Source: Vulcanimicrobiota bacterium
GTDB lineage: Bacteria; Vulcanimicrobiota; Vulcanimicrobiia; Vulcanimicrobiales; Vulcanimicrobiaceae
NCBI GenBank assembly: GCA_027307235.1
Contig: DAHUXH010000008.1
Location: forward strand, 91,224-155,223
Direction: 5' to 3'
DNA: 64,000 bases
The translations under genes and the position numbers were made by a program. The notes below the pieces were generated by a model that was not told the DNA's origin, did not search any database, and saw nothing but the letters and a program-made list of their open reading frames with translations. This document shows positions 1 through 64,000 of the stretch, in pieces; position 1 is the stretch's first letter; each line of letters begins with the position of its first letter.

Positions 1-568
1 TGCGGCCACGCGAACCGCCGATCTCGAGCGGCTTACCGGTGACGACGCCCGGCACGTTCTGACGAACGTGCATCGAGTACGTGTCCATGAACCATGCCAT
101 GATCTGCGGAGTCGTGTTGACGTCGGGGGCCGGAACGTCTTTATCCGGTCCGACGACTTCGACGAGTTCGGCCGCGTAACGGCGCGTGATGCGTTCGAGT
201 TCGTTGGTTGAAAGCTGGCTCGGGTCGCAGGTCACGCCGCCTTTGCCGCCACCGAACGGCAAGTCGACCACCGCGCACTTCCAGGTCATCCAGAAAGCGA
301 GCGCCGTGACCTCGTCGAGCGTCACACCGGGATGGTAGCGGATACCGCCTTTGGCCGGGCCGCGTGCGAAGTTGTACTGCACGCGATAGCCCGTGTAGAC
401 TTCGAAGTCACCGGTGTCGCGTTGGAACGGGATCGAGAAGATGATCTGGCGCGACGGATGCGTCAGGATGCGGCGCATGGATGAATCGAGTTCCAGCAAG
501 TCGGCAGCCTGGTTGAAATAGGAGATGCCGTCACCGAAAACCGAGACGTCGCGCGTAGTGGTCGACAT
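1..568 (-). CDS. gdhA: Glutamate dehydrogenase (Glu/Leu/Phe/Val family), 3' part outside window
   Basis: Reductive amination of 2-oxoglutarate or oxidative deamination of glutamate, in the cytoplasm. About 189 N-terminal codons are visible. They contain the family signatures [11 protein letters not shown], then [11 protein letters not shown] with the catalytic lysine, then a PAPDVNT stretch, in the order expected of the dimerisation/catalytic half. The NAD(P)-binding half lies beyond the left edge. I chose ATG at 568 because GGAGG lies about 11 bases upstream and the protein then begins at the usual distance from the first conserved block. It is transcribed leftward from a spacer of about 100 bases shared with the end of ychF. 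NAD versus NADP preference cannot be judged because the Rossmann domain is missing. Confidence 0.92.
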
Positions 569-667
569 AGACAGATGGAGCCTCCGATGGACTAAATAGC
601 CCTGGAAGGTTGGTGCTTCTAGGGCGAACTACCTTGCTTCAAATGTCGTGATCGGCCGCCCGTGTGC

Positions 668-1762
668 TCACACGTTGAAGCGGAAATTGACGACGTCACC
701 CTCTTGCATGACGTACTCCTTGCCCTCGCTGCGGACCAGCCCGGCCGCGCGCAGCGCATCCATGGTCTTGTACGTCACGTAGTCGCCGTACGACACGATC
801 TCCGCGCGGATGAAGCCGCGCTCGATGTCACTGTGAATCTTGCCGGCGGCCGCCGGAGCCTTCGTCGCCTTGGCAATCGTCCAGGCCCGGACTTCCTTCT
901 CGCCCGCCGTGAGAAACGTCATCAGGCCGAGGAGATCGTATGCGGTCAGGGCCAGTTCGTCCAGACCGCTGCGTTCGATGCCGAGTTCCCGGCAGAACTC
1001 CTGCGCCTCCTCGTCGGAGAGGCCAGCGAGTTCAGCCTCGATCTTGCCGCAGAGCACGACCACGGGGCTGCCCTCGGAAGCGGCGACGGCACGCACCTTC
1101 TCGACGAGCGGGCCCGGCCGGCCGATTTGGGCGTCGTCGATGTTCGCCACATAGAGCAACGGCTTGGCGGTGAGAAGGAAGGATTCGCGCGCCATCTCGC
1201 CTTCGAGCGAGTCGGGGGCAAACGATCGGGCCGGCTTTCCCTCTTCGAGCGCGGCGGCCACCCGATTGGCGGCATCGAGCGACGGACGGAGCTTGGGATT
1301 GGCCCTCGCCTCGCGTTCCAGCTTTTCCAGCCGCTTGCGTATCGTCGCAAGGTCGGCGAGCGCCAGTTCGATGTTGATGATCTCGATGTCGCGGGCCGGG
1401 TCGGGATCGCCTTCAACGTGCGTGACGTTGGGATCTTCGAAGCAACGAACGACCATGGCGATCGCATCCGTTTCCCGGATGTGGCTCAAGAACGCATTGC
1501 CGAGTCCCTGACCCGCACTCGCGCCGCGAACCAGCCCTGCGATATCGACGAAGCGGACCGTCGCCGGGACGATCCGTTCGCCGTTCACGAGTCCTTGCAA
1601 GACGCGCAAGCGCTCGTCGGGCACCGGAACCTCGCCGACGTTGGGTTCGATCGTCGCAAACGGGTAGTTGGCCGCGAGAGCTTGCGCGGAACGAGTAAGG
1701 GCGTTGAAAATCGTGGACTTGCCGACGTTCGGCAAACCGACGATGCCACAAGAAAGCGCCAT
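668..1762 (-). CDS. ychF: Redox-regulated ATPase/GTPase YchF
   Basis: OBG-family P-loop NTPase of 364 residues, the usual YchF length. The N-terminus carries the G1 motif in GIVGLPNVGKST (residues 6-17) followed by NALT. A G3-type segment DIAGLVRGAS follows, then a helical region (about 120-200). The C-terminal TGS-like domain ends in YVMQEGDVVNFRFNV, typical of the family. YchF associates with ribosomes and is implicated in stress and redox responses; it prefers ATP. It stands alone between the glutamate dehydrogenase and the divergent DUF151 gene. The start ATG at 1762 is fixed by the conserved MALSCGIVG beginning. Confidence 0.97.
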   Translation of the reverse strand: MALSCGIVGLPNVGKSTIFNALTRSAQALAANYPFATIEPNVGEVPVPDERLRVLQGLVNGERIVPATVRFVDIAGLVRGASAGQGLGNAFLSHIRETDAIAMVVRCFEDPNVTHVEGDPDPARDIEIINIELALADLATIRKRLEKLEREARANPKLRPSLDAANRVAAALEEGKPARSFAPDSLEGEMARESFLLTAKPLLYVANIDDAQIGRPGPLVEKVRAVAASEGSPVVVLCGKIEAELAGLSDEEAQEFCRELGIERSGLDELALTAYDLLGLMTFLTAGEKEVRAWTIAKATKAPAAAGKIHSDIERGFIRAEIVSYGDYVTYKTMDALRAAGLVRSEGKEYVMQEGDVVNFRFNV

Positions 1763-1832
1763 AATGAACCGCGCTCCGTTCGTCCGTTCGGCACCTTCGC
1801 CCTACCGCGAGCAAGAGAAACGGTCGCGGGCG

Positions 1833-1838
1833 TAGGAT
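1833..1838 (+). promoter_or_regulatory. Candidate -10 box for the DUF151 gene
   Basis: TAGGAT lies 9 bases before the ATG at 1848, with no Shine-Dalgarno sequence between them. If functional, the transcript would begin almost at the start codon (leaderless). No good -35 hexamer is visible, so this is tentative. Confidence 0.35.
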
Positions 1839-1847
1839 AGGTTAGCC

Positions 1848-2324
1848 ATGCGACAGATGAAGGTCGACAAGCTCGGGATCGACCTGCTCACGCACGACCC
1901 GGTCGTGATCCTCAAAGACGTTGACGGTCCGCACTACTTGCCGATCCTGATCGGGCCGTTCGAAGCGACGGCGATCGCGGTCGCGATCGAAGGCCAGGCC
2001 GTCCCGCGCCCGCTCTCTCACGACCTGATGCGCAACATCTTGGAATCGCTCGACGCGCAGCTCGAACAAGTCGTCATTCACGACATCCGCGAATCGACGT
2101 TCTTCGCCAAGCTGGTCGTGCGCCGGAACGGCGAGCTGCAAGAGATCGACGCTCGCCCCTCCGACGGCATCGCGCTTGCGCTGCGCATGAGCGCGCCCAT
2201 CTACGTGACCGACAAGATCGTCCTGGAAGAGGCGGCGACGGAGAACAAGGAATCCGAGGACGCATCGGTCGAGCGGTTCAAGAAGTTTCTGGAAGATCTC
2301 AAACCGTCCGATTTCAACCGCTGA
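1848..2324 (+). CDS. Bifunctional nuclease domain protein (DUF151)
   Basis: A 158-residue single-domain DUF151/BFN protein. The characteristic start MKVDKLGIDLLTHDPVVILKD leads into LPILIGPFEATAIA, then RPLSHDLMRNILESL and the SDGIALALR block. DUF151 proteins are small and often conserved; plant and thermophile members have reported RNase/DNase activity, but the bacterial role is unsettled. The gene is divergent from ychF and lies 48 bases upstream of the MTA phosphorylase gene, so the two may share a transcript. The acidic, low-complexity C-terminal tail (about 130-158) is outside the domain. Confidence 0.9.
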   Translation: MRQMKVDKLGIDLLTHDPVVILKDVDGPHYLPILIGPFEATAIAVAIEGQAVPRPLSHDLMRNILESLDAQLEQVVIHDIRESTFFAKLVVRRNGELQEIDARPSDGIALALRMSAPIYVTDKIVLEEAATENKESEDASVERFKKFLEDLKPSDFNR

Positions 2325-2372
2325 CGTTAGGAACCGAGGGGTGCGCGCTTTCCTCTTCGAAAGCTGCCGCCC

Positions 2373-3170
2373 ATGAATACCAACGAACGCGCCGACATCG
2401 GCGTTTTTGGCGGATCGGGATTCTATTCCCTGATCGAAAATGCTCGCGAAGTGTGGGTCGAGACGCCGTACGGCGCGCCGACCGACAAGATCGCGCTCGG
2501 CGAGATCGCCGGAAAAAAAGTCGCCTTCCTGCCTCGCCACGGCAAGGACCACCGCTTCCCGCCGCAGTCGATCAACTATCTCGCAAACGCCTATGCGATG
2601 AAGATGCTCGGTGTGAAGTTCATCATCGGGCCCAATGCGTGCGGCTCGCTCGCGCAGCACGTGAAGCCGGGCTCAATGGTGGTGTGCGATCAGGTCGTCG
2701 ATCGCACTTCCGGACGCAAGGACACGTTTTTCGACGGTCCGGTCACCACGCACGTCAGCTTCGCCGACCCGTACTGCCCGACGTTGCGTCCGATCGCCGT
2801 CGAATCGCTGAGATCGCTCGGCATCGACACGCACGACCGCGGCACGGTGGTTGTCATTCAAGGACCGCGCTTCTCCACGCGTTCGGAGTCTCGCTGGTTT
2901 CAGAGCCAAGGCTGGGAAGTCATCAACATGACGCAGTACCCGGAATGCTACCTGGCTCGCGAACTCGAGATGTGCTACGTGAACATTTCGCTTATCACCG
3001 ACTACGACGTCGGGTTGGAAGGCATGAAGCCGGTCTCGCACCACGAGGTCATAGAAATCTTCAACAAAAACAATGAGCGCGTCCGGGGCGCAATCGGAAA
3101 GATCATCGAGAAGATCGATGTCACCAAGGACTGCTCGTGCCACCACGCGCTCGACGGAGCGCGCGCGTAA
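2373..3170 (+). CDS. mtnP: S-methyl-5'-thioadenosine phosphorylase
   Basis: Phosphorolysis of methylthioadenosine, the by-product of spermidine synthesis, to adenine and 5-methylthioribose-1-phosphate. The 265 residues carry the PNP/MTAP type 2 signatures: GVFGGSGFY at the N-terminus, FLPRHGKDHR with the phosphate-binding RHG, NYLANAYAMK and GPNACGSL. QGPRFSTRSE and NMTQYPE follow, then LITDYDVGLE with the purine-contacting DYD. The DYD favours 6-aminopurine substrates over 6-oxopurines. SpeD and SpeE, which generate the substrate, are encoded at 39027-40407. No clear ribosome-binding site precedes the ATG. Confidence 0.93.
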   Translation: MNTNERADIGVFGGSGFYSLIENAREVWVETPYGAPTDKIALGEIAGKKVAFLPRHGKDHRFPPQSINYLANAYAMKMLGVKFIIGPNACGSLAQHVKPGSMVVCDQVVDRTSGRKDTFFDGPVTTHVSFADPYCPTLRPIAVESLRSLGIDTHDRGTVVVIQGPRFSTRSESRWFQSQGWEVINMTQYPECYLARELEMCYVNISLITDYDVGLEGMKPVSHHEVIEIFNKNNERVRGAIGKIIEKIDVTKDCSCHHALDGARA

Positions 3171-3171
3171 C

Positions 3172-3873
3172 GTGAAGCGGCTGCGGCACGCCGATCTCGG
3201 CATCTACCCGCGAGCGCTTGTGTCGCTTGTGCGTCATCCCGCCATCATCGTCGTGCCGCTCCTCGCGGCTGTTGTCTCCCTCCTCCTCGAACAACTGCAA
3301 AACCTCGCGACCGACCCGTTGGGCGGTGCCGGAGGTTCCATCTTCGGGTTGATCGTGCAGATGGTCTACGGTTTTTCGTTTGGCGTTGCGATCATGTACG
3401 CAAACGACGTTCAGCGCTCACGCCGCACGAACTTCGACAGCATTTGGGAAGAAGCGCGCCGCAAGGCGGGCGGCATACTCCTGGCAACGATCGGGTTCTA
3501 CTTCGTCCTCTACGTCGCGGGTCTCGTGGGCGGGTTGATCGGCGGATTCGGCTCGATCATCCTACAGCTCGTCGCCGCGTACTTTCTCATCTACACCGTA
3601 CCGGCGGCGGCCATCGGCGGCATGCCGGGATCGCTCGCGCTCTCCGCTTCGATTCGGGCCGTGAAGAACGACTATGTGGGGACGGCGATTCTCGCCGTCG
3701 TCTTCATCGCGCTGTGGATCGCACTTCCGCAGTTTGCCGTCGCGTGGCTTGCGCCGTTCGGGTATTACGCAGCGATATTCGGTCTTGCAGCCTTGCACGC
3801 GATCGTACTCGGCTACCTCGCGTTCCCGTTCTCAAAACAGTACGACGACATCGCGTTCACGCGCTTCTGGTAG
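3172..3873 (+). CDS. Multi-pass membrane protein of unknown function
   Basis: A 233-residue hydrophobic protein starting at a GTG two bases after the mtnP stop. An upstream in-frame start would overlap mtnP by about 100 bases and add an arginine/serine-rich stretch typical of out-of-frame reading, so I rejected it. The N-terminal ALVSLVRHPAIIVVPLLAAVV is followed by roughly five membrane segments, with conserved-looking glycines near 120-130. It may resemble families such as DUF6159, but I cannot confirm this. Tight coupling to mtnP suggests co-transcription. The 3' end overlaps the convergent holB by 17 bases. Confidence 0.75.
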   Translation: MKRLRHADLGIYPRALVSLVRHPAIIVVPLLAAVVSLLLEQLQNLATDPLGGAGGSIFGLIVQMVYGFSFGVAIMYANDVQRSRRTNFDSIWEEARRKAGGILLATIGFYFVLYVAGLVGGLIGGFGSIILQLVAAYFLIYTVPAAAIGGMPGSLALSASIRAVKNDYVGTAILAVVFIALWIALPQFAVAWLAPFGYYAAIFGLAALHAIVLGYLAFPFSKQYDDIAFTRFW

Positions 3874-4879
3874 TAGCGGCGCCCGTGATCGCCATGCGAA
3901 CGAGATCGCTCACCATCGCCGGACTGACGTTGCTCTGCGCCACGCGTTGCGCGGCGGCGACGCGCGCCAAGATCGCTTCCGACGCGGCGATGTCGATTGC
4001 ACCCAGCCGGCGCAACTCCGCCTCGTAATCCGACGCACACAGTTCCACGCCGCCCAGACCGAGCACCAGCCAGTCGCGCACCAGCATCTTGATCGTGTTC
4101 AAGCCGTCTTCCAGCGTGTCGCGCGTCGCCCACGGCGTCTGCGGCGTGCCGCCGGACACCGCTTCGAAGAACCAGTCCGCGACCAGCGCGCGCAGCGGCT
4201 GCTCGTCGCCGCCGATGGCCGCGATCGCGCCCGACACACTTCCCGGCGTGATCTTCACGGCGCGCGCGACATCCTCGCTCGCATAGCCGAGTCCGCTCAA
4301 CACCTCGGAGACCTGCCCGGCCGCGAGCGGCGGAAAGACGAGTTCGATGACGCGCGACCGGATGGTCGGAAGGATGCGCGCGGGCGTGGCGGTCGTGATC
4401 ATCAGCACCACTCCCGAGGGAGGTTCTTCGAAGAATTTCAGCAAGGCGTTGGCAGCGTGGTGGGTGGCAAAGTCGAGATCGCCCAGCAAGAGCACGCGCA
4501 TGCCGCCTTCGTATGACTGCATCGACAGCAACCGCACGAGATCGCGTGCGGTGAGGTCGTCGCTCTCGTAAAATCCCGCGCCGCCGTCACCTTCGCCGAT
4601 CTTCAGCGTGCCGACATGTTCGAGAAAATCGGGGTGCCGCGTCGCGTCTCCGGCGGAGAAGAGCTTACACGACGTGCAGGTGCCGTCGTAGCCGAGCACA
4701 CCGTGCGGATGGGGCGCTTCGCACAACAACGATTGCGCGAGCCTGCGGGCAAAAGTCTTCTTGCCGACGCCGGCCGGACCCGAGAAGAGATAGGCGTGCG
4801 CCAACTCCGCGCGCGTCATGCGCGAAAAATATCGCTTTGGCCCCTCGGCTCCGGCGACGCCGAAGTGCAGGTCGCTCAC
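3857..4879 (-). CDS. holB: DNA polymerase III subunit delta' (clamp-loader)
   Basis: A 340-residue AAA+ clamp-loader subunit. The Walker A-like segment SGPAGVGKK lies near residues 33-41. A cysteine cluster, CEAPHPHG followed by CTSCK, corresponds to the delta'/DnaX zinc motif with longer spacing. A Walker B-like LLLGDLD and a sensor-type TATPARILPTIRSR follow, the latter close to the SRC motif but lacking the cysteine (SRV). It begins with a GTG overlapping the tmk stop (GTGA), so tmk-holB form an operon, a common bacterial arrangement. Delta' and the gamma/tau paralogue are easily confused; the length and tmk linkage favour delta'. Confidence 0.88.
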   Translation of the reverse strand: MSDLHFGVAGAEGPKRYFSRMTRAELAHAYLFSGPAGVGKKTFARRLAQSLLCEAPHPHGVLGYDGTCTSCKLFSAGDATRHPDFLEHVGTLKIGEGDGGAGFYESDDLTARDLVRLLSMQSYEGGMRVLLLGDLDFATHHAANALLKFFEEPPSGVVLMITTATPARILPTIRSRVIELVFPPLAAGQVSEVLSGLGYASEDVARAVKITPGSVSGAIAAIGGDEQPLRALVADWFFEAVSGGTPQTPWATRDTLEDGLNTIKMLVRDWLVLGLGGVELCASDYEAELRRLGAIDIAASEAILARVAAAQRVAQSNVSPAMVSDLVRMAITGAATTRSA

Positions 4880-5484
4880 GCGACGTAGTCCGCAATCGCC
4901 TGCAAGGCTTCGTCGACGAGCGTCTGGGCCTGCGCGGTCCCGTCGAGCATGACGATCCGGTTGGACTGAGCCGCGAGCGCAAGGAAACCGCCGCGCACTC
5001 GCTCGTGAAAGGCCAGGCTCTCGCCTTCAATGCGATCCACGTGCCCACGCCGCTGCGCGGTGCGCAGGCGCGAGACTTCAATCGGCACGTCGAGAAGGAA
5101 CGTGACGTCGGGGATCAGTTGGCCGGTCGCCGTATCGCAGATCGCTTGCAGAGCGCCCAAATCGAGGCCGCGGCCGAACCCCTGGTAGGCAAGTGTCGAG
5201 TCAGTATATCGGTCGCAGAGCACGGTCTCGCCCGCTGCCAACGCCGGCCGGATGACCTCGCCCACGAGCTGGGCTCGCGAGGCGTTCACGAGTAAAACTT
5301 CGGTCATCGGAAGCTGCTGGGAGCCGGGTTCCAGAAAGAGCTGTCGAATCGCATCGCCGATTAGGGTGCCGCCGGGTTCGCGTGTCGTAAGGACACGCCG
5401 CCCTGCGGCGCGCAAGCGGTCGGCCACACCTGCGAGGAGCGTGGATTTTCCGCTCCCCTCGATGCCCTCGATGGTAATGAACAT
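4876..5484 (-). CDS. tmk: Thymidylate kinase
   Basis: Phosphorylates dTMP to dTDP. The 202 residues match the family length. The P-loop GIEGSGKST lies at residues 7-15, TTREPGGT (about 35-43) supplies the dTMP-binding arginine, and the DRYTDSTLAYQG segment (about 93-104) is diagnostic. A lid region with RLRTAQRR is visible. It is the first gene of a tmk-holB pair joined by a GTGA overlap. The PilZ-like gene is divergent, leaving only 30 bases between the two starts. Confidence 0.96.
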   Translation of the reverse strand: MFITIEGIEGSGKSTLLAGVADRLRAAGRRVLTTREPGGTLIGDAIRQLFLEPGSQQLPMTEVLLVNASRAQLVGEVIRPALAAGETVLCDRYTDSTLAYQGFGRGLDLGALQAICDTATGQLIPDVTFLLDVPIEVSRLRTAQRRGHVDRIEGESLAFHERVRGGFLALAAQSNRIVMLDGTAQAQTLVDEALQAIADYVA

Positions 5485-5514
5485 GAGAGACTCGCTTCGA
5501 CAAATGAGAACACT

Positions 5515-6204
5515 ATGACTTTCGGCGGCTCACTCCTCGGCGATGTCATCGAGTGGTTCCTCACGCGCGTGGGGGATCGACGCCAGTACAAGCGCAGAGC
5601 CGGCGCCTTCCACATGTGGTGGCTCCCGGAAAACCAGGCGCCGGTGCAGGGCATCGGCATGGAACTCTCGCCCAACGGGATCGTCTTCATCATCAAAGCC
5701 GGCATTCAGGCGCCCGAGTTCAACATCCGCATGCGCATACGCGAGCAGATGCTGCCAGCCCGCGTCAAGCGCGTCCGGTACGACGTCATGGACTATAAAG
5801 GCGAGAAGTTCAACCGCTACGTGTGCGAGCTTCAGGGCATCGCCGCCGACCATTGGGATGCGATCGTCCGTTACGTCAACGACACACCCGAGCCGATCGA
5901 CCGTCGCAAACAGCAGAACCAAGAGATGTCCAACCGCGTCGACGACGCTTATCGTCTGCTGCCGATGGCGATCCAGCAGAAGCTCATCGACCTGCTCGTC
6001 GGCCAGCGCAAGCTCGAAGCGCCCGCACCCGGCCAGACGCCCTTGATCAAGCTTTTTTACGGAGGGCTCGTGAACGTTCCGGGCAAGGGCAAAGCGCACC
6101 GCGTCAACGTCCACAGCCGCATCAAGGTCAACGACGACATGATGGCCTACGACTCACGCTTTTTGGTGACAGAACCCGGCGGCGAAATCATCCAACAATC
6201 GTGA
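5515..6204 (+). CDS. PilZ-like domain protein
   Basis: A 229-residue cytoplasmic protein. RRQYKRRAG (about 21-29) followed after some 24 residues by ELSPNG matches the spacing of a PilZ c-di-GMP motif (RxxxR, then D/NxSxxG), but glutamate replaces the usual D/N. The middle has a beta-rich NIRMRIREQMLPARVKRVRY stretch typical of PilZ barrels. The second half (about 130-229) is helical and unassigned. Its stop codon TGA at 6202 lies in the first bases of a dispersed repeat. The c-di-GMP role is inference; it could equally be a degenerate PilZ acting through protein contacts. Confidence 0.6.
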   Translation: MTFGGSLLGDVIEWFLTRVGDRRQYKRRAGAFHMWWLPENQAPVQGIGMELSPNGIVFIIKAGIQAPEFNIRMRIREQMLPARVKRVRYDVMDYKGEKFNRYVCELQGIAADHWDAIVRYVNDTPEPIDRRKQQNQEMSNRVDDAYRLLPMAIQQKLIDLLVGQRKLEAPAPGQTPLIKLFYGGLVNVPGKGKAHRVNVHSRIKVNDDMMAYDSRFLVTEPGGEIIQQS

Positions 6205-6252
6205 CGGGGGCTGATTTCCGCCAGGCCGTCGTTGCGAAGAGGCTCGTGTACC
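6201..6252 (+). repeat. Lone left arm of the dispersed palindromic repeat (copy A')
   Basis: 52 bases that repeat 6253-6304 almost exactly (GTGACGGGGGCTGATTTCCG onward, with one difference, GGCCGTCG against GGCCTTCG). It has no right arm of its own. The PilZ-like gene's stop codon is its second to fourth bases. It looks like a partial tandem duplication of the adjoining palindrome. Confidence 0.9.
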
Positions 6253-6358
6253 GTGACGGGGGCTGATTTCCGCCAGGCCTTCGTTGCGAAGAGGCTCGTG
6301 TACCGTAGTACACTTCGCCTCTTCGCGCCTCGGCCTGACGAAAATCAGACCCCGTCAC
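6253..6358 (+). repeat. Dispersed palindromic repeat, copy A
   Basis: A 106-bp imperfect palindrome bounded by GTGACGGGG and CCCCGTCAC. The inner part reads CCAGGCC, TTCGTTGCGAAGAGG and GTGTAC, then a CGTA turn, then GTACAC, CCTCTTCGC and GGCCTG. With copies at 6426, 14998 and 33303 it forms one family. Together with copy B it fills the 320-base convergent gap between the PilZ-like gene and the R3H ATPase gene; 6359-6425 holds nothing I recognise. Confidence 0.93.
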
Positions 6359-6425
6359 TAGATCAAGATGGCGCGTTGCTTACTGCTGACGCGCTGTTTT
6401 GCTTTTGGAAGGGGAGAGGCTTGTC

Positions 6426-6525
6426 GGAAGGTTTGATTTTCGTCGGGCCTAGGCGCGGTGAGGCGACGTGTACTGTGGTACACGAGCCTCTCCGCAACGA
6501 CGGCCTGGCGAAAATCAAACCTTCC
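6426..6525 (-). repeat. Dispersed palindromic repeat, copy B
   Basis: A 100-bp palindrome with perfectly paired outer 17 bases (GGAAGGTTTGATTTTCG and its complement). The tip is GTGTAC, TGTG, GTACAC on the + strand. The last base is also the last base of the TAG stop codon of the leftward R3H ATPase gene. Confidence 0.93.
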
Positions 6526-8063
6526 TACTCGGACTTGAAGATTCTTACGCGGCGGTTCGGCTCCAAGCCGGTGCTTCTTGATTGCACTCGGTATTTTTCG
6601 GCGAGTTGGTGTTGTTGACGGCGGACGTACGACGTCTGGGGTGAGAGTTCGATGGCCTTGTTGGTCAACATGACCTGATAGATCGCTTCCTCGGTCTCGC
6701 GCAACGCAATCTCTTCGTTATCGATGGCGCCGAGGTGAAACACGTCGCGCAACGCAGTTTGAATTTGCGTCGTGGTGTTGGTCTTGATCGAGTAGATCGG
6801 CACGTTGTCGGATGCGATCTGCTTGAGTTTCGGCTGCTGCTTGCGTTCGAGTGTCTTGAGCGTCAGCACGACGTCGGCTTCGTCCCACGCGCGAGCGATC
6901 GTCGCGTGGATGCGCAGGTTGTGGACGGCGCGCTCGATCTTGTTGCGCGAAACGCCGTACGGAAAGATCGAGATCGGTTTCTCGCCTTCTTCGACCTCAT
7001 GATGGTCCTCGCCGTACGCCTCGGCGATCTGCGGCATCGATTCCGGAACGGCTTCCTGAACGATCGCCACTTGGCCGGTCGCGGTGCGCTGGCGAATCTC
7101 CGGCTGCGGTTGATAGCCGCGCAGGAGAGCATCGACCACCTCGCCGACGTTCTTGTGAATGGCGAGACGATCGCGGTCGATGATCTCGACGACCACGTCG
7201 AACGTCGGAGGAGCTTTGCGCTCGAGCACGGTCTTGCGCGTGCCGCGGCGGCGCGCTTCCTCGTCGGAAAGTGTGACCGCGCTGATGCCGCCGACCAGAT
7301 CGGAGAGCGTCGGATTCATGAGGAGATTTTCGAGCGTCTGACCGTGCGCGGTCCCGATCAACGTCACGCCGCGTTCGGCGATCGTGCGCGCAGCCACAGC
7401 TTCGGCTTCCGTGCCGATCTCGTCGATCACGATGACCTGCGGCATGTGGTTCTCGACGGCTTCGATCATGACGGCGTGCTGCAGCGCCGGATCGGCGACT
7501 TGCATGCGGCGGGCCGTCCCGATGCCCGGATGCGGAATGTCGCTGTCACCGGCGATTTCGTTCGACGAGTCGACGATGACGACGCGCTTGCGCTCCTCGC
7601 TCAGAATGCGCGCGCACTCGCGCAGCATCGTCGTCTTACCGACGCCCGGGCGGCCGAGCAGGCAGATTGACTGTCCGCTGCGCAGCACGTCGAGCACGAT
7701 GTCGATGGTTCCGTACACGGCGCGGCCCACACGACAGGTCAATCCGACGATCTTGCCGGTGCGATTGCGGATCGCGCTGATGCGATGCAGTGTTTGTTCG
7801 ATACCCGCGCGATTGTCCGCGCCGAACGGTGAGATGCGCGAACTGACGTGGGCGATATCTTCGTTGGTGACCGACGTGTCGCTCAGATAGACAAAATCGT
7901 GCTCGAAACGAGCCTCGGGCGGACGCCCGAGATCGAGCACGACCTCAATGATGGATTCGAGATTGGGGAGTCTTACGAGCGCTTGCCGGATCGGCAGGGG
8001 GAAGATATCGAGGAGTTGACTGAGCTCCCAGCCGGGGGCGATGGATTCCGCCTTGACCGCCAA
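6525..8063 (-). CDS. SpoIIIAA/Ycf45-type AAA ATPase with C-terminal R3H domain
   Basis: A 512-residue protein. An N-terminal helical region precedes a RecA/secretion-type ATPase with Walker A LLGRPGVGKTT, a Walker B ending VIVIDEIGTEAE, and TLIGTAHG. After a linker the C-terminus carries an R3H domain, RRQQHQLAEKY leading to STGLEPNRRVRIF, which binds single-stranded nucleic acid. This architecture is known from cyanobacteria and plastids (Ycf45) and resembles SpoIIIAA of Bacillus, but its cellular job outside sporulation is unclear. Translation probably starts at TTG 8063, preceded by AGAGGG. The start region is divergent from the glycosyltransferase (90-base spacer with an AT-rich tract), and the stop abuts repeat copy B. 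Confidence 0.88.
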   Translation of the reverse strand: MAVKAESIAPGWELSQLLDIFPLPIRQALVRLPNLESIIEVVLDLGRPPEARFEHDFVYLSDTSVTNEDIAHVSSRISPFGADNRAGIEQTLHRISAIRNRTGKIVGLTCRVGRAVYGTIDIVLDVLRSGQSICLLGRPGVGKTTMLRECARILSEERKRVVIVDSSNEIAGDSDIPHPGIGTARRMQVADPALQHAVMIEAVENHMPQVIVIDEIGTEAEAVAARTIAERGVTLIGTAHGQTLENLLMNPTLSDLVGGISAVTLSDEEARRRGTRKTVLERKAPPTFDVVVEIIDRDRLAIHKNVGEVVDALLRGYQPQPEIRQRTATGQVAIVQEAVPESMPQIAEAYGEDHHEVEEGEKPISIFPYGVSRNKIERAVHNLRIHATIARAWDEADVVLTLKTLERKQQPKLKQIASDNVPIYSIKTNTTTQIQTALRDVFHLGAIDNEEIALRETEEAIYQVMLTNKAIELSPQTSYVRRQQHQLAEKYRVQSRSTGLEPNRRVRIFKSE

Positions 8064-8153
8064 TACTGACCCTCTCTTCCCAGATGAGTCCGTTTTAAAA
8101 ACAGTTGCACGGCCGCAGGCGGTTCCCTGCCGCGTGCAATCGAAGAAACGCGC

Positions 8154-9299
8154 ATGCGTGTGCTTTTCGTTCCGCGCGGCGACGTCGAACGCGCCTTCGG
8201 CGGCGACATTTTACAAATGAGCGCGACCGCGCACCGGCTGCGCGACCTCGGCGTCGAACTGGACGTCGGTCCGCCGGAGCGCGCGCTGGCCGAGCGCTAC
8301 GACGTCGTGCATCTTTGGACGCCGTTGCAGTTTCCCGAACAGCTCCTCGCGCAGCTCGACGAACTCCAACCCGTTCGGCACCATAGCAAAGTCGTGCTCT
8401 CGACCATTTGGGCGCCGTTTACCACGATGGCATGGATGCGGGCGGCAAAAGGCTGGTTGTACGGACGCAGCCCCGATCTCGGGGCGCTCGACATCTTTTC
8501 CGCCGAGCACGATCTGCGCCAACTCGCCAATCGCGAACTGCAGTTCTCGGTGGACGGATCGTATGTGTATCCGTACGCGGCCCATCCCGGCGCCGCGCTG
8601 TGCCGTCACGTGATCGAGCGCGTCGATGCGATGTTGCCCAACGCCTACATGGAAGCGCAAGCAATCTTTACCAACATGGGCGTGCACTGCGACTTCTTTG
8701 TCGTGCCCAACGCTGTCGACGTCGAGTTGTTCTCGGCCGCCGATCCGCAAGCGGTTCCGGCCGAGATTCGCGATCGTCCGTTCGCGATGATGAGCGCGCG
8801 TTTCGACAGCCGCAAGCAACAAGATTTCGTGTTGCTCGCACTCAAGCATCTCGACGTCCCGCTCGTGTTCGTGGGCGGCATCGGCGACGTCGAGACGTTT
8901 CATCGGTTCAAGGCAATAGGAGCCACGCGCAGGGCTCCCGTCTTTCTGCTCCCGATGATGCCGCAGGACCAGCTACGCAATCTCTATGCCGCCGCAAGCG
9001 TGCATCTCATGCCGAGTCTGTTCGAATCTCCGGGCCTCGCCTCGCTCGAAGCCGCGCTGCTGGATTGCAGCCTCGTGGTCGGCGGTCTCGGGTATGAAAC
9101 CGAATACTTCCGCGAAGAGGCCTATTATTGCGACCCGTGCGATGCGTTTTCGATCGCGCGCGCCGTCGAGCGCGCCTTCGCCAACCACGAGGCCGACAGT
9201 GAACGGCGCGCATCCCTGCGTGACCGGATTACGCGCGACTACACGTGGCTTGCCGCCGCCCAAGCCACCGCCCGCGCCTACGAACGAGTAACGCGCTAG
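8154..9299 (+). CDS. Family 1/4-type glycosyltransferase
   Basis: A 381-residue GT-B enzyme. The N-terminal domain starts MRVLFVPRGD and contains FGGDILQMSATAHRLRDLGV, the usual GT4 acceptor-side glycine-rich opening. The C-terminal domain has VVPNAVDVELF, FVGGIGDVETF and HLMPSLFESPGLASLEA, matching the nucleotide-sugar-binding E(x7)E region of GT4 enzymes. It transfers a sugar from a nucleotide donor to an unknown acceptor such as lipid, glycan or small molecule. It has no glycan-cluster neighbours. The following 174 bases (9300-9473) contain only a short GC-rich tandem repeat and no convincing gene. Confidence 0.85.
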   Translation: MRVLFVPRGDVERAFGGDILQMSATAHRLRDLGVELDVGPPERALAERYDVVHLWTPLQFPEQLLAQLDELQPVRHHSKVVLSTIWAPFTTMAWMRAAKGWLYGRSPDLGALDIFSAEHDLRQLANRELQFSVDGSYVYPYAAHPGAALCRHVIERVDAMLPNAYMEAQAIFTNMGVHCDFFVVPNAVDVELFSAADPQAVPAEIRDRPFAMMSARFDSRKQQDFVLLALKHLDVPLVFVGGIGDVETFHRFKAIGATRRAPVFLLPMMPQDQLRNLYAAASVHLMPSLFESPGLASLEAALLDCSLVVGGLGYETEYFREEAYYCDPCDAFSIARAVERAFANHEADSERRASLRDRITRDYTWLAAAQATARAYERVTR

Positions 9300-9473
9300 C
9301 GTCCAGGAAGCCGCCATCAACGCGCGACGCGCGACGCGCGAACGGCGTTATCGACGAGGTCTGCGATGCGGTTGCGGCGTTACCATCGATCGCGCGCGAT
9401 CTCGGCGTGACGCGCGCAACCTTGCACGAAGTCACTCGCGCGACGGCCGAACAGCTCGCGCTGGTACGAACCG

Positions 9474-10958
9474 CTATTCCTTGACGACGCGGATGATCTT
9501 GAGTTCGTCGTCGTAGGGGCCTTGGATGCGGGTGCCCGCTTTCATCTCCAAACGCAGATAGTCGATCAGCCCGTCTGTGATCTCTTCTCCGGGGGAGAGC
9601 ACAGGGATGCCCGGCGGGTAAGGCGAGATCGTCTCGGCGCAGATGCGTCCCTTGCTCTCGCGAAACTTGACGAACTCGGTCTGCGCGAGAAACGCGTCGC
9701 GCGGAAGCATCCGCATCGGCGGAATCTCGGGCAACCGGTACGAGCCCTTCTTCAAGCGCTGCTGGAGCACGCCCGAGGGCGCGTAGAGATCGACCGGGCG
9801 TTCGTCGCGTGCGAGTTCTTCGAAGGCAGCGACGAAGCGGTCCGCCGCATCGCTGGTCGTGCCGATCGTGAAGAGCGCGACGACGTTGAACAAGTCCGCC
9901 AGCTCGACTTGAATGTTGTAACGGCGGCGCAGAATCTCCGACGCCTCGTAGCCCGTGTAGCCGAGACCTTTGACGGCGACGGTGATCTTCGTCGGATCGA
10001 GATTGAAGACACCGTGACGCCCGCGAATCTCTTCACCGAAGCAGTAGATACCGGCGATGCGGTTCAGGCGGCGCCGCGTCTCTTGCGCGAGGTCGATCGT
10101 GCGCGAAAGCAGCGCCGCCCCGTTGGTTGCCATCTGCATGCGTGCTACGTCGAGCGAGGCGACCATCGGCAGATTGGGCGACGTCGACAAGAACATCTTG
10201 AGGACCGACTTCAAGCGATCGACCCGGACGCGATCGCCGATCTGGTGAAGCATTGCACACTGCGAAAATGCCGAGAGCATCTTGTGCGTCGAATTGATGC
10301 ACATGTCGGCGCGGGCTTGCGTCGCCGAGATCGGCAATGCGGGATGAAACTGGAAGTGCGGTCCCCAGGCCTCGTCGACGAGCAGCAGTTTTCCGGCATC
10401 GTGAACGATGCGTTCGATCGCCTGAAGATCCGCCGCGACACCGTAATACGTCGGTGAAACAACGTACACAGCCTTGATGTCCGGATGCTCGTCCAGCGTG
10501 CGCGCGATCGTGTCGGGCGTCACGCAATGATCCATGTGCATCTCTTGATCAACGGCGGGCTGCATATAGATCGGATGCGCGCCGCTCATCACCAGGCCGC
10601 CGAGCATCGACTTGTGCGAATTGCGCGGGACGGCGATCTTGTCGCCGGGATTGATCGCGGTCATCATCATGCACTGATTGCCGCTGGTCGAACCGTTGAT
10701 GAGGAAGAACGTGCGGTCGGCGCCGTAGGCTTCGGCGGCGAGTTCTTGCGCCTCTCTGATCGACTCAGTCGGCTGCAGCAGATCGTCGATGCCCGGCATG
10801 GGCGTTAAGTCGATCGCGCAGATGTTGTCGCCGACGAATTCGCGGAACGAGCGCTCCATGCCGATGCCCTGCATGTGGCCCGGCGTGTGAAACGGGATGA
10901 CGCCTGAGTCGACATAGTCGAGCAGCGCCTGAAAGTAGGGCGTTTTGGTTTGGTCCAC
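9474..10958 (-). CDS. Orn/Lys/Arg decarboxylase family enzyme (PLP fold I)
   Basis: A 494-residue enzyme of the Bacillus SpeA/YaaO-like group. An N-terminal PFHTPGHMQG motif is followed by the substrate-side IDLTPMPGIDDLLQP, the PLP-contacting FFLINGSTSGNQ, LLVDEAWGPHF and the Schiff-base lysine in NSTHKMLSAFSQ. A C-terminal domain has ETISPYPPGIPVLSPGE. It probably makes agmatine, cadaverine or putrescine; the exact amino acid cannot be read from sequence. It starts at GTG 10958, 12 bases after bioB, so it is apparently the last gene of the biotin operon. A polyamine role links it functionally to speD/speE at 39027-40407. Confidence 0.88.
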   Translation of the reverse strand: MDQTKTPYFQALLDYVDSGVIPFHTPGHMQGIGMERSFREFVGDNICAIDLTPMPGIDDLLQPTESIREAQELAAEAYGADRTFFLINGSTSGNQCMMMTAINPGDKIAVPRNSHKSMLGGLVMSGAHPIYMQPAVDQEMHMDHCVTPDTIARTLDEHPDIKAVYVVSPTYYGVAADLQAIERIVHDAGKLLLVDEAWGPHFQFHPALPISATQARADMCINSTHKMLSAFSQCAMLHQIGDRVRVDRLKSVLKMFLSTSPNLPMVASLDVARMQMATNGAALLSRTIDLAQETRRRLNRIAGIYCFGEEIRGRHGVFNLDPTKITVAVKGLGYTGYEASEILRRRYNIQVELADLFNVVALFTIGTTSDAADRFVAAFEELARDERPVDLYAPSGVLQQRLKKGSYRLPEIPPMRMLPRDAFLAQTEFVKFRESKGRICAETISPYPPGIPVLSPGEEITDGLIDYLRLEMKAGTRIQGPYDDELKIIRVVKE

Positions 10959-10970
10959 CGCCGGTCGCGC

Positions 10971-11954
10971 CTAGGCCAGAATTTCGAAGCCGAGGCGATC
11001 GAGCATCGCGAAGTCGTCGGCGTCCCGGCGACCTTGCGTCGTCAAGTAGTTCCCGAGCACGATTCCGCTCGCGCCGCTGCGCATGCCGAGGTCTTGCAGC
11101 CCTTGCAGCGTGATCTCACGGCCGCCCGCGAAGCGCACGAGCGCGCGCGGCAGAGCCAGACGCGCCGCCGCGACGAAGCGCAGCGCCTGCGTCGGTTCCA
11201 CGACTGAACGATCGCCGAACGGCGTTCCTTCGCGCGGGTTCAGGAAATTGATCGGCACCTCTTGCGGTTCGAGGTGCTGCAACGCACACAAGAACTCGAC
11301 GCGGTCTTCGATCGTCTCGCCCATGCCAATGATGCCGCCGCAGCACAGTTCGAGGCCGTGCGCCTTCACGCTCTGACACGTCTCCCAGCGCTCATCGTAG
11401 GTGTGCGTGGTGCAGACCGACGGAAAGTACCGGCGAGAAGTTTCGAGATTGTGATTGACTTTGTCGACGCCCGCCTCGACGAGCTTTGCCAGATGCTCTT
11501 CGCGCAAAATGCCGAGCGAGACCGCGACCGTGAGCGGCAATTCCGCTTTGATGATGCGTACTGCTTCGCAGACGCGATCGATCAGCTTCATCGAAGGACC
11601 GCGCACCGCGACCACGATGCAAAACTCGCTTGCGCCGCGCAGACGCGCGTCCCGCGCAGCCTCGACAAAGCCTTCAACGCTCGAGAGCGGCTCGGGCGAA
11701 ACATCGGTTGCATAGCGCGCGGATTGCGAACAGAAGTTGCAATCCTCCGAACAGCCGCCTTTCTTGGCGTTGTAGAGCACTTCGACGGCGATGCCGTTGC
11801 CGCAAAACTTCTCACGCACTTCGTCAGCCAGCGCGAGCAGAGCGGGAACGTCGCTATCGGGAAGACGCATGATCGCGTCGAGCAGGTCGCGATCGGCGGG
11901 AAGACCGTTTTCAAGAACGCGCTCACGAGCGCGTTCGAGGATGCTGTGGGGCAC
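10971..11954 (-). CDS. bioB: Biotin synthase
   Basis: Radical SAM enzyme inserting sulfur into dethiobiotin. The 327 residues contain the CxxxCxxC cluster motif (C68, C72, C75 in GGCSEDCNFCSQS) and YNAKKGG just before it. Further matches are CCGGIIGMGET, NFLNPREGTP and the C-terminal GGREITLQ with the arginine ligand of the [2Fe-2S] cluster. It follows bioD by 21 bases in a bioA-bioF-bioD-bioB operon and precedes the decarboxylase gene. Length and motifs are typical, so the assignment is secure. Confidence 0.97.
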   Translation of the reverse strand: MPHSILERARERVLENGLPADRDLLDAIMRLPDSDVPALLALADEVREKFCGNGIAVEVLYNAKKGGCSEDCNFCSQSARYATDVSPEPLSSVEGFVEAARDARLRGASEFCIVVAVRGPSMKLIDRVCEAVRIIKAELPLTVAVSLGILREEHLAKLVEAGVDKVNHNLETSRRYFPSVCTTHTYDERWETCQSVKAHGLELCCGGIIGMGETIEDRVEFLCALQHLEPQEVPINFLNPREGTPFGDRSVVEPTQALRFVAAARLALPRALVRFAGGREITLQGLQDLGMRSGASGIVLGNYLTTQGRRDADDFAMLDRLGFEILA

Positions 11955-11975
11955 GAGCGTTTCGGTTACCTCGAA

Positions 11976-12623
11976 TTAATGGATCAGCGAACCGAAGAGT
12001 CGCGCGCCGGCTTCGACGGCGCTGCTTTCATCGCTCGCAAACGGCAGAATCCCCACTCGCGGCGCGATTCCCTGCAACGCCCGCTCAACGTCGCGCCGGT
12101 AGGCGGGCTGCGCACTCCCCCAGCGCTCGCAGAGCACGACAAAAGCCACGCGCAGGTCGGCGTGCTCGCACGCTTCGAGCGTCAGCCGCGCGTGGTTGAT
12201 GCAGCCCAGCCGAAGCCCGACGACGAGCACGGTCGCGAGGCCCGCCGGACCGGCGACGTGGCGAAAATCCTCACGCGCGTTGAGCGGCACGAGCAGCCCG
12301 CCCGCCCCCTCCGCGACGAGCGGCCCGGGGCGCTCGCGCAAGCGAGCGCGCAGATCGCCTGCCGCGACCGGTGTACGGCCTTCGGCAAGCGCTGCGCTCC
12401 AGGGATCGGCCGGTGCGGCGAAGCGCGCGTACTCGATGCCTTCGCATCCCGAGAGCGCCGCCGCACGCTGCGCATCGCCCGGGTCACCGCCGGCGACCCC
12501 GGTCTGCACGAGTTTCACGATCGCCGGCGTGAGCGCGGCTTCGCGCAGCGCGCGTGCCAGCGACGCGCTCACGATCGTCTTGCCGACATCGGTGTCGGTG
12601 CCGGTTACGAAGTAGCGATGCAC
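11976..12623 (-). CDS. bioD: Dethiobiotin synthetase
   Basis: Closes the ureido ring of diaminopelargonate with ATP and CO2. The 215 residues open with FVTGTDTDVGKT, the diagnostic P-loop (K15). VKLVQTGV carries the conserved lysine, then VAEGAGGLLVPL, and VVGLRLGCINHARLT corresponds to the nucleotide-binding region. The start overlaps the end of bioF by 19 bases, indicating translational coupling in the biotin operon. Confidence 0.95.
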   Translation of the reverse strand: MHRYFVTGTDTDVGKTIVSASLARALREAALTPAIVKLVQTGVAGGDPGDAQRAAALSGCEGIEYARFAAPADPWSAALAEGRTPVAAGDLRARLRERPGPLVAEGAGGLLVPLNAREDFRHVAGPAGLATVLVVGLRLGCINHARLTLEACEHADLRVAFVVLCERWGSAQPAYRRDVERALQGIAPRVGILPFASDESSAVEAGARLFGSLIH

Positions 12624-13708
12624 CGCTGCAGTTCGCGCAAGAAGATGTCGAGGTGCTCGTCGGTATGATCGGCGCGTACAGCCAGACGCAGACGTGACGC
12701 TCCCGGAGGAACGGTGGGCGGACGCACGGCCGGCGCGTAGATGCGCTTCTCCAACAGCGCGCGCGAGAGGTTGAGCGCATGCGTCTCGGTGCCGAGCAGG
12801 ATGGGAACGATCGGTGATCGTTCATCGCCGCACGTCACAGCGCCGACTTCACGCAGACCGCTTCTCATCAGTTGTGACGCTCTGACCAAGCGCGAGCGGC
12901 TTTCGTCTGCTTGGCGCGCGATGGCAAGCGCGACGCGGGCCGCGAGCGCCAACTGCGGCGGCAGCGCGGTGTCGAAGATGAACGTGCGCGCGGTGCTGAT
13001 CAGCAGTTCGATGACGCGCGCGGGACCGGCGACGAAACCGCCGAGCCCGCCCAACGCTTTGGAGAGTGTCCCGAACACGACGATGCGCGGATCGTCGAGT
13101 CCGTGTGCCAATCCGGCGCCTTCACGACCGAACACGCCGAGCGCGTGCGCCTCGTCCAGCAGCAGCACGTCGTCGGGTCCGAGTTGTGCGAGCAGCGCGG
13201 CCGGTTCGACGCGGTCGCCGTCCATGCCGAAGAGCGTCTCACTGACGACCATCGTCGCCGCCGGACGCCTTTCTCGCCCCGGCAGCGCTCCGTGCGGATA
13301 GATGGTGCGCGCGACCTTGGTGAGACGGATGCCGTCGATGAACGAGGCGTGCGTGAGCGCGTCGGACGCAATGGCATCCACGACCGGGGCAAGCGCGGTG
13401 ACGGCCCCGATCGCTGCGAGATAGCCGGACGAGAAGAGCAGCGCGCGCTCGCGCCCGAGCCACGCGGCAAGCTCTTCTTCCAACAACGAGTGTTCCCGGT
13501 GGCGTCCCCCGAGCAGACGCGCGCCACCCGATCCGACCCGGCGCGCGCGTTTGAGCGCCTCGACCACGCGAGGATCGGCGGCCAGTCCGAGATAGTCGTT
13601 GCTTGCGAAGTCGATGACGTTCTCGACCTGATACGCTTGCAGTTCGCGCGTCCGATGCTGCGCCGCGATCTGCGCGAGCCGCTCCTCGATCCGCCCGATA
13701 TAGCTCAC
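12605..13708 (-). CDS. bioF: 8-amino-7-oxononanoate synthase
   Basis: PLP enzyme condensing pimeloyl thioester with alanine. The 367 residues show FASNDYLGLAADPRV, GSGGARLLGGRHREHSLLE, FSSGYLAAIGAV, LLLDEAHALGVFGREGAG and the lysine-bearing VFGTLSKALGGLGGFVAG. These distinguish AONS from the related KBL and ALAS families mainly by context: the gene lies between bioA (4-base overlap) and bioD (19-base overlap). Slightly shorter than E. coli BioF (384), with no missing block evident. Confidence 0.93.
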   Translation of the reverse strand: MSYIGRIEERLAQIAAQHRTRELQAYQVENVIDFASNDYLGLAADPRVVEALKRARRVGSGGARLLGGRHREHSLLEEELAAWLGRERALLFSSGYLAAIGAVTALAPVVDAIASDALTHASFIDGIRLTKVARTIYPHGALPGRERRPAATMVVSETLFGMDGDRVEPAALLAQLGPDDVLLLDEAHALGVFGREGAGLAHGLDDPRIVVFGTLSKALGGLGGFVAGPARVIELLISTARTFIFDTALPPQLALAARVALAIARQADESRSRLVRASQLMRSGLREVGAVTCGDERSPIVPILLGTETHALNLSRALLEKRIYAPAVRPPTVPPGASRLRLAVRADHTDEHLDIFLRELQRCIATS

Positions 13709-14922
13709 TGCGACAACTCTTCCGTGAGCGCGTCGAAGAAGCCGTCGATCTCCGCGGTCGTCGAGGAGAGCGGCGGAACGAGCTGCACCACATCACCGAT
13801 CGGTCGCGTGAAATATCCGCGCTCGTAGAGACCGTTCGCGACCCGCCACGCCGCCGTCGGTGCGCCCGCCGCGTCGAGCACGCCGGCATCGAGTTCGATG
13901 CCGCACATCAGGCCCCGAGCGCGAACTTCACGGACACCGGGATGCTTATCCAGTTCGCGCAGTCGCGCGGCGACGTGTGACGACAGCGCGCCGACGCGCT
14001 CCAAGACGCGTTCTTCCGCAAACAGGTCGAGGGAGGCTAGCGCAGCCGCGCATGCGATCGGGTTTCCCGCGTAGGAATGACCGTGAAAGAAGTGGCGGTG
14101 CTCTGCATGCGCGCCGAGAAACGCATCGTGAACGCGCGCGCGCACGATCGTCGCCGAGAGCGCCAGCGCCCCGCCGGTCAGCCCTTTGCCGGCACAGACG
14201 ACGTCAGGCCGCAGCGCCGTTTGCTCGTACGCGAACATCGTCCCGGTTCGGCCGAAGCCGGTCGCGATCTCGTCGACGATGAGCAGCGGGGTGATGTCGC
14301 GCAATGCGTCGTACCGGTCTGCGGGCACTAGACGCATGCCCGCCGAGGCTTGCACCAGGGGTTCGACGATCACCGCGGCGACGTCCGGATCGTTCACCAC
14401 GCCCGGCGCTTCGTCGAATGAGACGACGTCGAAGGTGATCGCTGAAAAACGCGCCTTGAACACTGCGATGTCCGAGACGCTCATTGCGCCGGCGGTATCG
14501 CCGTGATATGCGTCATGTAATCGGACGAAGCGGGTGCGCTGCGGTTCACCGACGTTCTGCCAATACTGCAGCGACATTTTCAGCGCTGCCTCGACGGCGC
14601 TTGCGCCGTCGCTTGCGAAGAACGCGACGTCGAGCGCGGTCAGCGCACACAAGCGCGAGGCCAAGGTTTCGGCGACCGGATTGGTCGCACCGAGCAGTGT
14701 CGCGTGATCCAGCAGCGCTGCCTGCGCGGCTATCGCGGCGACGATGCGCGGATGCGAATGCCCGTGAATCGTCGTCCAAATCGAACTGACCGCATCGAAT
14801 ACCCGATTGCCGCGGACATCATACAAATAGTTCCCCTCGCCGCGCGTGAACGTGCGCGACGAGCGATCGAACGATGCCGCCTGAGTGAAGGGCAGCCACA
14901 GCGCACTGCGATCCGAAGCCAT
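13705..14922 (-). CDS. bioA: Adenosylmethionine-8-amino-7-oxononanoate aminotransferase
   Basis: Class III aminotransferase using SAM as amino donor. Signatures: LWLPFTQ at the N-terminus (equivalent of the WHPYT motif), DGASAVEAALKMSLQYW, YHGDTAGAMS, LIVDEIATGFGRTGTMFAYE, and the PLP lysine in VCAGKGLTGG. I chose ATG 14922; an in-frame TTG at 14994 would add about 24 residues unlike the family's start. It is the first biotin gene. Pimeloyl-precursor genes (bioC, bioH, bioW or bioI) are not in the window. Repeat copy C lies about 75 bases upstream, between this gene and the HNH gene. Confidence 0.93.
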   Translation of the reverse strand: MASDRSALWLPFTQAASFDRSSRTFTRGEGNYLYDVRGNRVFDAVSSIWTTIHGHSHPRIVAAIAAQAALLDHATLLGATNPVAETLASRLCALTALDVAFFASDGASAVEAALKMSLQYWQNVGEPQRTRFVRLHDAYHGDTAGAMSVSDIAVFKARFSAITFDVVSFDEAPGVVNDPDVAAVIVEPLVQASAGMRLVPADRYDALRDITPLLIVDEIATGFGRTGTMFAYEQTALRPDVVCAGKGLTGGALALSATIVRARVHDAFLGAHAEHRHFFHGHSYAGNPIACAAALASLDLFAEERVLERVGALSSHVAARLRELDKHPGVREVRARGLMCGIELDAGVLDAAGAPTAAWRVANGLYERGYFTRPIGDVVQLVPPLSSTTAEIDGFFDALTEELSQ

Positions 14923-14997
14923 GCGGCCCACGTTCTTCGCGCAGATCGCAACAGAGCCTCGCAAACCGAGGTGAACCTCTCGTTCTACAACCAAGCC

Positions 14998-15105
14998 GCT
15001 AGGAAGCGTTGATTTCCGTCAGGCCGAGGCGCGAAGAGGCGAAGTGTACTACGGTACACGAGCCGCTTCGCAACGAAGGCCTGGCGGAAATCAACGCTTC
15101 CTAGC
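14998..15105 (-). repeat. Dispersed palindromic repeat, copy C
   Basis: A 108-bp palindrome whose outer 21 bases on each side pair perfectly, from GCTAGGAAGCG through TTGATTTCCG. The tip is GTGTAC, TACG, GTACAC on the + strand. The TAG stop codon of the HNH gene (15101-15103) falls inside the outer arm. It separates the HNH gene from the co-oriented biotin operon. Confidence 0.94.
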
Positions 15106-15628
15106 CGATGCGTTCTTCGATGGAGACGTTGTAGAGGAATAGGAACTTGCCCCACTCGTCGGGGAGCGTGTTGCGCTTGATCTGAATCCACGGGATGTAC
15201 TTGGGCTGCTTGGGCTTGCGGCGCAGCGCCATGTTCGCCTCGTCAGGCGTGCGATTGTTCTTGCGGTTGTTGCAGCGCATACATGCCGCCACCAGGTTTT
15301 CCCATGTTGACGGGCCGCCTTTGCTCTTGGGAACGACGTGATCGACCGTCATCAGCTTCTCGCCGTGGAGTCCGCAATACTGGCACATGTGATCGTCGCG
15401 AATGAGGACGTTCTTCTTGGTCAGCGCGACCTTTTGCATCGGGCGCCGGATGTAGTAGAGCATGCGGATGATCGAGGGCATGCGCATGGCGAAGGTCTGC
15501 GCGCCGATCAGCCGGTCGCGATCGTGCACGATCTCCGCTTTCCCGGCGAAAATCAACTTGACGGCGCGCTGAAAACTGGTGATGTTGAGCGCCTCGTAGG
15601 TGAAGTTCAAGACCAGGACTTCCGTCAC
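15101..15628 (-). CDS. HNH endonuclease family protein
   Basis: A 175-residue protein with a beta-rich N-terminus (VLVLNFTYEALNITSFQRAVKLIFAGKAEIV). The HNH zinc-finger nuclease core is C-x2-C in MCQYCGLHGEKLMTVDHVVPKSKGG, then NLVAACMRCNNRKNNRTP. This stand-alone HNH family is widespread in cyanobacteria and many environmental phyla without a proven role; it is not tied to an intron, phage or restriction locus here. I start it at GTG 15628 because GGAGGA sits 8 bases upstream; longer frames lack that support. The stop codon lies in repeat copy C. Confidence 0.88.
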   Translation of the reverse strand: MTEVLVLNFTYEALNITSFQRAVKLIFAGKAEIVHDRDRLIGAQTFAMRMPSIIRMLYYIRRPMQKVALTKKNVLIRDDHMCQYCGLHGEKLMTVDHVVPKSKGGPSTWENLVAACMRCNNRKNNRTPDEANMALRRKPKQPKYIPWIQIKRNTLPDEWGKFLFLYNVSIEERIG

Positions 15629-15692
15629 GGTCGGCGTCCTCCAAGCGTCGTGTGTGCGGTAGCAGCGTCCATTAATGCACGAAAGCGAGGCA

Positions 15693-15980
15693 TCACGTGC
15701 CTCGCTTTCTGACAAAGGTCATGCGGGTTTCGGTTAGCATCTGCGCCATTGCCAACCGTTCATCGGGCCGTAACCTCTCTTTTACCCTCTCGAAGGCAGC
15801 CGACGCGATGTCGATCGCGATCGCCGCGGCCTCGAGGTCCGGCTCGCGGCCTTCCTGATCGGCGAGGTAGGCATGTGCCGCCAGCGCCATCGTCGCGACG
15901 ACTTCGCTTGCAAGCGGTTCGATGGTGGGAACCGCCCCTTGCTCGGCAATCGTCTGGCGCGTCGGTGTCTGCGCACTCAT
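15693..15980 (-). CDS. DUF1844-like small protein
   Basis: 95 residues, soluble, largely helical. The pattern EVVATMALAAHAYLADQEG, AIAIDIASAAFERVKERL, then LRPDERLAMAQMLTETRMTFV matches the DUF1844 layout: a hydrophobic helix, an ID-containing helix, then a terminal helix. The function is unknown. It lies 14 bases downstream of pdxT and is probably co-transcribed with pdxST. The family assignment is from recollected pattern only. Confidence 0.65.
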   Translation of the reverse strand: MSAQTPTRQTIAEQGAVPTIEPLASEVVATMALAAHAYLADQEGREPDLEAAAIAIDIASAAFERVKERLRPDERLAMAQMLTETRMTFVRKRGT

Positions 15981-15993
15981 GGTGCGGGAAGGA

Positions 15994-16608
15994 TTAAGCG
16001 GCGTCGCGGCTGTTCCCTACGGTCGGCGTCTGCTCGACCATCGAAAGGAAGTAGCGGTGTACGCGATCGTCGCTCGTAAGTTCGGGGTGAAACGACGTAC
16101 CCAGCACCTGACCCTCACGCACCATGACGCCGTGGCCGTCGCGCTCGGCGAGCACCTCGACATGCGGCCCGGCACGTTCAATCCACGGCGCGCGAATGAA
16201 GATCGCCGGAAATGGCCGCGAACCGAGCGCAGGAATCGTGAGATCGACCTCCGCCGACTCGTTCTGCCGCCCGAACGCATTGCGGCGGACGGTGACGTCG
16301 ATCAAGCCGAGCGTCGGCTGGTCGAGATCGGCGACCTCGCGCGCGGCGACGATCATGCCCATGCAGGTACCCCACAGCGGCATGCCCGCACGCACGCGCG
16401 TCGCGATCGGTTCAGCGAGTCCAAAGCGAGAGAGCAGCTTCATCACGGTGGTCGACTCACCACCGGGAATCACCAAACCGCCGACGCTCGCCAGTTGCGC
16501 CGCCGTCTTCACCGCGATCGCGTTCGCTCCGGCCCGCTCGAGTGCGCGCAGATGCTCGCCGACGTCGCCTTGAAGCGCGAGAACGCCGATTGTTTTCTTA
16601 GTTGCCAC
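15994..16608 (-). CDS. pdxT: Pyridoxal 5'-phosphate synthase glutaminase subunit
   Basis: Class I glutamine amidotransferase that feeds ammonia to PdxS. The 204 residues begin [18 protein letters not shown]. They contain [11 protein letters not shown], the nucleophile cysteine in [24 protein letters not shown], and the catalytic His-Glu in [12 protein letters not shown] 16608 is chosen because it aligns the conserved start; the longer frame in the same register only reads into pdxS. It overlaps the pdxS 3' end by 11 bases, so the two are translationally coupled. Confidence 0.96.
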
Positions 16609-17494
16609 GCGGCGCGAGCAATTCGCTCTCGGGAAGCTTGCGAAGGTCGATGCCTTCCATCGCGAGCGCGTCCTTCCCAAGTGCCTTACTGACCTCGGCA
16701 ACCGTCTTGGGATCCTCGAAATGCGTCGTCGCATCGACGATCGCTTTCGAAAACGCCTTGGGATTGTTCGATTTGAAGATGCCGCTGCCGACGAAGATGC
16801 CTTCGGCGCCAAGCTGCATCATCAACGCGGCGTCGGCCGGCGTCGAGACGCCGCCCGCGCAGAACAAGACGACCGGAAGCTTGCCGTGTTCGGCCACATA
16901 CGCAACGAGTTCGAGCGGCGCGCCGAGGTCGCGCGCGCGCGCCACGAGTTCTTCCTTCGGCGCGACCGTCAGTTCGCGGATGCCGTCGTTGATCGCGCGG
17001 ATGTGACGCACGGCTTCGACGATATTGCCGCTCCCGGCCTCGCCCTTGCTGCGAATCATCGCCGCGCCTTCGGCGATGCGGCGCAGCGCTTCGCCAAGGT
17101 CGCGCGCGCCGCAGACGAACGGCGTGGTGTACTCGTGTTTGGAGATATGGTACTTGTCGTCAGCCGGGGTGAGCACTTCGGACTCGTCGATGAAATCGAC
17201 GCCGATCGCCTGCAGCACTTGCGCCTCGGCGAAATGCCCGATGCGCACCTTCGCCATCACCGGAATCGTGACCGCATCCATGATCGACTGGATCAATTCG
17301 AGGTTGCTCATGCGCGCGACGCCGCCCATGGCGCGAATGTCGGCCGGGATGCGTTCGAGGGCCATGACGGCAACCGCGCCAGCATCCTGGGCGATGACGG
17401 CTTGTTCGGGCGTAACCACGTCCATGATCACGCCGCCCTTGAGCATCTGCGCGAGCCCGCGCTTGACGGTGACGGTGCCGGTCTGCTGTTCCAC
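16598..17494 (-). CDS. pdxS: Pyridoxal 5'-phosphate synthase lyase subunit
   Basis: Condenses ribose-5-phosphate, glyceraldehyde-3-phosphate and ammonia into PLP. The 298-residue TIM barrel shows [20 protein letters not shown], the Schiff-base lysine region [38 protein letters not shown] and the phosphate-binding [16 protein letters not shown]. It starts at GTG 17494 after an AGGAG site. PLP supply is relevant to the PLP enzymes encoded nearby (bioA, bioF, the decarboxylase) and the glycine decarboxylase. Confidence 0.98.
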
Positions 17495-17571
17495 GATCTC
17501 TCCTACTCTGGACTCTATCCCCCTATCCTAGCAGGCCGGTCCAACTCACGACCCGTGGACTTGTCGCAGGA

Positions 17572-17982
17572 TCATCCGCCGTTGGTCGCTCCGGGTTCCG
17601 GTGTCGCAGTCGGCTTCAGGCGCGGAAAGGGCGCCTGATCCCAAATTGGGATATTTGGATTGGGCGTCGGGGTAAGGCCAGGGGTGCGGACGACTTGCGG
17701 AGGCAGCGTCGGCAACGGTTGCGGCGGGACGCGCGGGTCGGGGAAACGCGGGTCGGGCGCCGCCGACAGCACCTGCTCGTGGCTCCATCCGTATCCGTAG
17801 GTGCCGCCGGTGGAGACGGGTCCGGGCGTCACCGTCACGACGGGGACGTACACGGCCCCGTCCAGCGTCCCATGGGTGAGCACGCGGTCGCCGATGCGCT
17901 CGCCTAGGACGAGCGCGACCAGAAAGACGGCGATGCCGGCCGCCATGATGAGCGTGGACAAGCGTTTGGAGGGGTCGAGCAC
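17572..17982 (-). CDS. Membrane-anchored proline-rich hypothetical protein
   Basis: 136 residues with a GTG start at 17982. One membrane segment near residues 8-27 (LSTLIMAAGIAVFLVALVLG) is followed by a short segment and a long Pro/Thr-rich tail with PPQPLPTLPPQ and TPTPNPNIP, likely extracytoplasmic and flexible. No catalytic motif is visible. It lies between the large glycosidase gene and pdxS on the same strand. Bimodal base composition and lack of a recognised domain make the call moderate. Confidence 0.55.
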   Translation of the reverse strand: MLDPSKRLSTLIMAAGIAVFLVALVLGERIGDRVLTHGTLDGAVYVPVVTVTPGPVSTGGTYGYGWSHEQVLSAAPDPRFPDPRVPPQPLPTLPPQVVRTPGLTPTPNPNIPIWDQAPFPRLKPTATPEPGATNGG

Positions 17983-18008
17983 GGGCCTGCCGCTTCGGCG
18001 CGGTGTCC

Positions 18009-20447
18009 CTAGACGCCCGCCGGAACGTCCCGGCGATGCGCGCGGGCCAAGCGCAACGACGGCTTTCCGGCCGTGTCGACCTGATGCACCTCTCCGGAAT
18101 CAAGCTTCACGCGCCAGGTCTTTCCGCGAAACTCGGCCACGGCGTTACGCGGACGGTCGTTCCAGTTGCACAGGAACAAGCGCACCCCGCCGGCGTCGTC
18201 TTCGAACGCGATCGCGCCGACTTCGACCGGTGAGACCGTCACCTCATCGCTGACGTCGCGCCCCGCGAACACGCACGTGTAGGGTTCCTCAGCCGAGAGT
18301 TCAGCGAGATTGGCGTAGATCGTCTTGGCGCGAACGTCGATGAGATACGTGCAGGAACGGCCGCCCCAGCGGACGCGGGCGCCCGCCACCCACTGCCAAG
18401 CTTGCGGAACGAGCGGGTTGAGGTGAGGTCGGCCGCTCGTGCGGTAGCCGTCGAGCCCGCCGACCGTCTCGGCAACCGCCCACAAGAACTTCGCGCCCGT
18501 CCAGGGCGAGAGATACATGCCGCGGTTGGTCAGCGAGCCGCCGTCGAACCACTCCGCGAACTCACCGGGAACGGTGTTGCGCGCCGAACCCGCTTCGACC
18601 GCACGGTACACTGCCTCCAGGTAGTGGACGGCGATGGCGATGGCGTCGTTGCGCGCCAGCGCGACGACGAACCAGAGCGTGAGGTCCGGCCAGACGCCGC
18701 CGAGCAACCCGTAGCCGTACGAGGGAAAGTACCACGAATCGGCCAGCGAGATCGTGCGCAAGCCGACGTCGGTGACGAAATCGGGCTCGCACAATCTCCG
18801 CAGAATCGACCGCCGCTGATCGGAGTCGGCGACGTTGAAGAGCACCGGGAAGACTTCGTCGGCGGTGAAGTTGTCCTGAAAGTTGTTGTCCTGGTCGTAG
18901 TTGAGCACGAAGGCGCCGGTATCGTCGTCGTAGAGCAGATCGAGCATGGCGCTGCGCAGGCTTTGCGCCTCATTGGAATACTTTTCCCAATGCTCGTGAT
19001 CGCCGGCGACCGCGCACAGCATCGCGGCCGCTTCGAGCGAAAAATACGATTCGGAGTTGATCTCGGTGACCGCTCCGTCGAGCACATATCCCGGAATGAT
19101 GTTGCGCCATGACGAGATGCCGAAGAGTTCGACGCCCTTGGCGCGACAAAAGACCAAGCCTTTGTCGTCACGCTGACTCAGCAGGTAATCCGCGATCTTG
19201 ACGATCAGCGGCAGCCATTGCTTGACCCATGCGTCGTCCAGCGTCGCATTGTAGTGATGCAGCATGGCAATGAGGTGCAGCGGCGTGTCGTCGTTGATGT
19301 TCAGCTCGTACGACGTCTTGTATGCGGTGACGCCGCGCACGTACTCGATCATCTGCCCGCTCGGCTCGACGAACCTATTGAAGACTTCCAGCGAGTCGCG
19401 GCTAAACTCCGGCATGAAGTAGTCGTAGCCGTGAACGAACCACGAGGTGTCGCGCGAGACCAGGATGTCGGAGGGCGGTGAGTTGGTGGATCCCCACCCG
19501 TGCGGATATTCCTTGACGATGCGCAGCATGTTGGCTTTGGCCCACACGACGCCGCGGCTGATCGCCGGGGACGGCGTCAGGAAACGCGCGTCGGCCAACT
19601 TCTCGGCGAAGAAACGCTGCGTCTCATGCAGTGCTTCTCGATCGTGAAGCAAGGCTTCGAGCATCGGCCGGGATTTTTCGGTTCCGTCTTTGTGAAACAC
19701 GACCGCGATGCGCAGCGTCTCGCGCGCGCCGGGTTCAACTGCGACACGATACTCGAACGCACCGAAGATGCGGCGGCCTGCCGTCGTGGCTTGCTGCGCG
19801 GTCACTTCTTCGAGGTAGACCGCCGACTGCACGTCAACGGAACCTTCGCGGATGTCGCGCAGAATCGTGCCTTCGCGCAGCGAGACGATGGCCGCGAACG
19901 GCGCACGGTTCGCACCCCACCACCGTTCGCTGCCGGTCTGTTCATTCTGCGAGCAGATGTAGTTGCCGTCCACCCACGCGCGCACCTCATGCTCGGGCTC
20001 GCCGTAGAAGTGCTGGCCGACCAGCAGCGCCCACGGAAAGATCGCGATGTCGACCTTCTGCGCGCCGGGGTTGTAGAGCGTGATGTCGATGACGAAGGCA
20101 ACCGCTCGATCGTACGTCGCGCCGTGCGGAACGTAAAAGGCCTCGGTGACGTTCACACGATGCTCGAGCGTGAATTCCGAAATCTGCGCGTACGGAAGAA
20201 ACGTGAAATCGCGCGTGATCTGGCGCGGAAACAGGGTGCGATCGGAGTCGAGCAGGCGATATGCGATCTGGTGGGTGCCGAAGATGATTTGGTCGGTGTC
20301 GGCATCCCACAAGCCGCGCACCGCGCCCTTCGCGGTCGACTGCGCGTACGACTTGAAGTTACCCAGCAACAGACCGTACGGCGTCTGCGCCTCGTTGAGC
20401 ACGTACGCGCAAAACTCGTTACGTTGCGCATCGTACGTCGCTTCCAT
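18009..20447 (-). CDS. Large (alpha/alpha)6-barrel glycosidase, family uncertain
   Basis: An 812-residue protein without signal peptide or membrane segment. It has an N-terminal beta-rich domain (about 1-270, with TRDFTFLPYAQISEFTLEHRV), a catalytic helical barrel (about 290-700) and a C-terminal beta domain. Barrel motifs include DTSWFVHGYDYFMPEFSRDSL, NINDDTPLHLIAMLHHY, NSESYFSLEAAAMLC and WPDLTLWFVVALARND, reminiscent of GH15/GH63/GH94-type or glycogen-debranching enzymes. The acidic catalytic pair cannot be assigned with certainty. The likely substrate is an alpha-glucoside or disaccharide in the cytoplasm. No sugar-metabolism genes adjoin it; ispE is divergent 50 bases away. Confidence 0.7.
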   Translation of the reverse strand: MEATYDAQRNEFCAYVLNEAQTPYGLLLGNFKSYAQSTAKGAVRGLWDADTDQIIFGTHQIAYRLLDSDRTLFPRQITRDFTFLPYAQISEFTLEHRVNVTEAFYVPHGATYDRAVAFVIDITLYNPGAQKVDIAIFPWALLVGQHFYGEPEHEVRAWVDGNYICSQNEQTGSERWWGANRAPFAAIVSLREGTILRDIREGSVDVQSAVYLEEVTAQQATTAGRRIFGAFEYRVAVEPGARETLRIAVVFHKDGTEKSRPMLEALLHDREALHETQRFFAEKLADARFLTPSPAISRGVVWAKANMLRIVKEYPHGWGSTNSPPSDILVSRDTSWFVHGYDYFMPEFSRDSLEVFNRFVEPSGQMIEYVRGVTAYKTSYELNINDDTPLHLIAMLHHYNATLDDAWVKQWLPLIVKIADYLLSQRDDKGLVFCRAKGVELFGISSWRNIIPGYVLDGAVTEINSESYFSLEAAAMLCAVAGDHEHWEKYSNEAQSLRSAMLDLLYDDDTGAFVLNYDQDNNFQDNFTADEVFPVLFNVADSDQRRSILRRLCEPDFVTDVGLRTISLADSWYFPSYGYGLLGGVWPDLTLWFVVALARNDAIAIAVHYLEAVYRAVEAGSARNTVPGEFAEWFDGGSLTNRGMYLSPWTGAKFLWAVAETVGGLDGYRTSGRPHLNPLVPQAWQWVAGARVRWGGRSCTYLIDVRAKTIYANLAELSAEEPYTCVFAGRDVSDEVTVSPVEVGAIAFEDDAGGVRLFLCNWNDRPRNAVAEFRGKTWRVKLDSGEVHQVDTAGKPSLRLARAHRRDVPAGV

Positions 20448-20497
20448 GAGCAGAGACTACGCCCGGAGGCGGCACCCACCTGTTGACGGAACATCGA

Positions 20498-21370
20498 ATG
20501 GTGATCTTTCGCGCTCCGGCAAAATTGAATCTCACCCTCGAAGTGCTCAACCGCCGCGCTGACGGCTACCATCTCCTGCGATCGCTGATGGTGCCGATCG
20601 ACCTGTACGACGAGGTCGAGATCGCCCCAAGCGCCGCCGGCTTTCGCTTTGCCTGCGACGTCGCCGAACTCGCGCACGAGAATCTGGCGGAGAAGGCCTT
20701 CCGGGCGCTCGAACCGCCGGCGGGCGACTGGGCCATCACGCTTCGCAAGCGGATTCCGACGCAGGCCGGGCTCGGCGGCGGTTCGAGCGACGCCGCAACC
20801 GTTCTCATCGCCGCCATGAACGGCGCCTTCGGCGCGATCGGCGAACGGGACTTCGTCGGGATGGCACGGACCCTCGGTTCCGATGTCCCGTTCTTCCTCG
20901 CGCAAACGGGGGCGCTGGTCGAAGGAACCGGCGAGCGCGTCGTGCCCGTCGGCGAGCTGGCGTCTTGGCACGTGCTGCTGGTCAAGCCGCCGGTATCGAT
21001 CTCGACCGCGCCCGCCTATGCGCGCATCGACGCACACGACCGCCCGACCCGGGCGCGCGGCACGTCGGTGACGCTCGAAGCGCTTGCCGCACTGCAGCGC
21101 GGCGACTTCGCAACCGTGCAGCGCTGTCTTTCAAACGATTTTCACGACGTGCTGGCCGAGTCGACACCCGAGATTGCGCAGGCACTGCGCGCGCTGCGCT
21201 CCGCCGGAGCGGAGAAGCCGCTCTTGACCGGCTCGGGTTCGTGTGTCTTCGCGCTGTTTGCCACGCGCGAGCAGCGCGATGAGGTCGCGCAAGCGCTGCT
21301 CGTTCCCAAAGACTTTCTCATCTATCGCGCGGCTTTGGTCGCAAGCGACGCATGGCGCTGCGCAGCGTGA
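20498..21370 (+). CDS. ispE: 4-diphosphocytidyl-2-C-methyl-D-erythritol kinase
   Basis: GHMP kinase of the MEP isoprenoid pathway. It starts FRAPAKLNLTLEVLNRRADGYH, the IspE hallmark with substrate-contacting residues. The ATP-binding IPTQAGLGGGSSDAATVL and the C-terminal LLTGSGSCVFALF (GHMP motif 3) follow. About 290 residues, normal length. ATG 20498 is preferred; a TTG five codons upstream is possible. The 3' end overlaps a nucleotidyltransferase gene by four bases (GTGA) if that gene starts at 21367. The glycosidase gene is divergent. Confidence 0.96.
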   Translation: MVIFRAPAKLNLTLEVLNRRADGYHLLRSLMVPIDLYDEVEIAPSAAGFRFACDVAELAHENLAEKAFRALEPPAGDWAITLRKRIPTQAGLGGGSSDAATVLIAAMNGAFGAIGERDFVGMARTLGSDVPFFLAQTGALVEGTGERVVPVGELASWHVLLVKPPVSISTAPAYARIDAHDRPTRARGTSVTLEALAALQRGDFATVQRCLSNDFHDVLAESTPEIAQALRALRSAGAEKPLLTGSGSCVFALFATREQRDEVAQALLVPKDFLIYRAALVASDAWRCAA

Positions 21371-22155
21371 AACCGATCGACGCCGTCGTCTTGGCGGGCG
21401 GACCGCCCGATGACGTCGCAGCCGTCGAGTCCGGCGCACCCAACAAAGCGTTCATTCACATCGGCGGGATGACGCTGGTCGAACGTACGCTGCGCGCCCT
21501 GCGTTCAGCGCCGTCGATCGCGCGCATCATCGTCGTCGCACCGGCCATCACGCGCACCGACACCACCTTGAAGCTCGCCGACGAACGGCGCCCCGACGGA
21601 CTTCGTATTCGCGATAGCCTCGCCAACGGTCTGGCCGGCCTGCCGCTCGGCGACGACGTGCTGATCGCGGCTTCCGACATGCCGATTCTTACGCCGGACT
21701 CCATTGACGATTTCGTCACGCGCGTGCACGACGCCGCCGCCGACATTTGCTATGGCTGCGTCGAACAAACGTGTCATCGCGAGCAGTTTCCCGACGTGCC
21801 GCACACCTGGGTACGGCTGCGCGAGGGCACGTTCTGCGGCGCCGGCCTCGTTGCGCTGAAGCCGCGCGCATGGCCGGCGCTCGAAGCCTTCATCGAGCGC
21901 CTCGGCGCGGCACGCAAGAATCCGCTGCGCCTTGCACGATTGTTCGGACCCGACATCCTTCTGAAATATGCGTTGCGGCGGCTCTCGATCGCCGACGCGG
22001 AAGAACGCGCCGCACGTCTGCTTGGCGTTCACGCGCGCGCGATAATCTCGCCGTTTCCTCAAATCGCCGTCAACGTGGATCGCGTGAGCGACGTCGCGCT
22101 CGCACGCGCGATCATCACCCGGTCTTCGACGGACCCGGTGTCTCCCAACGTTTGA
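21367..22155 (+). CDS. NTP-transferase (MobA/IspD-like fold) of unknown substrate
   Basis: About 262 residues. The N-terminus IDAVVLAGGPPDD is the nucleotide-binding glycine-rich loop, PNKAFIHIGGMTLVERTLRAL supplies the conserved lysine and the GG-E pattern, and VLIAASDMPILTP carries the metal-binding D in an xSDMP motif. This is the MobA-like/GlmU/IspD nucleotidyltransferase superfamily. Coupling to ispE hints at isoprenoid or lipid-sugar activation, but it lacks clear IspD signatures. I prefer GTG 21367 (GTGA overlap, a common pattern here); ATG 21352 is the alternative. It overlaps the convergent ubiX by 41 bases. Confidence 0.78.
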   Translation: MKPIDAVVLAGGPPDDVAAVESGAPNKAFIHIGGMTLVERTLRALRSAPSIARIIVVAPAITRTDTTLKLADERRPDGLRIRDSLANGLAGLPLGDDVLIAASDMPILTPDSIDDFVTRVHDAAADICYGCVEQTCHREQFPDVPHTWVRLREGTFCGAGLVALKPRAWPALEAFIERLGAARKNPLRLARLFGPDILLKYALRRLSIADAEERAARLLGVHARAIISPFPQIAVNVDRVSDVALARAIITRSSTDPVSPNV

Positions 22156-22696
22156 ACAGATGGCGTTCGATGCCGAATTGATCGAGCGCTTTGGCGACCG
22201 TGTGCGCGACCACGTCGTCGACGGTCTGCGGCTTGGCGTACATCGCCGGCATCGGCGGCAGAATCACCGCACCGATCTCGGCAAGCTGCGTGAGCGTGCG
22301 CAGGTGGCCCAGGTGCAGTGGTGTCTCACGCACGACCAGGACGAGTTTGCGCCGTTCCTTGAGGCAGACGTCGGCGGCACGGACCAGCAACGTGTCGTTG
22401 AGCGAGTAGGCGATCGCGGCGGCGCTCTTCATCGAGCACGGAATGACGATCATGCCTTCGGTGACGAACGATCCGCTGGAAATCGACGATGCGAGATCAT
22501 CATCGTGATGGACGACGTCGGCCAAAGCCTCGAAATCGGCGATGCGCTCGTGCATCTCGAGTTCGATGGTTCGAGCGGCGGAGGCGGTATGCACGAGGTG
22601 TGTCTCCACGCCCTCCACTCCGCGCAATGCCTGCAGCAAGCGGTACCCGTAGACGCTCCCGCTCGCGCCGCTGATGCCGATGATGATGCGTCGCAT
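22115..22696 (-). CDS. ubiX: Flavin prenyltransferase UbiX
   Basis: Joins dimethylallyl phosphate to FMN to make prenylated FMN for UbiD-type decarboxylases. The 193 residues carry IGISGASGSVYGYRLL at the N-terminus. FVTEGMIVIPCSMKSAAAIAYSLNDTLL binds FMN, followed by LKERRKLVLVVRETPLHLGHL and GAVILPPMPAMYAKP. All are UbiX/Pad1 signatures. No ubiD is visible in the window. The gene converges on the nucleotidyltransferase with a 41-base overlap and is divergent from the nuclease gene. Confidence 0.96.
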   Translation of the reverse strand: MRRIIIGISGASGSVYGYRLLQALRGVEGVETHLVHTASAARTIELEMHERIADFEALADVVHHDDDLASSISSGSFVTEGMIVIPCSMKSAAAIAYSLNDTLLVRAADVCLKERRKLVLVVRETPLHLGHLRTLTQLAEIGAVILPPMPAMYAKPQTVDDVVAHTVAKALDQFGIERHLFKRWETPGPSKTG

Positions 22697-22758
22697 GCAC
22701 GTACCTTAGGCATGTGCCCGCGCCGTGCCTTGATTGCTCCGGAGCGGAGGGGCGCGTG

Positions 22759-24027
22759 GTGATAGCGCCAACGATGGGGACCGTGATCGACTCGTCGTAC
22801 GCCGCGTTCGCCGACGATCTCGCGGCGTGGTGCACGCAACGAGATGATGCCGCGTTGCGGCGCGCGGCGAGCTCTCACCATTCCCGACTGCCGTTGGAAG
22901 CCGTTGCCGCGGCGAGCGCGCTCGCCAAAGACGACCGCACCTTTATCGAAGCCGGCCTGGAGATTGGCCGCCATCTCCCCGACGCGCTCCACGACGTGTT
23001 GCTCGCATTCATACGCACGATCGAAACGCTGGCGGCCGGCGATATCGCGACCTGTTTTCCGCCGCTTGAACGCACGCGCCGCAAACACGACGCTGCGCTG
23101 TCGCTCGCGCCGCCGAACCGGCGAGAAACGCCCGGCTCCGTCCCGACGCGGGTCACGCGCTTCTCCGCGTCGGCCTTGAACGCATACGCGGAGTGCCCGC
23201 GCAAATGGTTCTACCGCTATGCGTGCGGCGCGGTCGAGGACGACGGCTCATCGGCGGCCACCTACGGCACGGCGTTCCACGCCGCGCTCGAAGATTTTCA
23301 CGGCGACGTACTCCATCCGAGCGACGTTCCGGCAAGCGCCCTGCGTGATGGACTCGCGCGCCAGATCGACCGAGCATTCGAGCGCTACAGCACGAAGTTC
23401 GATTCGGAGCTGGAACGCGAACTCCAGCGGCGGCGCGCGCACCGCACCGCCAAACGCTACATCGCGTGGCTGATCGACCATGCGCGGCGCGCGCCGTTCG
23501 CCACGGTCGGGCGCGAGTTGCCGGTGCGGCTGGAGATTGACGGCTTTCCGTTCGTCGGCTACATCGATCGGCTCGACCGCGATGACAACAGCGGTGAGGT
23601 CGCTGTTTTCGACTATAAAACCGGAACGATCGCGGAGAGCGCGGTTGAGTACCGCGAGCGCATCCGGCGCGGTCAGGAGTTCCAGCTTCCATTCTACTAT
23701 TGGGCATGCACGATCTCCGGCGAGCGCGTGCGCAGCATCGCGTTGTTGCCGCTCAAGAGCCACCTGGTCGAGGTGCGTCCGATTGAGCTGCTCGTGACCG
23801 AGTCGTCGTCGGCAAGAACCAACGGGAAAGAAGCACCGCGCGGAGAGATTACGGTGAGCGATCTGGAAGCGGCGCGCGCCGGCATGATCGATCTGTGCCG
23901 CGAGCTGACCTCAGGTGAGATTCGTGAGTTCGCCGTGACCGACGACCCCGAAGCCTGCACGTACTGCGCCTACGCAACCGCATGCCGCATGCGGCCGATT
24001 CCGCCCGAGGATCGTTTCGGGCGATGA
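22759..24027 (+). CDS. RecB/AddB-type PD-(D/E)XK nuclease with probable Fe-S cluster
   Basis: About 420 residues. After a helical N-terminus, FSASALNAYAECPRKWFYRYA is the nuclease opening, with the first cluster cysteine. Then come YGTAFHAALEDF (motif with catalytic H), VGYIDRLDR, VAVFDYKTG (catalytic D..K) and FQLPFYYW (the QxxxY motif). ACTYCAYATACRM completes the four-cysteine Fe-S set as in AddB and Cas4. GTG 22759 is chosen for the GGAGGGG six bases before it. Its stop overlaps the helicase start (ATGA). The pair resembles a split AddAB-like DNA end-processing machine. Confidence 0.86.
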   Translation: MIAPTMGTVIDSSYAAFADDLAAWCTQRDDAALRRAASSHHSRLPLEAVAAASALAKDDRTFIEAGLEIGRHLPDALHDVLLAFIRTIETLAAGDIATCFPPLERTRRKHDAALSLAPPNRRETPGSVPTRVTRFSASALNAYAECPRKWFYRYACGAVEDDGSSAATYGTAFHAALEDFHGDVLHPSDVPASALRDGLARQIDRAFERYSTKFDSELERELQRRRAHRTAKRYIAWLIDHARRAPFATVGRELPVRLEIDGFPFVGYIDRLDRDDNSGEVAVFDYKTGTIAESAVEYRERIRRGQEFQLPFYYWACTISGERVRSIALLPLKSHLVEVRPIELLVTESSSARTNGKEAPRGEITVSDLEAARAGMIDLCRELTSGEIREFAVTDDPEACTYCAYATACRMRPIPPEDRFGR

Positions 24028-26195
24028 GTGCGCACGGCTGCGCTCCCTGTCATGCGATCACCGGGCCGCCGCGCAGCGGAAAAACCTCTGCGCTGATCGC
24101 TCGCGTCGCATCCGCCCTCGACGACGACCGCGAGCGCTCGGCACTCGTGCTCGTACCGGCGAGCGTTTCACTCGATGCGATACGTGTCACGCTCGCCCAA
24201 GACGTCGCCGCGCATCATGCTGCGCGCATCATCCTCGCGACGCCGGGGACGCTGGCCCGTGAGGTGCTGCGCGCGTATGCGCCGGCGATGCCCGCCATCA
24301 TCGACGAGGCGCAGGCAGCGCTGCTCTTCGAAGCGTCAGCCGCGTCGCTGCTCTCACTGCAGTGGCCGGAACTGCTCGACGGGTCGCTCGATCCCGACGT
24401 CGCCGGCCTGCGCTCGCCGCAGCGGTTCTTGGAAGCGGCGCTGCGACTCATCGGCAAGTTGCGCGATGCGAACGTCACGCCGGAGATGTTCTTGGAAAGC
24501 GGGCTGCGCGGCGCCGCCGACTTCTACGCGAACCTGCCCAACTTCGCGAACACCGACTTGCTGCTCTACACCAAGGACGTCTATCGCGACTCACTCGCGG
24601 TCGATGCCCGGGAACTGCAGCGTCAGTACCGCCGTGACATCGACTTGACGAAGGTGCTGGCCCGCCTCTATCGCGATTATTTGAATGCGCTCGACGCCGG
24701 CGGTGTCATGACCGAGCGCGATGCGATCAACCGCGCGACCGCTCTTCTTGCATCGCGCGGCGAACCGGAACGAACGTACGCAATCGTCGCCATCGACGAA
24801 GTCCAGGAGCTGCGCCTGGGAGAGATCGCCTTCTTGCAGCGCGCGCTCAACGAGCGCTTCGACGGCGTCGTGCTGGCGGGCGATCTGCGTGCGGCTACCA
24901 GCACCTTCCGCGGGGCACGCCCTGAACGCGCATTCTCGCTGGCGCAGACCAAAGAACACCTCGACACAACGTTTCTTCCGCCCCTTGCCGCAACGCTCTG
25001 GCGTCGTCTCACCGGCGATGCTGCCTGCGCGATCGACGGGGATCCGGCCGGCATGGAGGTTCGCCGCGAAGCCACGCAGGCCGGCGAAGCGGCGTATCTC
25101 GCCGACTACGTACGCTTTCACCTCGATCGCGGCGCGGCCGCACACGAGATCGGCGTGCTCTTTCGTTCTGTCGAGAACGTGCGCGTGTATGAGGAAGCCT
25201 TGCTTGCGCGCGACGTCGCGGTGCATGTCGTAGGCGACGCGAATGTCTTTCTCGATCCACGCGCGCACGATGCGCTGGCGCTGCTCTGGAACGTCTGGGA
25301 CCCGTTTCGGCACGATTGGCTTCTGCGAACGCTCGAAGCGCCGGCGCTCGCCCTCTCGGACGCGACGCTTGCGATCCTGTGCGGCGATCCGCCCAGCCCG
25401 CAGACGATGCTCTTTGCCGACGAGCCTGAGATTGCTCCGCCGCAAGAGAGTCACAGCGGTGCAATGCGGCGCGTCCTGCTCGGCCTTGCCGTTCTCTACG
25501 GCGCGCACGACGAACGCCTCTCGGAACTCGCGCGCGAACGGCTCGCGCGGTTTCGCGCGATGCGCGAGCGATGGGTCGACGCGTCATCGCGCATGACGAT
25601 TGCTTCGCTCGCCATCAACGTCTGGAACGAGGGGCTCGCGCTCGACGGAGGCGAGAATTCGGGCCGTTCCACCGCCCAGCGCATCGTGCTCGAGCGCCTG
25701 CTCGAACGCATCGAACGCTTTGAAAGCGAACATCCGGAGGCGACGCTTGGAGCGTTTCTCGCCTATGCGGAGCAACGCATGAGCAGTCCATACGAAAGCT
25801 GCGAGCACGACGGCCGCCACGGCGCGGTCGTCCTCGCATCCATCGATGCCGTGCGCGGCCGATCGTTCGAGTATGTTGCTCTCCCGAACGCGCGTGCCGG
25901 TACCTTTCCGCGCTGGTACGTCCCCGACGCGTTTCTCTACAGCCCGAGTCTGGGAATCGTCGCGCGCGAGAATGCCGGTGATGCCACCGCGTCGCGCACC
26001 GCGAAGTTCACCTACTATCTGTTTCGCATGAAGACGCGCGAGCACTACAATGCCGAGGAGCGCCGTGCGTTCGCCTACGCGCTCACCCGCGCACGACGCG
26101 GACTCCTCATTACGGCGAGCGGTCGCGCCACACGTGGGACCACCGCGCCTGAGTTCGTCGAGGAACTCTCCGCGATGCTGCGCGAGATGCGCTGA
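24024..26195 (+). CDS. UvrD/AddA-like superfamily 1 helicase
   Basis: 723 residues from ATG 24024. Walker A AITGPPRSGKTSAL is near residue 14 and motif II is AIVAIDEVQELR (DExQ type). VVLAGDLRAATSTFRGARP corresponds to motif III. VLASIDAVRGRSFEYVALPNARAGTFPR matches the motif V region, and YALTRARRGLLITASG is motif VI. No nuclease motif is visible inside; the nuclease is encoded by the preceding coupled gene (4-base overlap). AddB-like helicases with degenerate motifs also fit. Role inferred: recombinational repair of double-strand ends. Confidence 0.85.
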   Translation: MSAHGCAPCHAITGPPRSGKTSALIARVASALDDDRERSALVLVPASVSLDAIRVTLAQDVAAHHAARIILATPGTLAREVLRAYAPAMPAIIDEAQAALLFEASAASLLSLQWPELLDGSLDPDVAGLRSPQRFLEAALRLIGKLRDANVTPEMFLESGLRGAADFYANLPNFANTDLLLYTKDVYRDSLAVDARELQRQYRRDIDLTKVLARLYRDYLNALDAGGVMTERDAINRATALLASRGEPERTYAIVAIDEVQELRLGEIAFLQRALNERFDGVVLAGDLRAATSTFRGARPERAFSLAQTKEHLDTTFLPPLAATLWRRLTGDAACAIDGDPAGMEVRREATQAGEAAYLADYVRFHLDRGAAAHEIGVLFRSVENVRVYEEALLARDVAVHVVGDANVFLDPRAHDALALLWNVWDPFRHDWLLRTLEAPALALSDATLAILCGDPPSPQTMLFADEPEIAPPQESHSGAMRRVLLGLAVLYGAHDERLSELARERLARFRAMRERWVDASSRMTIASLAINVWNEGLALDGGENSGRSTAQRIVLERLLERIERFESEHPEATLGAFLAYAEQRMSSPYESCEHDGRHGAVVLASIDAVRGRSFEYVALPNARAGTFPRWYVPDAFLYSPSLGIVARENAGDATASRTAKFTYYLFRMKTREHYNAEERRAFAYALTRARRGLLITASGRATRGTTAPEFVEELSAMLREMR

Positions 26196-27184
26196 TGGCG
26201 GAAGTTCTCGCACGGCCCGGGTCGTTGCGCTTGCGCGAGATCGCGGCGGATGCCTATGCGCGGCTGGTGCTGCCGCTAACGGCGGAACTCTGGGCAGGAC
26301 GTCGCGATTTCGACACCTACGTTCGGCAGACGCGCGACATCGCGCACTCCGGGTATGGCCGGCGCGCGTACCGGACCATCGGACTTTTCGACGGCGAGCA
26401 CTTGCTCGCGTCGTGCAAGACGTACGAACGCACGGTCAAAGACGGTCGATTGCGATTGCGCGCACTCGGTATCGGCGCGGTATTCACTCCCGTCGAGCAG
26501 CGCGGATGCGGCTATGCAAGCGCGATGCTCGCCATGCTGCTCGACCGGTGCGCGAGCGACGGCCACGACCTCGCCTTTCTCTATTCCGACATCCGGCCGG
26601 CGTTCTACGCTGACCTCGGATTCATCGAACTGCCGTCGCGGTCGATTTCGTTCCGTGCCGATCTGCTGCCGAAATCGCGCGTCGAAGTCGATACGCTGCG
26701 CGATACCGATTGGGCGGCGATCCGTTCGTGCTACGCCGCCTTCGAGCGCCTGACGGAGCGCGGCTTCACGCGGCCGCCGCTGGTGTGGGAGTGGATTCGG
26801 CTGCGCGTGCGGCACGACTCCGAGCACACGCGCGGCACGCCTGCTAATCTCGTCATCCGCGACAATGGTTCGGTTGCCGCGTACGTCTTCGGCGTGCGCA
26901 TCCCCGAACGCGACGCTTACGTGTTCGACGAATTCGGCTTCGCTGACGCCCGTTGGCGAGAACTCGTCGCGCCGCTGCTGCGCAGCGCCGCCGGCGATTT
27001 GCAGCGCGTCGCCGGTTGGCTGCCGCCTGCGGGCGCGCGAGAACTCATTCCACGAGGCTCGGTGAGAAAACGCACCGATGCCATCCTGATGATGGCTCCG
27101 GTGTCGCCGCACGCACGCCGCATGGCCGCGGCGATCGCAGCGCGGCGCGCCGACGACTTCGCTTGGAGTACCGACCACATCTAA
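26195..27184 (+). CDS. Eis-like GNAT acetyltransferase
   Basis: A 329-residue acyltransferase. An N-terminal GNAT domain contains LRLRALGIGAVFTPVEQRGCGYASAMLAMLL, the acetyl-CoA-binding R/QxxGxG/A region, and LYSDIRPAFYADLGF, typical of Eis/YdcC-like proteins. The second half (about 170-329) looks like a second, degenerate GNAT or SCP2-like domain. The substrate is unknown. It overlaps the helicase stop by one base (TGATG), so the nuclease-helicase-GNAT genes form one operon. Its end overlaps dinB, which converges, by four bases. Confidence 0.8.
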   Translation: MAEVLARPGSLRLREIAADAYARLVLPLTAELWAGRRDFDTYVRQTRDIAHSGYGRRAYRTIGLFDGEHLLASCKTYERTVKDGRLRLRALGIGAVFTPVEQRGCGYASAMLAMLLDRCASDGHDLAFLYSDIRPAFYADLGFIELPSRSISFRADLLPKSRVEVDTLRDTDWAAIRSCYAAFERLTERGFTRPPLVWEWIRLRVRHDSEHTRGTPANLVIRDNGSVAAYVFGVRIPERDAYVFDEFGFADARWRELVAPLLRSAAGDLQRVAGWLPPAGARELIPRGSVRKRTDAILMMAPVSPHARRMAAAIAARRADDFAWSTDHI

Positions 27185-28245
27185 GAGACGATCTGCGGGG
27201 CCGCCTCAAACAGACTGGTCTGTTTTTCCATGCCGGCGACGAGCGAGCCGACGCGCAAACCCAGCAAGCGCACCGGAGCGCCATTGAGCGCGGCGCGCGT
27301 CAAGCAGTGCCCGGCAGCGGCGAAGATGCGCTCGGCGTCGCGCGTCGGAACCGCCAGCCGGGTCTGACGACCGAACACACGGAAGTCGGCGCGCTTGATC
27401 TTGATACCGACGGTCGCGGCGCTGAGGTCTTCGAGTTCGAGCTTGCGCGCCACGTCGAACGCTTGCTCGCGCAACACCTCGCGCAGACGCGCCTCGTCGC
27501 GAACGTCGAACTCGAACGTCTCTTCGCTCGAGATGGACTTCGTTTCGCGGTCGGGCTCGACGCGGCGGCGATCGACTCCGCGCGCCAATTCACGCACGTT
27601 GTCGAACCACGACCCGAAGAGCGCGCGTGCGCGCGCATCATCCAATGTCGCGACGTCGGCAATCGTCGTCACGCCGGCCTGCGCCAAACGCGCCTGCGTC
27701 TTTGGGCCGATACCCCACAAACGCCCGGCGGGGAGCGGCGCCAGAAACGCTCGCTCATCGCCCGGAGGTACCGCCAGCATCCCGTTGGGCTTGCACTGGT
27801 CCGACGCGATCTTTGCGATCATCTTCCCGGTCGCGATGCCGACACTGATCGTCAGCCCGGTGCGCGCCAGCACGTCGGTGCGCAGCTTCACCACTTCGGC
27901 CACCGCGGTTTCGCTGCCGGCCTCACCCAAATCGATAAACGCTTCATCGAGTGAGAGCGCCTCGACCGGATATCCGCGCTCGGCGACGATGTCGAAAATC
28001 TGTCGCGAAACGGCTTTGTACTTCGCCATGTCGGGTGCGACGACGATCAGGTGCGGACACAGTTCGAGTGCGCGATACAGCGGGACGGCGGACCGCACGC
28101 CGTAAGGGCGGGCTTCATACGATGCGGTGAGCACGACCGCGCGACGGCTCGATCCGGCGATCGCCACCGGTTTGCCGCGCAGGCTCGGATCGTCGCGGAT
28201 CGCGACGCTCGCGTAGAACGCGTCGACGTCGAAGTGCGCGATCAC
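27181..28245 (-). CDS. dinB: DNA polymerase IV (Y-family)
   Basis: Translesion polymerase of 354 residues. Catalytic acidic motifs are DVDAFYASV (D6, D8) and SLDEAFIDL (98-106). GIATGKMIAKIASDQCKPNG, a LWGIGPKTQARL helix-hairpin-helix and a little-finger domain follow. Near the C-terminus KQTSLFEAA matches the QxSLF beta-clamp-binding peptide. GTG start at 28245 overlaps the nfo stop (GTGA), suggesting co-expression with a base-excision repair enzyme. No LexA box is evident immediately upstream of the operon. Confidence 0.96.
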   Translation of the reverse strand: MIAHFDVDAFYASVAIRDDPSLRGKPVAIAGSSRRAVVLTASYEARPYGVRSAVPLYRALELCPHLIVVAPDMAKYKAVSRQIFDIVAERGYPVEALSLDEAFIDLGEAGSETAVAEVVKLRTDVLARTGLTISVGIATGKMIAKIASDQCKPNGMLAVPPGDERAFLAPLPAGRLWGIGPKTQARLAQAGVTTIADVATLDDARARALFGSWFDNVRELARGVDRRRVEPDRETKSISSEETFEFDVRDEARLREVLREQAFDVARKLELEDLSAATVGIKIKRADFRVFGRQTRLAVPTRDAERIFAAAGHCLTRAALNGAPVRLLGLRVGSLVAGMEKQTSLFEAAPQIVS

Positions 28246-29084
28246 GCCGCCTCGGTGAGCAACTCCCGGATGGCCGCCAGGTTACGCATGTCGTCTTCTT
28301 CTTCGCCGGGAGTCTCAAGGATTGCCGTCTTGTCGCGCAGTTCCGCATGCGCCACGAGCGCGCGAAACCCGTCGAGGCCGATGTTGCCGCGTCCGATGTG
28401 AAAGTGCCGGTCGCGATTTCCGCCGAGCGGCACTTCGGTGTCGTTGAAATGAAACATGTGGATGCGATCGATACCGATCTTCGTGCCGGCCTCGTCGACG
28501 AAGGCGTTCGCACCGGCTTCAGTGTGGATGTCGTAGCCCGCGGCCCAGGCGTGCGCCGTGTCCAGACAGACGCCGAGTTGCGGATGGCCGATCGTCTTCA
28601 CGAACGCTCCCAGCTCTTCGAGCGTTCCGCCGGCGAGCGCCCCGGCTCCGGCCGAATTTTCCATGATCAGGTAGACGCCCGGCTTGATATCCTCGAGGGC
28701 CGCTTCAAGCTTCTTGCAGATGGCGACGAAACTCTCGTTGCGATCGCGTTTGCCGTGCGAACCCAAGTGCGTGTTGACCAGCCGAATCTTCCCGATGGCA
28801 GCGACTTCCAGATCGTGCTTGAGCAGTCCGAGCGACCCGTAAGAAATTTTGTTGTCTTCGCTGCCGAGGTTGATCAAGTACGAGGTATGGATGACGCACG
28901 GATCGATGCCGGCTTCGGCTCGCAGTTTCGCGAATTCAAGCAGCGCCGCTTCGTCGATCGGGGTCTTCCGGTAGCTGCGCGGATTGCTCGAAAAAATCTG
29001 CACCGCGTCGCAGCCGAGGCGCTTGGCATAATCGAGCGCCGCCGGATACCCGTCACCGATGCGCACGTGGACGCCGATTCGCAT
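28242..29084 (-). CDS. nfo: Endonuclease IV (AP endonuclease)
   Basis: Cleaves DNA 5' to abasic sites. The 280-residue TIM-barrel protein contains IGVHVRIGDGYPAALDYAKRLGCDAVQIF, VIHTSYLINLGS, LVNTHLGSHGKRD, LIMENSAGAG, GVCLDTAHAWAAGYD and HMFHFNDTEVPLGGNRDRHFHIG. These hold the expected zinc-binding His, Glu and Asp residues. It lies between a methyltransferase gene (8 bases) and dinB (4-base overlap). Confidence 0.97.
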   Translation of the reverse strand: MRIGVHVRIGDGYPAALDYAKRLGCDAVQIFSSNPRSYRKTPIDEAALLEFAKLRAEAGIDPCVIHTSYLINLGSEDNKISYGSLGLLKHDLEVAAIGKIRLVNTHLGSHGKRDRNESFVAICKKLEAALEDIKPGVYLIMENSAGAGALAGGTLEELGAFVKTIGHPQLGVCLDTAHAWAAGYDIHTEAGANAFVDEAGTKIGIDRIHMFHFNDTEVPLGGNRDRHFHIGRGNIGLDGFRALVAHAELRDKTAILETPGEEEDDMRNLAAIRELLTEAA

Positions 29085-29092
29085 GATAAATC

Positions 29093-29818
29093 CTACTGCT
29101 TGGTTCCCAGATAGAGGTACTGCGTGTAGCTGATCGGGAGCATGAAATCATCGCTGCCGAAACGCTCTTGCAGACGTTTACGTAACTCGGCGATATACTG
29201 CGGCACGCGCGCACCGAATGCCTGACGCACGTCGATACGCTCGGCTTCGATTGCGAGGAACTTCTCCACCTGAATGAAGACCCTCCAAGGAAGCACTCTC
29301 AACGTCGGGTTCACGAGCCCTGCCGCGTAGAACTCGCGGAATCCGCCGGTGAGGCCGCCCGAGACCGGTTCGCTCCCGAGCGCCCGCGCCGACGCTTCGC
29401 TCAGCGATCGCGTGGCGTCGTCGCTCATGTTGTACTTCCACCACACGGCGATGCGGCCGCCCGGCTTGAGGACGCGCACCATCTCGCCCAATGCGATCAC
29501 TCGGTCGAAGCGATGCAGCGCCTGCGCGCTGATGACGGCGTCGAAATCATTCGCTCCGAACGGCAAACGATCGAGTTCAACTTTGGTGAAGGTCGCGCTC
29601 GGCATGCGCGTTCGCGCGGCCGCAAGGGTCTCGTCATTCTCGCCGACACCGGTGACTTGATAGCGGTTACTGACCAGCGGTTCGCTCGCGACGCCGAAGC
29701 CGCATGCGTAGTCGAGCACCCGCATGCCGGGCCGAATACCATACTGGAAGAGCGCGTCATACAACTCCCGCGAATACCCGGCGCGCGCATCGTAGAGAAA
29801 ATCGACGGTATTGGTCAT
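29093..29818 (-). CDS. SAM-dependent methyltransferase (class I)
   Basis: 241 residues with motif I VLDYACGFGVASEPL (about 35-49), a motif II-like acidic loop and FDAVISAQALHRFDRV, then LKPGGRIAVWWKYN (motif III region). This matches the Methyltransf_11 arrangement. The substrate is unknown. The C-terminal half (about 150-241) is not family-specific. It is translationally coupled to scpB by an ATGA overlap and followed closely by nfo. Position within scpAB-nfo-dinB gives no specific functional clue. Confidence 0.82.
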   Translation of the reverse strand: MTNTVDFLYDARAGYSRELYDALFQYGIRPGMRVLDYACGFGVASEPLVSNRYQVTGVGENDETLAAARTRMPSATFTKVELDRLPFGANDFDAVISAQALHRFDRVIALGEMVRVLKPGGRIAVWWKYNMSDDATRSLSEASARALGSEPVSGGLTGGFREFYAAGLVNPTLRVLPWRVFIQVEKFLAIEAERIDVRQAFGARVPQYIAELRKRLQERFGSDDFMLPISYTQYLYLGTKQ

Positions 29819-30516
29819 GAGCCCGCGGCGGTTTCCTCGGCGTGGGCGTCCACTGGAACGTCGGCAGCAGCATTCGCCGCAGCCATCTGCGCGGCTATTC
29901 CCGCGGTCAGGAGATCGAGTTCGAGCGGCTGCCCGGCTTCAAGTTCGAGTTGCGGAAGATCGTCGAGCGAGCGCAGCCCGAACGATTCCAAGAACGCCGG
30001 CGTCGTTTCGTACTGCATCGGACGCCCTACCACGTCTTTGCGCCCGGCTTCAGCGATCAAGCCGCGTTCGAGTAACGTGCTCAGGACGCTGTCGGAGTTG
30101 ACGCCGCGTATCGCCTCGATCTCCCCGCGCGTCGACGGCTGCGTGTATGCAACGATCGCCAGCGTTTCGAGCGCGGGTGTGGAGAGCGTGCTCTTGGGCG
30201 GAAGCAGGTACGCTTCGACGACATCTCGCGCGAGCGGCGAACTCGCGAAGCGAAACCCGCCGGCGACCTGCCGAAGCACGATGCCGCGGTCAACATAGGT
30301 TTCTTCTAAGCGCGCCAGCGTCGCCGCTACTTCTCGTTCTTCCGAGCGAACGAGCTTTGCGATCTGCTTGATCGACAGCGGCTCGCTCGCGACAAAGAGC
30401 AGCGCCTCGATCGGCGTCTGCAACCGCGCAACCGCTTGTTCAAGCAGCACTGCTTCGTCGACGTGGTCGAATTCTTCAGAGAGGACCGGTTCGAGTTCAA
30501 CTTCTTCCGTGATCAC
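29815..30516 (-). CDS. scpB: Segregation and condensation protein B
   Basis: Kleisin-interacting subunit of the SMC-ScpAB condensin. About 233 residues with two winged helices: IEALLFVASEPLSIKQIAKLV at the start, GFRFASSPLARDVVEAYL, then LSTPALETLAIVAYTQPSTRGEIEAIRGVNSDSVL and LIAEAGRKDVVGRPMQYETT. GTG 30516 is chosen because it forms a GTGA overlap with scpA and gives the family length; the longer frame adds an arginine-rich run that reads through scpA. The acidic/alanine-rich tail is a linker. Confidence 0.95.
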   Translation of the reverse strand: MITEEVELEPVLSEEFDHVDEAVLLEQAVARLQTPIEALLFVASEPLSIKQIAKLVRSEEREVAATLARLEETYVDRGIVLRQVAGGFRFASSPLARDVVEAYLLPPKSTLSTPALETLAIVAYTQPSTRGEIEAIRGVNSDSVLSTLLERGLIAEAGRKDVVGRPMQYETTPAFLESFGLRSLDDLPQLELEAGQPLELDLLTAGIAAQMAAANAAADVPVDAHAEETAAGS

Positions 30517-31280
30517 GATGTGCCTTCGGGGTGAGTGAGGACGGCAAACAAACGAATGTCGTCGAAGAGTTCGGCCTGTTCGTAGGCGACTCGACGGCGA
30601 CGGATCAGTTCCAGAATCGCAAGAAAGGTCACGATGATCGACTCGCGACCCAATTCGGCGCACAGCGCCGAGAACAGCACCTCGCCGGTCTCGCGAATAC
30701 GCCGCGCGATATAGTCCATCTGCGCGAGCAAGGTGACGCGTTCGCGGGCGATCGAGCGTTTTTCCGGGCGCGCCGTCTTGAGCATCGAGATGAAGGCACG
30801 CACCAACTTGTCGGCATCGATGCGATAGCGCTGCACAAGCTCGCTGCTCGGGTCGCCCGAATCGCGATAGAAAAACGCGGAGGCTTCGAGCGCGCGGCTG
30901 CGCAGGTCCTCGCCGATCTCTCGATACTGCGAGTAGGCGATCAACCGTTGGCGCAGCCGCTCTTCGACTTGCTCGGGCGAGTCGTCACCTTCGTCGAGCA
31001 GTTCGGTCGGGATGGGCGGCAGCAGCGCCTTCGATTTCAGGAAGACCAGCGTAGCGGCGATGACCAGGTACTCGGCGGCAACCTCGACGTCGATCGACTC
31101 CATCAGCGAGATGTAGTCGAGATACTGAGCGGCCACCGACGCGAGCGGCACGGTCGCGATGTCGAGCTGCTTCTCCTTGACGAGATGAAGCAAGAGATCG
31201 AGCGGTCCGTCAAAGACCGCGAGTTGGACATGGCATGCGCGCTCATCCGTGGCGGCACCGTCGTTCGGGCGGGCGTCCAT
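30513..31280 (-). CDS. scpA: Segregation and condensation protein A (kleisin)
   Basis: About 255 residues from ATG 31280. The N-terminal domain VQLAVFDGPLDLLLHLVKEKQLDIATVPL binds the SMC neck and is diagnostic. YLVIAATLVFLKSKALLPP follows, and the C-terminal winged helix (IIVTFLAILELIRRRRV) contacts the SMC head. The longer in-frame extension upstream reads antisense to the NUDIX gene and is not credible. The NUDIX gene is 23 bases upstream and scpB overlaps downstream. Confidence 0.94.
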   Translation of the reverse strand: MDARPNDGAATDERACHVQLAVFDGPLDLLLHLVKEKQLDIATVPLASVAAQYLDYISLMESIDVEVAAEYLVIAATLVFLKSKALLPPIPTELLDEGDDSPEQVEERLRQRLIAYSQYREIGEDLRSRALEASAFFYRDSGDPSSELVQRYRIDADKLVRAFISMLKTARPEKRSIARERVTLLAQMDYIARRIRETGEVLFSALCAELGRESIIVTFLAILELIRRRRVAYEQAELFDDIRLFAVLTHPEGTS

Positions 31281-31303
31281 GGGCGTGTCGTGGGCGAGGA
31301 TGC

Positions 31304-31783
31304 TCAAGAGGTCTTCTGTTCGATCGCTCGTGCCACGATCGGCACGTCGCCGAATGCAGCCGGATTCGCGCTCACGTATTCGATTGCCAAGTCGATCAGG
31401 CGCTTCTCGTTGACGTAGCGCAAGGCTCTGCGCGCTGCCCCGATGTCGAACCAGCGGGCCTCGTCGACCTCGTGATCGTGGTTGGCGACGTCGCCCGAGA
31501 GGTAGCGCATAAGGAAGAACGTGACGCTCTTCTTGTGCTTGGCCTGATTGACGTAGAACCAATACGAAATCTCGTTGAGGCGCATCAGGATCTCTCCCCA
31601 GCACCCGGTCTCCTCGCGCACTTCGCGAATGGCCGCTTGCTCTTTGGATTCGCGCGGTTCCACGTGCCCTTTGGGCAAGGTCCAAACGCGCGGCGAACCG
31701 CGCCCGATCAAAAGCGCATCAAAGCCGGACTCGTGCGGTCGTAACACGAGCCCACCGGCCGAAACCTCGTACTTGATACGCAT
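31304..31783 (-). CDS. NUDIX hydrolase
   Basis: 159 residues from ATG 31783, which has AAGGGG 7-12 bases upstream. The NUDIX box GHVEPRESKEQAAIREVREETG (22 residues, around position 39-60) is complete. SPRVWTLPKGHVE before it resembles Ap4A/diphosphoinositol or MutT-like enzymes. Hydrolyses a nucleoside diphosphate linked to some moiety; the substrate cannot be deduced. It is first in the leftward run NUDIX-scpA-scpB-methyltransferase-nfo-dinB. An upstream extension containing ADTLADVLADLLAD repeats comes from the tandem repeat at 31959 and is unlikely to be translated. Confidence 0.9.
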   Translation of the reverse strand: MRIKYEVSAGGLVLRPHESGFDALLIGRGSPRVWTLPKGHVEPRESKEQAAIREVREETGCWGEILMRLNEISYWFYVNQAKHKKSVTFFLMRYLSGDVANHDHEVDEARWFDIGAARRALRYVNEKRLIDLAIEYVSANPAAFGDVPIVARAIEQKTS

Positions 31784-31958
31784 CACCAGACCCCTTAGAG
31801 GTGCGGCAAGGGCGCCCGAACGGTGCGCCCTGATTACCCCCATTATAGCGCCCGCCACCAAGAAGAGCCTGCCAGAAGGATCATCCTCTTTTTGCGCGAG
31901 GGCCTCCGCTCGGGCGTCCCGGAAAGACGACCTGATTGAGGATCGCGTGCCAGTCCGG

Positions 31959-32001
31959 TCGGCCAAGAGATCGGCCAAGACATCGGCCAAAGTATCGGCC
32001 A
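31959..32001 (+). repeat. Short tandem repeat, 12-bp unit, 3.6 copies
   Basis: TCGGCCAAGAGA, TCGGCCAAGACA, TCGGCCAAAGTA and a final TCGGCCA. It ends 8 bases before the -35 hexamer of the fic promoter. It could be a row of regulator-binding sites or a simple replication-slippage repeat. Confidence 0.85.
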
Positions 32002-32009
32002 CCTACACA

Positions 32010-32039
32010 TCGACACCGAGGGTTTTTCTAGGATATACT
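32010..32039 (+). promoter_or_regulatory. Sigma-70-type promoter for fic
   Basis: TCGACA (32010-32015), an 18-base spacer and TATACT (32034-32039). The GTG of the fic gene follows 7 bases after the -10, so the mRNA would be leaderless if that GTG is used. Confidence 0.65.
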
Positions 32040-32046
32040 TGGCTCT

Positions 32047-33273
32047 GTGAGCCAGAAGAGACCGGCCAATCTCAAAGAAGATGAGTCGCCACAGCGGATC
32101 GAGCCGACGATGCTCGACAATCCCAACACAGCAATCCGTGACCTACTCGTGGAGGTTGCCCGCTCTTCCAATGAGCTAGGAACCCGCCTTCATCCCATGA
32201 CGGCGGCGAGCCTCGCTGCGCTCGTGCGCATTATGAACGCGTACTACAGCAACCTCATCGAAGGGCATAACACGCTGCCGCGCGATATCGCGTGCGCGCT
32301 CGTCGGTAAACTCTCCGACGTCCCTGAACGCCGAATACTTCAACTCGAAGCCGCGTCACACGTGCGAGTACAGGCGCAGATCGATCAGATGGCGGCCGAA
32401 GGGTCGCTTCCGGAACCCGCGTCGAGCAAATTCATCACCTGGATTCATCGCTCATTCTACGAGAATGCGCCGGAAGAACTGCTCCACGTTCGCGAAAACG
32501 ACCCGGATTATCGTATGCTGCCTGGCGCCTTTCGGCACGAGCGCAAAGAGGATGTTGTCGTTGGCCGGCACCAGCCGCCAACGAGCGTCATGATCGGCCG
32601 ATTCATGCGGTACTTCGAGGAGCGATATCGCTTCGAGCAGATGGGGCCCTCAGATCGGATACTCTCCATTGCCGCTGCGCATCATCGATTCAACTACATC
32701 CACCCCTTCCCCGATGGCAACGGTCGCGTCAGTCGGCTGATGAGCCACGCCATGGCGCATGCAGCCGGTATCGGGTCTCATGGATTGTGGTCCATCTCGC
32801 GAGGGTTAGCGCGCGGGCTTTCCTCGCGCACAGAGTACAAGACAAAACTCGATGAAGCCGACACGCCACGCCGCGGCGAGCTCGATGGTCGCGGAAATCT
32901 CTCCCGTGACGCGCTTGCGCGGTTCACGGAGTGGTTTCTAACGGTTGAGCTTGATCAGATCACGTTCATGGCAAGCCTTTTTGACCTTCAGAAACTTTCC
33001 GAGCGCTTACGTCATTTCGTTGATCGTCACGAACAGCTCAAGCGGGAGTCGTATCTGTTGCTTGACGCCGCACTTACGCGCGGCGAATTCGCTCGCGGAA
33101 TGGCCCCATCGATCACCGGCCTTCCTGAACGCACCTCTCGTCGCCTCTTGGAAGACCTGCTCAAAGAGGAGCTGCTGGCATCCGCAACGCCAAAGGGTCC
33201 GGTGTCGCTGCGCTTCCCGCAACCCCACGCCGAGTGGCTCTTTCCGCGCCTGTTCGATCCTACAGTGACTTGA
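32047..33273 (+). CDS. Fic family protein (AMPylator type), class II
   Basis: 408 residues. The Fic catalytic motif HPFPDGNGRVSR is at 219-230 with the catalytic His intact. An N-terminal inhibitory helix SNLIEG (68-73) matches [ST]xxxE[GN], so this is an auto-inhibited class II Fic. A C-terminal winged-helix-like segment (about 320-400, SITGLPERTSRRLLEDLLKEELL) may bind DNA. Fic proteins usually transfer AMP to protein hydroxyls; the target is unknown. GTG 32047 sits at the predicted transcription start; ATG 32110 is the alternative. It stands alone and converges on gcvPB across repeat copy D. Confidence 0.93.
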   Translation: MSQKRPANLKEDESPQRIEPTMLDNPNTAIRDLLVEVARSSNELGTRLHPMTAASLAALVRIMNAYYSNLIEGHNTLPRDIACALVGKLSDVPERRILQLEAASHVRVQAQIDQMAAEGSLPEPASSKFITWIHRSFYENAPEELLHVRENDPDYRMLPGAFRHERKEDVVVGRHQPPTSVMIGRFMRYFEERYRFEQMGPSDRILSIAAAHHRFNYIHPFPDGNGRVSRLMSHAMAHAAGIGSHGLWSISRGLARGLSSRTEYKTKLDEADTPRRGELDGRGNLSRDALARFTEWFLTVELDQITFMASLFDLQKLSERLRHFVDRHEQLKRESYLLLDAALTRGEFARGMAPSITGLPERTSRRLLEDLLKEELLASATPKGPVSLRFPQPHAEWLFPRLFDPTVT

Positions 33274-33302
33274 AAGAGTCCATTGTCTCAAACCATGACG
33301 CA

Positions 33303-33407
33303 GGGGAAGCCCTGATGTACGTCAGGCCGAGGCGCGGAGAGGCGAAGTGTACTACGGGTACACGAGCCTCTCCGCAACGACGGCCTGGCTTACATCAAGG
33401 CTTCCCC
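33303..33407 (-). repeat. Dispersed palindromic repeat, copy D
   Basis: A 105-bp palindrome with outer arms GGGGAAGCCCTGATGTACG and CTTACATCAAGGCTTCCCC, which pair at 17 of 19 positions. The tip is GTGTAC, TACGG, GTACAC. The last codons and TGA stop (33395-33397) of gcvPB lie inside the right arm. It separates the convergent fic and gcvPB genes. Confidence 0.93.
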
Positions 33408-34900
33408 GGGTGCCAGCGGAGGTCGGGGTGGCGTGCCGCGCGCGTCTCGTCGACGCGACCGACGACAGTGTTCTTCGGCGCGTCGAGAATCGATTGCGGA
33501 TCGGTCTTCGCGGTCGCGACGATCTCGCGCAGCGCCGCGATGAAGACGTCGAGCGTCTCTTTCGATTCCGTCTCGGTCGGTTCGATCATCAGACATTCAG
33601 GCACGATCAGCGGGAAGTACATCGTCGGCGCCATGAAGCCACGATCGAGCAGCGCTTTGGCGATGTCGAGTGCGCGCACGCCGGTCTCTTTTTTGAGTTC
33701 CTGCGCGGAAGCCACGAACTCGTGGCGACAGATCTCGTCGTACGGCGTCGTCAGCACGTCGCGCACGTTCACGCGAATGTAGTTCGCGTTGAGCACGGCA
33801 AGCGCAGAGACTTTCTTGAGGCCCTCGGCTCCGTTGGCGTAGATGTACGCGAGCGCGCGCACCGCGTGCGCGAAGTTCGACCAGAACGAGCGCATCGGAC
33901 CGATCGATTTCGGGCGGTCGAAGTCGAGGGTGAACGTGAGCCGGTCGCTCGGAGCGGTGCTTGCGTCGCCGTTGGAGCGTTGCTTGGCGACGACCACCGG
34001 TGTCGGCAGGTAGTCGATCAGGTGCGCCGCGACGCCGACCGGACCGTGACCCGCGCCGCCGCCGCCGTGCGGGATCGTGAACGTCTTGTGCGTGTTGAGA
34101 TGCATCAGGTCGAAACCCATGTCGCCGGGACGCGCGTTGCCCATCAGCGCGTTGGCGTTGGCTCCGTCGTAATACATCAATCCGCCCGCAGCGTGAACGG
34201 CCGCCGTGATCTCGTGGACGTGATCTTCAAAGAGACCGAGCGTGTTTGGATTGGTCATCATGCACACGGCCGTATCCGGGCCGAGCACCTTCTTGATCTC
34301 ATCGACGCTCACGCGTCCGCGCGCGTCGCTCGGAATCGAGATGACCTTGAATCCGCACATCGCCGCCGACGCGGGATTGGTCCCATGCGCGGTGTCCGGA
34401 ACGATCACTTTGTCGCGGTGGGTCTCGCCGCGATCTTTGAAGTATTTCTTGGCGATGAGCAGCGCCGCGAGTTCGGCGTGCGCGCCTGCCGACGGATTCA
34501 GGCTGAACGCCGCCATGCCGAACAACGATGCAAGCGATCGTTCCAGTTCATACATGACTTGCAGCGCGCCCTGCGAGAGTTCATCCGGCGCGTACGGATG
34601 CAGATCGCGAAAACCCGGAAGGTTCGCCATCGCGTCGTTGATGCGCGGATTGTATTTCATCGTGCAGGAGCCGAGGGGATAGAAGCCCAGATCAATGCCG
34701 AACGTGCGCTGCGACAGGCGTGTGAAGTGACGCACCACATCGAGTTCGCTGTTGTCGGGCAGCGGCAGGTCATCGCGCAGCAATGCCTTGGGCAGAAATG
34801 CGTCGAGCGACGCCCCGGCATCGACGTAACGGTTCGCGCGCCCCTCTTGACCTTCGTCGAAGATGAGCGCGACGCCGGAGTCAGACGCCAGCGGGGACAT
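33395..34900 (-). CDS. gcvPB: Glycine dehydrogenase (decarboxylating) subunit 2
   Basis: C-terminal half of a split P-protein: decarboxylates glycine and passes aminomethyl to GcvH lipoate. 501 residues. The PLP lysine is in LNTHKTFTIPHGGGGAGHGPVG, with FSLNPSAGAHAELAAL, VIVPDTAHGTNPASA and MMTNPNTLGLFE as further signatures. The start overlaps the end of gcvPA by 20 bases. The last three residues before the stop (GKP) are encoded by repeat copy D, so the repeat appears to have replaced or trimmed the natural C-terminus. Confidence 0.96.
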   Translation of the reverse strand: MSPLASDSGVALIFDEGQEGRANRYVDAGASLDAFLPKALLRDDLPLPDNSELDVVRHFTRLSQRTFGIDLGFYPLGSCTMKYNPRINDAMANLPGFRDLHPYAPDELSQGALQVMYELERSLASLFGMAAFSLNPSAGAHAELAALLIAKKYFKDRGETHRDKVIVPDTAHGTNPASAAMCGFKVISIPSDARGRVSVDEIKKVLGPDTAVCMMTNPNTLGLFEDHVHEITAAVHAAGGLMYYDGANANALMGNARPGDMGFDLMHLNTHKTFTIPHGGGGAGHGPVGVAAHLIDYLPTPVVVAKQRSNGDASTAPSDRLTFTLDFDRPKSIGPMRSFWSNFAHAVRALAYIYANGAEGLKKVSALAVLNANYIRVNVRDVLTTPYDEICRHEFVASAQELKKETGVRALDIAKALLDRGFMAPTMYFPLIVPECLMIEPTETESKETLDVFIAALREIVATAKTDPQSILDAPKNTVVGRVDETRAARHPDLRWHPGKP

Positions 34901-36239
34901 GAGCCACCTCTTTCAAAGCCGACGCGAGCGCGTTGATCTCGCTTGTGGTCGTGAGTTCCGTCGCGCACATCAGGATGCAGTGTGCGAACTCCGGATACCA
35001 GCGGCCCAAGTCCACGCCGCCGAGAATCCCGCGCGCTTGCAGCGCTGCGAGCACATCGTTGGCGGGACGGCCGACATTGAGCACGATTTCGTTGAAGAAC
35101 GGCGCGTCGAACTGCAGCTTGCAGCCTGCGCTCGACACGGCAGTCGCGAGTTCGCGCGAGCGCGCCAAATTGTGCGCCGCAACGTCGCGCAACCCGGTCT
35201 TTCCGAGCAGCGCCAAGTAGACGGTCGCGACCAGCGCACAGTGCGCTTGATTGGTGCAGATGTTCGAGGTCGCGCGTTCGCGGCGAATGTGCTGCTCGCG
35301 CGCTTGCAGCGTCAGCACGTAGGCGGTCTTGCCGTGCGTATCCACGGTCTTACCGGCGAGCCGCCCCGGAATGCGCCGCATGTGTTCGGGCGTTGCGGCG
35401 ATGAACCCGACGTATGGACCGCCGTAGGCGAGCGGATTTCCGAACGACTGCGCTTCGCCGACGACGATCTGCGCGCCCCACGAAGCCGGCGTCGCAAGCG
35501 CTCCAAGCGACATCGCTTCGGCGACAACGGCTATCGGAACCGTTTCGCTCTCGCGAATCGTCGCGAGTGCATCGGCGGGCAACACGTCGACGCAACCGAA
35601 CACGTTGGGTGACTGAACCGCCACCGCGGCGTAGGCTTTCGATGCCAGGGCCTCACGCAGAGTCGCGAAGTCGGTAGTGCCGTCGGCACGCAGCGCCAAC
35701 TCGTCGATCTCGACGTCGAGCCCGTCGCAGTACGTCTTCAGCACCGCGCGGTAATTCGGATGAATCGCGCGCGATACGAGCACGCGCTTACGTCCATTGG
35801 CGTTGAGCGCCATGATCACGCCTTCGGCGAGCGCGGTCGCGCCGTCATACACCGACGCATTGGCGATCTCCATGCCGGTGAGCAAGCAGATATATGTCTG
35901 CCACTCGTAGATCGCCTGAAGATACCCTTGCGAAACTTCCGCCTGATACGGCGTATATGCGGTCAGAAACTCACCGCGCATCACGAGCGAAGCGATCGCC
36001 GGCGGCGCATAGTGCCGGTAGGCGCCTGCACCTAGAAACGACGGCATCGACACGGCGGTGTTCTTCTGCGCCATGTGCGTGAAGCGGCGCGCGATGTCGG
36101 ACTCGGCCAGCGCCGGAACGATGTCGAGTTGCGCCTTGAGCGCGACCGCGTCGGGAACTTTGAGCAACTCGTCCAACGACGAGACGCCGACCGCAGCCAG
36201 CATCTCGGCGATGTCGCGCTCCGTGTGAGGCGTGTACAT
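34881..36239 (-). CDS. gcvPA: Glycine dehydrogenase (decarboxylating) subunit 1
   Basis: N-terminal half of the split P-protein, 452 residues. It begins MYTPHTERDIAEMLAAVGVSS and contains FLGAGAYRHYAPPAI, EFLTAYTPYQAEVSQGYLQAIYE, NASVYDGATALAEG, and QSFGNPLAYGGPYVGF. These are conserved in split GcvP of Firmicutes, Thermus and many other phyla. It forms a heterotetramer with GcvPB. gcvH is 14 bases upstream. Confidence 0.97.
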   Translation of the reverse strand: MYTPHTERDIAEMLAAVGVSSLDELLKVPDAVALKAQLDIVPALAESDIARRFTHMAQKNTAVSMPSFLGAGAYRHYAPPAIASLVMRGEFLTAYTPYQAEVSQGYLQAIYEWQTYICLLTGMEIANASVYDGATALAEGVIMALNANGRKRVLVSRAIHPNYRAVLKTYCDGLDVEIDELALRADGTTDFATLREALASKAYAAVAVQSPNVFGCVDVLPADALATIRESETVPIAVVAEAMSLGALATPASWGAQIVVGEAQSFGNPLAYGGPYVGFIAATPEHMRRIPGRLAGKTVDTHGKTAYVLTLQAREQHIRRERATSNICTNQAHCALVATVYLALLGKTGLRDVAAHNLARSRELATAVSSAGCKLQFDAPFFNEIVLNVGRPANDVLAALQARGILGGVDLGRWYPEFAHCILMCATELTTTSEINALASALKEVAHVPAGV

Positions 36240-36253
36240 GCGGCTTTGCCGGC

Positions 36254-36634
36254 CTATCCCGCCGTCAGTTCCGCGTATGCGTCGGCGTTGAGCAGCTTCG
36301 CAGTCTCGCTCGTATCGCTCGCCTTCACCTTGAAAAGCCAGCCGCCGGCAAACGGTTCGCGGTTGACCAGCGCGGGATCGGCTTCGAGCCCCGCGTTGAT
36401 TTCGATCACGCTGCCCGAGATGGGAGTGAAGAGATCCGACACCGCTTTGACCGATTCAACGACACCGATCGTGCCGAACTGTCTGATCGCGGCGCCGACC
36501 TTCGGCAACTCGACGTAAACGATGTCTCCAAGTGAGTCCTGCGCGTAGTCGGTGATCCCGACGGTCGCGACGTCTCCGTCGAGCTTGACCCATTCGTGTT
36601 CCTTGCTGTAGAGCAGATCCTGCGGCTGCGCCAC
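36254..36634 (-). CDS. gcvH: Glycine cleavage system H protein
   Basis: Lipoyl carrier shuttling the aminomethyl group between P, T and L proteins. 126 residues with YSKEHEWVKLDGDVATVGITDYAQDSLGDIVYVELP and the lipoylated lysine K63 in VESVKAVSD. It starts at GTG 36634, with GGAG about 10 bases upstream; gcvT ends one base before. No lipoate ligase or octanoyltransferase gene is in the window. Confidence 0.97.
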   Translation of the reverse strand: MAQPQDLLYSKEHEWVKLDGDVATVGITDYAQDSLGDIVYVELPKVGAAIRQFGTIGVVESVKAVSDLFTPISGSVIEINAGLEADPALVNREPFAGGWLFKVKASDTSETAKLLNADAYAELTAG

Positions 36635-36635
36635 G

Positions 36636-37748
36636 TTAGACGTTCTCCTTCTTCTTGTAGAATGGTAGAGCGACAACCAGTGCCGGGTGCCGCACGCCGC
36701 GGATTTCGACCGTCACGGTACCGCCGATGGTTGCGGCATCCTTCGAAACGATCGCCGTCGCGATGTTCTTGTTTCCAACCGAGGGGCCGAGCGAACCGCT
36801 GCGCACCTCGCCGACCTCGCGATCGCCCATGAAGACCGCGTACCCTTCGCGGGCCGGAGCGCGGCCTTCCATGATCAAGCCCACGATCCGCGCATAGTCG
36901 TCGCGTTCGAGTTGCCCGGCAAGCGCGGTCTTTCCGATGAACTCCGGCTTGTTCAGCTTGAGAGCCCAGGTCAAGCCCGCCTGCACCGGAGTGATCTCCT
37001 CATTCATCTCATGGCCGTAGAGCGGCATCCCGGCTTCGAGACGCAGCACGTCACGCGCGCCCAGGCCGCACGGTTCGAGCCCGTCGCTCGTGTGATCGGC
37101 AAGCAATCGATTCCAAACGTCGGCAGCGATACGATCATCGACGAAGAGTTCGAACCCGTCCTCGCCGGTGTAGCCGGTGCGCGCAATCGTCACCGGATGT
37201 CCGTAGACGCTCGACTCCACGCAAAAATAGTAGCGCACCGTCGCGAGATCGACATTGACGTGCGGCTGCAACATCGCCGCGCTCTTTGGGCCCTGAATGG
37301 CGATCAGCGATCGTTTGCCGTGAAGATTCGTCAGCTTCACGCCGCTCGCCGGATGCGCGTTGAGATGCGCCCACATCTTGTCGGCGTTGGACGCATTGAC
37401 CACCAGCAAGAAGTGCTTGAGCAATCGGTAGAAGATGACGTCGTCGAGCGCTCCGCCGCGTTCGTTGCAAAAGATGTTGTAGCGCGCTTGATAGGGCTTC
37501 ATGGTGGCGACCGCGTTGATCGTCAGACGGTCGGCCCAGTCAGCCACATCCTCGCCTTCCAGCAAGAACTGGCCCATGTGAGAAAGATCGAACAAACCGG
37601 CTCGCCGGCGAACCGCGTCATGCTCTTTGAGAATGCCGGCATACTGCACCGGCATCTCGAAGCCGCCGAACGGCACCATCCGACCGCCTAGCTTCACATG
37701 CTCGCCGTAGAGCGCGGTGCGTTTTGTCGTCTCGGTCGTCGTGGTCAT
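36636..37748 (-). CDS. gcvT: Aminomethyltransferase (T protein)
   Basis: Transfers the methylene group to tetrahydrofolate. 370 residues from ATG 37748. Signatures: [77 protein letters not shown] and the C-terminal [22 protein letters not shown]. An upstream in-frame extension reads out of frame through the thioesterase gene. ATGA overlap with the thioesterase stop shows coupling. No glycine riboswitch is visible before the operon's glycine genes. Confidence 0.97.
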
Positions 37749-38179
37749 GATGCTGTTGGCTTCTCTTCCGGATAGGTGTTGAGGAAATTGAGGGTCGCGT
37801 GAGCGACCAGCTTCTCGCCGCTGCGAACGTGCACTTCGCCGTAGCAGATGCGACGCCCGGAACGCAGCACGGTTGCCTCGGCAATCAGATCGTGCGGCGG
37901 AAGGGCCGGCGCCAGAAAGCTGCATTGCAGTGAAACGGTCGTCGTGTCTTGCTCGCGCCCGTAGATCGATGCGAGCGCCAAATAGAAGACCGTGTCGCAG
38001 AGACTGACGATCGCGCCGCCGTGGACCGCTCCGGTGCCGTTGGATATCTCAGCACGATACGGCATGCGCATCACCGCTTTTCCACGCTCGACGTGAACGA
38101 GATGGAGGTCGAGCAACTCGACGAAGTGCGATTTCTCTTTATTCCACTGGCGCGCCGCTTCGTGCGAATCGATGGTCAT
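37745..38179 (-). CDS. PaaI-family hotdog thioesterase
   Basis: 144 residues. The hotdog fold signature GTGAVHGGAIVSLCDTVFYLA includes the HGG motif and the acidic catalytic residue position. LQCSFLAPALPPHDLIAEATVLRSGRRICYGEVHV forms the later strands. It probably hydrolyses an acyl- or aryl-CoA. It lies between a dienoyl-CoA-reductase-like SDR (35 bases upstream) and gcvT (overlapping), which suggests CoA-ester metabolism rather than a glycine role. Confidence 0.88.
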   Translation of the reverse strand: MTIDSHEAARQWNKEKSHFVELLDLHLVHVERGKAVMRMPYRAEISNGTGAVHGGAIVSLCDTVFYLALASIYGREQDTTTVSLQCSFLAPALPPHDLIAEATVLRSGRRICYGEVHVRSGEKLVAHATLNFLNTYPEEKPTAS

Positions 38180-38214
38180 GACCGCTCCAGCCTAGCCAAA
38201 GGCATCATCGCCGT

Positions 38215-39030
38215 CTAGTGCTTTTGTGCCGCACCGGCGGCGGCATCGTAGGCGGCGCGAAAATCGAGCGTTCCGCCGCCGAGCCAATGAGCGCCGTCGA
38301 CCGGCAAGGCCGCGCCGCTGATCCACGCCGCGTCGTCCGAGCAGATCCACGTCGCCGCGCGCGCGACGTCGCCCGGCGTCCCCAGACGCCCGAGCGGAAT
38401 GCGCGCGCGGACGTGTTCCTCGATGTCGGCGATGCTCCAAAGGTTCTTGTCGGTCCCTTCGGTGTGAATCGGGCCCGGTGCGATCGCGTTGGCGCGAATG
38501 CCGTACCGGCCCCACTCCGCCGCGAGCGTGCGCGTCATCGCGAGCACTCCGGCCTTTGCCGACGCCGAATGCACCGCGCCCGGCTCACCGCTCCACGCAT
38601 AGGTGGCGATGATGTTGAGAATCTTTCCTTCGGATTCACGCAACGCCTCGAAGGCGGCGCGCGTGACGTTGAACGTGCCGAGCAGCACGATGTCGACGAC
38701 GGCTTTGAACCCGTTGGGTGAGAGCTGTTCGGAGGGTACCACGAAGTTGCCGGCGGCGTTGTTGACCAGCACGTCGATCCGCCCGGTGCGCGAACGCACC
38801 TCTTTGACGACCTCGTCGATGCGCGCGACGTCGCGCACGTCGGCGGTCAGGCCAAGTGCCTTCCCTTCGAGCGCTTCGATCGCCGCGACGGTCTCGTCGA
38901 GTTTCTCCGCGCGCCGCCCGATCACGCAGACGTGCGCACCTTCTTGCGCGAATGCGATCGCCATCTCGCGCCCGAGCCCCGTCCCGCCGCCGGTGATCAG
39001 AACGGTTCTGCCGGCGTAGCGCTTGGTCAT
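38215..39030 (-). CDS. SDR oxidoreductase resembling 2,4-dienoyl-CoA reductase
   Basis: 271 residues. TGGGTGLGREMA is the NADP-binding loop, VNNAAGNF the NAG motif, and HSASAKAGVLAMTRTLAAEWGRYGIRANAIAPGPIHTEG the active-site/C-terminal block. The usual YxxxK tyrosine is replaced by HSASAK, exactly the pattern of mitochondrial-type 2,4-dienoyl-CoA reductases (SASAKAG, AEWGKYG). So the likely reaction is NADPH-dependent reduction of dienoyl-CoA in unsaturated fatty-acid oxidation. The ATG overlaps the speE stop (ATGA). Confidence 0.87.
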   Translation of the reverse strand: MTKRYAGRTVLITGGGTGLGREMAIAFAQEGAHVCVIGRRAEKLDETVAAIEALEGKALGLTADVRDVARIDEVVKEVRSRTGRIDVLVNNAAGNFVVPSEQLSPNGFKAVVDIVLLGTFNVTRAAFEALRESEGKILNIIATYAWSGEPGAVHSASAKAGVLAMTRTLAAEWGRYGIRANAIAPGPIHTEGTDKNLWSIADIEEHVRARIPLGRLGTPGDVARAATWICSDDAAWISGAALPVDGAHWLGGGTLDFRAAYDAAAGAAQKH

Positions 39031-39917
39031 GAGAACGTGTCTCCGGGCTGCGCCAGCGCGCGGCGCAGGTAGAGCGGAAGTGCGAACAGACGGCGGTGCG
39101 TCTCGCCGTCATAGAAGAAGTTCTCACCGCGCAGCCGGCCGCAGTAGGCGTTAACGTGATCGGCGTCGAGCGCGGCTGCGTCGACCGCATCGCTGCACGC
39201 CAAGAACGCCCAGTCGGTATCGAAAGCCGGAACGTGCGTGTAGAACGACCGGACGTGCCGATAGTGCTTGCGCAGCGTGCGCGCCATTTTGGCGTGCAGG
39301 CTGCAGTTGTGAAATGCCGCGGTGCTGGCCTGCAACACGTACACGCCGCCCGGCGCAAGCCGCGCCTTGATCGTGCGAAACACGTCGTCGTTGAACAAGA
39401 TGTTGCTCGGCGAATCTTCGAGCGGTTCGGTCAGATCGGAGATGATCAGATCATAGGCGTCGCGATCCGTCGCGAGAAACTTCAGCGCATCGCCGATGAT
39501 GACGCGTGCGCGCGGATCGCCGAACGCCCCGTCGGCCCATTCCGGCAAGAATTTCTTCGACAGCTCGACGACGTCGCCGTCGATGTCGACCATCGTGCAG
39601 CGCGTGACGTCGGGGTGCCGTAACACCTCGCGCAGCGTCGCGCCTTCTCCGCCGCCCAAGATCAGCACGTCGCGTGGACGCGCCGAGGCCGCCATCGCCG
39701 GGTGCACCAGCGATTCATGGTAGATCTTCTCGTCAGCCTGCGAGCTTTGCGTGTCGCCGTCGAGGATCAACATCTTGCCGAACACCGGCGTCTCGATCAC
39801 CGAAATCTGCTGAAACGCCGATCGCCCGGCGTAATACACCGATTCGATCGCGTGATGATGTTCTTCCGTCGGTCCCCAGGACTCGACGTACCATTGCCAA
39901 TGTTCGGTCTTCGGCAT
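39027..39917 (-). CDS. speE: Spermidine synthase
   Basis: Transfers aminopropyl from decarboxylated SAM to putrescine. 296 residues with GKMLILDGDTQSSQADEKIYHESLVHPAM and ILGGGEGATLREVLRH (the SAM-binding GGGEG), VDIDGDVVELSKKFLPEW, and IISDLTEPLEDSP where the catalytic aspartate sits. It lies downstream of speD with an intrinsic-terminator-like hairpin between them, and overlaps the SDR gene downstream. No clear ribosome-binding site is visible. Confidence 0.95.
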   Translation of the reverse strand: MPKTEHWQWYVESWGPTEEHHHAIESVYYAGRSAFQQISVIETPVFGKMLILDGDTQSSQADEKIYHESLVHPAMAASARPRDVLILGGGEGATLREVLRHPDVTRCTMVDIDGDVVELSKKFLPEWADGAFGDPRARVIIGDALKFLATDRDAYDLIISDLTEPLEDSPSNILFNDDVFRTIKARLAPGGVYVLQASTAAFHNCSLHAKMARTLRKHYRHVRSFYTHVPAFDTDWAFLACSDAVDAAALDADHVNAYCGRLRGENFFYDGETHRRLFALPLYLRRALAQPGDTFS

Positions 39918-39947
39918 AACGAGAGACAGCGGTTCGCTTGAATGAAA

Positions 39948-39972
39948 GCGGCGCCTCCGTCGGAGGCGCCGC
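39948..39972 (-). terminator. Strong hairpin between speD and speE
   Basis: GCGGCGCCTCC, GAC, GGAGGCGCCGC: an 11-bp perfect stem with a three-base loop, 24 bases after the speD stop and followed by TTTCATTC on the transcribed strand. The weak U tract suggests partial termination, so speE would be expressed at a fraction of speD. Confidence 0.65.
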
Positions 39973-39996
39973 GATTCCGTCGAGGGTCGCCGAACG

Positions 39997-40407
39997 CTAG
40001 GCGCTCAGCACGGCTGCGTCGTGCTCGTGAGTCACGACGTGCGTGTACCGTCCGTTACTTTGGGCGATACCGCGTTTGACTTCGGTCGACTGCACCGACT
40101 TGGCCCCGAGCGCACTTGCCGCGAACTCGCAGGCAAGCCAGGGATCGGTGTGGTCACCGCACGTGTAGAAATCCATGGCCGCATAACCGGTCTCCGGCCA
40201 GGTATGGATGGAGATGTGCGACTCCGCCAAGACCACCACGCCGGATACACCTTGCGGGTGGAAGCGGTGGAACGCCACCTCCATGATGGTCGCTCGCGAG
40301 GCCTTCGCGGCGCCGATCATCATTTCACGGACTGCGTCGACGTCCGTCAGAAGCTCCGGGCTACAGCCCGACAGCTCGCACACGATGTGCGTACCGAGTG
40401 CCTTCAA
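39997..40407 (-). CDS. speD: S-adenosylmethionine decarboxylase proenzyme (Bacillus type)
   Basis: Pyruvoyl enzyme making the aminopropyl donor for SpeE. 136 residues from TTG 40407: [20 protein letters not shown] at the start. The self-cleavage site is between E62 and S63 in [12 protein letters not shown], and [11 protein letters not shown] carries the catalytic cysteine near 83. TTG is supported by AAGGAG upstream and by alignment with the MKALG family start; the longer frame runs through the leader. A strong promoter lies about 190 bases upstream, leaving a long 5' leader. Confidence 0.95.
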
Positions 40408-40600
40408 TTTTCCTGGTCTCCTTGACCCTCGGGGGAATCCCACCTCCGGACTTCGTCGGCTGGCGCCTGCGGTGCAGTCACGTCCCCGACCTATCGACGA
40501 ACTCTTGCCGGCGCGTTTGCGGTGCACGGGCGATTCGCCGCGATGGCGCGAAATGGGCGCGCCCTCCCCTACCGTGTGCCCGCTCCGAAAAACGGGAAAC
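40408..40600 (-). promoter_or_regulatory. Long 5' leader of speD, possible structured RNA
   Basis: About 190 transcribed, untranslated bases. TTCGTCG and CGACGAA (40495-40501 and 40452-40458) enclose a smaller CTGC/GCAG hairpin, and the region then runs into GTCCGGAGGTGGGATTCC and the AAGGAG ribosome-binding site. No known riboswitch class matched by eye. With the promoter and sufB's upstream region it fills the 353-base gap between speD and sufB. Confidence 0.5.
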
Positions 40601-40607
40601 GACCGAT

Positions 40608-40636
40608 ATGATACCCCGTGGGTACCCCCCTGTAAA
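40608..40636 (-). promoter_or_regulatory. Sigma-70-type promoter for speD
   Basis: On the minus strand: TTTACA (40636-40631), a 17-base spacer and TATCAT (40613-40608), each one mismatch from consensus. Predicted start near 40600. From 40637 to 40760, upstream of sufB on the + strand, I see an AT-richer patch with TAGT-ACTTC-ACTA (40708-40720) and no clear promoter. Confidence 0.75.
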
Positions 40637-40760
40637 GTGCTGGGCACGACTTTTTTCAGCGGGAGCGGCCGCTCGCTGCAGCCAGGGTCCGGCTAAGATT
40701 TTGAAGCTAGTACTTCACTATCTTGACTATACCGAGCCCCGCAGCTACGCTCGGAGGGTA

Positions 40761-42185
40761 ATGGCGACGCAGATCCAGGCGACTACCGGGCCCGAGGGCC
40801 TCCTCGAGGACTACCGGCACGGCTTTCACGACACCGAGAATTACGTTTTCAAGTCCGGCAAGGGGCTGACGCGCGAGATCGTCGAGCGCATCAGCGCGAT
40901 GAAGCACGAACCGGCCTGGATGCGCGACTTCCGTTTGAAAGCATACGAGATCTTCATGAGCAAGCCGATGCCGGCGTGGGGCGACACGGCGCTGCTCTCC
41001 GAGATCGACTTCGCCGACATTCACTACTTCGTGAAATCGACCGACAAGACGGAGCGCTCCTGGGACGACGTCCCCGAAGACATCAAGCGCACCTTCGATC
41101 GTTTGGGCATTCCCGAGGCGGAGCGCAAGTTTCTTGCCGGCGTCTCGGCACAATACGAATCCGAAGTCGTCTATCACAACGTCAACACCGAACTCGAGAA
41201 GCTCGGCGTGCTCTTCTGCGACATGGATACCGCCGTGCGCGAGCATCCCGAGATCGTGCAGAAGTACTTTGCCACCGTCATTCCGGCCGGCGACAACAAG
41301 TTTGCCGCGCTGAATTCGTCGGTCTGGTCGGGCGGATCGTTCGTGTACGTGCCGCCGGGCGTCGAAGTGACGATGCCGCTGCAAGCCTATTTCCGCATCA
41401 ACGCGGAGAACATGGGGCAGTTCGAGCGCACGTTGATTATCGCCGACAAGGGCTCCAAGGTGCACTACATCGAGGGCTGCACCGCGCCGAAGTTCTCGAC
41501 TTCATCGCTGCACAGCGCGGTCGTCGAATTGATCGCCTTCGAAGGCGCGTCGATCCGCTACACGACGATCCAGAACTGGTATCGCAACATCTTCAACCTC
41601 GTGACCAAACGCGCGGTCGCGCACAAGAACGCGACCGTTGAATGGGTCGACGGCAACCTCGGCTCTCGCTTGACGATGAAGTATCCGGCGATCTACCTGG
41701 TGGGCGAAGGCGCACGCGGGGAAATTCTTTCGATGGCATTCGCCGGCGAAGGACAGCATCAAGATGCCGGAGCGAAAGTGATTCACGTCGCGCCCAATAC
41801 GACGTCGATGGTCACGAACAAGAGCGTCAGCGCGCATGGCGGCAAGACGACGTATCGCGGTCTGGTCGAGATTTATCCGGGAGCCGTCGGCGCGAAGACG
41901 CGCGTGAAGTGCGACGCGCTCATCATGGACGAACAATCGTCGAGCGACACCAAGCCGACGATGAAAGTGCACGAGCAGCGTTCGACCGTCGAGCACGAAG
42001 CCAGTGTCAGCAAGATCGGCGAAGCGCAGCTCTTCTACGCGATGAGCCGCGGCCTGAGCGAGGCCGATGCGACCGCGATGATCGTCAACGGATTCTTCGA
42101 CTTCTTCGTCAAGGAACTCCCGATGGAATACGCCGTCGAACTCAACCGACTCGTGAAGATGGAGATGGAAGGCGCGGTCGGCTAG
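40761..42185 (+). CDS. sufB: Fe-S cluster assembly scaffold SufB
   Basis: 474 residues from ATG 40761, with GGAGGG ahead of it. The family blocks are present: [83 protein letters not shown] (conserved cysteine) and [18 protein letters not shown]. The C-terminus [23 protein letters not shown] is conserved. SufB forms the SufBC2D complex, but sufC, sufD and sufS do not follow here; the next gene is an NYN protein. It is divergent from speD. A longer in-frame reading upstream is not credible. Confidence 0.96.
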
Positions 42186-42246
42186 CCCCGGCGAATGATC
42201 ACCGTCATTACGGGGTGGTCCACATTATCGCCAAGGGAGTCCATTA

Positions 42247-42831
42247 ATGCATCGCGCTATCGTCATTATTGACGGTGACTATCTCAATCGGTTATTGGAA
42301 GACGAATTCGGCAAGCCCTCGATCGATTATGCCGCATTCGCACGCCGCATCGCCGGGAACGCGGAGATCCTACGGGTGTATTACCACTACTGCGAACCGT
42401 ACCAAAGCAACCCGGCCACGTTCGAGGAACGCGAGCGTCTGACGCGCACGCAGAAGTTCCTGAGCGCATTGCAGTACCTGCCGCGCTTTTCCGTGCGTCT
42501 TGGCCGCCTGGAAGTGCGGGGCATCGATTCGGAGACCGGCGATCGCATCTACGATCAACGGCGCGTCGACGTGCAGATGAGTCTCGACCTCGTCGTTCAC
42601 GCCATCAAAGGCCACGCCGACGGCACGATTCTGGTCACCGGCGACGGCGACATCGTCCCCGCCGTTGAAATCGCGAAAGCCGAAGGCAACATCGTGCGTG
42701 TCGTTCACGGATCGCTCTACAACCGTGACCTGCTCCGCTGCGCCGACGAGCGTCACCGCCTCACCGACGACGACATCGAGGCGTGTCTGCGCGCGCCGCA
42801 GACGCCGCGCCTGACCGAGGCCTATTCTTGA
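42247..42831 (+). CDS. NYN domain ribonuclease-like protein (LabA/DUF88)
   Basis: 194 residues of PIN-like fold. Acidic motifs are IVIIDGDYLNRLL at the N-terminus, RRVDVQMSLDLVVHA in the middle and ILVTGDGDIVPAVEIAK, which together form the metal site of NYN nucleases. A ribosome-binding AGGGAG lies 8 bases before the ATG. Members act on RNA or are regulatory; the target is unknown. It overlaps the Rieske gene at its stop (TTGA), so the two may be co-translated. Confidence 0.88.
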   Translation: MHRAIVIIDGDYLNRLLEDEFGKPSIDYAAFARRIAGNAEILRVYYHYCEPYQSNPATFEERERLTRTQKFLSALQYLPRFSVRLGRLEVRGIDSETGDRIYDQRRVDVQMSLDLVVHAIKGHADGTILVTGDGDIVPAVEIAKAEGNIVRVVHGSLYNRDLLRCADERHRLTDDDIEACLRAPQTPRLTEAYS

Positions 42832-43127
42832 GGAGGGTCGCGTCGGCGCACGAGATTCCGGCCGGCACGGCTAAGCCGTTCCGGGTCCGCGGGCACGAGG
42901 TGCTCATCTGCAACGTCGATGGCGAGTTCTCGGCGATCGAGGATGTATGCACGCACGACGGCGCGGCGCTCGACCAAGGAGAGCTCAGCGGACACTGCAT
43001 CGTGTGCCCCCGTCACGGCGCGACCTTCGACGTGCGGACCGGTGCCGTGCTGGCGCTTCCGGCGGTGATTCCGCTGCGCACGTACGGCCTGCGCCTCGAC
43101 GGCGACGACATCTTGATCGATCTTTGA
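42828..43127 (+). CDS. Rieske-type [2Fe-2S] ferredoxin
   Basis: About 99 residues. The two cluster motifs are VCTHDGAAL (CxH) and CIVCPRHGATFDVRTG (CxxH), as in NirD-like or dioxygenase Rieske ferredoxins. The start is uncertain: TTG 42828 overlapping the NYN stop, or GTG 42783 within the NYN gene. It would carry electrons to an oxygenase or reductase not seen nearby. Proximity to sufB (Fe-S assembly) is suggestive only. Confidence 0.88.
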   Translation: MRRVASAHEIPAGTAKPFRVRGHEVLICNVDGEFSAIEDVCTHDGAALDQGELSGHCIVCPRHGATFDVRTGAVLALPAVIPLRTYGLRLDGDDILIDL

Positions 43128-43283
43128 TCCTTGGCGGAGGGACCGGGGGTCGCGCAGGGTGAATTTTCCTCCACCTTCAGCCGATTAGCTATACCGGCGA
43201 GGAGCAGCGTCGCGGGGCGACGTTGCGTAACCGACTGTTCTTCGACTCGTTTTCACGCCGCGATGGCGGCAGGGGTTTTTAGG

Positions 43284-43652
43284 ATGCTGAAGGCTTTTCT
43301 CGGACGGTTTGCCGTTCTCGGCGCGATCGCCGCGCTGCTGTCGATGTCGATGCTGGCTGCCCGCGCGGATTCGGTTCCTTCCTATCCCAATGCGAAACAA
43401 CAGTCCGTGATCGCACTTCCCGGTGGTGCCGGCACGATCGTCGTGCTCTCGACGGCCGATACGCTCGATACGGTGTATGCCTGGTACAAAGGGCACCTCG
43501 CCGGATACACCGAGGCGCACAACAAGAGCGGCTCGGGTGAAAGCTACGAACTGACGAAATCGGCGTCCGGCAGCGAAGTCGACATCACGATCGCGCAGAA
43601 GGATGCGTCCGCGCCGACTGTCATCTCCGTCGCGACGCATAGCAAGTCATAA
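43284..43652 (+). CDS. Small secreted protein, unknown function
   Basis: 122 residues from ATG 43284 (ATG 43263 is an alternative). The N-terminus MLKAFLGRFAVLGAIAALLSMSMLAARA is a clear signal peptide with an AxA cleavage site. The mature part of about 90 residues has VPSYPNAKQQSV and TLDTVYAWYKGHLAGYTEAHN, resembling small domains described as periplasmic stress-response-like repeats, but I cannot name the family. No cysteine lipobox. The 130 bases upstream hold no recognised element. Confidence 0.7.
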   Translation: MLKAFLGRFAVLGAIAALLSMSMLAARADSVPSYPNAKQQSVIALPGGAGTIVVLSTADTLDTVYAWYKGHLAGYTEAHNKSGSGESYELTKSASGSEVDITIAQKDASAPTVISVATHSKS

Positions 43653-43686
43653 CCGGTACGGTCTTTCGCGGGGTCGTCCGTCGCCG

Positions 43687-43715
43687 TTGACACAGCGGCG
43701 GGGCCCTGGTATCCT
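43687..43715 (+). promoter_or_regulatory. Consensus promoter for rplU
   Basis: TTGACA (43687-43692), a 17-base spacer and TATCCT (43710-43715). The ATG of rplU begins 9 bases after the -10, so transcription would start at or 1-3 bases before it: a leaderless mRNA. Confidence 0.8.
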
Positions 43716-43724
43716 TCCGTGGTT

Positions 43725-44036
43725 ATGTACGCGATCATCGAGACCGGCGGCAAGCAGGTCAAAGTCGCCGAAGGCGACGTCATTCACTGCGATCTCCTCA
43801 CCGAGGAAGCCGGCAAGGACGTGACCTTCGACAAGGTCGTGCTCGCGAGCGACGGCGCCAACGTGAAGGTCGGCGCGCCGACCGTTGCCGGAGCGACCGT
43901 GACCGGCACCGTGCTCGGCCACGGCAAGGACAAGAAGATTCTGGTCTTCCGCTACAAGCCGAAGAAGCGCGTCCGCAAGCTCAACGGCCACCGTCAGCCG
44001 TACGCCGAAGTCAAGATCACCAAGATCTCACTCTAA
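43725..44036 (+). CDS. rplU: Large ribosomal subunit protein bL21
   Basis: 103 residues, the standard L21 length: [25 protein letters not shown], then [45 protein letters not shown], which is diagnostic. ATG 43725 is fixed by homology and by the position of the promoter. In most bacteria rplU is followed by (prp and) rpmA; here only prp follows, and an intrinsic terminator lies 39 bases after the stop. Confidence 0.98.
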
Positions 44037-44052
44037 CGGAGCGGGCACCGTC

Positions 44053-44394
44053 GTGCTCACCGTGACCTTTCGAACGGACAGCCGCAATCGGCTGTCCGCT
44101 TTTTTTGCCGACGGCCATGCCGAGTTCTCCGATCACGGCAGCGACGTCGTCTGCGCCGGGGTCTCGGCTATCCTTCAAGCCGCCGTGCTCGGCCTGACCG
44201 AGCACGCCCACCTCGCCCTCGCTGCGACGATGGCGAGCGGGCAGCTCGCGGTCGAAATTCCGCCCGAGGCTCGAAACCGCGAGGACGTTTGTGCGATAGT
44301 TGATACCGCACGGCTTTCCATCGAGCAGATTGCTCGCCAATACCCCGATCACGTCAGGGTGACGCGATCGACGACCAGAAAGGACCAGGCATGA
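44053..44394 (+). CDS. prp: Ribosomal-processing cysteine protease Prp
   Basis: 113 residues. GHAEFSDHGSDVVCAGVSAIL matches the Prp/YsxB active site, with His in GHA and the catalytic Cys in VCAxxSA. In Firmicutes and relatives Prp removes an N-terminal extension from bL27. It begins at GTG 44053, and its first 18 codons contain a perfect terminator hairpin. The expected downstream rpmA (L27) is absent: the next gene is a small membrane protein overlapping by four bases (ATGA). Confidence 0.9.
   Translation: MLTVTFRTDSRNRLSAFFADGHAEFSDHGSDVVCAGVSAILQAAVLGLTEHAHLALAATMASGQLAVEIPPEARNREDVCAIVDTARLSIEQIARQYPDHVRVTRSTTRKDQA
44075..44106 (+). terminator. Intrinsic terminator inside the 5' coding region of prp
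   Basis: CGGACAGCCG, loop CAAT, CGGCTGTCCG, then C and seven T: a 10-bp perfect stem with a textbook U tract. It lies 39 bases after the rplU stop but within prp codons 8-18. Confidence 0.92.
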
Positions 44395-44660
44395 ACGACA
44401 CGCGCAACGCCAACAGTAACGGCAACGGCTACCAGGGCCAGTTCGCTCCAAACGCCGACGCCAGCTACGAAAACGCCTCAGGCGACGGCAGCGAGGCCGG
44501 AAAGGCGCTCCTCGTCGGCGTGCTTGGCGGCCTGCTCTCCGCGGCAGGGTACCTGGTCTACCGCCGCCTGCCCGACGAGCAGAAAGAACGCCTGCACGGT
44601 CAGGTCAAGAACATCGTCCAGCAGCGCATCGGCGAGATTCGCCAGAATTTCAACATTTAG
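44391..44660 (+). CDS. Small single-span membrane protein
   Basis: 89 residues. An Asn/Gly-rich hydrophilic N-terminus (NDTRNANSNGNGYQG) precedes one hydrophobic segment near 40-60 (ALLVGVLGGLLSAAGYLVYRRLP) and a basic/helical tail with RLHGQVKNIVQQRIGEI. This general layout resembles YtxH-like stress proteins, but identity is unproven. Its ATG overlaps the prp stop, and its end overlaps the convergent Tat gene by four bases. It occupies the position where rpmA would be expected. Confidence 0.7.
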   Translation: MNDTRNANSNGNGYQGQFAPNADASYENASGDGSEAGKALLVGVLGGLLSAAGYLVYRRLPDEQKERLHGQVKNIVQQRIGEIRQNFNI

Positions 44661-44884
44661 GGGCGCGGCGGCGTTCCGGTGGGGTCGACCGGCCGGGGCG
44701 GGGGCGTCTCCGCAAGGTCCTTGACCTCGGCCGCCCGTTCCATCTCGGCGACGAAGGCAGAGGACGTCTGCTGGACCTCGCGCGTGAACCGGCCGAACTG
44801 CCGCATCATCGTAGGCAAGCGCTCGGGTCCGAACAGCAGCAGAGCGAGGACGCCGATCACAACCATATCCGGGATTGAAAACAT
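44657..44884 (-). CDS. Twin-arginine translocase TatA/TatB-like protein
   Basis: 75 residues. A short membrane helix near the N-terminus, FSIPDMVVIGVLALLLFGPERLPTMMRQFGR, ends in the FGPxxLP hinge, followed by an amphipathic helix and a proline-rich tail. That is the Sec-independent TatA/B/E architecture; the length and hinge fit TatA/E or a short TatB. tatC is not in the window. It acts in the cytoplasmic membrane for export of folded proteins. Confidence 0.88.
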   Translation of the reverse strand: MFSIPDMVVIGVLALLLFGPERLPTMMRQFGRFTREVQQTSSAFVAEMERAAEVKDLAETPPPRPVDPTGTPPRP

Positions 44885-44942
44885 CGCGCGCGACGCTTCG
44901 GCAGGGCTCCCTCCATGACCCGTGCAAGCAGTCGGCCCACCC

Positions 44943-45419
44943 GTGAAGATTGTTTATACGCGGGGCAACCGTACGGAAACGCTCGCTTCCCTTGCGACGC
45001 TCCGGAAAATCTTGAACCGCTTTGTCGCACATCGCGTGTTCTACGAGGTCTCCAGCCGCAGCAAACGCGGTCATGAATTCTTTTCCTCGAAAAACGTCTT
45101 CACCGTCGGTGCGATCGAGATCACCAGCCGGGACTACTTGACCATCCTCATCTTCGATGCGCACCATCCGGCGCACTCGATCGAGATTCTCAACCCGCAG
45201 GTCATGCGCATCTACGACGAGATGCCCGGACGCGGCTTCGCGGTCTCGTTCATCAGCGAACTTGACGGCGGCAATGTCGAATCGCGCTGCTATCTGCGCG
45301 ACGAGGGCGAGGATGAATTCCATCCTCAAGAACGCACCGAACTCGAAAAGATCACGCTTCCCGAATTGTTCGACTATTTGGAAGAGATCACGACGGCGGA
45401 CCCCACACCCAGCTTATAA
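44943..45419 (+). CDS. Conserved-looking soluble protein of unknown function
   Basis: 158 residues from GTG 44943 (GTG 44922 is possible). No signal peptide or membrane segment. It alternates strands and helices: VKIVYTRGNRTETLASLATLRKILNRF, HEFFSSKNVFTVGAIEITSRDYLTILIFDAHH, DELPGRG-like turn at EMPGRGFAVSF, and an acidic C-terminus TLPELFDYLEEIT. I do not recognise the family. It is divergent from the Tat gene and convergent with the TPR gene. Confidence 0.68.
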   Translation: MKIVYTRGNRTETLASLATLRKILNRFVAHRVFYEVSSRSKRGHEFFSSKNVFTVGAIEITSRDYLTILIFDAHHPAHSIEILNPQVMRIYDEMPGRGFAVSFISELDGGNVESRCYLRDEGEDEFHPQERTELEKITLPELFDYLEEITTADPTPSL

Positions 45420-45420
45420 C

Positions 45421-45903
45421 TCACGCGCGTTTGGAGAGGCCTAAGAACCCGCCTTCCAGTCGACGCGCCGTGCGCAGCGCGCGAACGGACTCGTCGAATC
45501 GGCCGGCGCGCTTGAGCGCCGCGCTCAAGTTGATGTGCGCGAGCGCATAGCGGTCGTCGGTGGCGATCGCAGCTTCGTACATTGCAATTGCGTCGTCGAT
45601 GTGATCGTCCTCGAAGAGCAGGTTGCCGATGTTGGCGAGCGCCGGCGCGAATCGCGCATCGGCGTCGAGCGCGGACTGAAACGCGTGCAGCGCATCGTCG
45701 CGCCGGTGCATCGCGACGAGCGCGACGCCACGCTTGTTCTCCAGCGTCGCACGCTCGCGCGGCGCCGTCGCCGCGTGCGCGAGTTGCGCGAGACGCCGCT
45801 CGGCCTCGGCGAATTGACCGTGCGCGATCTGGGCGAGAGCGGTCTCGTACGGCGTCCGGGGGCGCCGCCGGAAAAGAGCGAGTCTTCGAAAAAACGCGAA
45901 CAC
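45421..45903 (-). CDS. Tetratricopeptide repeat protein
   Basis: About 160 residues from GTG 45903. At least three TPR units are visible: ALAQIAHGQFAEAERRLAQLA, RGVALVAMHRRDDALHAFQSALDADARFAPALANIGNLLFEDDHIDDAIAMYEAAIATDDRYALAHINLSAALKRAGRFDESVRAL. A short hydrophobic/arginine-rich N-terminus precedes them. Probably a protein-interaction scaffold. It starts only 9 bases from the divergent trmD ATG, so the regulatory sequences of the two genes must lie inside each other's coding regions. Confidence 0.75.
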   Translation of the reverse strand: MFAFFRRLALFRRRPRTPYETALAQIAHGQFAEAERRLAQLAHAATAPRERATLENKRGVALVAMHRRDDALHAFQSALDADARFAPALANIGNLLFEDDHIDDAIAMYEAAIATDDRYALAHINLSAALKRAGRFDESVRALRTARRLEGGFLGLSKRA

Positions 45904-45912
45904 GACCGTCAG

Positions 45913-46584
45913 ATGTTCACGATCGACGTCCTCACGCTCTTCCCTGAAGTCTTCGCTCCGTTTGTCGGTCTCTCGATCGTGGGGCGCGCGGTCGAGGCCG
46001 GAATCGTGGACGTGCGTTACCACCACCTGCTCGACGCCGTTGCGGGCACCGAGCGCGCCGACGACCGGCCCTACGGCGGGGGCGCGGGTCTGGTCATGCG
46101 CATCGAGCCGGTCGCGCAGACCATCGACACCATTCTCGCAACCGCGCCGGCCGGCGAACGGCGCGCCATCGTCGTGCCCAACCCCGCCGGAGCGACCTTC
46201 CACCAGGCCGACGCGCGGCGCTATGCCGGCCTCGATCGCCTGATCGTCGTCTGCGGCCACTACGAAGGAATTGACGACCGCTTGCGGGCGCTCTACCCGA
46301 TTGAGGAAGTCTCGCTCGGCGACTTCGTCCTCACCGGCGGCGAGATTCCGGCGCTCGCGATCATGGACGCCACCGCTCGTCTGCTCGACGGCGCAATCGC
46401 GCCCGAGTCGGCCGCGGCCGAGTCCTTCGGAGAGGACGGCTCGATCGACTACCCGGCCTACACCCGGCCGCCGGTCTTTCGCGGTATCGCGGTGCCCGAG
46501 GTGCTGCTCTCCGGCGACCACGCGAAGATCGCCGCCTGGCGCCGCGAACAGTCGCGAGCCCGAACCGCCGCCCGCAAGTCATAG
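45913..46584 (+). CDS. trmD: tRNA (guanine-N1)-methyltransferase
   Basis: Methylates G37 of tRNAs reading CNN codons. 223 residues from ATG 45913: FTIDVLTLFPEVFAPF, DDRPYGGGAGLVMRIEP, LIVVCGHYEGIDDRL (SAM knot), SLGDFVLTGGEIPALAIMDATARLLDGAI and YTRPPVFRGIAVPEVLLSGDHAKIAAWR. All are TrmD landmarks. trmD-rplS-lepB-rbgA-rnhB-yraN order is classical; here a toxin-antitoxin pair has been inserted on the opposite strand between trmD and rplS. Confidence 0.97.
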   Translation: MFTIDVLTLFPEVFAPFVGLSIVGRAVEAGIVDVRYHHLLDAVAGTERADDRPYGGGAGLVMRIEPVAQTIDTILATAPAGERRAIVVPNPAGATFHQADARRYAGLDRLIVVCGHYEGIDDRLRALYPIEEVSLGDFVLTGGEIPALAIMDATARLLDGAIAPESAAAESFGEDGSIDYPAYTRPPVFRGIAVPEVLLSGDHAKIAAWRREQSRARTAARKS

Positions 46585-47034
46585 ATCGTGATGTTTTTCA
46601 TCCCGCTTTCTCTTCTTTGTGCGCAGCGCGCTCGCGCTCGGCATCCACGCGAGACCTTCAGCCCGCGCCGCCGCGCTCAGTGTCTTGTCAATTGACGCAA
46701 GTTCAACTCCGCGTTCCAGCGCCAAGGCCAGATACGCCGCGTCGTATCCCGTGAGTCGGTGTTTGCGGCTCACATCGGCAACGATGAGCGGCGATGGGAA
46801 CTCGGCCTGCAACTCTAGGCGATTAAGTACGTAGTCGATCGCGCGGCTTGCTTCAAGCCGTGATATCTGACCGCGTCGCTCTCGAACGATCAAGACATGC
46901 ACGATCTCCGTGGGAAAATTGCCCGGCACGACTGCTCCGCCGGACCCCACAACTTCAGCAAGGGCCGCCTCCGCGTACAGATTTTCCGGCTCGAGGATCC
47001 AGGCCAGCGCAGAGGACGCATCCACGGCGATCAC
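46579..47034 (-). CDS. vapC: PIN-domain toxin (VapC family)
   Basis: 151 residues. The PIN acidic residues are placed in MIAVDASSALAWILEPE (D5), FPTEIVHVLIV, LTGYDAAYLALAL and GVELASIDKTLSAAA. Such toxins cleave tRNA or rRNA. It is coupled to the antitoxin gene by a 4-base overlap and its 3' end overlaps trmD by six bases. A basic tail TKKRKRDEKHH extends past the domain. The insertion between trmD and rplS suggests horizontal gain. Confidence 0.92.
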   Translation of the reverse strand: MIAVDASSALAWILEPENLYAEAALAEVVGSGGAVVPGNFPTEIVHVLIVRERRGQISRLEASRAIDYVLNRLELQAEFPSPLIVADVSRKHRLTGYDAAYLALALERGVELASIDKTLSAAARAEGLAWMPSASALRTKKRKRDEKHHDL

Positions 47035-47291
47035 TCCAGCCGACGCCCTTCATTCAGCATCTCGCGCACCTCATCTGCTGAAGCCGATCCATGTTGAGCG
47101 GCGATCCCGCGTGCGAGTCGCCGCAGTCCTTCCGCCGCATTCAGGAGGTCCTCGCGACTCGTGCGTGCCGGCCGAATCTCGACAACCGGCTGGCCCTTCT
47201 TGGTGACGAGATAGGAGCCGCCCGTGCTAGCCACATCCTCGACGACCGCTGAAAACTTTGTCTTCGCTTCGAATATTCCAAGTGTTTTCAC
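47031..47291 (-). CDS. Phd/YefM-type antitoxin
   Basis: 86 residues from GTG 47291. The N-terminal DNA-binding domain is KTLGIFEAKTKFSAVVEDVASTGGSYLVTKKGQPVVEIRPA, typical of Phd/YefM. The C-terminal helix LRRLARGIAAQHGSASADEVREMLNEGR would bind the VapC toxin. An inverted repeat immediately upstream (47295-47312) is the expected autoregulatory operator. Confidence 0.92.
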   Translation of the reverse strand: MKTLGIFEAKTKFSAVVEDVASTGGSYLVTKKGQPVVEIRPARTSREDLLNAAEGLRRLARGIAAQHGSASADEVREMLNEGRRLE

Positions 47292-47294
47292 TCC

Positions 47295-47312
47295 ACTAGT
47301 TTACCGGCTAGT
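47295..47312 (-). promoter_or_regulatory. Operator of the Phd/VapC pair
   Basis: ACTAG, eight bases, CTAGT: a perfect inverted repeat ending 4 bases before the antitoxin GTG. A TAAACT possible -10 overlaps it on the minus strand, so bound antitoxin would block transcription. Confidence 0.65.
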
Positions 47313-47426
47313 CAAATGAAATGCAAATCCGGGGCCAGATGGCATCGGCGTTTGCCTTGGCGAAGCGGCGAACTCCATGAAACAGGCCCTTGCCTCACAC
47401 CCCTACACGCCTCTCGGCCTGAGCCG

Positions 47427-47456
47427 TTGCGCCTGTTGCGCTGGGCATGGTACTAT
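47427..47456 (+). promoter_or_regulatory. Candidate promoter for rplS
   Basis: TTGCGC, 18 bases, TACTAT (47451-47456). Predicted start near 47463, giving a leader of about 65 bases. Confidence 0.5.
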
Positions 47457-47471
47457 CCGGGGGTTGTCACC

Positions 47472-47501
47472 GAGTCGCCGAGCGGCTCGCTTTGAATTTT
47501 T
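47472..47501 (+). terminator. Attenuator-like hairpin in the rplS leader
   Basis: GAGTCGC, CGA, GCGGCTC forms a 7-bp stem (one G-U) followed by GCTTTGAATTTTT. It could act as a leader terminator or a protein-binding site controlling L19. Confidence 0.45.
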
Positions 47502-47527
47502 GCGGATCACCCACAGAGAGCACTGCC

Positions 47528-47878
47528 ATGAACGTCATCGATGTCCTCAATCGCGAACAGCTCAAGAGCAACGTCCCCGAATTCCGCTCGGGGGATACGG
47601 TGAAGGTGTACTCCAAAGTCGTCGAGGGCGACAAGGAACGCGTGCAGATGTTCGAGGGAATCGTCACCGTTCGCAAGGGCGGCGGCGGCAAGGAAGCGAT
47701 CACGGTGCGGCGCGTCGCCCACGGTGTCGGCGTCGAAAAGACGTTCTTGATCCACAGCCCGCGCGTTGAAAAGATCGAAGTGAGCAAGCGCGGCATCGTG
47801 CGTCGCAGCCGCCTGTATTACCTGACCGAGAAGATCGGTAAGGCCGCGCGCGTCCGCGAAAAGAAGGTCGCCCGCTAG
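47528..47878 (+). CDS. rplS: Large ribosomal subunit protein bL19
   Basis: 116 residues from ATG 47528. FRSGDTVKVYSKVVEGDKERVQMFEGIVTVRKGGGGKEAITVRRVAHGVGVEKTFLIHSPRVEKIEVSKRGIVRRSRLYYL covers the whole L19 signature, and KIGKAARVREKK is the conserved C-terminus. AGAGAG precedes the start. Downstream are three signal peptidase genes, the first only 23 bases away. Confidence 0.98.
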   Translation: MNVIDVLNREQLKSNVPEFRSGDTVKVYSKVVEGDKERVQMFEGIVTVRKGGGGKEAITVRRVAHGVGVEKTFLIHSPRVEKIEVSKRGIVRRSRLYYLTEKIGKAARVREKKVAR

Positions 47879-47901
47879 GAGCCTGTCGGAGTATCGCTCT
47901 G

Positions 47902-48639
47902 ATGCCGTTGCGCCTCCTCGGGTTGCTCGGCGCATTGGCGATCGTCCGTCTCTTCGTCACCCGCACAAAAGCGACGGCCGATGCGCCGGTCGCGTCGCGC
48001 GTGCACCCGCTGCGCGAGTATGTCGACGCGTTCATCGCCGCCGGGTTGCTAGCGCTCTTTCTGATCACGTTCGTGATTCGCACCTACTACATACCATCGC
48101 CGTCGATGGCGCCGACGCTGCGTGTGCGCGACGTCTTGCTCGTCGACGAGTTCGCCTATCGCCTGCATGCGCCCCAGGATGGTGACGTCGCCGTCTTCAC
48201 GCCCCCGATCCAGTCGGCCGGGAACGACGCCTTCATCAAGCGCGTGATCGGCGTCCCCGGCGATCGTATTCGCATCCACGACGGCGTCGTGTATCGCAAC
48301 GGAATGGCGCTGGTCGAACCCTATGCCGCCGCCGCCCCGGACTACGAACTCCAAATCAAGGACTACTCGATCTACGTTGACGGCGCACCGCTCGACCCGC
48401 TCCAGGCAAATATCCCGCCCAAAGCCCTCTGGCAAGCGCCGGACCGCATTCCGCAGGGTTTCTACTTCATGCTGGGCGACAACCGTGATGTCTCCGACGA
48501 CTCTCACGTCTGGGGATTCGCCCAGCTCACGGGGAACTTCGTCGCCGGACCGCTCGTACATAGCACGGCGAAGGCACACTTCGTCGGCCGCGCATTCCTC
48601 GTGTTCTGGCCGTTTCGGCGGCTGCACATACTCGATTAG
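47902..48639 (+). CDS. lepB: Signal peptidase I, first copy
   Basis: 245 residues. A hydrophobic N-terminus and a second membrane segment (VDAFIAAGLLALFLITFVIRTYYI) precede the catalytic serine in PSPSMAPTL (S68) and the lysine in FIKRVIGVPGD (K113). LGDNRDVSDDSHVWGF is the C-terminal signature. It removes signal peptides on the outer face of the membrane. First of three tandem lepB genes, 12 bases before the second. An insertion of about 40 residues between IGVPGD and the LGDNRD box is shared with the second copy. Confidence 0.95.
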   Translation: MPLRLLGLLGALAIVRLFVTRTKATADAPVASRVHPLREYVDAFIAAGLLALFLITFVIRTYYIPSPSMAPTLRVRDVLLVDEFAYRLHAPQDGDVAVFTPPIQSAGNDAFIKRVIGVPGDRIRIHDGVVYRNGMALVEPYAAAAPDYELQIKDYSIYVDGAPLDPLQANIPPKALWQAPDRIPQGFYFMLGDNRDVSDDSHVWGFAQLTGNFVAGPLVHSTAKAHFVGRAFLVFWPFRRLHILD

Positions 48640-48651
48640 CATAAGGAAACG

Positions 48652-49389
48652 ATGACTCCGCAACTCTTACTGACCTTCGTTGCCGTCTTCGCCGTCGCGA
48701 GAATCGCGCTCGTCGTGCAGCGCGTCGCTGCCGGCGGCACGCGCACTCGCAGCCTCACTGTCGCGCGCGAATGGCTCGACACGTTCATCTTCGCCGGATT
48801 GGGCGCGTGGCTGTTGATCACGTTCGTCGGCCGGACGTACTACATTCCGTCAGGCTCGATGATCCCGACGCTCGAAGTGCATGACGTGCTGCTGGTCGAC
48901 AAGGTGGAGTTTCGTTTTCGTCAACCGCGCTACGGCGACATCGTCGTATTTCCGCCGCCGATTCCGTCACCGGATGACTTCATCAAGCGCGTGATCGGCG
49001 TCCCCGGCGACACGCTGCGGATCAAGAACGGCATCGTCTACCGGAACGGCGTCGCGCTCGCGGAAGACTACATCAATCAGAAGCCGCAGTATGACATGGA
49101 GATTCGCGACTACGGCATTTGGGTGAACGACGGATTCGGATGGCACAAAGTCGATCCGGCCGACGGAAACATTCCGCCCAAGAGCATGTGGACGGCGCCC
49201 AACCGCATACCGGCGAACTGCTACTTCATGATGGGCGACAACCGCAATGACTCGGTCGATTCTCACATGTGGGGTTTCGCGCAGGACACCGGCACATTCG
49301 CGACCGGACCGCTCGCCGGAAAGCCCGCATGGTTCACCGGGCGCGCCTTCACGATCTTCTGGCCGATCAGCCACGCGCACTTGCTGTAA
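48652..49389 (+). CDS. lepB: Signal peptidase I, second copy
   Basis: 245 residues and closely similar in layout to the first copy: LDTFIFAGLGAWLLITFVGRTYYIPSGSMIPTL with Ser69, FIKRVIGVPGDTLRI with Lys112, MMGDNRNDSVDSHMWGF. The same long insertion before the last box (DYGIWVNDGFGWHKV) is present. Likely a tandem duplication of the preceding gene; the classical PSGSM motif is better preserved here. Probably co-transcribed with rplS and the first copy. Confidence 0.95.
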   Translation: MTPQLLLTFVAVFAVARIALVVQRVAAGGTRTRSLTVAREWLDTFIFAGLGAWLLITFVGRTYYIPSGSMIPTLEVHDVLLVDKVEFRFRQPRYGDIVVFPPPIPSPDDFIKRVIGVPGDTLRIKNGIVYRNGVALAEDYINQKPQYDMEIRDYGIWVNDGFGWHKVDPADGNIPPKSMWTAPNRIPANCYFMMGDNRNDSVDSHMWGFAQDTGTFATGPLAGKPAWFTGRAFTIFWPISHAHLL

Positions 49390-49443
49390 TTCCGAAGGCT
49401 CGTCCTTAGGATAGCGGCGCGCGCTCGTCGAACGGAAGCGCTC

Positions 49444-49953
49444 GTGCCTCGGATCTCGTCGTTGCGATCGGTCGCGAGTCTCGCGCTGCAGGTCACCGTC
49501 CTGCTGGCGCTGGTTGCCGCGTTCTTCTTCCGCGCACCGCAAGTCTCAGGTCTCTCGATGTCGCCGCAGATAGCGCCGGGAGAATTCGTGCTCATCGACA
49601 CGCTGACGTATCGCTTTCGCGCGCCTCAGCGCGGCGACATCATCGCCTTTCGCCATGACGGCGACGAACCCGAGACGTTCATCAAGCGGGTTATCGGACT
49701 GGGCGGTGATCGCGTGCGCATCGAGCGCGGTACCGTCTTCGTCAACGGCGCGCGTCTCGATGAATCGTACGTGCGCTATCCCGACACGCGCACGTTCGCG
49801 GAAATCACCGTTCCGGCGGGCGATCTGTACGTGCTCGGCGACAATCGCGCGCAGAGCGACGACTCGCGCTTCTTCGGCACCATCGACCGCAACCGCGTCA
49901 TCGGGCGCGCCGTCGCGGCGGTCTGGCCGCTCGACCGTTTCGGCACGTTGTGA
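49444..49953 (+). CDS. lepB: Signal peptidase I, third copy (short form)
   Basis: 169 residues from GTG 49444. It has a single N-terminal membrane segment, FRAPQVSGLSMSPQI with the serine (S38), TFIKRVIGLGGDRVRI with the lysine (K81) and VLGDNRAQSDDSRFFGTI. It lacks the insertion found in the other two and resembles Bacillus SipS-type enzymes. The stop overlaps the rbgA start (GTGA). A TAGGAT hexamer at about 49408 could be an internal promoter. Confidence 0.93.
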   Translation: MPRISSLRSVASLALQVTVLLALVAAFFFRAPQVSGLSMSPQIAPGEFVLIDTLTYRFRAPQRGDIIAFRHDGDEPETFIKRVIGLGGDRVRIERGTVFVNGARLDESYVRYPDTRTFAEITVPAGDLYVLGDNRAQSDDSRFFGTIDRNRVIGRAVAAVWPLDRFGTL

Positions 49954-50762
49954 ACGCCGACTTCGAACGGGTCGTCCAATGGTATCCCGGACACATGGCG
50001 CGCGCCATGCGCCGGATCGGCGAGCGCATGGCGCTCATCGACGTGGTGATCGAAGCTGTCGACGGCCGCGCTCCGCGCAGCGACAGCAATCCGATGCTGG
50101 ACGCCGTCGCCGGAACGCGCAGACGGCTGCTGGTGCTCACACGCGAGGATTTGGCCGATCCGCACGCCACCAAAGCCTGGCTAGAACATTTTGCTCGCGC
50201 CGGCCGCCGCGCGATCGCGGTTGAGGGCAGAAACGCGCAATCGGTCTCGCGCGTCGCGCGCGAACTGGCGGCGCTGTGCGCCGAAGTCGGAGGCGTTGCG
50301 CGCGCGATGGTGGTCGGCGTCCCGAATTCGGGAAAGTCGTCGATCATCAACGCGCTGCTCAAGCGCAAAGCCGCCAAGACGGCCGACAAAGCCGGTGTCA
50401 CTCGCTCGCTTCAGTGGTTCCGGGTCGCACCCAACCTGGAATTGATGGACACCCCCGGCATTCTGGTGCCGAAGATCGCCTCGCGTGCGGCGCAGTGGAA
50501 GCTCGCCATGATCGGAGCCGTCCCCCGCGAACGTTACGACCCCGAAGAGATTGCCGTCGTGTTCCATCATTGGCTGCTCGAACGATACCCGCGTGCGAAG
50601 GTCCCCTCCCTCGACGAGTTCGCTCGTGCCCGCGGCTTCGCGCGGCGCGGCGGGGAAGCCGACCTCCACAACGCGGCGCAGTCGTACATCGCGGCCTTCA
50701 ACGACGGCGTGTTCGGACGCATTTCCCTAGAACGCCCCGATGACGAAGAACCAGCAGCGTAA
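49950..50762 (+). CDS. rbgA: Ribosome biogenesis GTPase (RbgA/YlqF)
   Basis: Circularly permuted GTPase needed for late 50S assembly. 270 residues: VQWYPGHMARAMRRIGERM at the start, LTREDLAD (G4-like), VVGVPNSGKSSIINALLKRKAAKTADKAGVT (G1 and switch) and LMDTPGILVPK (G3). The order G4-G1-G3 is diagnostic. Operon position after lepB and before rnhB is the classical one. Confidence 0.96.
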   Translation: MNADFERVVQWYPGHMARAMRRIGERMALIDVVIEAVDGRAPRSDSNPMLDAVAGTRRRLLVLTREDLADPHATKAWLEHFARAGRRAIAVEGRNAQSVSRVARELAALCAEVGGVARAMVVGVPNSGKSSIINALLKRKAAKTADKAGVTRSLQWFRVAPNLELMDTPGILVPKIASRAAQWKLAMIGAVPRERYDPEEIAVVFHHWLLERYPRAKVPSLDEFARARGFARRGGEADLHNAAQSYIAAFNDGVFGRISLERPDDEEPAA

Positions 50763-51444
50763 CGCGCGGGCGCGCGAGCGCCGCCGTCTGCACAAGCTGC
50801 ACAGCTTCGAGCGCGCGGCCTGGGAGCGCGGTCTGCTGCTGGTCGGCGGCGTCGACGAGGTCGGTCGTGGTCCGCTCGCCGGCCCCGTGGTGGCCGCCTG
50901 CGTGGTCTTGCGCGAGCCGCTCTCGCTCGACCGCCTCAACGATTCCAAGGTGCTGACCGCCGAGGTCCGCGAGCGGTTGGCCGAGGCCATCGTGCAGGGC
51001 TGCGTGGCGTATGCCGTCGGGGAAGCCAGCGTCGAAGAGATCGACCGCCTGAACATCTATCGCGCATCGATGCTCGCGATGGTCCGCGCCATCGAACGCT
51101 TGCAGGTGGCGCCCAACCATCTCCTCATCGACGCCTTGCGCCTGCGCGATATCGAGATTTCGCAGGAGCCGGTCATCAAGGGGGATGCGCGCTGCGCGTC
51201 GATCGCGGCAGCGTCGATCGTGGCGAAGGTTCACCGGGACCGCCTGATGGTCAAACTCGACCAGATCGACACACGGTACGGCTTCGCCGAGCATAAAGGC
51301 TACTCGACGCGCCGCCACATCGAGGCGCTGGAGACCTTCGGGCCCTCTCCCTACCATCGCCGCAGCTTCCTGCGCGTCGCGCGGCAACTCGCCCTCAGCC
51401 TGAACAACGACGACATGCCCCCCGCACTCGATGCCCCGCCCTAG
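50740..51444 (+). CDS. rnhB: Ribonuclease HII
   Basis: Removes ribonucleotides from DNA and RNA primers. 234 residues with [22 protein letters not shown] (catalytic D and E), [37 protein letters not shown] and [18 protein letters not shown]. The first 25 or so residues are basic and extra to the domain; the ATG at 50740 overlaps rbgA by 23 bases, and a shorter start cannot be excluded. Confidence 0.97.
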
Positions 51445-51775
51445 CACGGGCGAGTTCGGCCGGGAGGGCGAGGACCGCGCCGCGGCTTATCTGGCCGCGC
51501 GCGGCTACCGGGTCGTCGCGCGCAACGTGCGGGTGCCGGGCGGCGAGATTGACCTGGTCTGCCTCGATGGAGGCGTCCTGGTCTTCGTCGAAGTCAAGGC
51601 ACGCCGGAGCGGCCGGTACGGGTCCGCACTCGCTGCGGTCGACGCCAAGAAGCGGGCAGCCCTACGCAGGCACGCGGCAGATTTCGCCCAAATCGTCGCT
51701 CCGGACGCACGCGTTCGCTTTGACGTGGTTGCGCTCGACGGAGAACGCATGCTCTTGCATCGGAACGCCTTTTAG
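51431..51775 (+). CDS. yraN: YraN/UPF0102 endonuclease-like protein
   Basis: 114 residues. [74 protein letters not shown] is the full UPF0102 signature with the D..ExK PD-(D/E)XK-like core. The function is unproven, possibly Holliday-junction-like. It overlaps the rnhB end by 14 bases, and rnhB-yraN is a common pair. Confidence 0.95.
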
Positions 51776-51791
51776 TGGGTAGGGGTTTCTA

Positions 51792-53057
51792 GTGGACACG
51801 CTCCAAGGACGGACGATCGCGACCCGCTATCAGATCGACGAACTGATCGGCCGCGGTGGAACGGCGGACACGTACCGCGCTATCGACACGAAACTTGGTC
51901 GCGAAGTAGCGGTCAAGGTGCTTGTCGACCGCTCCGGCGAGGTCAACAACAGCATGTTGCTCGAGGCGCAGGCAATGGCTCGTTTGAACCATCCGCGCAT
52001 CGTCGCCGTGTACGACGCCGGCGAAGACGACGGCGTCTCCTACATTGTGATGGAGCTGATGCGCGGGCGCACGCTGCGCGACCTCGAAGGCGGCTCGCTC
52101 ACGTACAAGCAGGCCATCGGGTATCTCACCGACGTGCTCGAAGCGCTCGAATACGCGCATTCTCAAGGCATCGTCCACCGCGACATCAAGCCGTCGAACA
52201 TCATGACCGATTCCGATGCCGCTCATGTCAAGCTGATGGACTTCGGCCTCGCGCGGCGCACCAGCGACCTCACGCAAACGACGCGCACCGGACAGATCGT
52301 CGGCACCATTGCCTATCTGGCCCCCGAACGTTTCTTGAGCAAACCCGCCGACGCGCGCAGCGATCTGTATTCGATCGGCATCGTGATGTATGAAATTTTC
52401 ACCGGCACGACGCCGTTTCGCAACGACCGCGACGATTTGGTCGCGACCATCTTCTCGCACGTTCACGACACACCGGCCGCGCCGCGCGAGATCAATCGCA
52501 GCATTCCGCAGCCCCTCGAAGACGTGATCGTCAAGGCGCTGGAAAAAGAACCCGCGCGGCGCTATCAGAACGCGACCATGTTCATCGCGGATTTGCGCCA
52601 GTTGCTCGTGCCGCAGGCCGTCTCGCAAGAACCCAAGACGCCCCGGACGGTCGGCGACAAGCCGACGTCGGTGACGGACCCGACGTTACGTCAGGCCCTC
52701 GATCGGGCGCTCGCGACGTCGCGCAATCGCACCGACGCGCTCGAGAACGTGCTCAAGGGCATGATGGCGACGCGCCGGCGCCGGTACGATGAAGCCAACG
52801 AAGCCTTTACCGCCGCGCTCTACGAACTATCCGCGATCGGAAACGAATTGGAATACGCAAAGACCGCCGTCAAATACGGGACGATGTTGCTGCAAAAAGC
52901 CTCCGACGGGCAGCGCGAACGCAGCCAAATGCGCGACGGCGTCAACCGGCTGAACGAAGCGCTGCGCGTGTTCCGCGAGTACACATTGCACGAACAGTAC
53001 GCCGAGACGGAATACGTCATCAACGCGCTGGAACGCGCGGCCATCGGTCTGCTCTGA
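51792..53057 (+). CDS. Serine/threonine protein kinase with C-terminal helical repeats
   Basis: 421 residues from GTG 51792, with TAGGGG about 7 bases upstream. Kinase domain (about 10-270): LIGRGGTADTYRAID glycine loop, EVAVKVLV lysine, HRDIKPSNIM catalytic loop, MDFGLAR (DFG) and GTIAYLAPERF. No membrane segment or PASTA domain. The C-terminal 120 residues look TPR-like (TRRRRYDEANEAFTAALYEL). Probably a cytoplasmic signalling kinase of the Hanks type; targets unknown. Confidence 0.93.
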   Translation: MDTLQGRTIATRYQIDELIGRGGTADTYRAIDTKLGREVAVKVLVDRSGEVNNSMLLEAQAMARLNHPRIVAVYDAGEDDGVSYIVMELMRGRTLRDLEGGSLTYKQAIGYLTDVLEALEYAHSQGIVHRDIKPSNIMTDSDAAHVKLMDFGLARRTSDLTQTTRTGQIVGTIAYLAPERFLSKPADARSDLYSIGIVMYEIFTGTTPFRNDRDDLVATIFSHVHDTPAAPREINRSIPQPLEDVIVKALEKEPARRYQNATMFIADLRQLLVPQAVSQEPKTPRTVGDKPTSVTDPTLRQALDRALATSRNRTDALENVLKGMMATRRRRYDEANEAFTAALYELSAIGNELEYAKTAVKYGTMLLQKASDGQRERSQMRDGVNRLNEALRVFREYTLHEQYAETEYVINALERAAIGLL

Positions 53058-53067
53058 CAACCGCTCG

Positions 53068-54690
53068 ATGTCACTGAACAAGAAGCCGGAGCTGCGCCGT
53101 TCCGTCACACCGTGGGGCTCGTTCGCGTGGGGTTATTCCGACGTCGGAGCAGATATTTTCGTCGGGCTCGGACTCGTGCTCGCGTCGGCGGCCGGCGCCT
53201 CCAACGTCGCCTTTCTCTTCGCCGGGATCGTCTACGTCTGCATTGGCCTTGCGTACACGGAACTGGCGGCGACCTATCCGGTCGCCGGGGGCGGCCAATA
53301 CTTCGTCACACGCGGCTTGGGCGACGTCTTCGGATTCGTCGCGGGCTGGGCGGTGCTGCTCGATTTCACCATCGACGTGGCGCTGTTCGCCTGGGCGAGC
53401 GTCGATTATCTGGGCCAACTGATCACGCCGTTCGATTCGGCGCTGCATCCGTGGACGCACTTCATCGTCGTCATCGTCTTGATCGCGGCGCTCTGTTTTC
53501 TCAACGTCGTCGGGGTTCGCGAAAGCACGGCGTTTCAAGGTTTCGTCAGTGCGCTCGACGTCATCTCGGAGACGCTGATCCTCTGCTTCGGCTTCCTATT
53601 CGCGTTCCGCCCTGACCTGCTCGTCCACACGATGCAGACTGCTTGGCCGAATCCGTTTCACTTGATGCAAGGCATCTCGCTTGCGATCGTGTCGTTCGTC
53701 GGCTTGGAATCGATCGCGCAAGCAGCCGAAGAGACGCAACGACCCGCCTCGATCATTCCGCGAACGTCCGTCTCGCTGATCTTGACGATTTTGATTTTCG
53801 CGCTTTCGTATTCGAACCTCGCGCTCGGCATGCAGACGTGGCATTCGCTGCACGACGCACACGGCCACGCGATCGCATTCTGGCAACTGTTTCCGACGTC
53901 GAGCGACAACCAGGGCAAAGCGGTCGCGCTGCTGGCAGAGCAGGTTCCATATTACGGCTGGCTCGCAGCGCGTTATGTGCCGTTGCTCGGTGCCGTTCTG
54001 TTGCTGATCTCCTCCAACTCCGGCGTCTTCGGCAGCTCGCGCATCGCCTACGCGATGAGTTCGGCGAACCTGCTGCCGTCAACGTTCAAGAGGGTGCACG
54101 CGCGCTACCGCACGCCGGTGATTTCGATCTTGGTCTTCACCGGTCTGGCGGCATTCGAGACGCTCTTCGCGGCACTGCCGACACTCGCACCGGCAGCGCA
54201 TGCGTTCTACGCACGCCTGTTCCACGGCGAGGACGGCATCGCGTTCTTGGGCGATCTCTACGCCTTCGGAGCGGCAACTAGTTATTCGTTCGTCTTCCTT
54301 GCGTTGATCGCGTTGCGCCTGAAGGAGCCGCTGGCGCCGCGCAAATTCAAGATGCCGTTTAACATTCCGCTCGTCTTTCGCGGAGAACGCGCGGAGTTTC
54401 CGGTCATCGGTGTGATTGGCTTCATCGGCATCGTCTCGATCTTGGCCTTCACCCTTGCGACGCATGACATCGGCCGCGTCGCGGGACCGTCATGGTTGGT
54501 CGTCGGCATCGTCTTGTACATGCTCTACCGGCGAAACAAACGACTGCCGATCTTCGGTTCGGCACCGCGCGACTGGCGCACCGAACAGGTCGACATCTTG
54601 CGCCACTCCGGCGAACTCGAGCTCATGGACGAATACGTGGCGAACGTCAAGGCGAGCGACGCTCGCAAGCGTCTGAGCAGCGGCACGTGA
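53068..54690 (+). CDS. APC-superfamily amino acid permease
   Basis: 540 residues with about 12 membrane segments. VGADIFVGLGLVLASAAGASNVAFLFAGIVYVCIGLAYTELAATYPVAGGGQYFVTRGLGDVFGFVAGWAVLLDF is the N-terminal APC motif, with GLESIAQAAEETQRP in the middle. The C-terminus is a cytoplasmic tail of about 60 residues. The substrate is probably an amino acid or polyamine. It overlaps by four bases with a 60-aa membrane peptide gene, which in turn overlaps a stress-protein gene. Confidence 0.9.
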   Translation: MSLNKKPELRRSVTPWGSFAWGYSDVGADIFVGLGLVLASAAGASNVAFLFAGIVYVCIGLAYTELAATYPVAGGGQYFVTRGLGDVFGFVAGWAVLLDFTIDVALFAWASVDYLGQLITPFDSALHPWTHFIVVIVLIAALCFLNVVGVRESTAFQGFVSALDVISETLILCFGFLFAFRPDLLVHTMQTAWPNPFHLMQGISLAIVSFVGLESIAQAAEETQRPASIIPRTSVSLILTILIFALSYSNLALGMQTWHSLHDAHGHAIAFWQLFPTSSDNQGKAVALLAEQVPYYGWLAARYVPLLGAVLLLISSNSGVFGSSRIAYAMSSANLLPSTFKRVHARYRTPVISILVFTGLAAFETLFAALPTLAPAAHAFYARLFHGEDGIAFLGDLYAFGAATSYSFVFLALIALRLKEPLAPRKFKMPFNIPLVFRGERAEFPVIGVIGFIGIVSILAFTLATHDIGRVAGPSWLVVGIVLYMLYRRNKRLPIFGSAPRDWRTEQVDILRHSGELELMDEYVANVKASDARKRLSSGT

Positions 54691-54869
54691 ACGTGCTTCG
54701 CGGGTTGAGGCCCATGCTGATGATCGTGCTCGGTATAAGCATCGATGTACGGTTGCTCCTCTATGGATTTTCGTGGTCGTTGATTCCGGGTCTCGTGCTC
54801 GGCGCCGCGTTGATCGGACTTGGCATCCATCGGATGCGGCTCACGCTGATGCAGCGGAGCGGCTCGTGA
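54687..54869 (+). CDS. 60-residue membrane peptide
   Basis: Starts at GTG 54687 (GTGA overlap with the permease stop) and ends in another GTGA overlap at 54866. The peptide VNVLRGLRPMLMIVLGISIDVRLLLYGFS continues with LIPGLVLGAALIGLGIHRMRL, giving two hydrophobic helices joined by a short loop. No known family. The double coupling makes it very likely translated, perhaps as a subunit or regulator of the adjacent permease. Confidence 0.65.
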   Translation: MNVLRGLRPMLMIVLGISIDVRLLLYGFSWSLIPGLVLGAALIGLGIHRMRLTLMQRSGS

Positions 54870-55498
54870 ACCCGGTCGAGGTCACGCTGCCCGGCGGCGT
54901 CATCGCACTGATCATCGCGACAACCACGATCGCGGTGTTGTGGTGGATGATGCACCCGCCCGCTTCGTCGATTCAGCGGATGGCCGCGGAGGCGGAAAGC
55001 GAACTCAAGAGCCTCGTCGGCAGCATCATCGTGGTGTTCTCGCCGGAGATCGCTTCCGCGCACATGATGGCGCTCGCGGCGAAGCTGGCGCGCGGCGAGC
55101 GATCCGCATTGACGGCCATCTACGTGATCGAGGTTCCCTACACGCTCCCGCCCGACGCCGAGATGCCCGAGGAAGAACGCCTGGCGCTCGACGCGCTCGG
55201 CACCGCCGAGACGATCGCGCAGAAAAACGACGTCGATCTCAGCACCGAGGTTCTGAAGTCGCGTTCGACGAGCCAGGCCGTGCTCGACTACGCAAAAAGC
55301 CAGAAAGCGAACATCATCATCCTCGGATCGTATCGCGAGGGGAAATACACCGGCGCGCCGCTCAGCCGAACGATCGAATTCATCGCGGCTAACGCCAAAT
55401 GCGATGTCCTGATCGGCGTCGAGGGCAAGCACGGCACGCTGCTGGTAGACGAAACGGGGCAGGCGACCGGAACAGGCTCGGCGGAACCAAGAACCTAA
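54866..55498 (+). CDS. Membrane-anchored universal stress protein domain
   Basis: 210 residues from GTG 54866. An N-terminal hydrophobic helix (GGVIALIIATTTIAVLWWMM, about 10-30) is followed by a UspA-like alpha/beta domain: GSIIVVFSPEIASAHMMALAAKLA, ALTAIYVIEVPYTLP, VLDYAKSQKANIIILGSYREGKYTGAPLSRTIEFIAANAKCDVLIGV. The ATP-binding GxxxxG(x9)GS/T is partly kept. Fusions of APC permeases with Usp domains are known; here the Usp part is a separate, membrane-tethered protein, consistent with control of the permease. Confidence 0.85.
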   Translation: MNPVEVTLPGGVIALIIATTTIAVLWWMMHPPASSIQRMAAEAESELKSLVGSIIVVFSPEIASAHMMALAAKLARGERSALTAIYVIEVPYTLPPDAEMPEEERLALDALGTAETIAQKNDVDLSTEVLKSRSTSQAVLDYAKSQKANIIILGSYREGKYTGAPLSRTIEFIAANAKCDVLIGVEGKHGTLLVDETGQATGTGSAEPRT

Positions 55499-55529
55499 CC
55501 ACGCCCGTTACCCGTCAGGAGGTATCACG

Positions 55530-56198
55530 GTGAATCTACGCACGCTCGCGCTGTCGGCTCTGGCCGCTTGCGCCATCCTCATGCCGCCGGCACACGTGCG
55601 GGCGGCCGGAACGACGCCGGCGCTCGACGAGTTCGACGCTGCCTTCGCGAAGATCAACGACTACGCGTTTCAGCTGCACTCGCACGAAACGCTCGGCAAC
55701 GGGTCGCAGACGCGCGTCTATCAATATTATTTCATGAAGCCGCACTTCGCAAAAACGTTGATCGTTTCGGGCGATGGACAGGGCAGCGGCGGCGTCTGGG
55801 CTGGCAGCGATCAGGTCAGCGGTCACCAAGGTGGGTTTCTTTCAGCCATTCACTTGAAGATCGACCTGCACGATCATCGCGCAACGTCACTGCGCGGCTA
55901 TACGATTCCTGACGGACTCGTTCAGAACATCATCGACCGCTATCGCACCGTCCCCGGCGAACTCTCGCAGCATCCCGGGCCGCGCATCGCCGGCGAGGAG
56001 ACCGACGAGGTATTGCTCAAGGTCGCCGATCCCGCCGGTAACGGCGGCGTCGCAAAGATGATCGTCTATCTCTCAAAAGTGACGCACTGGCCGCTGCGTG
56101 AGATCTTCTACGACACCGGCAACAACGACGTCCTCGATCAAACGTTCACCGACGTCAAAACCAACACAGGCCTCACGCAAAACGATTTCCCGTTCTGA
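55530..56198 (+). CDS. Secreted LolA-like/DUF1571 protein
   Basis: 222 residues from GTG 55530, with a strong AGGAGGT 8 bases upstream. Signal peptide MNLRTLALSALAACAILMPPAHVRA, then ALDEFDAAFAKINDYAFQLHSHETLGNG, MKPHFAKTLIVSG and VYLSKVTHWPLREIFYDTGN: alternating strands like the LolA/LolB half-barrel and DUF1571 proteins. Likely periplasmic; lipid binding is a guess. It follows the stress-protein gene by 31 bases. Confidence 0.72.
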   Translation: MNLRTLALSALAACAILMPPAHVRAAGTTPALDEFDAAFAKINDYAFQLHSHETLGNGSQTRVYQYYFMKPHFAKTLIVSGDGQGSGGVWAGSDQVSGHQGGFLSAIHLKIDLHDHRATSLRGYTIPDGLVQNIIDRYRTVPGELSQHPGPRIAGEETDEVLLKVADPAGNGGVAKMIVYLSKVTHWPLREIFYDTGNNDVLDQTFTDVKTNTGLTQNDFPF

Positions 56199-56253
56199 AG
56201 GCGCTCCGCCCCAACCAGCGGTATCGCTAGCGCCCAGTCGGTGGCGGGCTTGA

Positions 56254-56287
56254 TCTGTCACATTTTTCTATAGTAAAATGTGACAGA
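56254..56287 (+). promoter_or_regulatory. AbiE operator/promoter
   Basis: A perfect 13-bp inverted repeat TCTGTCACATTTT / AAAATGTGACAGA with an 8-base spacer. The spacer plus edges hold TATAGT (56269-56274), a good -10, so the operator straddles the promoter. It ends directly at the antitoxin ATG (56288). AbiEi-type antitoxins are known to autorepress through such repeats. Confidence 0.88.
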
Positions 56288-56920
56288 ATGGCTACGAAGA
56301 GCATGGCGGCGGCCATCCGCCAATACCTGAAGCGGCTTGAGGCTGGGACCGTCGTCACCCCGGCGGAACTCGTCCATGCCAGGCTTGGCTCCGAGGAGGC
56401 GGTCCGTCAAGCGCTTCGCCGGCTCACGTCGGCCGGGGAAGTGCGGCGCTTATCCAAGGGCTATTATGACATTCCCCGGGTTAACCCGCGAATCGGGGTC
56501 CTCAGCCCGACCCCCGAGGCCATCATCGCAGCGCACGCTCGGAAGACCGGCGCCACGATCGAGCGCCCGGAACTAGACGCAGCTAACCGGCTCGGCTTGA
56601 CGACACAGGTTGTGGCGCGTCCAATCTATCGGACGAACCTCTTCCCGCGCGAATTAAAGATCGGCGGGCAGACGATTCGGCTAAAAACCGCTGGCCCGCG
56701 CTCGCTTGCGCGCGATACGAACCCGTCAGAACTCGTTATTGACGCCCTTCAGGCGATGGGCAAAGCAAACATCACCGAACGTGAAGTCGCTAAGGTGCGC
56801 GAGTTCGTGCGCGAGCACGGGCTTGAGAAGAAGCTTCGACAGCGGGCGCGCCGCGCACCGTCGTGGATGCTCCCGATTATTGACGACATACTTTCGGAAG
56901 CCCGCGATACCGATGGATAA
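56288..56920 (+). CDS. AbiEi-like (DUF6088) antitoxin/repressor
   Basis: 210 residues. The N-terminal winged helix AAIRQYLKRLEAGTVVTPAELVHARLGSEEAVRQALRRLTSAGEVRRLSKGYYDIP is the AbiEi/DUF6088 DNA-binding signature. The C-terminal domain contains NRLGLTTQVVARPIYRTNLFPRELKIGGQTIRLKTAGPRSL. Its gene overlaps the toxin gene by eight bases. It should bind the 56254-56287 palindrome. The locus looks less GC-rich than its surroundings by eye, in keeping with acquisition. Confidence 0.88.
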   Translation: MATKSMAAAIRQYLKRLEAGTVVTPAELVHARLGSEEAVRQALRRLTSAGEVRRLSKGYYDIPRVNPRIGVLSPTPEAIIAAHARKTGATIERPELDAANRLGLTTQVVARPIYRTNLFPRELKIGGQTIRLKTAGPRSLARDTNPSELVIDALQAMGKANITEREVAKVREFVREHGLEKKLRQRARRAPSWMLPIIDDILSEARDTDG

Positions 56921-57923
56921 CTTCGCGAGCTTCTCTGCGCAAGATCGTCGAGAAATCATCCAACAACGCGCAAGTCAGATGGGCGTTGATTTCACGATTG
57001 TTGAAAAGGACTTCTGGGTCTGCTGGACGCTCAAGTCGCTCTTCGCGCTTCCCTCAGGGAATCCGACCATGACGTTCAAGGGCGGGACGTCGCTTTCAAA
57101 AGCCTATGGCCTGATCGACCGGTTTTCAGAAGATATCGACGTTGTGATCGATCCACACTATTTCGCCGAAAGAGGATTTCCGGATCCCGAAGCGTCCGAC
57201 ATCAGCCGTACAAAACGTGAAAAGCGCATGGGGCAGCTCGATGCGGCCTGTACTTCGTACATCGGCGGGCAGCTAAAATCGACGTTGCAATCGCAATTTG
57301 CGGCCCGACTAGGCACCAGCGAAGGATGGTCGTTAGGTGTCGATCCGGCCGATCCCAATACGTTGCTTTTTCGCTATCCCAAGAGCGATCCAGGCAAGAT
57401 ACATTCGTACCTTCGCGATACCGTAAGAATTGAACTCGGATGGCGCGCCAGAATGGCACCGTCTGAGCTCAAGGTCATTGCCCCGTATATTGCTGAGATG
57501 TCCGGCGTTCTTGAAGAACCGCAAATACATGGCAGCGTTCTGGTCCCGGACCGGACCTTCTGGGAGAAGGTTACAGCTCTACATGCCGAGAGTTTCCGGG
57601 CAAAGCCGACTCAATTTTTCTCCCGTCACTACTCGGATGTCGCTGCGATGCTTCGTACGAGCATAGGGCAAGACGCCTCCCGCGATCTTGCAATGCTAGA
57701 AGACGTCCGCGCCTTCAAGGATGTCTACTATCACGCAGCCTGGGCAAATTACGACCTTGCAAAACCCGGAACGCTCGTGGTCGTCCCTCACGAGGTCCGC
57801 ACACGTGAGCTAGCCACCGATTACCATAATATGCAGCAGATGTTCCTCAGCGACCCACCGCCCTTTGAGGTCGTGGTCGACCAGCTCCGCGCATTCGAAA
57901 GCGAAGTAAATGCGAGGCGCTAA
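56913..57923 (+). CDS. AbiEii/AbiGii-family nucleotidyltransferase toxin
   Basis: 336 residues from ATG 56913. The DNA polymerase beta-like motif FKGGTSLSKAYGLIDRFSEDIDVVID (56-80) provides GGTS and the DxD aspartates (D74, D76), with VEKDFWVCWTLKSLF before it. FWEKVTALHAESF carries the conserved late lysine. Such toxins (MenT/AbiEii) add nucleotides to tRNA 3' ends or another target and work as growth arrest or abortive infection. It is an intact type IV-like pair with the upstream gene. Confidence 0.92.
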   Translation: MDNFASFSAQDRREIIQQRASQMGVDFTIVEKDFWVCWTLKSLFALPSGNPTMTFKGGTSLSKAYGLIDRFSEDIDVVIDPHYFAERGFPDPEASDISRTKREKRMGQLDAACTSYIGGQLKSTLQSQFAARLGTSEGWSLGVDPADPNTLLFRYPKSDPGKIHSYLRDTVRIELGWRARMAPSELKVIAPYIAEMSGVLEEPQIHGSVLVPDRTFWEKVTALHAESFRAKPTQFFSRHYSDVAAMLRTSIGQDASRDLAMLEDVRAFKDVYYHAAWANYDLAKPGTLVVVPHEVRTRELATDYHNMQQMFLSDPPPFEVVVDQLRAFESEVNARR

Positions 57924-57947
57924 CGCATTTCTCCGAGTCTGCCTAAG

Positions 57948-58940
57948 CTAGGCGCGGGCGAAGAAGCGTTTGCGTAGTTGGTCTGCGACGACGGCTAGCA
58001 GGATGACGGCGCCTAGGACGATCTTTTGAAGATAGGGATCGATGTTGAGCAGATTCATGGCGTTGTAAAGCAAGCCGATCAAGAGTGCGCCGAAGAAGGT
58101 GCCGATGATGCTGCCCTGACCGCCCATGAGGCTGGTGCCCCCGACCACGACGGCGGCGATCGATTCCAGCAGTTCGTCGCCCGTGCCGGTCTGCGGCGAA
58201 CCCGATGCGAAGAGTGACATGTAGAGAAACCCGACGATGGCCGCGCACATGCCGCTGATCATGAATGCGATCGTCGTCATGCGGCCGACGTTCACGCCGG
58301 CCAGGCGCGCAGCTTCGGAGTTTCCGCCGAGCGCGAGCAGATAGCGTCCGTAGCGCGTGCGGGTGAGCAGCACCGAACAGACCGCGATCACGATCACCAT
58401 GACCACGACCGGAATGGGAATGCTCGGCACGTGCAACAGATTGGTCAGCGGGGCAAGAAACGAGCCGAAGCCGATCACGCCAAACGCGGAATCGTTGACC
58501 GGAATCGGACGACCGTGCGACAGAATATACGATGCGCCCAGTGCCATGTCGAGCATCGCGAGCGTCGTGATGAACGACGGCAGGTTGAGTTTCACCACCG
58601 GCAACGCATTCACGTATCCGGCCAGCGCACCGACCGCGAGCCCCACAAGCAACGTCGCGGCGACCAAAGGCACTCCGGTGAGATGAATGGAGTTGGCGAA
58701 GAGCGCCATCGCGACACCGGTCAGCGACACCAGCGAACCGATCGATAGATCGATGCCCGCGGTGATGATCACAAACGTCTCGCCGACGCCGAGAATACAA
58801 TTGTACGTGATCTGCCGCAAGACGCGCACGATGTTGCCGGGCTGCAAGAAATTACCGTGCGCTGCGACGTTGATGATGATCACCGCGACCACCAGCACGC
58901 CGAGCGCGCCGGCGACACGCAACCAGTTCGAACGATTCAT
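57948..58940 (-). CDS. Sugar ABC transporter permease (RbsC-like)
   Basis: 330 residues from ATG 58940, nine or so membrane segments. ITYNCILGVGETFVIITAGIDLSIGSLVSLTGV, RYLLALGGNSEAARLAGVNVGRM and ESIAAVVVGGTSLMGGQGSIIGTFFGALLIGLL are hallmarks of the ribose/xylose/galactose family. The ATG overlaps the ATPase stop (ATGA). A long upstream reading frame is a shadow of the ATPase gene. The substrate is a monosaccharide or related compound. Confidence 0.95.
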   Translation of the reverse strand: MNRSNWLRVAGALGVLVVAVIIINVAAHGNFLQPGNIVRVLRQITYNCILGVGETFVIITAGIDLSIGSLVSLTGVAMALFANSIHLTGVPLVAATLLVGLAVGALAGYVNALPVVKLNLPSFITTLAMLDMALGASYILSHGRPIPVNDSAFGVIGFGSFLAPLTNLLHVPSIPIPVVVMVIVIAVCSVLLTRTRYGRYLLALGGNSEAARLAGVNVGRMTTIAFMISGMCAAIVGFLYMSLFASGSPQTGTGDELLESIAAVVVGGTSLMGGQGSIIGTFFGALLIGLLYNAMNLLNIDPYLQKIVLGAVILLAVVADQLRKRFFARA

Positions 58941-60418
58941 GCAGCCGGCGCTCCGGCCGCGGCCGCGATGACCTTGTCGGGTGTCGCCTCCTCGCGCCCA
59001 AACTCGGCGACGATGCGCCCGCCGCGCACCGCGAAGACGCGGTGTGCCATACCGAGCACCTCCGGTAATTCGCTCGATACCATGACGATGGCGACTCCCT
59101 TCTTCGCAAGGTCGATCATGAGATTGTAAATTTCGATCTTCGCGCCGACGTCGATACCGCGTGTCGGCTCGTCGAACAGGACGACGCGCGCATTTCCCAG
59201 CAGCCATTTTGCCAGCACGACCTTCTGCTGGTTCCCGCCGGAGAGGTTGCGCACGAGCTGTTCGGGGCCCGGCGTGCGAATCTGCAAGTCCGCGATCTCG
59301 ACGCCGGTTGCGGTCAGTTCACGCGAACGATCGATCAGGAAGAACCGATTGACGAACTGCGCAAGATGCGCGAGCGTCACATTCTCGCGCACGCTCATCC
59401 CAAGCACCAGCCCTTGCGACTTGCGATCTTCCGTCACGAAGGCGATGCCCGCCTCGATGCCGTCGTGCGGCGAGGAGACGCGCAGCGTCGTACCGTCGAT
59501 CGACACCACGCCGCTGCGCGGAATGTCGGCTCCCGCGATCGCGCGGCAGATGTCGGTGCGCCCCGCACCGACCAGTCCAGCTAGGCCGACGATCTCGCCG
59601 GCGCGCACGGTGAACGACACGCCGTTGACCATCGGCGGGTTGACGAGGTCACGCACGTCGAGCACCACCGGAGCATCGGCTGCAATCGGCGCAAGGGCGG
59701 GAAAATGCGAATCGACCGGGCGGCCGACCATCGCGCGCACGATGTCGTCGGTGGGAAAGGCGCTGGTCGCGCGGGTCTCGACCACCTCGCCGTCGCGCAG
59801 AATCGTTACGCGATCGGCGATGCGCGGCAGTTCTTCGAGCCGGTGTGAGATGTAGACGATGCCCGCGCCTGACGCTCGCAGCCGTGCGACGATCTCAAAC
59901 AGGCGGTCGATTTCGTTTTCGGTGAGCGCGGCCGTCGGTTCGTCCATCACGATGATGCGTGCGTGCTTCGAGAGCGCTTTTGCGATCTCGATGAGCTGTT
60001 TGTGCGCGACCGACATGCGCGCGATCGGAACGTCGAGCGGGATGTCCACGCCCAGTTCCTTGAAGGCGTCTTCGGCGAGCGCGCGCGAGGCGGCATCATC
60101 GATCAGGCCGTTCTTCATCGGCTCTCGACCGAGCACCACGTTTTCAATGGCGTTGAAGGCCGGAACCAAATTGAACTCTTGATAGATCATGCCGATGCCG
60201 AGATGCTCGGCGGCGCGCGGCCCGTCGATCTGCACGACGGCGCCGTCGATAGCGATCTCGCCGGAATCCGCGTGTTCGGCTCCGGCGAGAATGCGCATCA
60301 ACGTCGATTTCCCCGCGCCGTTCTCACCGACCAGCGCGAGCACTTCGCCCGCCTGCACGGTCAGCGAGACACCATTCAAAGCACGAACACCGGGAAAGGT
60401 CTTCCCGATGTTGCGCAT
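58937..60418 (-). CDS. Sugar ABC transporter ATP-binding protein (RbsA/MglA-like)
   Basis: 493 residues, two ABC domains. First: GENGAGKSTLMRIL, then the signature ARMSVAHKQLIEIAKAL, an RbsA-type variant of LSGGQ, and IIVMDEPTAALTENE. Second: VGAGRTDICRAIAG (degenerate Walker A, as usual), VRNLSGGNQQKVVLAKWLL and VLFDEPTRGIDVGAKIEIY. The start may be a few codons upstream because relatives begin with about six more residues before MRNIGKTFPGV; only non-ATG options exist there. Between the permease and binding-protein genes. Confidence 0.95.
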   Translation of the reverse strand: MRNIGKTFPGVRALNGVSLTVQAGEVLALVGENGAGKSTLMRILAGAEHADSGEIAIDGAVVQIDGPRAAEHLGIGMIYQEFNLVPAFNAIENVVLGREPMKNGLIDDAASRALAEDAFKELGVDIPLDVPIARMSVAHKQLIEIAKALSKHARIIVMDEPTAALTENEIDRLFEIVARLRASGAGIVYISHRLEELPRIADRVTILRDGEVVETRATSAFPTDDIVRAMVGRPVDSHFPALAPIAADAPVVLDVRDLVNPPMVNGVSFTVRAGEIVGLAGLVGAGRTDICRAIAGADIPRSGVVSIDGTTLRVSSPHDGIEAGIAFVTEDRKSQGLVLGMSVRENVTLAHLAQFVNRFFLIDRSRELTATGVEIADLQIRTPGPEQLVRNLSGGNQQKVVLAKWLLGNARVVLFDEPTRGIDVGAKIEIYNLMIDLAKKGVAIVMVSSELPEVLGMAHRVFAVRGGRIVAEFGREEATPDKVIAAAAGAPAA

Positions 60419-60441
60419 CTCCAGCAGCGGCGCGCTCAGCG

Positions 60442-61401
60442 CTAGTGCCCTGCGGCTTTGATCGCGTCGGCCTTGGTGAAAGAGCCGACGCCGACTTTCA
60501 CGAGCTTCGCCGGTGCTTTGCCGCCGAAATAACCGGCGATTGCATCGATCGTTTGAGCGCCGATCTTATCGGGATACTGAATCGCGTCGCCGAACATCTG
60601 CCCGCTCGCGATGGCTGTGCGCGCTTCGGGTGAGGCATCATAGCCAACGATGGCGACCTTCCCGCTCAGGTTCGCGGATTTCACCGCCGCGAGCGCGCCC
60701 AGCGCGGAGTCGTCGTTGATGCCGAAGATGCCCTTGAGATCGGGATGCGACTGCAAGACGTCACCGACGCTGCTCGCGGCTTTATCACGCGTGCCGCCCG
60801 CATCGACGTCGGCCACGATTTTGACGCCCGGGCAATTCGCGGCGAGCGCTGCCTTGAAGCCTCTTACGCGATCTTGCACGCTGGTCACTTCAGGCTCGTC
60901 GACGATCGCGACGCTACCGGTTTTGCCGACTGCGGTGCAGATCAGTTTGCCCGCTTGCGCGCCGCCTTCGACGTTGTCAGACGCGATGTGCGCCACGACG
61001 GTTCCCTGCTTGCTCGTGCTCGCGATGTCGGCGGTGAAGACGGGGATCCCCGCTTTGTTCGCCTCGACGATGGCACTGCCGATGGCTTGTGAGTCAAACG
61101 GCGTCAACACGATCGCGTCGACTTTCTGCGAGATGAAATCTTCGACTTGCGATTGCTGCTTGGCCGAATCGCGGTTGGCGTCGACCACGTTGACGGTGTA
61201 GCCGTACTTGGCCGCCTCGGACTTCATGCCGGCTTCCATGTCCTGATAGAATTGCGCTTCGCGATTTTGAATGGAGACGCCGATCGTTTTTCCAGCGGCG
61301 CCGTTCGCGGCCGACTGTTGAGCGGAACCGGACTGCGAGCCACCGTTGGAACACGCGGCGAGAAGTGCGGCACAGACCGCAACCACGATCATCTTCTTCA
61401 T
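60442..61401 (-). CDS. Sugar-binding lipoprotein (RbsB-like periplasmic binding protein)
   Basis: 319 residues from ATG 61401. Lipobox LLAACSNGG (C17) predicts a lipid anchor. Type 1 binding-protein fold: TIGVSIQNREAQFYQDMEAGMKSEAAKYGY, DAIVLTPFDSQAIGSAIVEANKAGIPVFTADI, HIASDNVEGGAQAGKLI and IFGINDDSALGALAAVKSA. It binds the solute and delivers it to the permease. A Ser/Gln/Ala-rich linker follows the anchor. The 130 bases upstream hold a cluster of DnaA-box-like sequences. Confidence 0.94.
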   Translation of the reverse strand: MKKMIVVAVCAALLAACSNGGSQSGSAQQSAANGAAGKTIGVSIQNREAQFYQDMEAGMKSEAAKYGYTVNVVDANRDSAKQQSQVEDFISQKVDAIVLTPFDSQAIGSAIVEANKAGIPVFTADIASTSKQGTVVAHIASDNVEGGAQAGKLICTAVGKTGSVAIVDEPEVTSVQDRVRGFKAALAANCPGVKIVADVDAGGTRDKAASSVGDVLQSHPDLKGIFGINDDSALGALAAVKSANLSGKVAIVGYDASPEARTAIASGQMFGDAIQYPDKIGAQTIDAIAGYFGGKAPAKLVKVGVGSFTKADAIKAAGH

Positions 61402-61456
61402 ATCCGACGGGGTTTTGCTCTCGCGCGCTCCGCGCCTGTTCGGTTCAGTCAGGGAG

Positions 61457-61500
61457 TTCTCCACAGATTGACGGCCTCGATCTGTGTATAAGGTGGATAA
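61457..61500. promoter_or_regulatory. Cluster of three DnaA-box-like sequences
   Basis: TTCTCCACA on + (61457-61465, 8/9 to TTATCCACA). On the minus strand TTATACACA (61491-61483) is a perfect TTATNCACA match, and TTATCCACC (61500-61492, 8/9) abuts it directly. The site lies upstream of the sugar-binding lipoprotein gene; no dnaA is nearby. Confidence 0.5.
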
Positions 61501-61531
61501 ATCTAGGCAATCTGGCCCTAGAAGCCCGATT

Positions 61532-63298
61532 TTAGAGCAAGGCAAGCAGCAGAATGCCAGCTCCGACGGCGATCGCGCATGCAATGCCGCCCGAGAGGAG
61601 ATGTCCGTAGAGCAGCGCACCCGTGCCGAAGAGCGCGCCGTAGACCGCGAGCAAACCAAGCGTCCACCCGGCCAATGCACGCGGCAGCATTCCGCGCTCG
61701 GCGGCCTGCTGCGCCGTGGTGTCGCCCACGAGCGCGTGCAAGCGCCGCCACCCCGGACCGCCGGGGCGCACCAGCCGATAGAATCGGGCGAGCGTCGCAT
61801 CGTCGGCCGGCGCGGTCAAGTAGGTGACAAGCACCCAGGTCGCCGTCGTCAGAGCGACCGTGACGATCAGCGTCGTGTTGCCATCGACGTGCGCACCGAG
61901 CTTGTCTGCCATGATGAACGCGCCGGAGATCACGAACGACGACGCCATCGCCGCCACCTCACTCCAGGCGTTGATGCGCCACCAGAACCAGCGCAAGAGA
62001 TAGATCAGCCCGGTTCCGGCACCGATGTCGAGCAGCCAATGGAACGCCTGTGACGCGGTGTCGAGGAGAAACGTGACGCCGATCGCGACCACCATGATCA
62101 GCGCCGTTGTCACGCGCGCGACCCGAACGTAATGCCGTTCGTCGCGATCGCGCACGATGAAACGCCGGTACAGATCGTGGACGAGATACGACGTGCCCCA
62201 ATTCAGATGTGTTTCCAGCGTCGAACGGTAGGCCGCGAACAGTCCGGCCACCATGAACCCCGCCAAACCAGCGGGAAGAAACGTCAGCATGGCGGGATAG
62301 GCGATGTCGTCGCCGAGCAGGTGCGCATCCACATTCGGAAACCGGTGCGCGATGTCGGCGACGGTCGGAAAAACGATCGTCGATGCCAGCGCAACGATGA
62401 TCCACGGCCACGGACGCAGCGCGTAATGCATCACTTGGAAGAGCAGCGTGCCGACCGACGCGTCTTTCTCGGTGCGCGCCGCGAGCATGCGCTGCGCGAC
62501 GTAACTTCCGCCGCCGGGTTCGCTGCCGGGATACCACACCGACCACCATTGCACGGTGAGTGGAATGATGAAGATCGTCGCCGCCGTTCGAATATCACCG
62601 AAATCCGGCAACACCGACAGCATGCGCGGATGGGCGGCCTGCACCGTCGCGAGCATGGCGTGCAGACCGCCGACGCCGGGCGCGTGCAATGCCACGAACG
62701 CCGCCGCAAACGCGCTCGTCATCGTGATGCAAAACTGCAGCAGATCGGTGACCATGACGCCCCACACGCCGGAGATCGCGGCGAAGAGCACCGGGACCGC
62801 GCCAAGCATGAGCAGCGTCTGCCATTCATGCCATCCGAAGAGCACGGCCGCGATCTTCGCTGCCGCGAGATTCACCGTCGCGATGATGACGCAGTTGAAG
62901 AACAGCCCGAGATACACCGCGCGGAATCCGCGCACGAACGACGCGCCTTTGCCGGAGTACCGCAGCTCGTACAATTCGAGATCGGTGAGAACACCGCTGC
63001 GCCGCCACAAGCGTGCGTAAAAGAAGACGGTCGCCATACCGGTGAGCAAGAACGCCCACCACGTCCAGTTCGCCGACACGCCGCCCTGCCGCACGAGATT
63101 GGTGACGAGGTTGGGCGTATCGGTCGAGAACGTCGTTGCGACAAGCGAGATGCCGATCAGCCACCACGGCGCTTGGCGCCCGGCCGCAAAGAACTCTGTC
63201 GCGTTCTTCCCCGCGCGCCGCGCCAAAAAAATCGCCGGCAGAAACGTGACGGCAAGCGACACGACGACGATGAACCAGTCAATCGGCGCGAGATGCAT
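61532..63298 (-). CDS. Sodium:solute symporter (SSS family)
   Basis: 588 residues, about 13-14 membrane segments. The N-terminus DWFIVVVSLAVTFLPAIFLARRAGKNATEFFAAGRQAPWWLIGISLVATTFSTDTP is the SSF opening with the Na+-site region. YLGLFFNCVIIATVNLAAAK and GAGTGLIYLLRWFWWRINAWSEVAAM also fit. Uptake of a sugar, myo-inositol or similar is plausible given the adjacent sugar ABC transporter, but the substrate is not readable from sequence. ATG 63298; divergent from comM. Confidence 0.92.
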   Translation of the reverse strand: MHLAPIDWFIVVVSLAVTFLPAIFLARRAGKNATEFFAAGRQAPWWLIGISLVATTFSTDTPNLVTNLVRQGGVSANWTWWAFLLTGMATVFFYARLWRRSGVLTDLELYELRYSGKGASFVRGFRAVYLGLFFNCVIIATVNLAAAKIAAVLFGWHEWQTLLMLGAVPVLFAAISGVWGVMVTDLLQFCITMTSAFAAAFVALHAPGVGGLHAMLATVQAAHPRMLSVLPDFGDIRTAATIFIIPLTVQWWSVWYPGSEPGGGSYVAQRMLAARTEKDASVGTLLFQVMHYALRPWPWIIVALASTIVFPTVADIAHRFPNVDAHLLGDDIAYPAMLTFLPAGLAGFMVAGLFAAYRSTLETHLNWGTSYLVHDLYRRFIVRDRDERHYVRVARVTTALIMVVAIGVTFLLDTASQAFHWLLDIGAGTGLIYLLRWFWWRINAWSEVAAMASSFVISGAFIMADKLGAHVDGNTTLIVTVALTTATWVLVTYLTAPADDATLARFYRLVRPGGPGWRRLHALVGDTTAQQAAERGMLPRALAGWTLGLLAVYGALFGTGALLYGHLLSGGIACAIAVGAGILLLALL

Positions 63299-63402
63299 CT
63301 CCGCGCGTTCGCCATCATATGCAGCCGGCCTTCACCGGCCAAGGTCACGTAAGCGGCAGTAGGCTTGACGTTCGCGCGTGCTGGCGCAGATGGGCGATCG
63401 AG

Positions 63403-64000
63403 ATGCTGTCGCTCGCGTTTTCGGCCGGTATGCACGGGATCGACGGGTATGTCGTGCGGGTGGAGGCCGACAGTTCGCCCGGAACGCCCGGGCTTGCGAT
63501 CGTTGGGCTTCCCGACCGGGCATTGACCGAAGCGCGCGACCGCGTGCGCGCCGCCATCTTCAATTCGGGCTTCGCCTTTCCGGCTGGACGGCTGCTCGTC
63601 AATTTGTCGCCCGCCGACGTGCGCAAGATTGGGCCGGCGTTTGACTTGCCGATTGCGCTGGCATTACTCGCCATCGACGAGCAAGTCGACCGGCTAGCGT
63701 TGCAAAACGCGGTTGCGCTCGGCGAACTCGCGCTCGACGGCTCGCTGCGCGCCGTGAGCGGCATTCTCCCTATGGTGCTCGGTGCGCGCAACGCGGGGTT
63801 CACCACGCTCATCGTTCCGCAGGCAAATGCTCGGGAAGCTGCGCTCGTCGAGGGCATCGAATTGTACGCCGTCGATTCGCTGCAGAGCGCGGTTGCGGTC
63901 GTGCTCGGGAACGGCGGGAAATGGCGCACGCGCACGCAGACACCGACAATCGATGCGCTCGATCATCTCACACACGGTGATTTCGCGGACGTGCGCGGGC
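63403..64000 (+). CDS. comM: ComM/YifB-family Mg chelatase-like AAA ATPase, 5' part
   Basis: 199 N-terminal residues, cut by the window's end. MLSLAFSAGMHGIDGYVVRVEADSSPGTPGLAIVGLPDRALTEARDRVRAAIFNSGFAFPAGRLLVNLSPADVRKIGPAFDLPIAL is the characteristic N-terminal ChlI-like domain. ALGELALDGSLRAVSGILPM follows. ComM promotes branch migration during natural transformation and recombination. The ATPase domain lies beyond the window. ATG 63403 is supported by the conserved first residues. Confidence 0.93.
   Translation, partial: MLSLAFSAGMHGIDGYVVRVEADSSPGTPGLAIVGLPDRALTEARDRVRAAIFNSGFAFPAGRLLVNLSPADVRKIGPAFDLPIALALLAIDEQVDRLALQNAVALGELALDGSLRAVSGILPMVLGARNAGFTTLIVPQANAREAALVEGIELYAVDSLQSAVAVVLGNGGKWRTRTQTPTIDALDHLTHGDFADVRG

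Follow-up and report, generated by a model that had tools for sequence, protein, structure and literature searches.

What does a long palindrome do at the stop codon of a gene, and on which strand would it do so? The question is raised by the 64,000-nucleotide stretch of Vulcanimicrobiota bacterium contig DAHUXH010000008.1 (hereafter the window; its positions 5,515 to 6,525 are shown above), in which a sequence-only reading had noticed four palindromes and a half copy at the stop codons of neighbouring genes, all in the same orientation relative to the gene. It had proposed either an element that spreads at gene ends or a structured 3′-UTR/terminator module. All five lie where that reading had placed them, as judged from the sequence, from the coordinates given by a covariance model built from 32 copies (R1) and from a chance scan (Table 1), and the four stop codons are as described, the first being that at the half copy. 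The chance scan, for inverted repeats with 24-nt arms of at least 83% complementarity spaced 48-71 nt apart, returned exactly these four places in the window, against one place in 50 first-order Markov windows. Pfam domains bear out the R3H, HNH and glycine dehydrogenase labels given to the genes, while the gene labelled PilZ-like has no Pfam match at E 1e-5. Three of the four palindromes are indeed in convergent gaps, the gene convergent to gcvPB (32047-33273) encoding a Fic/DOC family protein (PF02661), and the fourth separates the HNH gene from the next gene, 13705-14994, which is co-directional with it and which we take to be bioA-like. The full copy behind the half copy begins 49 nt beyond the stop that the half copy carries, and at gcvPB the element arm itself encodes the final three codons and the stop (GKP-stop). 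Across the window Rfam gave no match at the gathering threshold, positions 6150-6600 returning just sub-threshold microRNA models (E 0.01-0.06), and similar DNA was not found in plasmid and phage records. Direct 52-bp duplications of the left arm just before the full copy, at 6200-6303 of the window and at L003 and L008, are the pattern that replication slippage at a hairpin would give.

Table 1. Copies of the element in the window and the stop codons they touch
Feature	Position	Strand	Support
Half copy (left arm as far as the tip, abuts the full copy)	6200..6251	+	98% identical to 6252-6303
Full element, in the sense direction of gene 5515-6204 (+)	6253..6360	+	R1, 114.9 bits
Full element on the stop of the R3H-domain ATPase gene 6525-8063 (-)	6421..6531	-	R1, 111.1 bits
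Full element on the stop of the HNH gene 15101-15715 (-)	14997..15107	-	R1, 120.8 bits
Full element on the stop of gcvPB 33395-34900 (-)	33300..33411	-	R1, 113.6 bits
Stop TGA of gene 5515-6204, carried by the half copy	6202..6204	+	sequence
Stop TAG of the R3H-domain ATPase gene	6525..6527	-	sequence
Stop TAG of the HNH gene	15101..15103	-	sequence
Stop TGA of gcvPB, within the element arm	33395..33397	-	sequence

The genome to which the window belongs (G000; 2.41 Mb in 20 contigs, 96.6% completeness) has an R3H-domain ATPase whose nearest relatives come from Candidatus Eremiobacterota. With 150 of 1774 candidates scored, so that weaker copies may be missed, R1 finds 69 full-length copies at 92 bits or more in this genome and about eight partial ones, the other rows being the same palindromes on the opposite strand; a DNA search with 40 of 73 candidates scored gave 55 matches, some of which were partial or lay on the second strand. 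Several places show left-half copies in tandem or copies of the core alone. Under strict filters, R1 matches 67 of the 103 genomes of the order, and a second covariance model (R2), derived from 89 antisense-strand copies, matches 78 of these 103 and 83 of the 149 genomes of the phylum, leaving 66 phylum genomes without an R2 match and many others with one copy. Five of the R2-positive genomes lie outside the order, namely G138 and four members of the distant family f16. G138 has a longer relative, at L301 and L305, in which two of these core motifs seem to be nested; its end at L301 reads CTAGGGCCTGTTGACATT.

The sequence-only reading had named random placement with respect to stop codons, or mixed orientation, across the genome as what would refute it. 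The genome-wide copies show neither random placement nor an even mix of orientations. In an open-frame test (frames of at least 100 codons), the stop of a sense-direction gene falls within the first 22 element positions in 54 of the 69 copies of G000 and in 64 of 83 copies from relatives, 10 of 93 relatives having been dropped for short flanks. The stops of G000 stand mostly at model positions 0-7, and in eight copies at position 16, where the TGA is that of CTGATTT. The mirror test at the far end gives 23 of 69 in G000, 19 of them having both stops, and 19 of 83 in relatives, 15 having both. Sense-only to antisense-only placements accordingly number 35:4 in G000 and 49:4 in relatives, so that the common orientation noted in the window is a strong bias throughout the genome, to which four of the 69 own copies run counter. 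Genes were also called with a purpose-made codon-usage caller trained on the fetched stretches of G000. No called gene contains any of the 69 elements. Among the 56 copies that have genes on both sides and a called sense gene immediately upstream (the other 13 were excluded), 50 stops lie at most 17 nt from the element, where uniform placement within the gap predicts 16.7 and 20000 simulation runs reached at most 31.

The kind of gene end matters as well. Ends with an element are convergent in 36 cases and tandem in 18, against 87 and 222 for ends without (odds ratio 5.1, p 1e-7), and the tandem gaps have a median length of 208 nt with an element and 13 nt without; because these gaps are long, the element-bearing tandem ends look like borders of transcription units. 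The upstream proteins, 30 of the 50 called ones having been scanned, include Rho, RpoD, ribosomal proteins S15 and S10, a FlgE-type hook protein, an ammonium transporter and pyruvate dehydrogenase acetyltransferase, together with some that fall in no family, and a separate check confirmed NusG and a glutamate dehydrogenase-type protein at element ends. Among the relatives, the element stands at the 3′ end of a tRNA gene in five of 27 loci scanned (L133, L232, L234, L254, L258), and by eye it lies directly behind a hairpin with a T-run at L121 and L237. Since elements occur at tRNA 3′ ends and behind such hairpins, a stop codon as such is not required.

Comparison of orthologous gene ends indicates that the family has been both gained and kept, since some of these ends are empty and others share the element. 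The gcvPB gene was present in 54 of 60 genomes surveyed, and in the 30 loci scanned with R1 its end carries the element in G000 alone. By the same model the ends of the HNH gene in five relatives, and of the R3H gene wherever the contig continues (L031-L033, L035, L036), are without it. Conversely, the element is common to the orthologous ends, among others, of rpoD in G000 and G103, of nusG and a DUF2203 gene in G000 and G015, and of rpsD in G016, G103 and G113, and the glutamate dehydrogenase-type gene has it at orthologous ends across genera. The cores at such shared ends are 0.63-0.80 identical against 0.66-0.73 at unrelated sites, that is, little or no more alike. The earlier proposal of an element that spreads at gene ends has support in the 69 copies and the empty orthologous ends.

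The palindrome, which is imperfect, forms a stem of about 104 nt in a family length of about 105 nt, and this length is fixed: whether a copy comes from G000 or from a relative, its stem ends at one and the same column, pairing beyond columns 4-5 being at background level. The shared inner core seen in the window is real, and the sharing reaches further out than had been described, the arm positions GGAAGC and TGATTT being common to most copies. Otherwise the outer arms vary between copies yet remain mostly complementary; across nine outer pairs of the A2 alignment (32 copies) there are 3-17 two-sided changes, 0-3 one-sided changes and 0-6 broken or gapped pairs, whereas most core pairs are nearly invariant. 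Between orthologous copies within a genus, one set of six pairwise comparisons gave 20 stem changes on both sides, 23 one-sided and nine broken, and a second set of three comparisons gave five, nine and one; counts from genus g24 were left out, being inflated by a shifted alignment of L132. Two internal loops with unequal sides are conserved across the order. The larger is replaced by straight pairing in 0 of 69 own and 0 of 93 relative copies and retains CGTTG or CGTCG in 67 of 69 and 90 of 93, and the loops are also kept in five orthologous single copies of genus g24. Two simpler accounts of the arms were considered. The first, prompted by L237, where a T-run has a matching A-run, and by the tRNA cases, derives the outer arm from the native flank by inverted copying; it was rejected as a general rule because most own arms share GGAAGC and TGATTT and because the end column of the stem is fixed. 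Nor was self-correction of the palindrome accepted as the only reason for the symmetry of the arms, given that the core loops persist.

The mismatches within this stem distinguish its strands. On the gene-sense strand they recur as C.A, A.C, U.C and C.U, and on the other strand as G.U and G.A. Sense U.C, which is antisense G.A, outnumbers the opposite kind by 156 to 13 in relatives and by 48 to 14 in own copies, and sense A.C, which is antisense G.U, does so by 110 to 57 in relatives once three columns rich in A.C/C.A are excluded; in G000, with two columns excluded, the latter count is 41 to 29 and not significant (p 0.19), such p-values being rough because the sequences in one genome are not independent. 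When folded as RNA, the antisense strand is the more stable in 63 of 69 own and 90 of 93 relative copies. Its tip in G000 is C(UACG)G, a UNCG tetraloop, in 42 of 69 copies; among the loop types listed for the relatives, only 16 of 93 copies show UNCG. One loop pair exchanges C.A for A.G between genera, which we read as a tandem G.A motif. We take it as well supported that the strand which folds better is the one antisense to the abutted gene, a point beyond the reach of the sequence-only reading. Single-stranded DNA hairpins would give the same preference for G.T and G.A, which counts against reading the molecule as RNA; RNA nevertheless seems to us the likely one.

We tentatively propose a model for the element that fits the placement, the orientation bias, the fixed stem length, the covarying arms, the conserved loops and the strand preference of the mismatches. 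The palindrome would reach gene ends as a non-autonomous mobile element of MITE-like kind and would then be retained for its structure. In RNA coming from the far side of the gene the antisense-strand hairpin would form, and it may act as a barrier at the border between transcription units, stopping or trimming the RNA that enters from the gene's 3′ side and thereby shielding the gene. Boundary function is favoured because the element lies between the stop and the neighbour's territory and because it folds best on RNA of the opposite direction; at the 18 of 54 ends where the next gene is co-directional, the antisense RNA would need a further source, which speaks against it. So do the disagreeing orientation readouts in f16, the lack of a clear deficit of opposite-direction terminators at element ends, both detailed below, and the phylum genomes with no match or one copy. 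In short, we tentatively read the element as a mobile-derived gene-end hairpin that, to go by its position and fold, probably serves as a boundary against antisense or convergent transcription. A more sweeping form of the model, in which a phylum-wide class of gene borders consists of structured antisense RNA of fixed length installed directionally at stops and tRNA 3′ ends, insulating genes against antisense and convergent transcription and having its arms re-made to fit the local end, strikes us as unlikely.

The main rival is a purely selfish one, in which a non-autonomous mobile palindrome of MITE/REP-like kind moves as a folded single strand, targets TAG or CTAG stops directionally and leaves functionless copies; we take it as a serious possibility that falls short of an even chance. 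In its favour are the 69 copies in one genome, the core identity of 0.89 within G000 against 0.67 between genomes, the empty ends of the gcvPB, HNH and R3H genes, and the copies of three f16 genomes (G145, G146, G148), which are near-identical and span 157-160 bp from one matched end to the other in 19 of 20 cases; of 25 left junctions 18 read CTAG, and of 25 right junctions 21. It is in these genomes that the traits of a MITE are clearest, namely terminal inverted repeats, lack of coding capacity and multiple near-identical copies; their loci (L298-L327) form two subfamilies with different inverted ends and a common core, whereas in G000 the inverted ends differ between copies. For orientation in f16 two readouts disagree: the gene caller gives a sense stop at seven and an antisense stop at three of 25 loci, and the open-frame scan finds a sense TAG at the left end in 11 and an antisense stop at the right end in 13 of 20.

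Target choice offers the selfish palindrome further support, together with difficulties. TAG ends 30 of the 50 genes with an element and 107 of the 379 others (p 1.6e-5), and in the 442 kb of fetched G000 stretches CTAG is about 7.5-fold avoided outside elements, with 198 sites seen and 1488 expected, of which 42 are at stops and 53 intergenic. A CTAG or TAG target would favour gene ends; the remaining 103 sites, however, lie inside genes, where no element was found, and a palindromic target alone leaves the orientation unexplained. The two transposase families searched for in G000 offer no mobiliser either. It has no Y1 transposase/RAYT (PF01797), which is found in four of the 103 genomes of the order, and no IS630-type transposase (DDE_3, PF13358), for which reasons a RAYT/REP origin and an IS630/TA-target origin were both rejected. 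In G145, which has 33 matches, one f16 end type forms 12 pairs at the miniature distance with seven of 31 ends unpaired, no longer element with the same ends as one f16 subfamily was found, and the sole DDE_3 locus lacks the end motifs of the element. Target duplications of at least 3 nt are likewise absent from the own copies: equal 3-mers flank 0-2 of the 69, depending on which of eight boundaries is taken. Finally, dead copies would lose their loops, so the retention of these in all or nearly all copies, and in the orthologous single copies of genus g24, counts against functionless copies.

A sense-strand hairpin in the 3′-UTR, guarding the mRNA from 3′ exonucleases or slowing ribosomes at the stop as for YPAL and E. 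coli REPs, would suit an element whose place is the stop codon and whose direction is that of the gene, and REPs within 15 nt of a stop are cited in a passage of PMC12306157 as stalling ribosomes. The mRNA would contain the hairpin wherever a terminator follows. Canonical terminators in the gene's direction lie beyond the element at six of 15 tandem and six of 35 convergent ends, against nine of 268 and eight of 99 at ends without an element; for terminators pointing the other way, ends with an element show no clear deficit (tandem, 0 of 15 with and nine of 268 without; convergent, four of 35 and nine of 99). Yet the sense strand folds worse and bears recurrent U.C and C.A mismatches, and tRNA genes also have elements behind them. 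This makes the sense-strand hairpin quite improbable, and of the structured 3′-UTR/terminator module suggested from the window the structure has support, in its covarying arms and conserved loops, whereas its reading as a sense 3′-UTR hairpin is disfavoured because the antisense strand folds better. That the element is simply an intrinsic terminator whose hairpin happens to be unusually long, the remaining part of that suggestion, is hardly credible despite its location at transcription-unit ends, because a U-tract is absent on the sense side (T fraction 0.15-0.38 per position over 30 nt from the 3′ edge, without a run) and likewise on the antisense side, because separate canonical terminators stand near some elements, and because the conserved internal loops are dispensable for termination.

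Loss of Rho as the cause of the hairpins was also considered and rejected, G000 having Rho; the end of its rho gene itself carries the element (C12:203302; L165, G000:C12:202027-203307). At the cut used, 12 of the 103 genomes of the order have no Rho match, among them the element-bearing G015 and G016.

Among known elements, REPs and YPAL (Yersinia palindromic sequence, RU-2) come nearest, though defining features of theirs that were tested are lacking here. YPAL reportedly inserts just downstream of stop codons, a proximity that the present family shares both in G000 and in its relatives. It is also alike in being a repeated intergenic palindrome with empty and filled sites between species, and passages of PMC2229807 give it a length of about 168 bp, target duplications of 3-26 bp and targets that span or adjoin dyad symmetry; PMC2267715 counts it among the stem-loop families. 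In contrast, the present element has a 104-nt stem, no 3-26 bp duplication in the own copies, covarying arms, an antisense-strand fold and an order-wide range. REPs, according to PMC3733652, mostly follow coding regions and lie between genes that converge or run in the same direction, as does our palindrome; they are described there as 20-40 bp long with a GTAG or CGTC tag, the GTAG types accompanying RAYT transposases, whereas the present element is about three to five times longer, shows no GTAG or CGTC end common to the copies of the alignment and occurs in a genome without Y1 transposase. ERIC, NEMIS/Correia, RUP and other bacterial MITEs mostly have TA ends and target duplications by the account in portions of PMC2229807, which also shows ERIC, NEMIS/Correia and RUP to resemble our family as non-coding long stem-loops of about 100-200 bp that spread within lineages; they differ from it in that stop-codon placement in a preferred orientation and covarying arms are found here. 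Intrinsic terminators share with it a hairpin that ends transcription units, and are unlike it in that the element combines a missing U-tract with conserved internal loops and a fixed length of about 104 nt. None of the papers listed by a literature search describes such an element in this phylum, which is weak evidence of absence given that subscription journals were poorly covered.

If the antisense reading is true, the family would represent dedicated structural punctuation at gene borders, spread in a mobile-like manner and kept by selection, in a host phylum that is little studied at the molecular level. Whether stop-codon palindromes such as REP and YPAL act in the sense mRNA, in antisense RNA or as DNA is an old question, which becomes directly testable here because the mismatches distinguish the strands; the family provides a clean case in which the arms of a palindrome change together while its asymmetric core stays. 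Elsewhere in the window, three tandem stretches at 48226-49769 are 62-76% identical and encode FIKRVIGVPGD-like motifs, by which we presume them to be tandem signal peptidase I genes.
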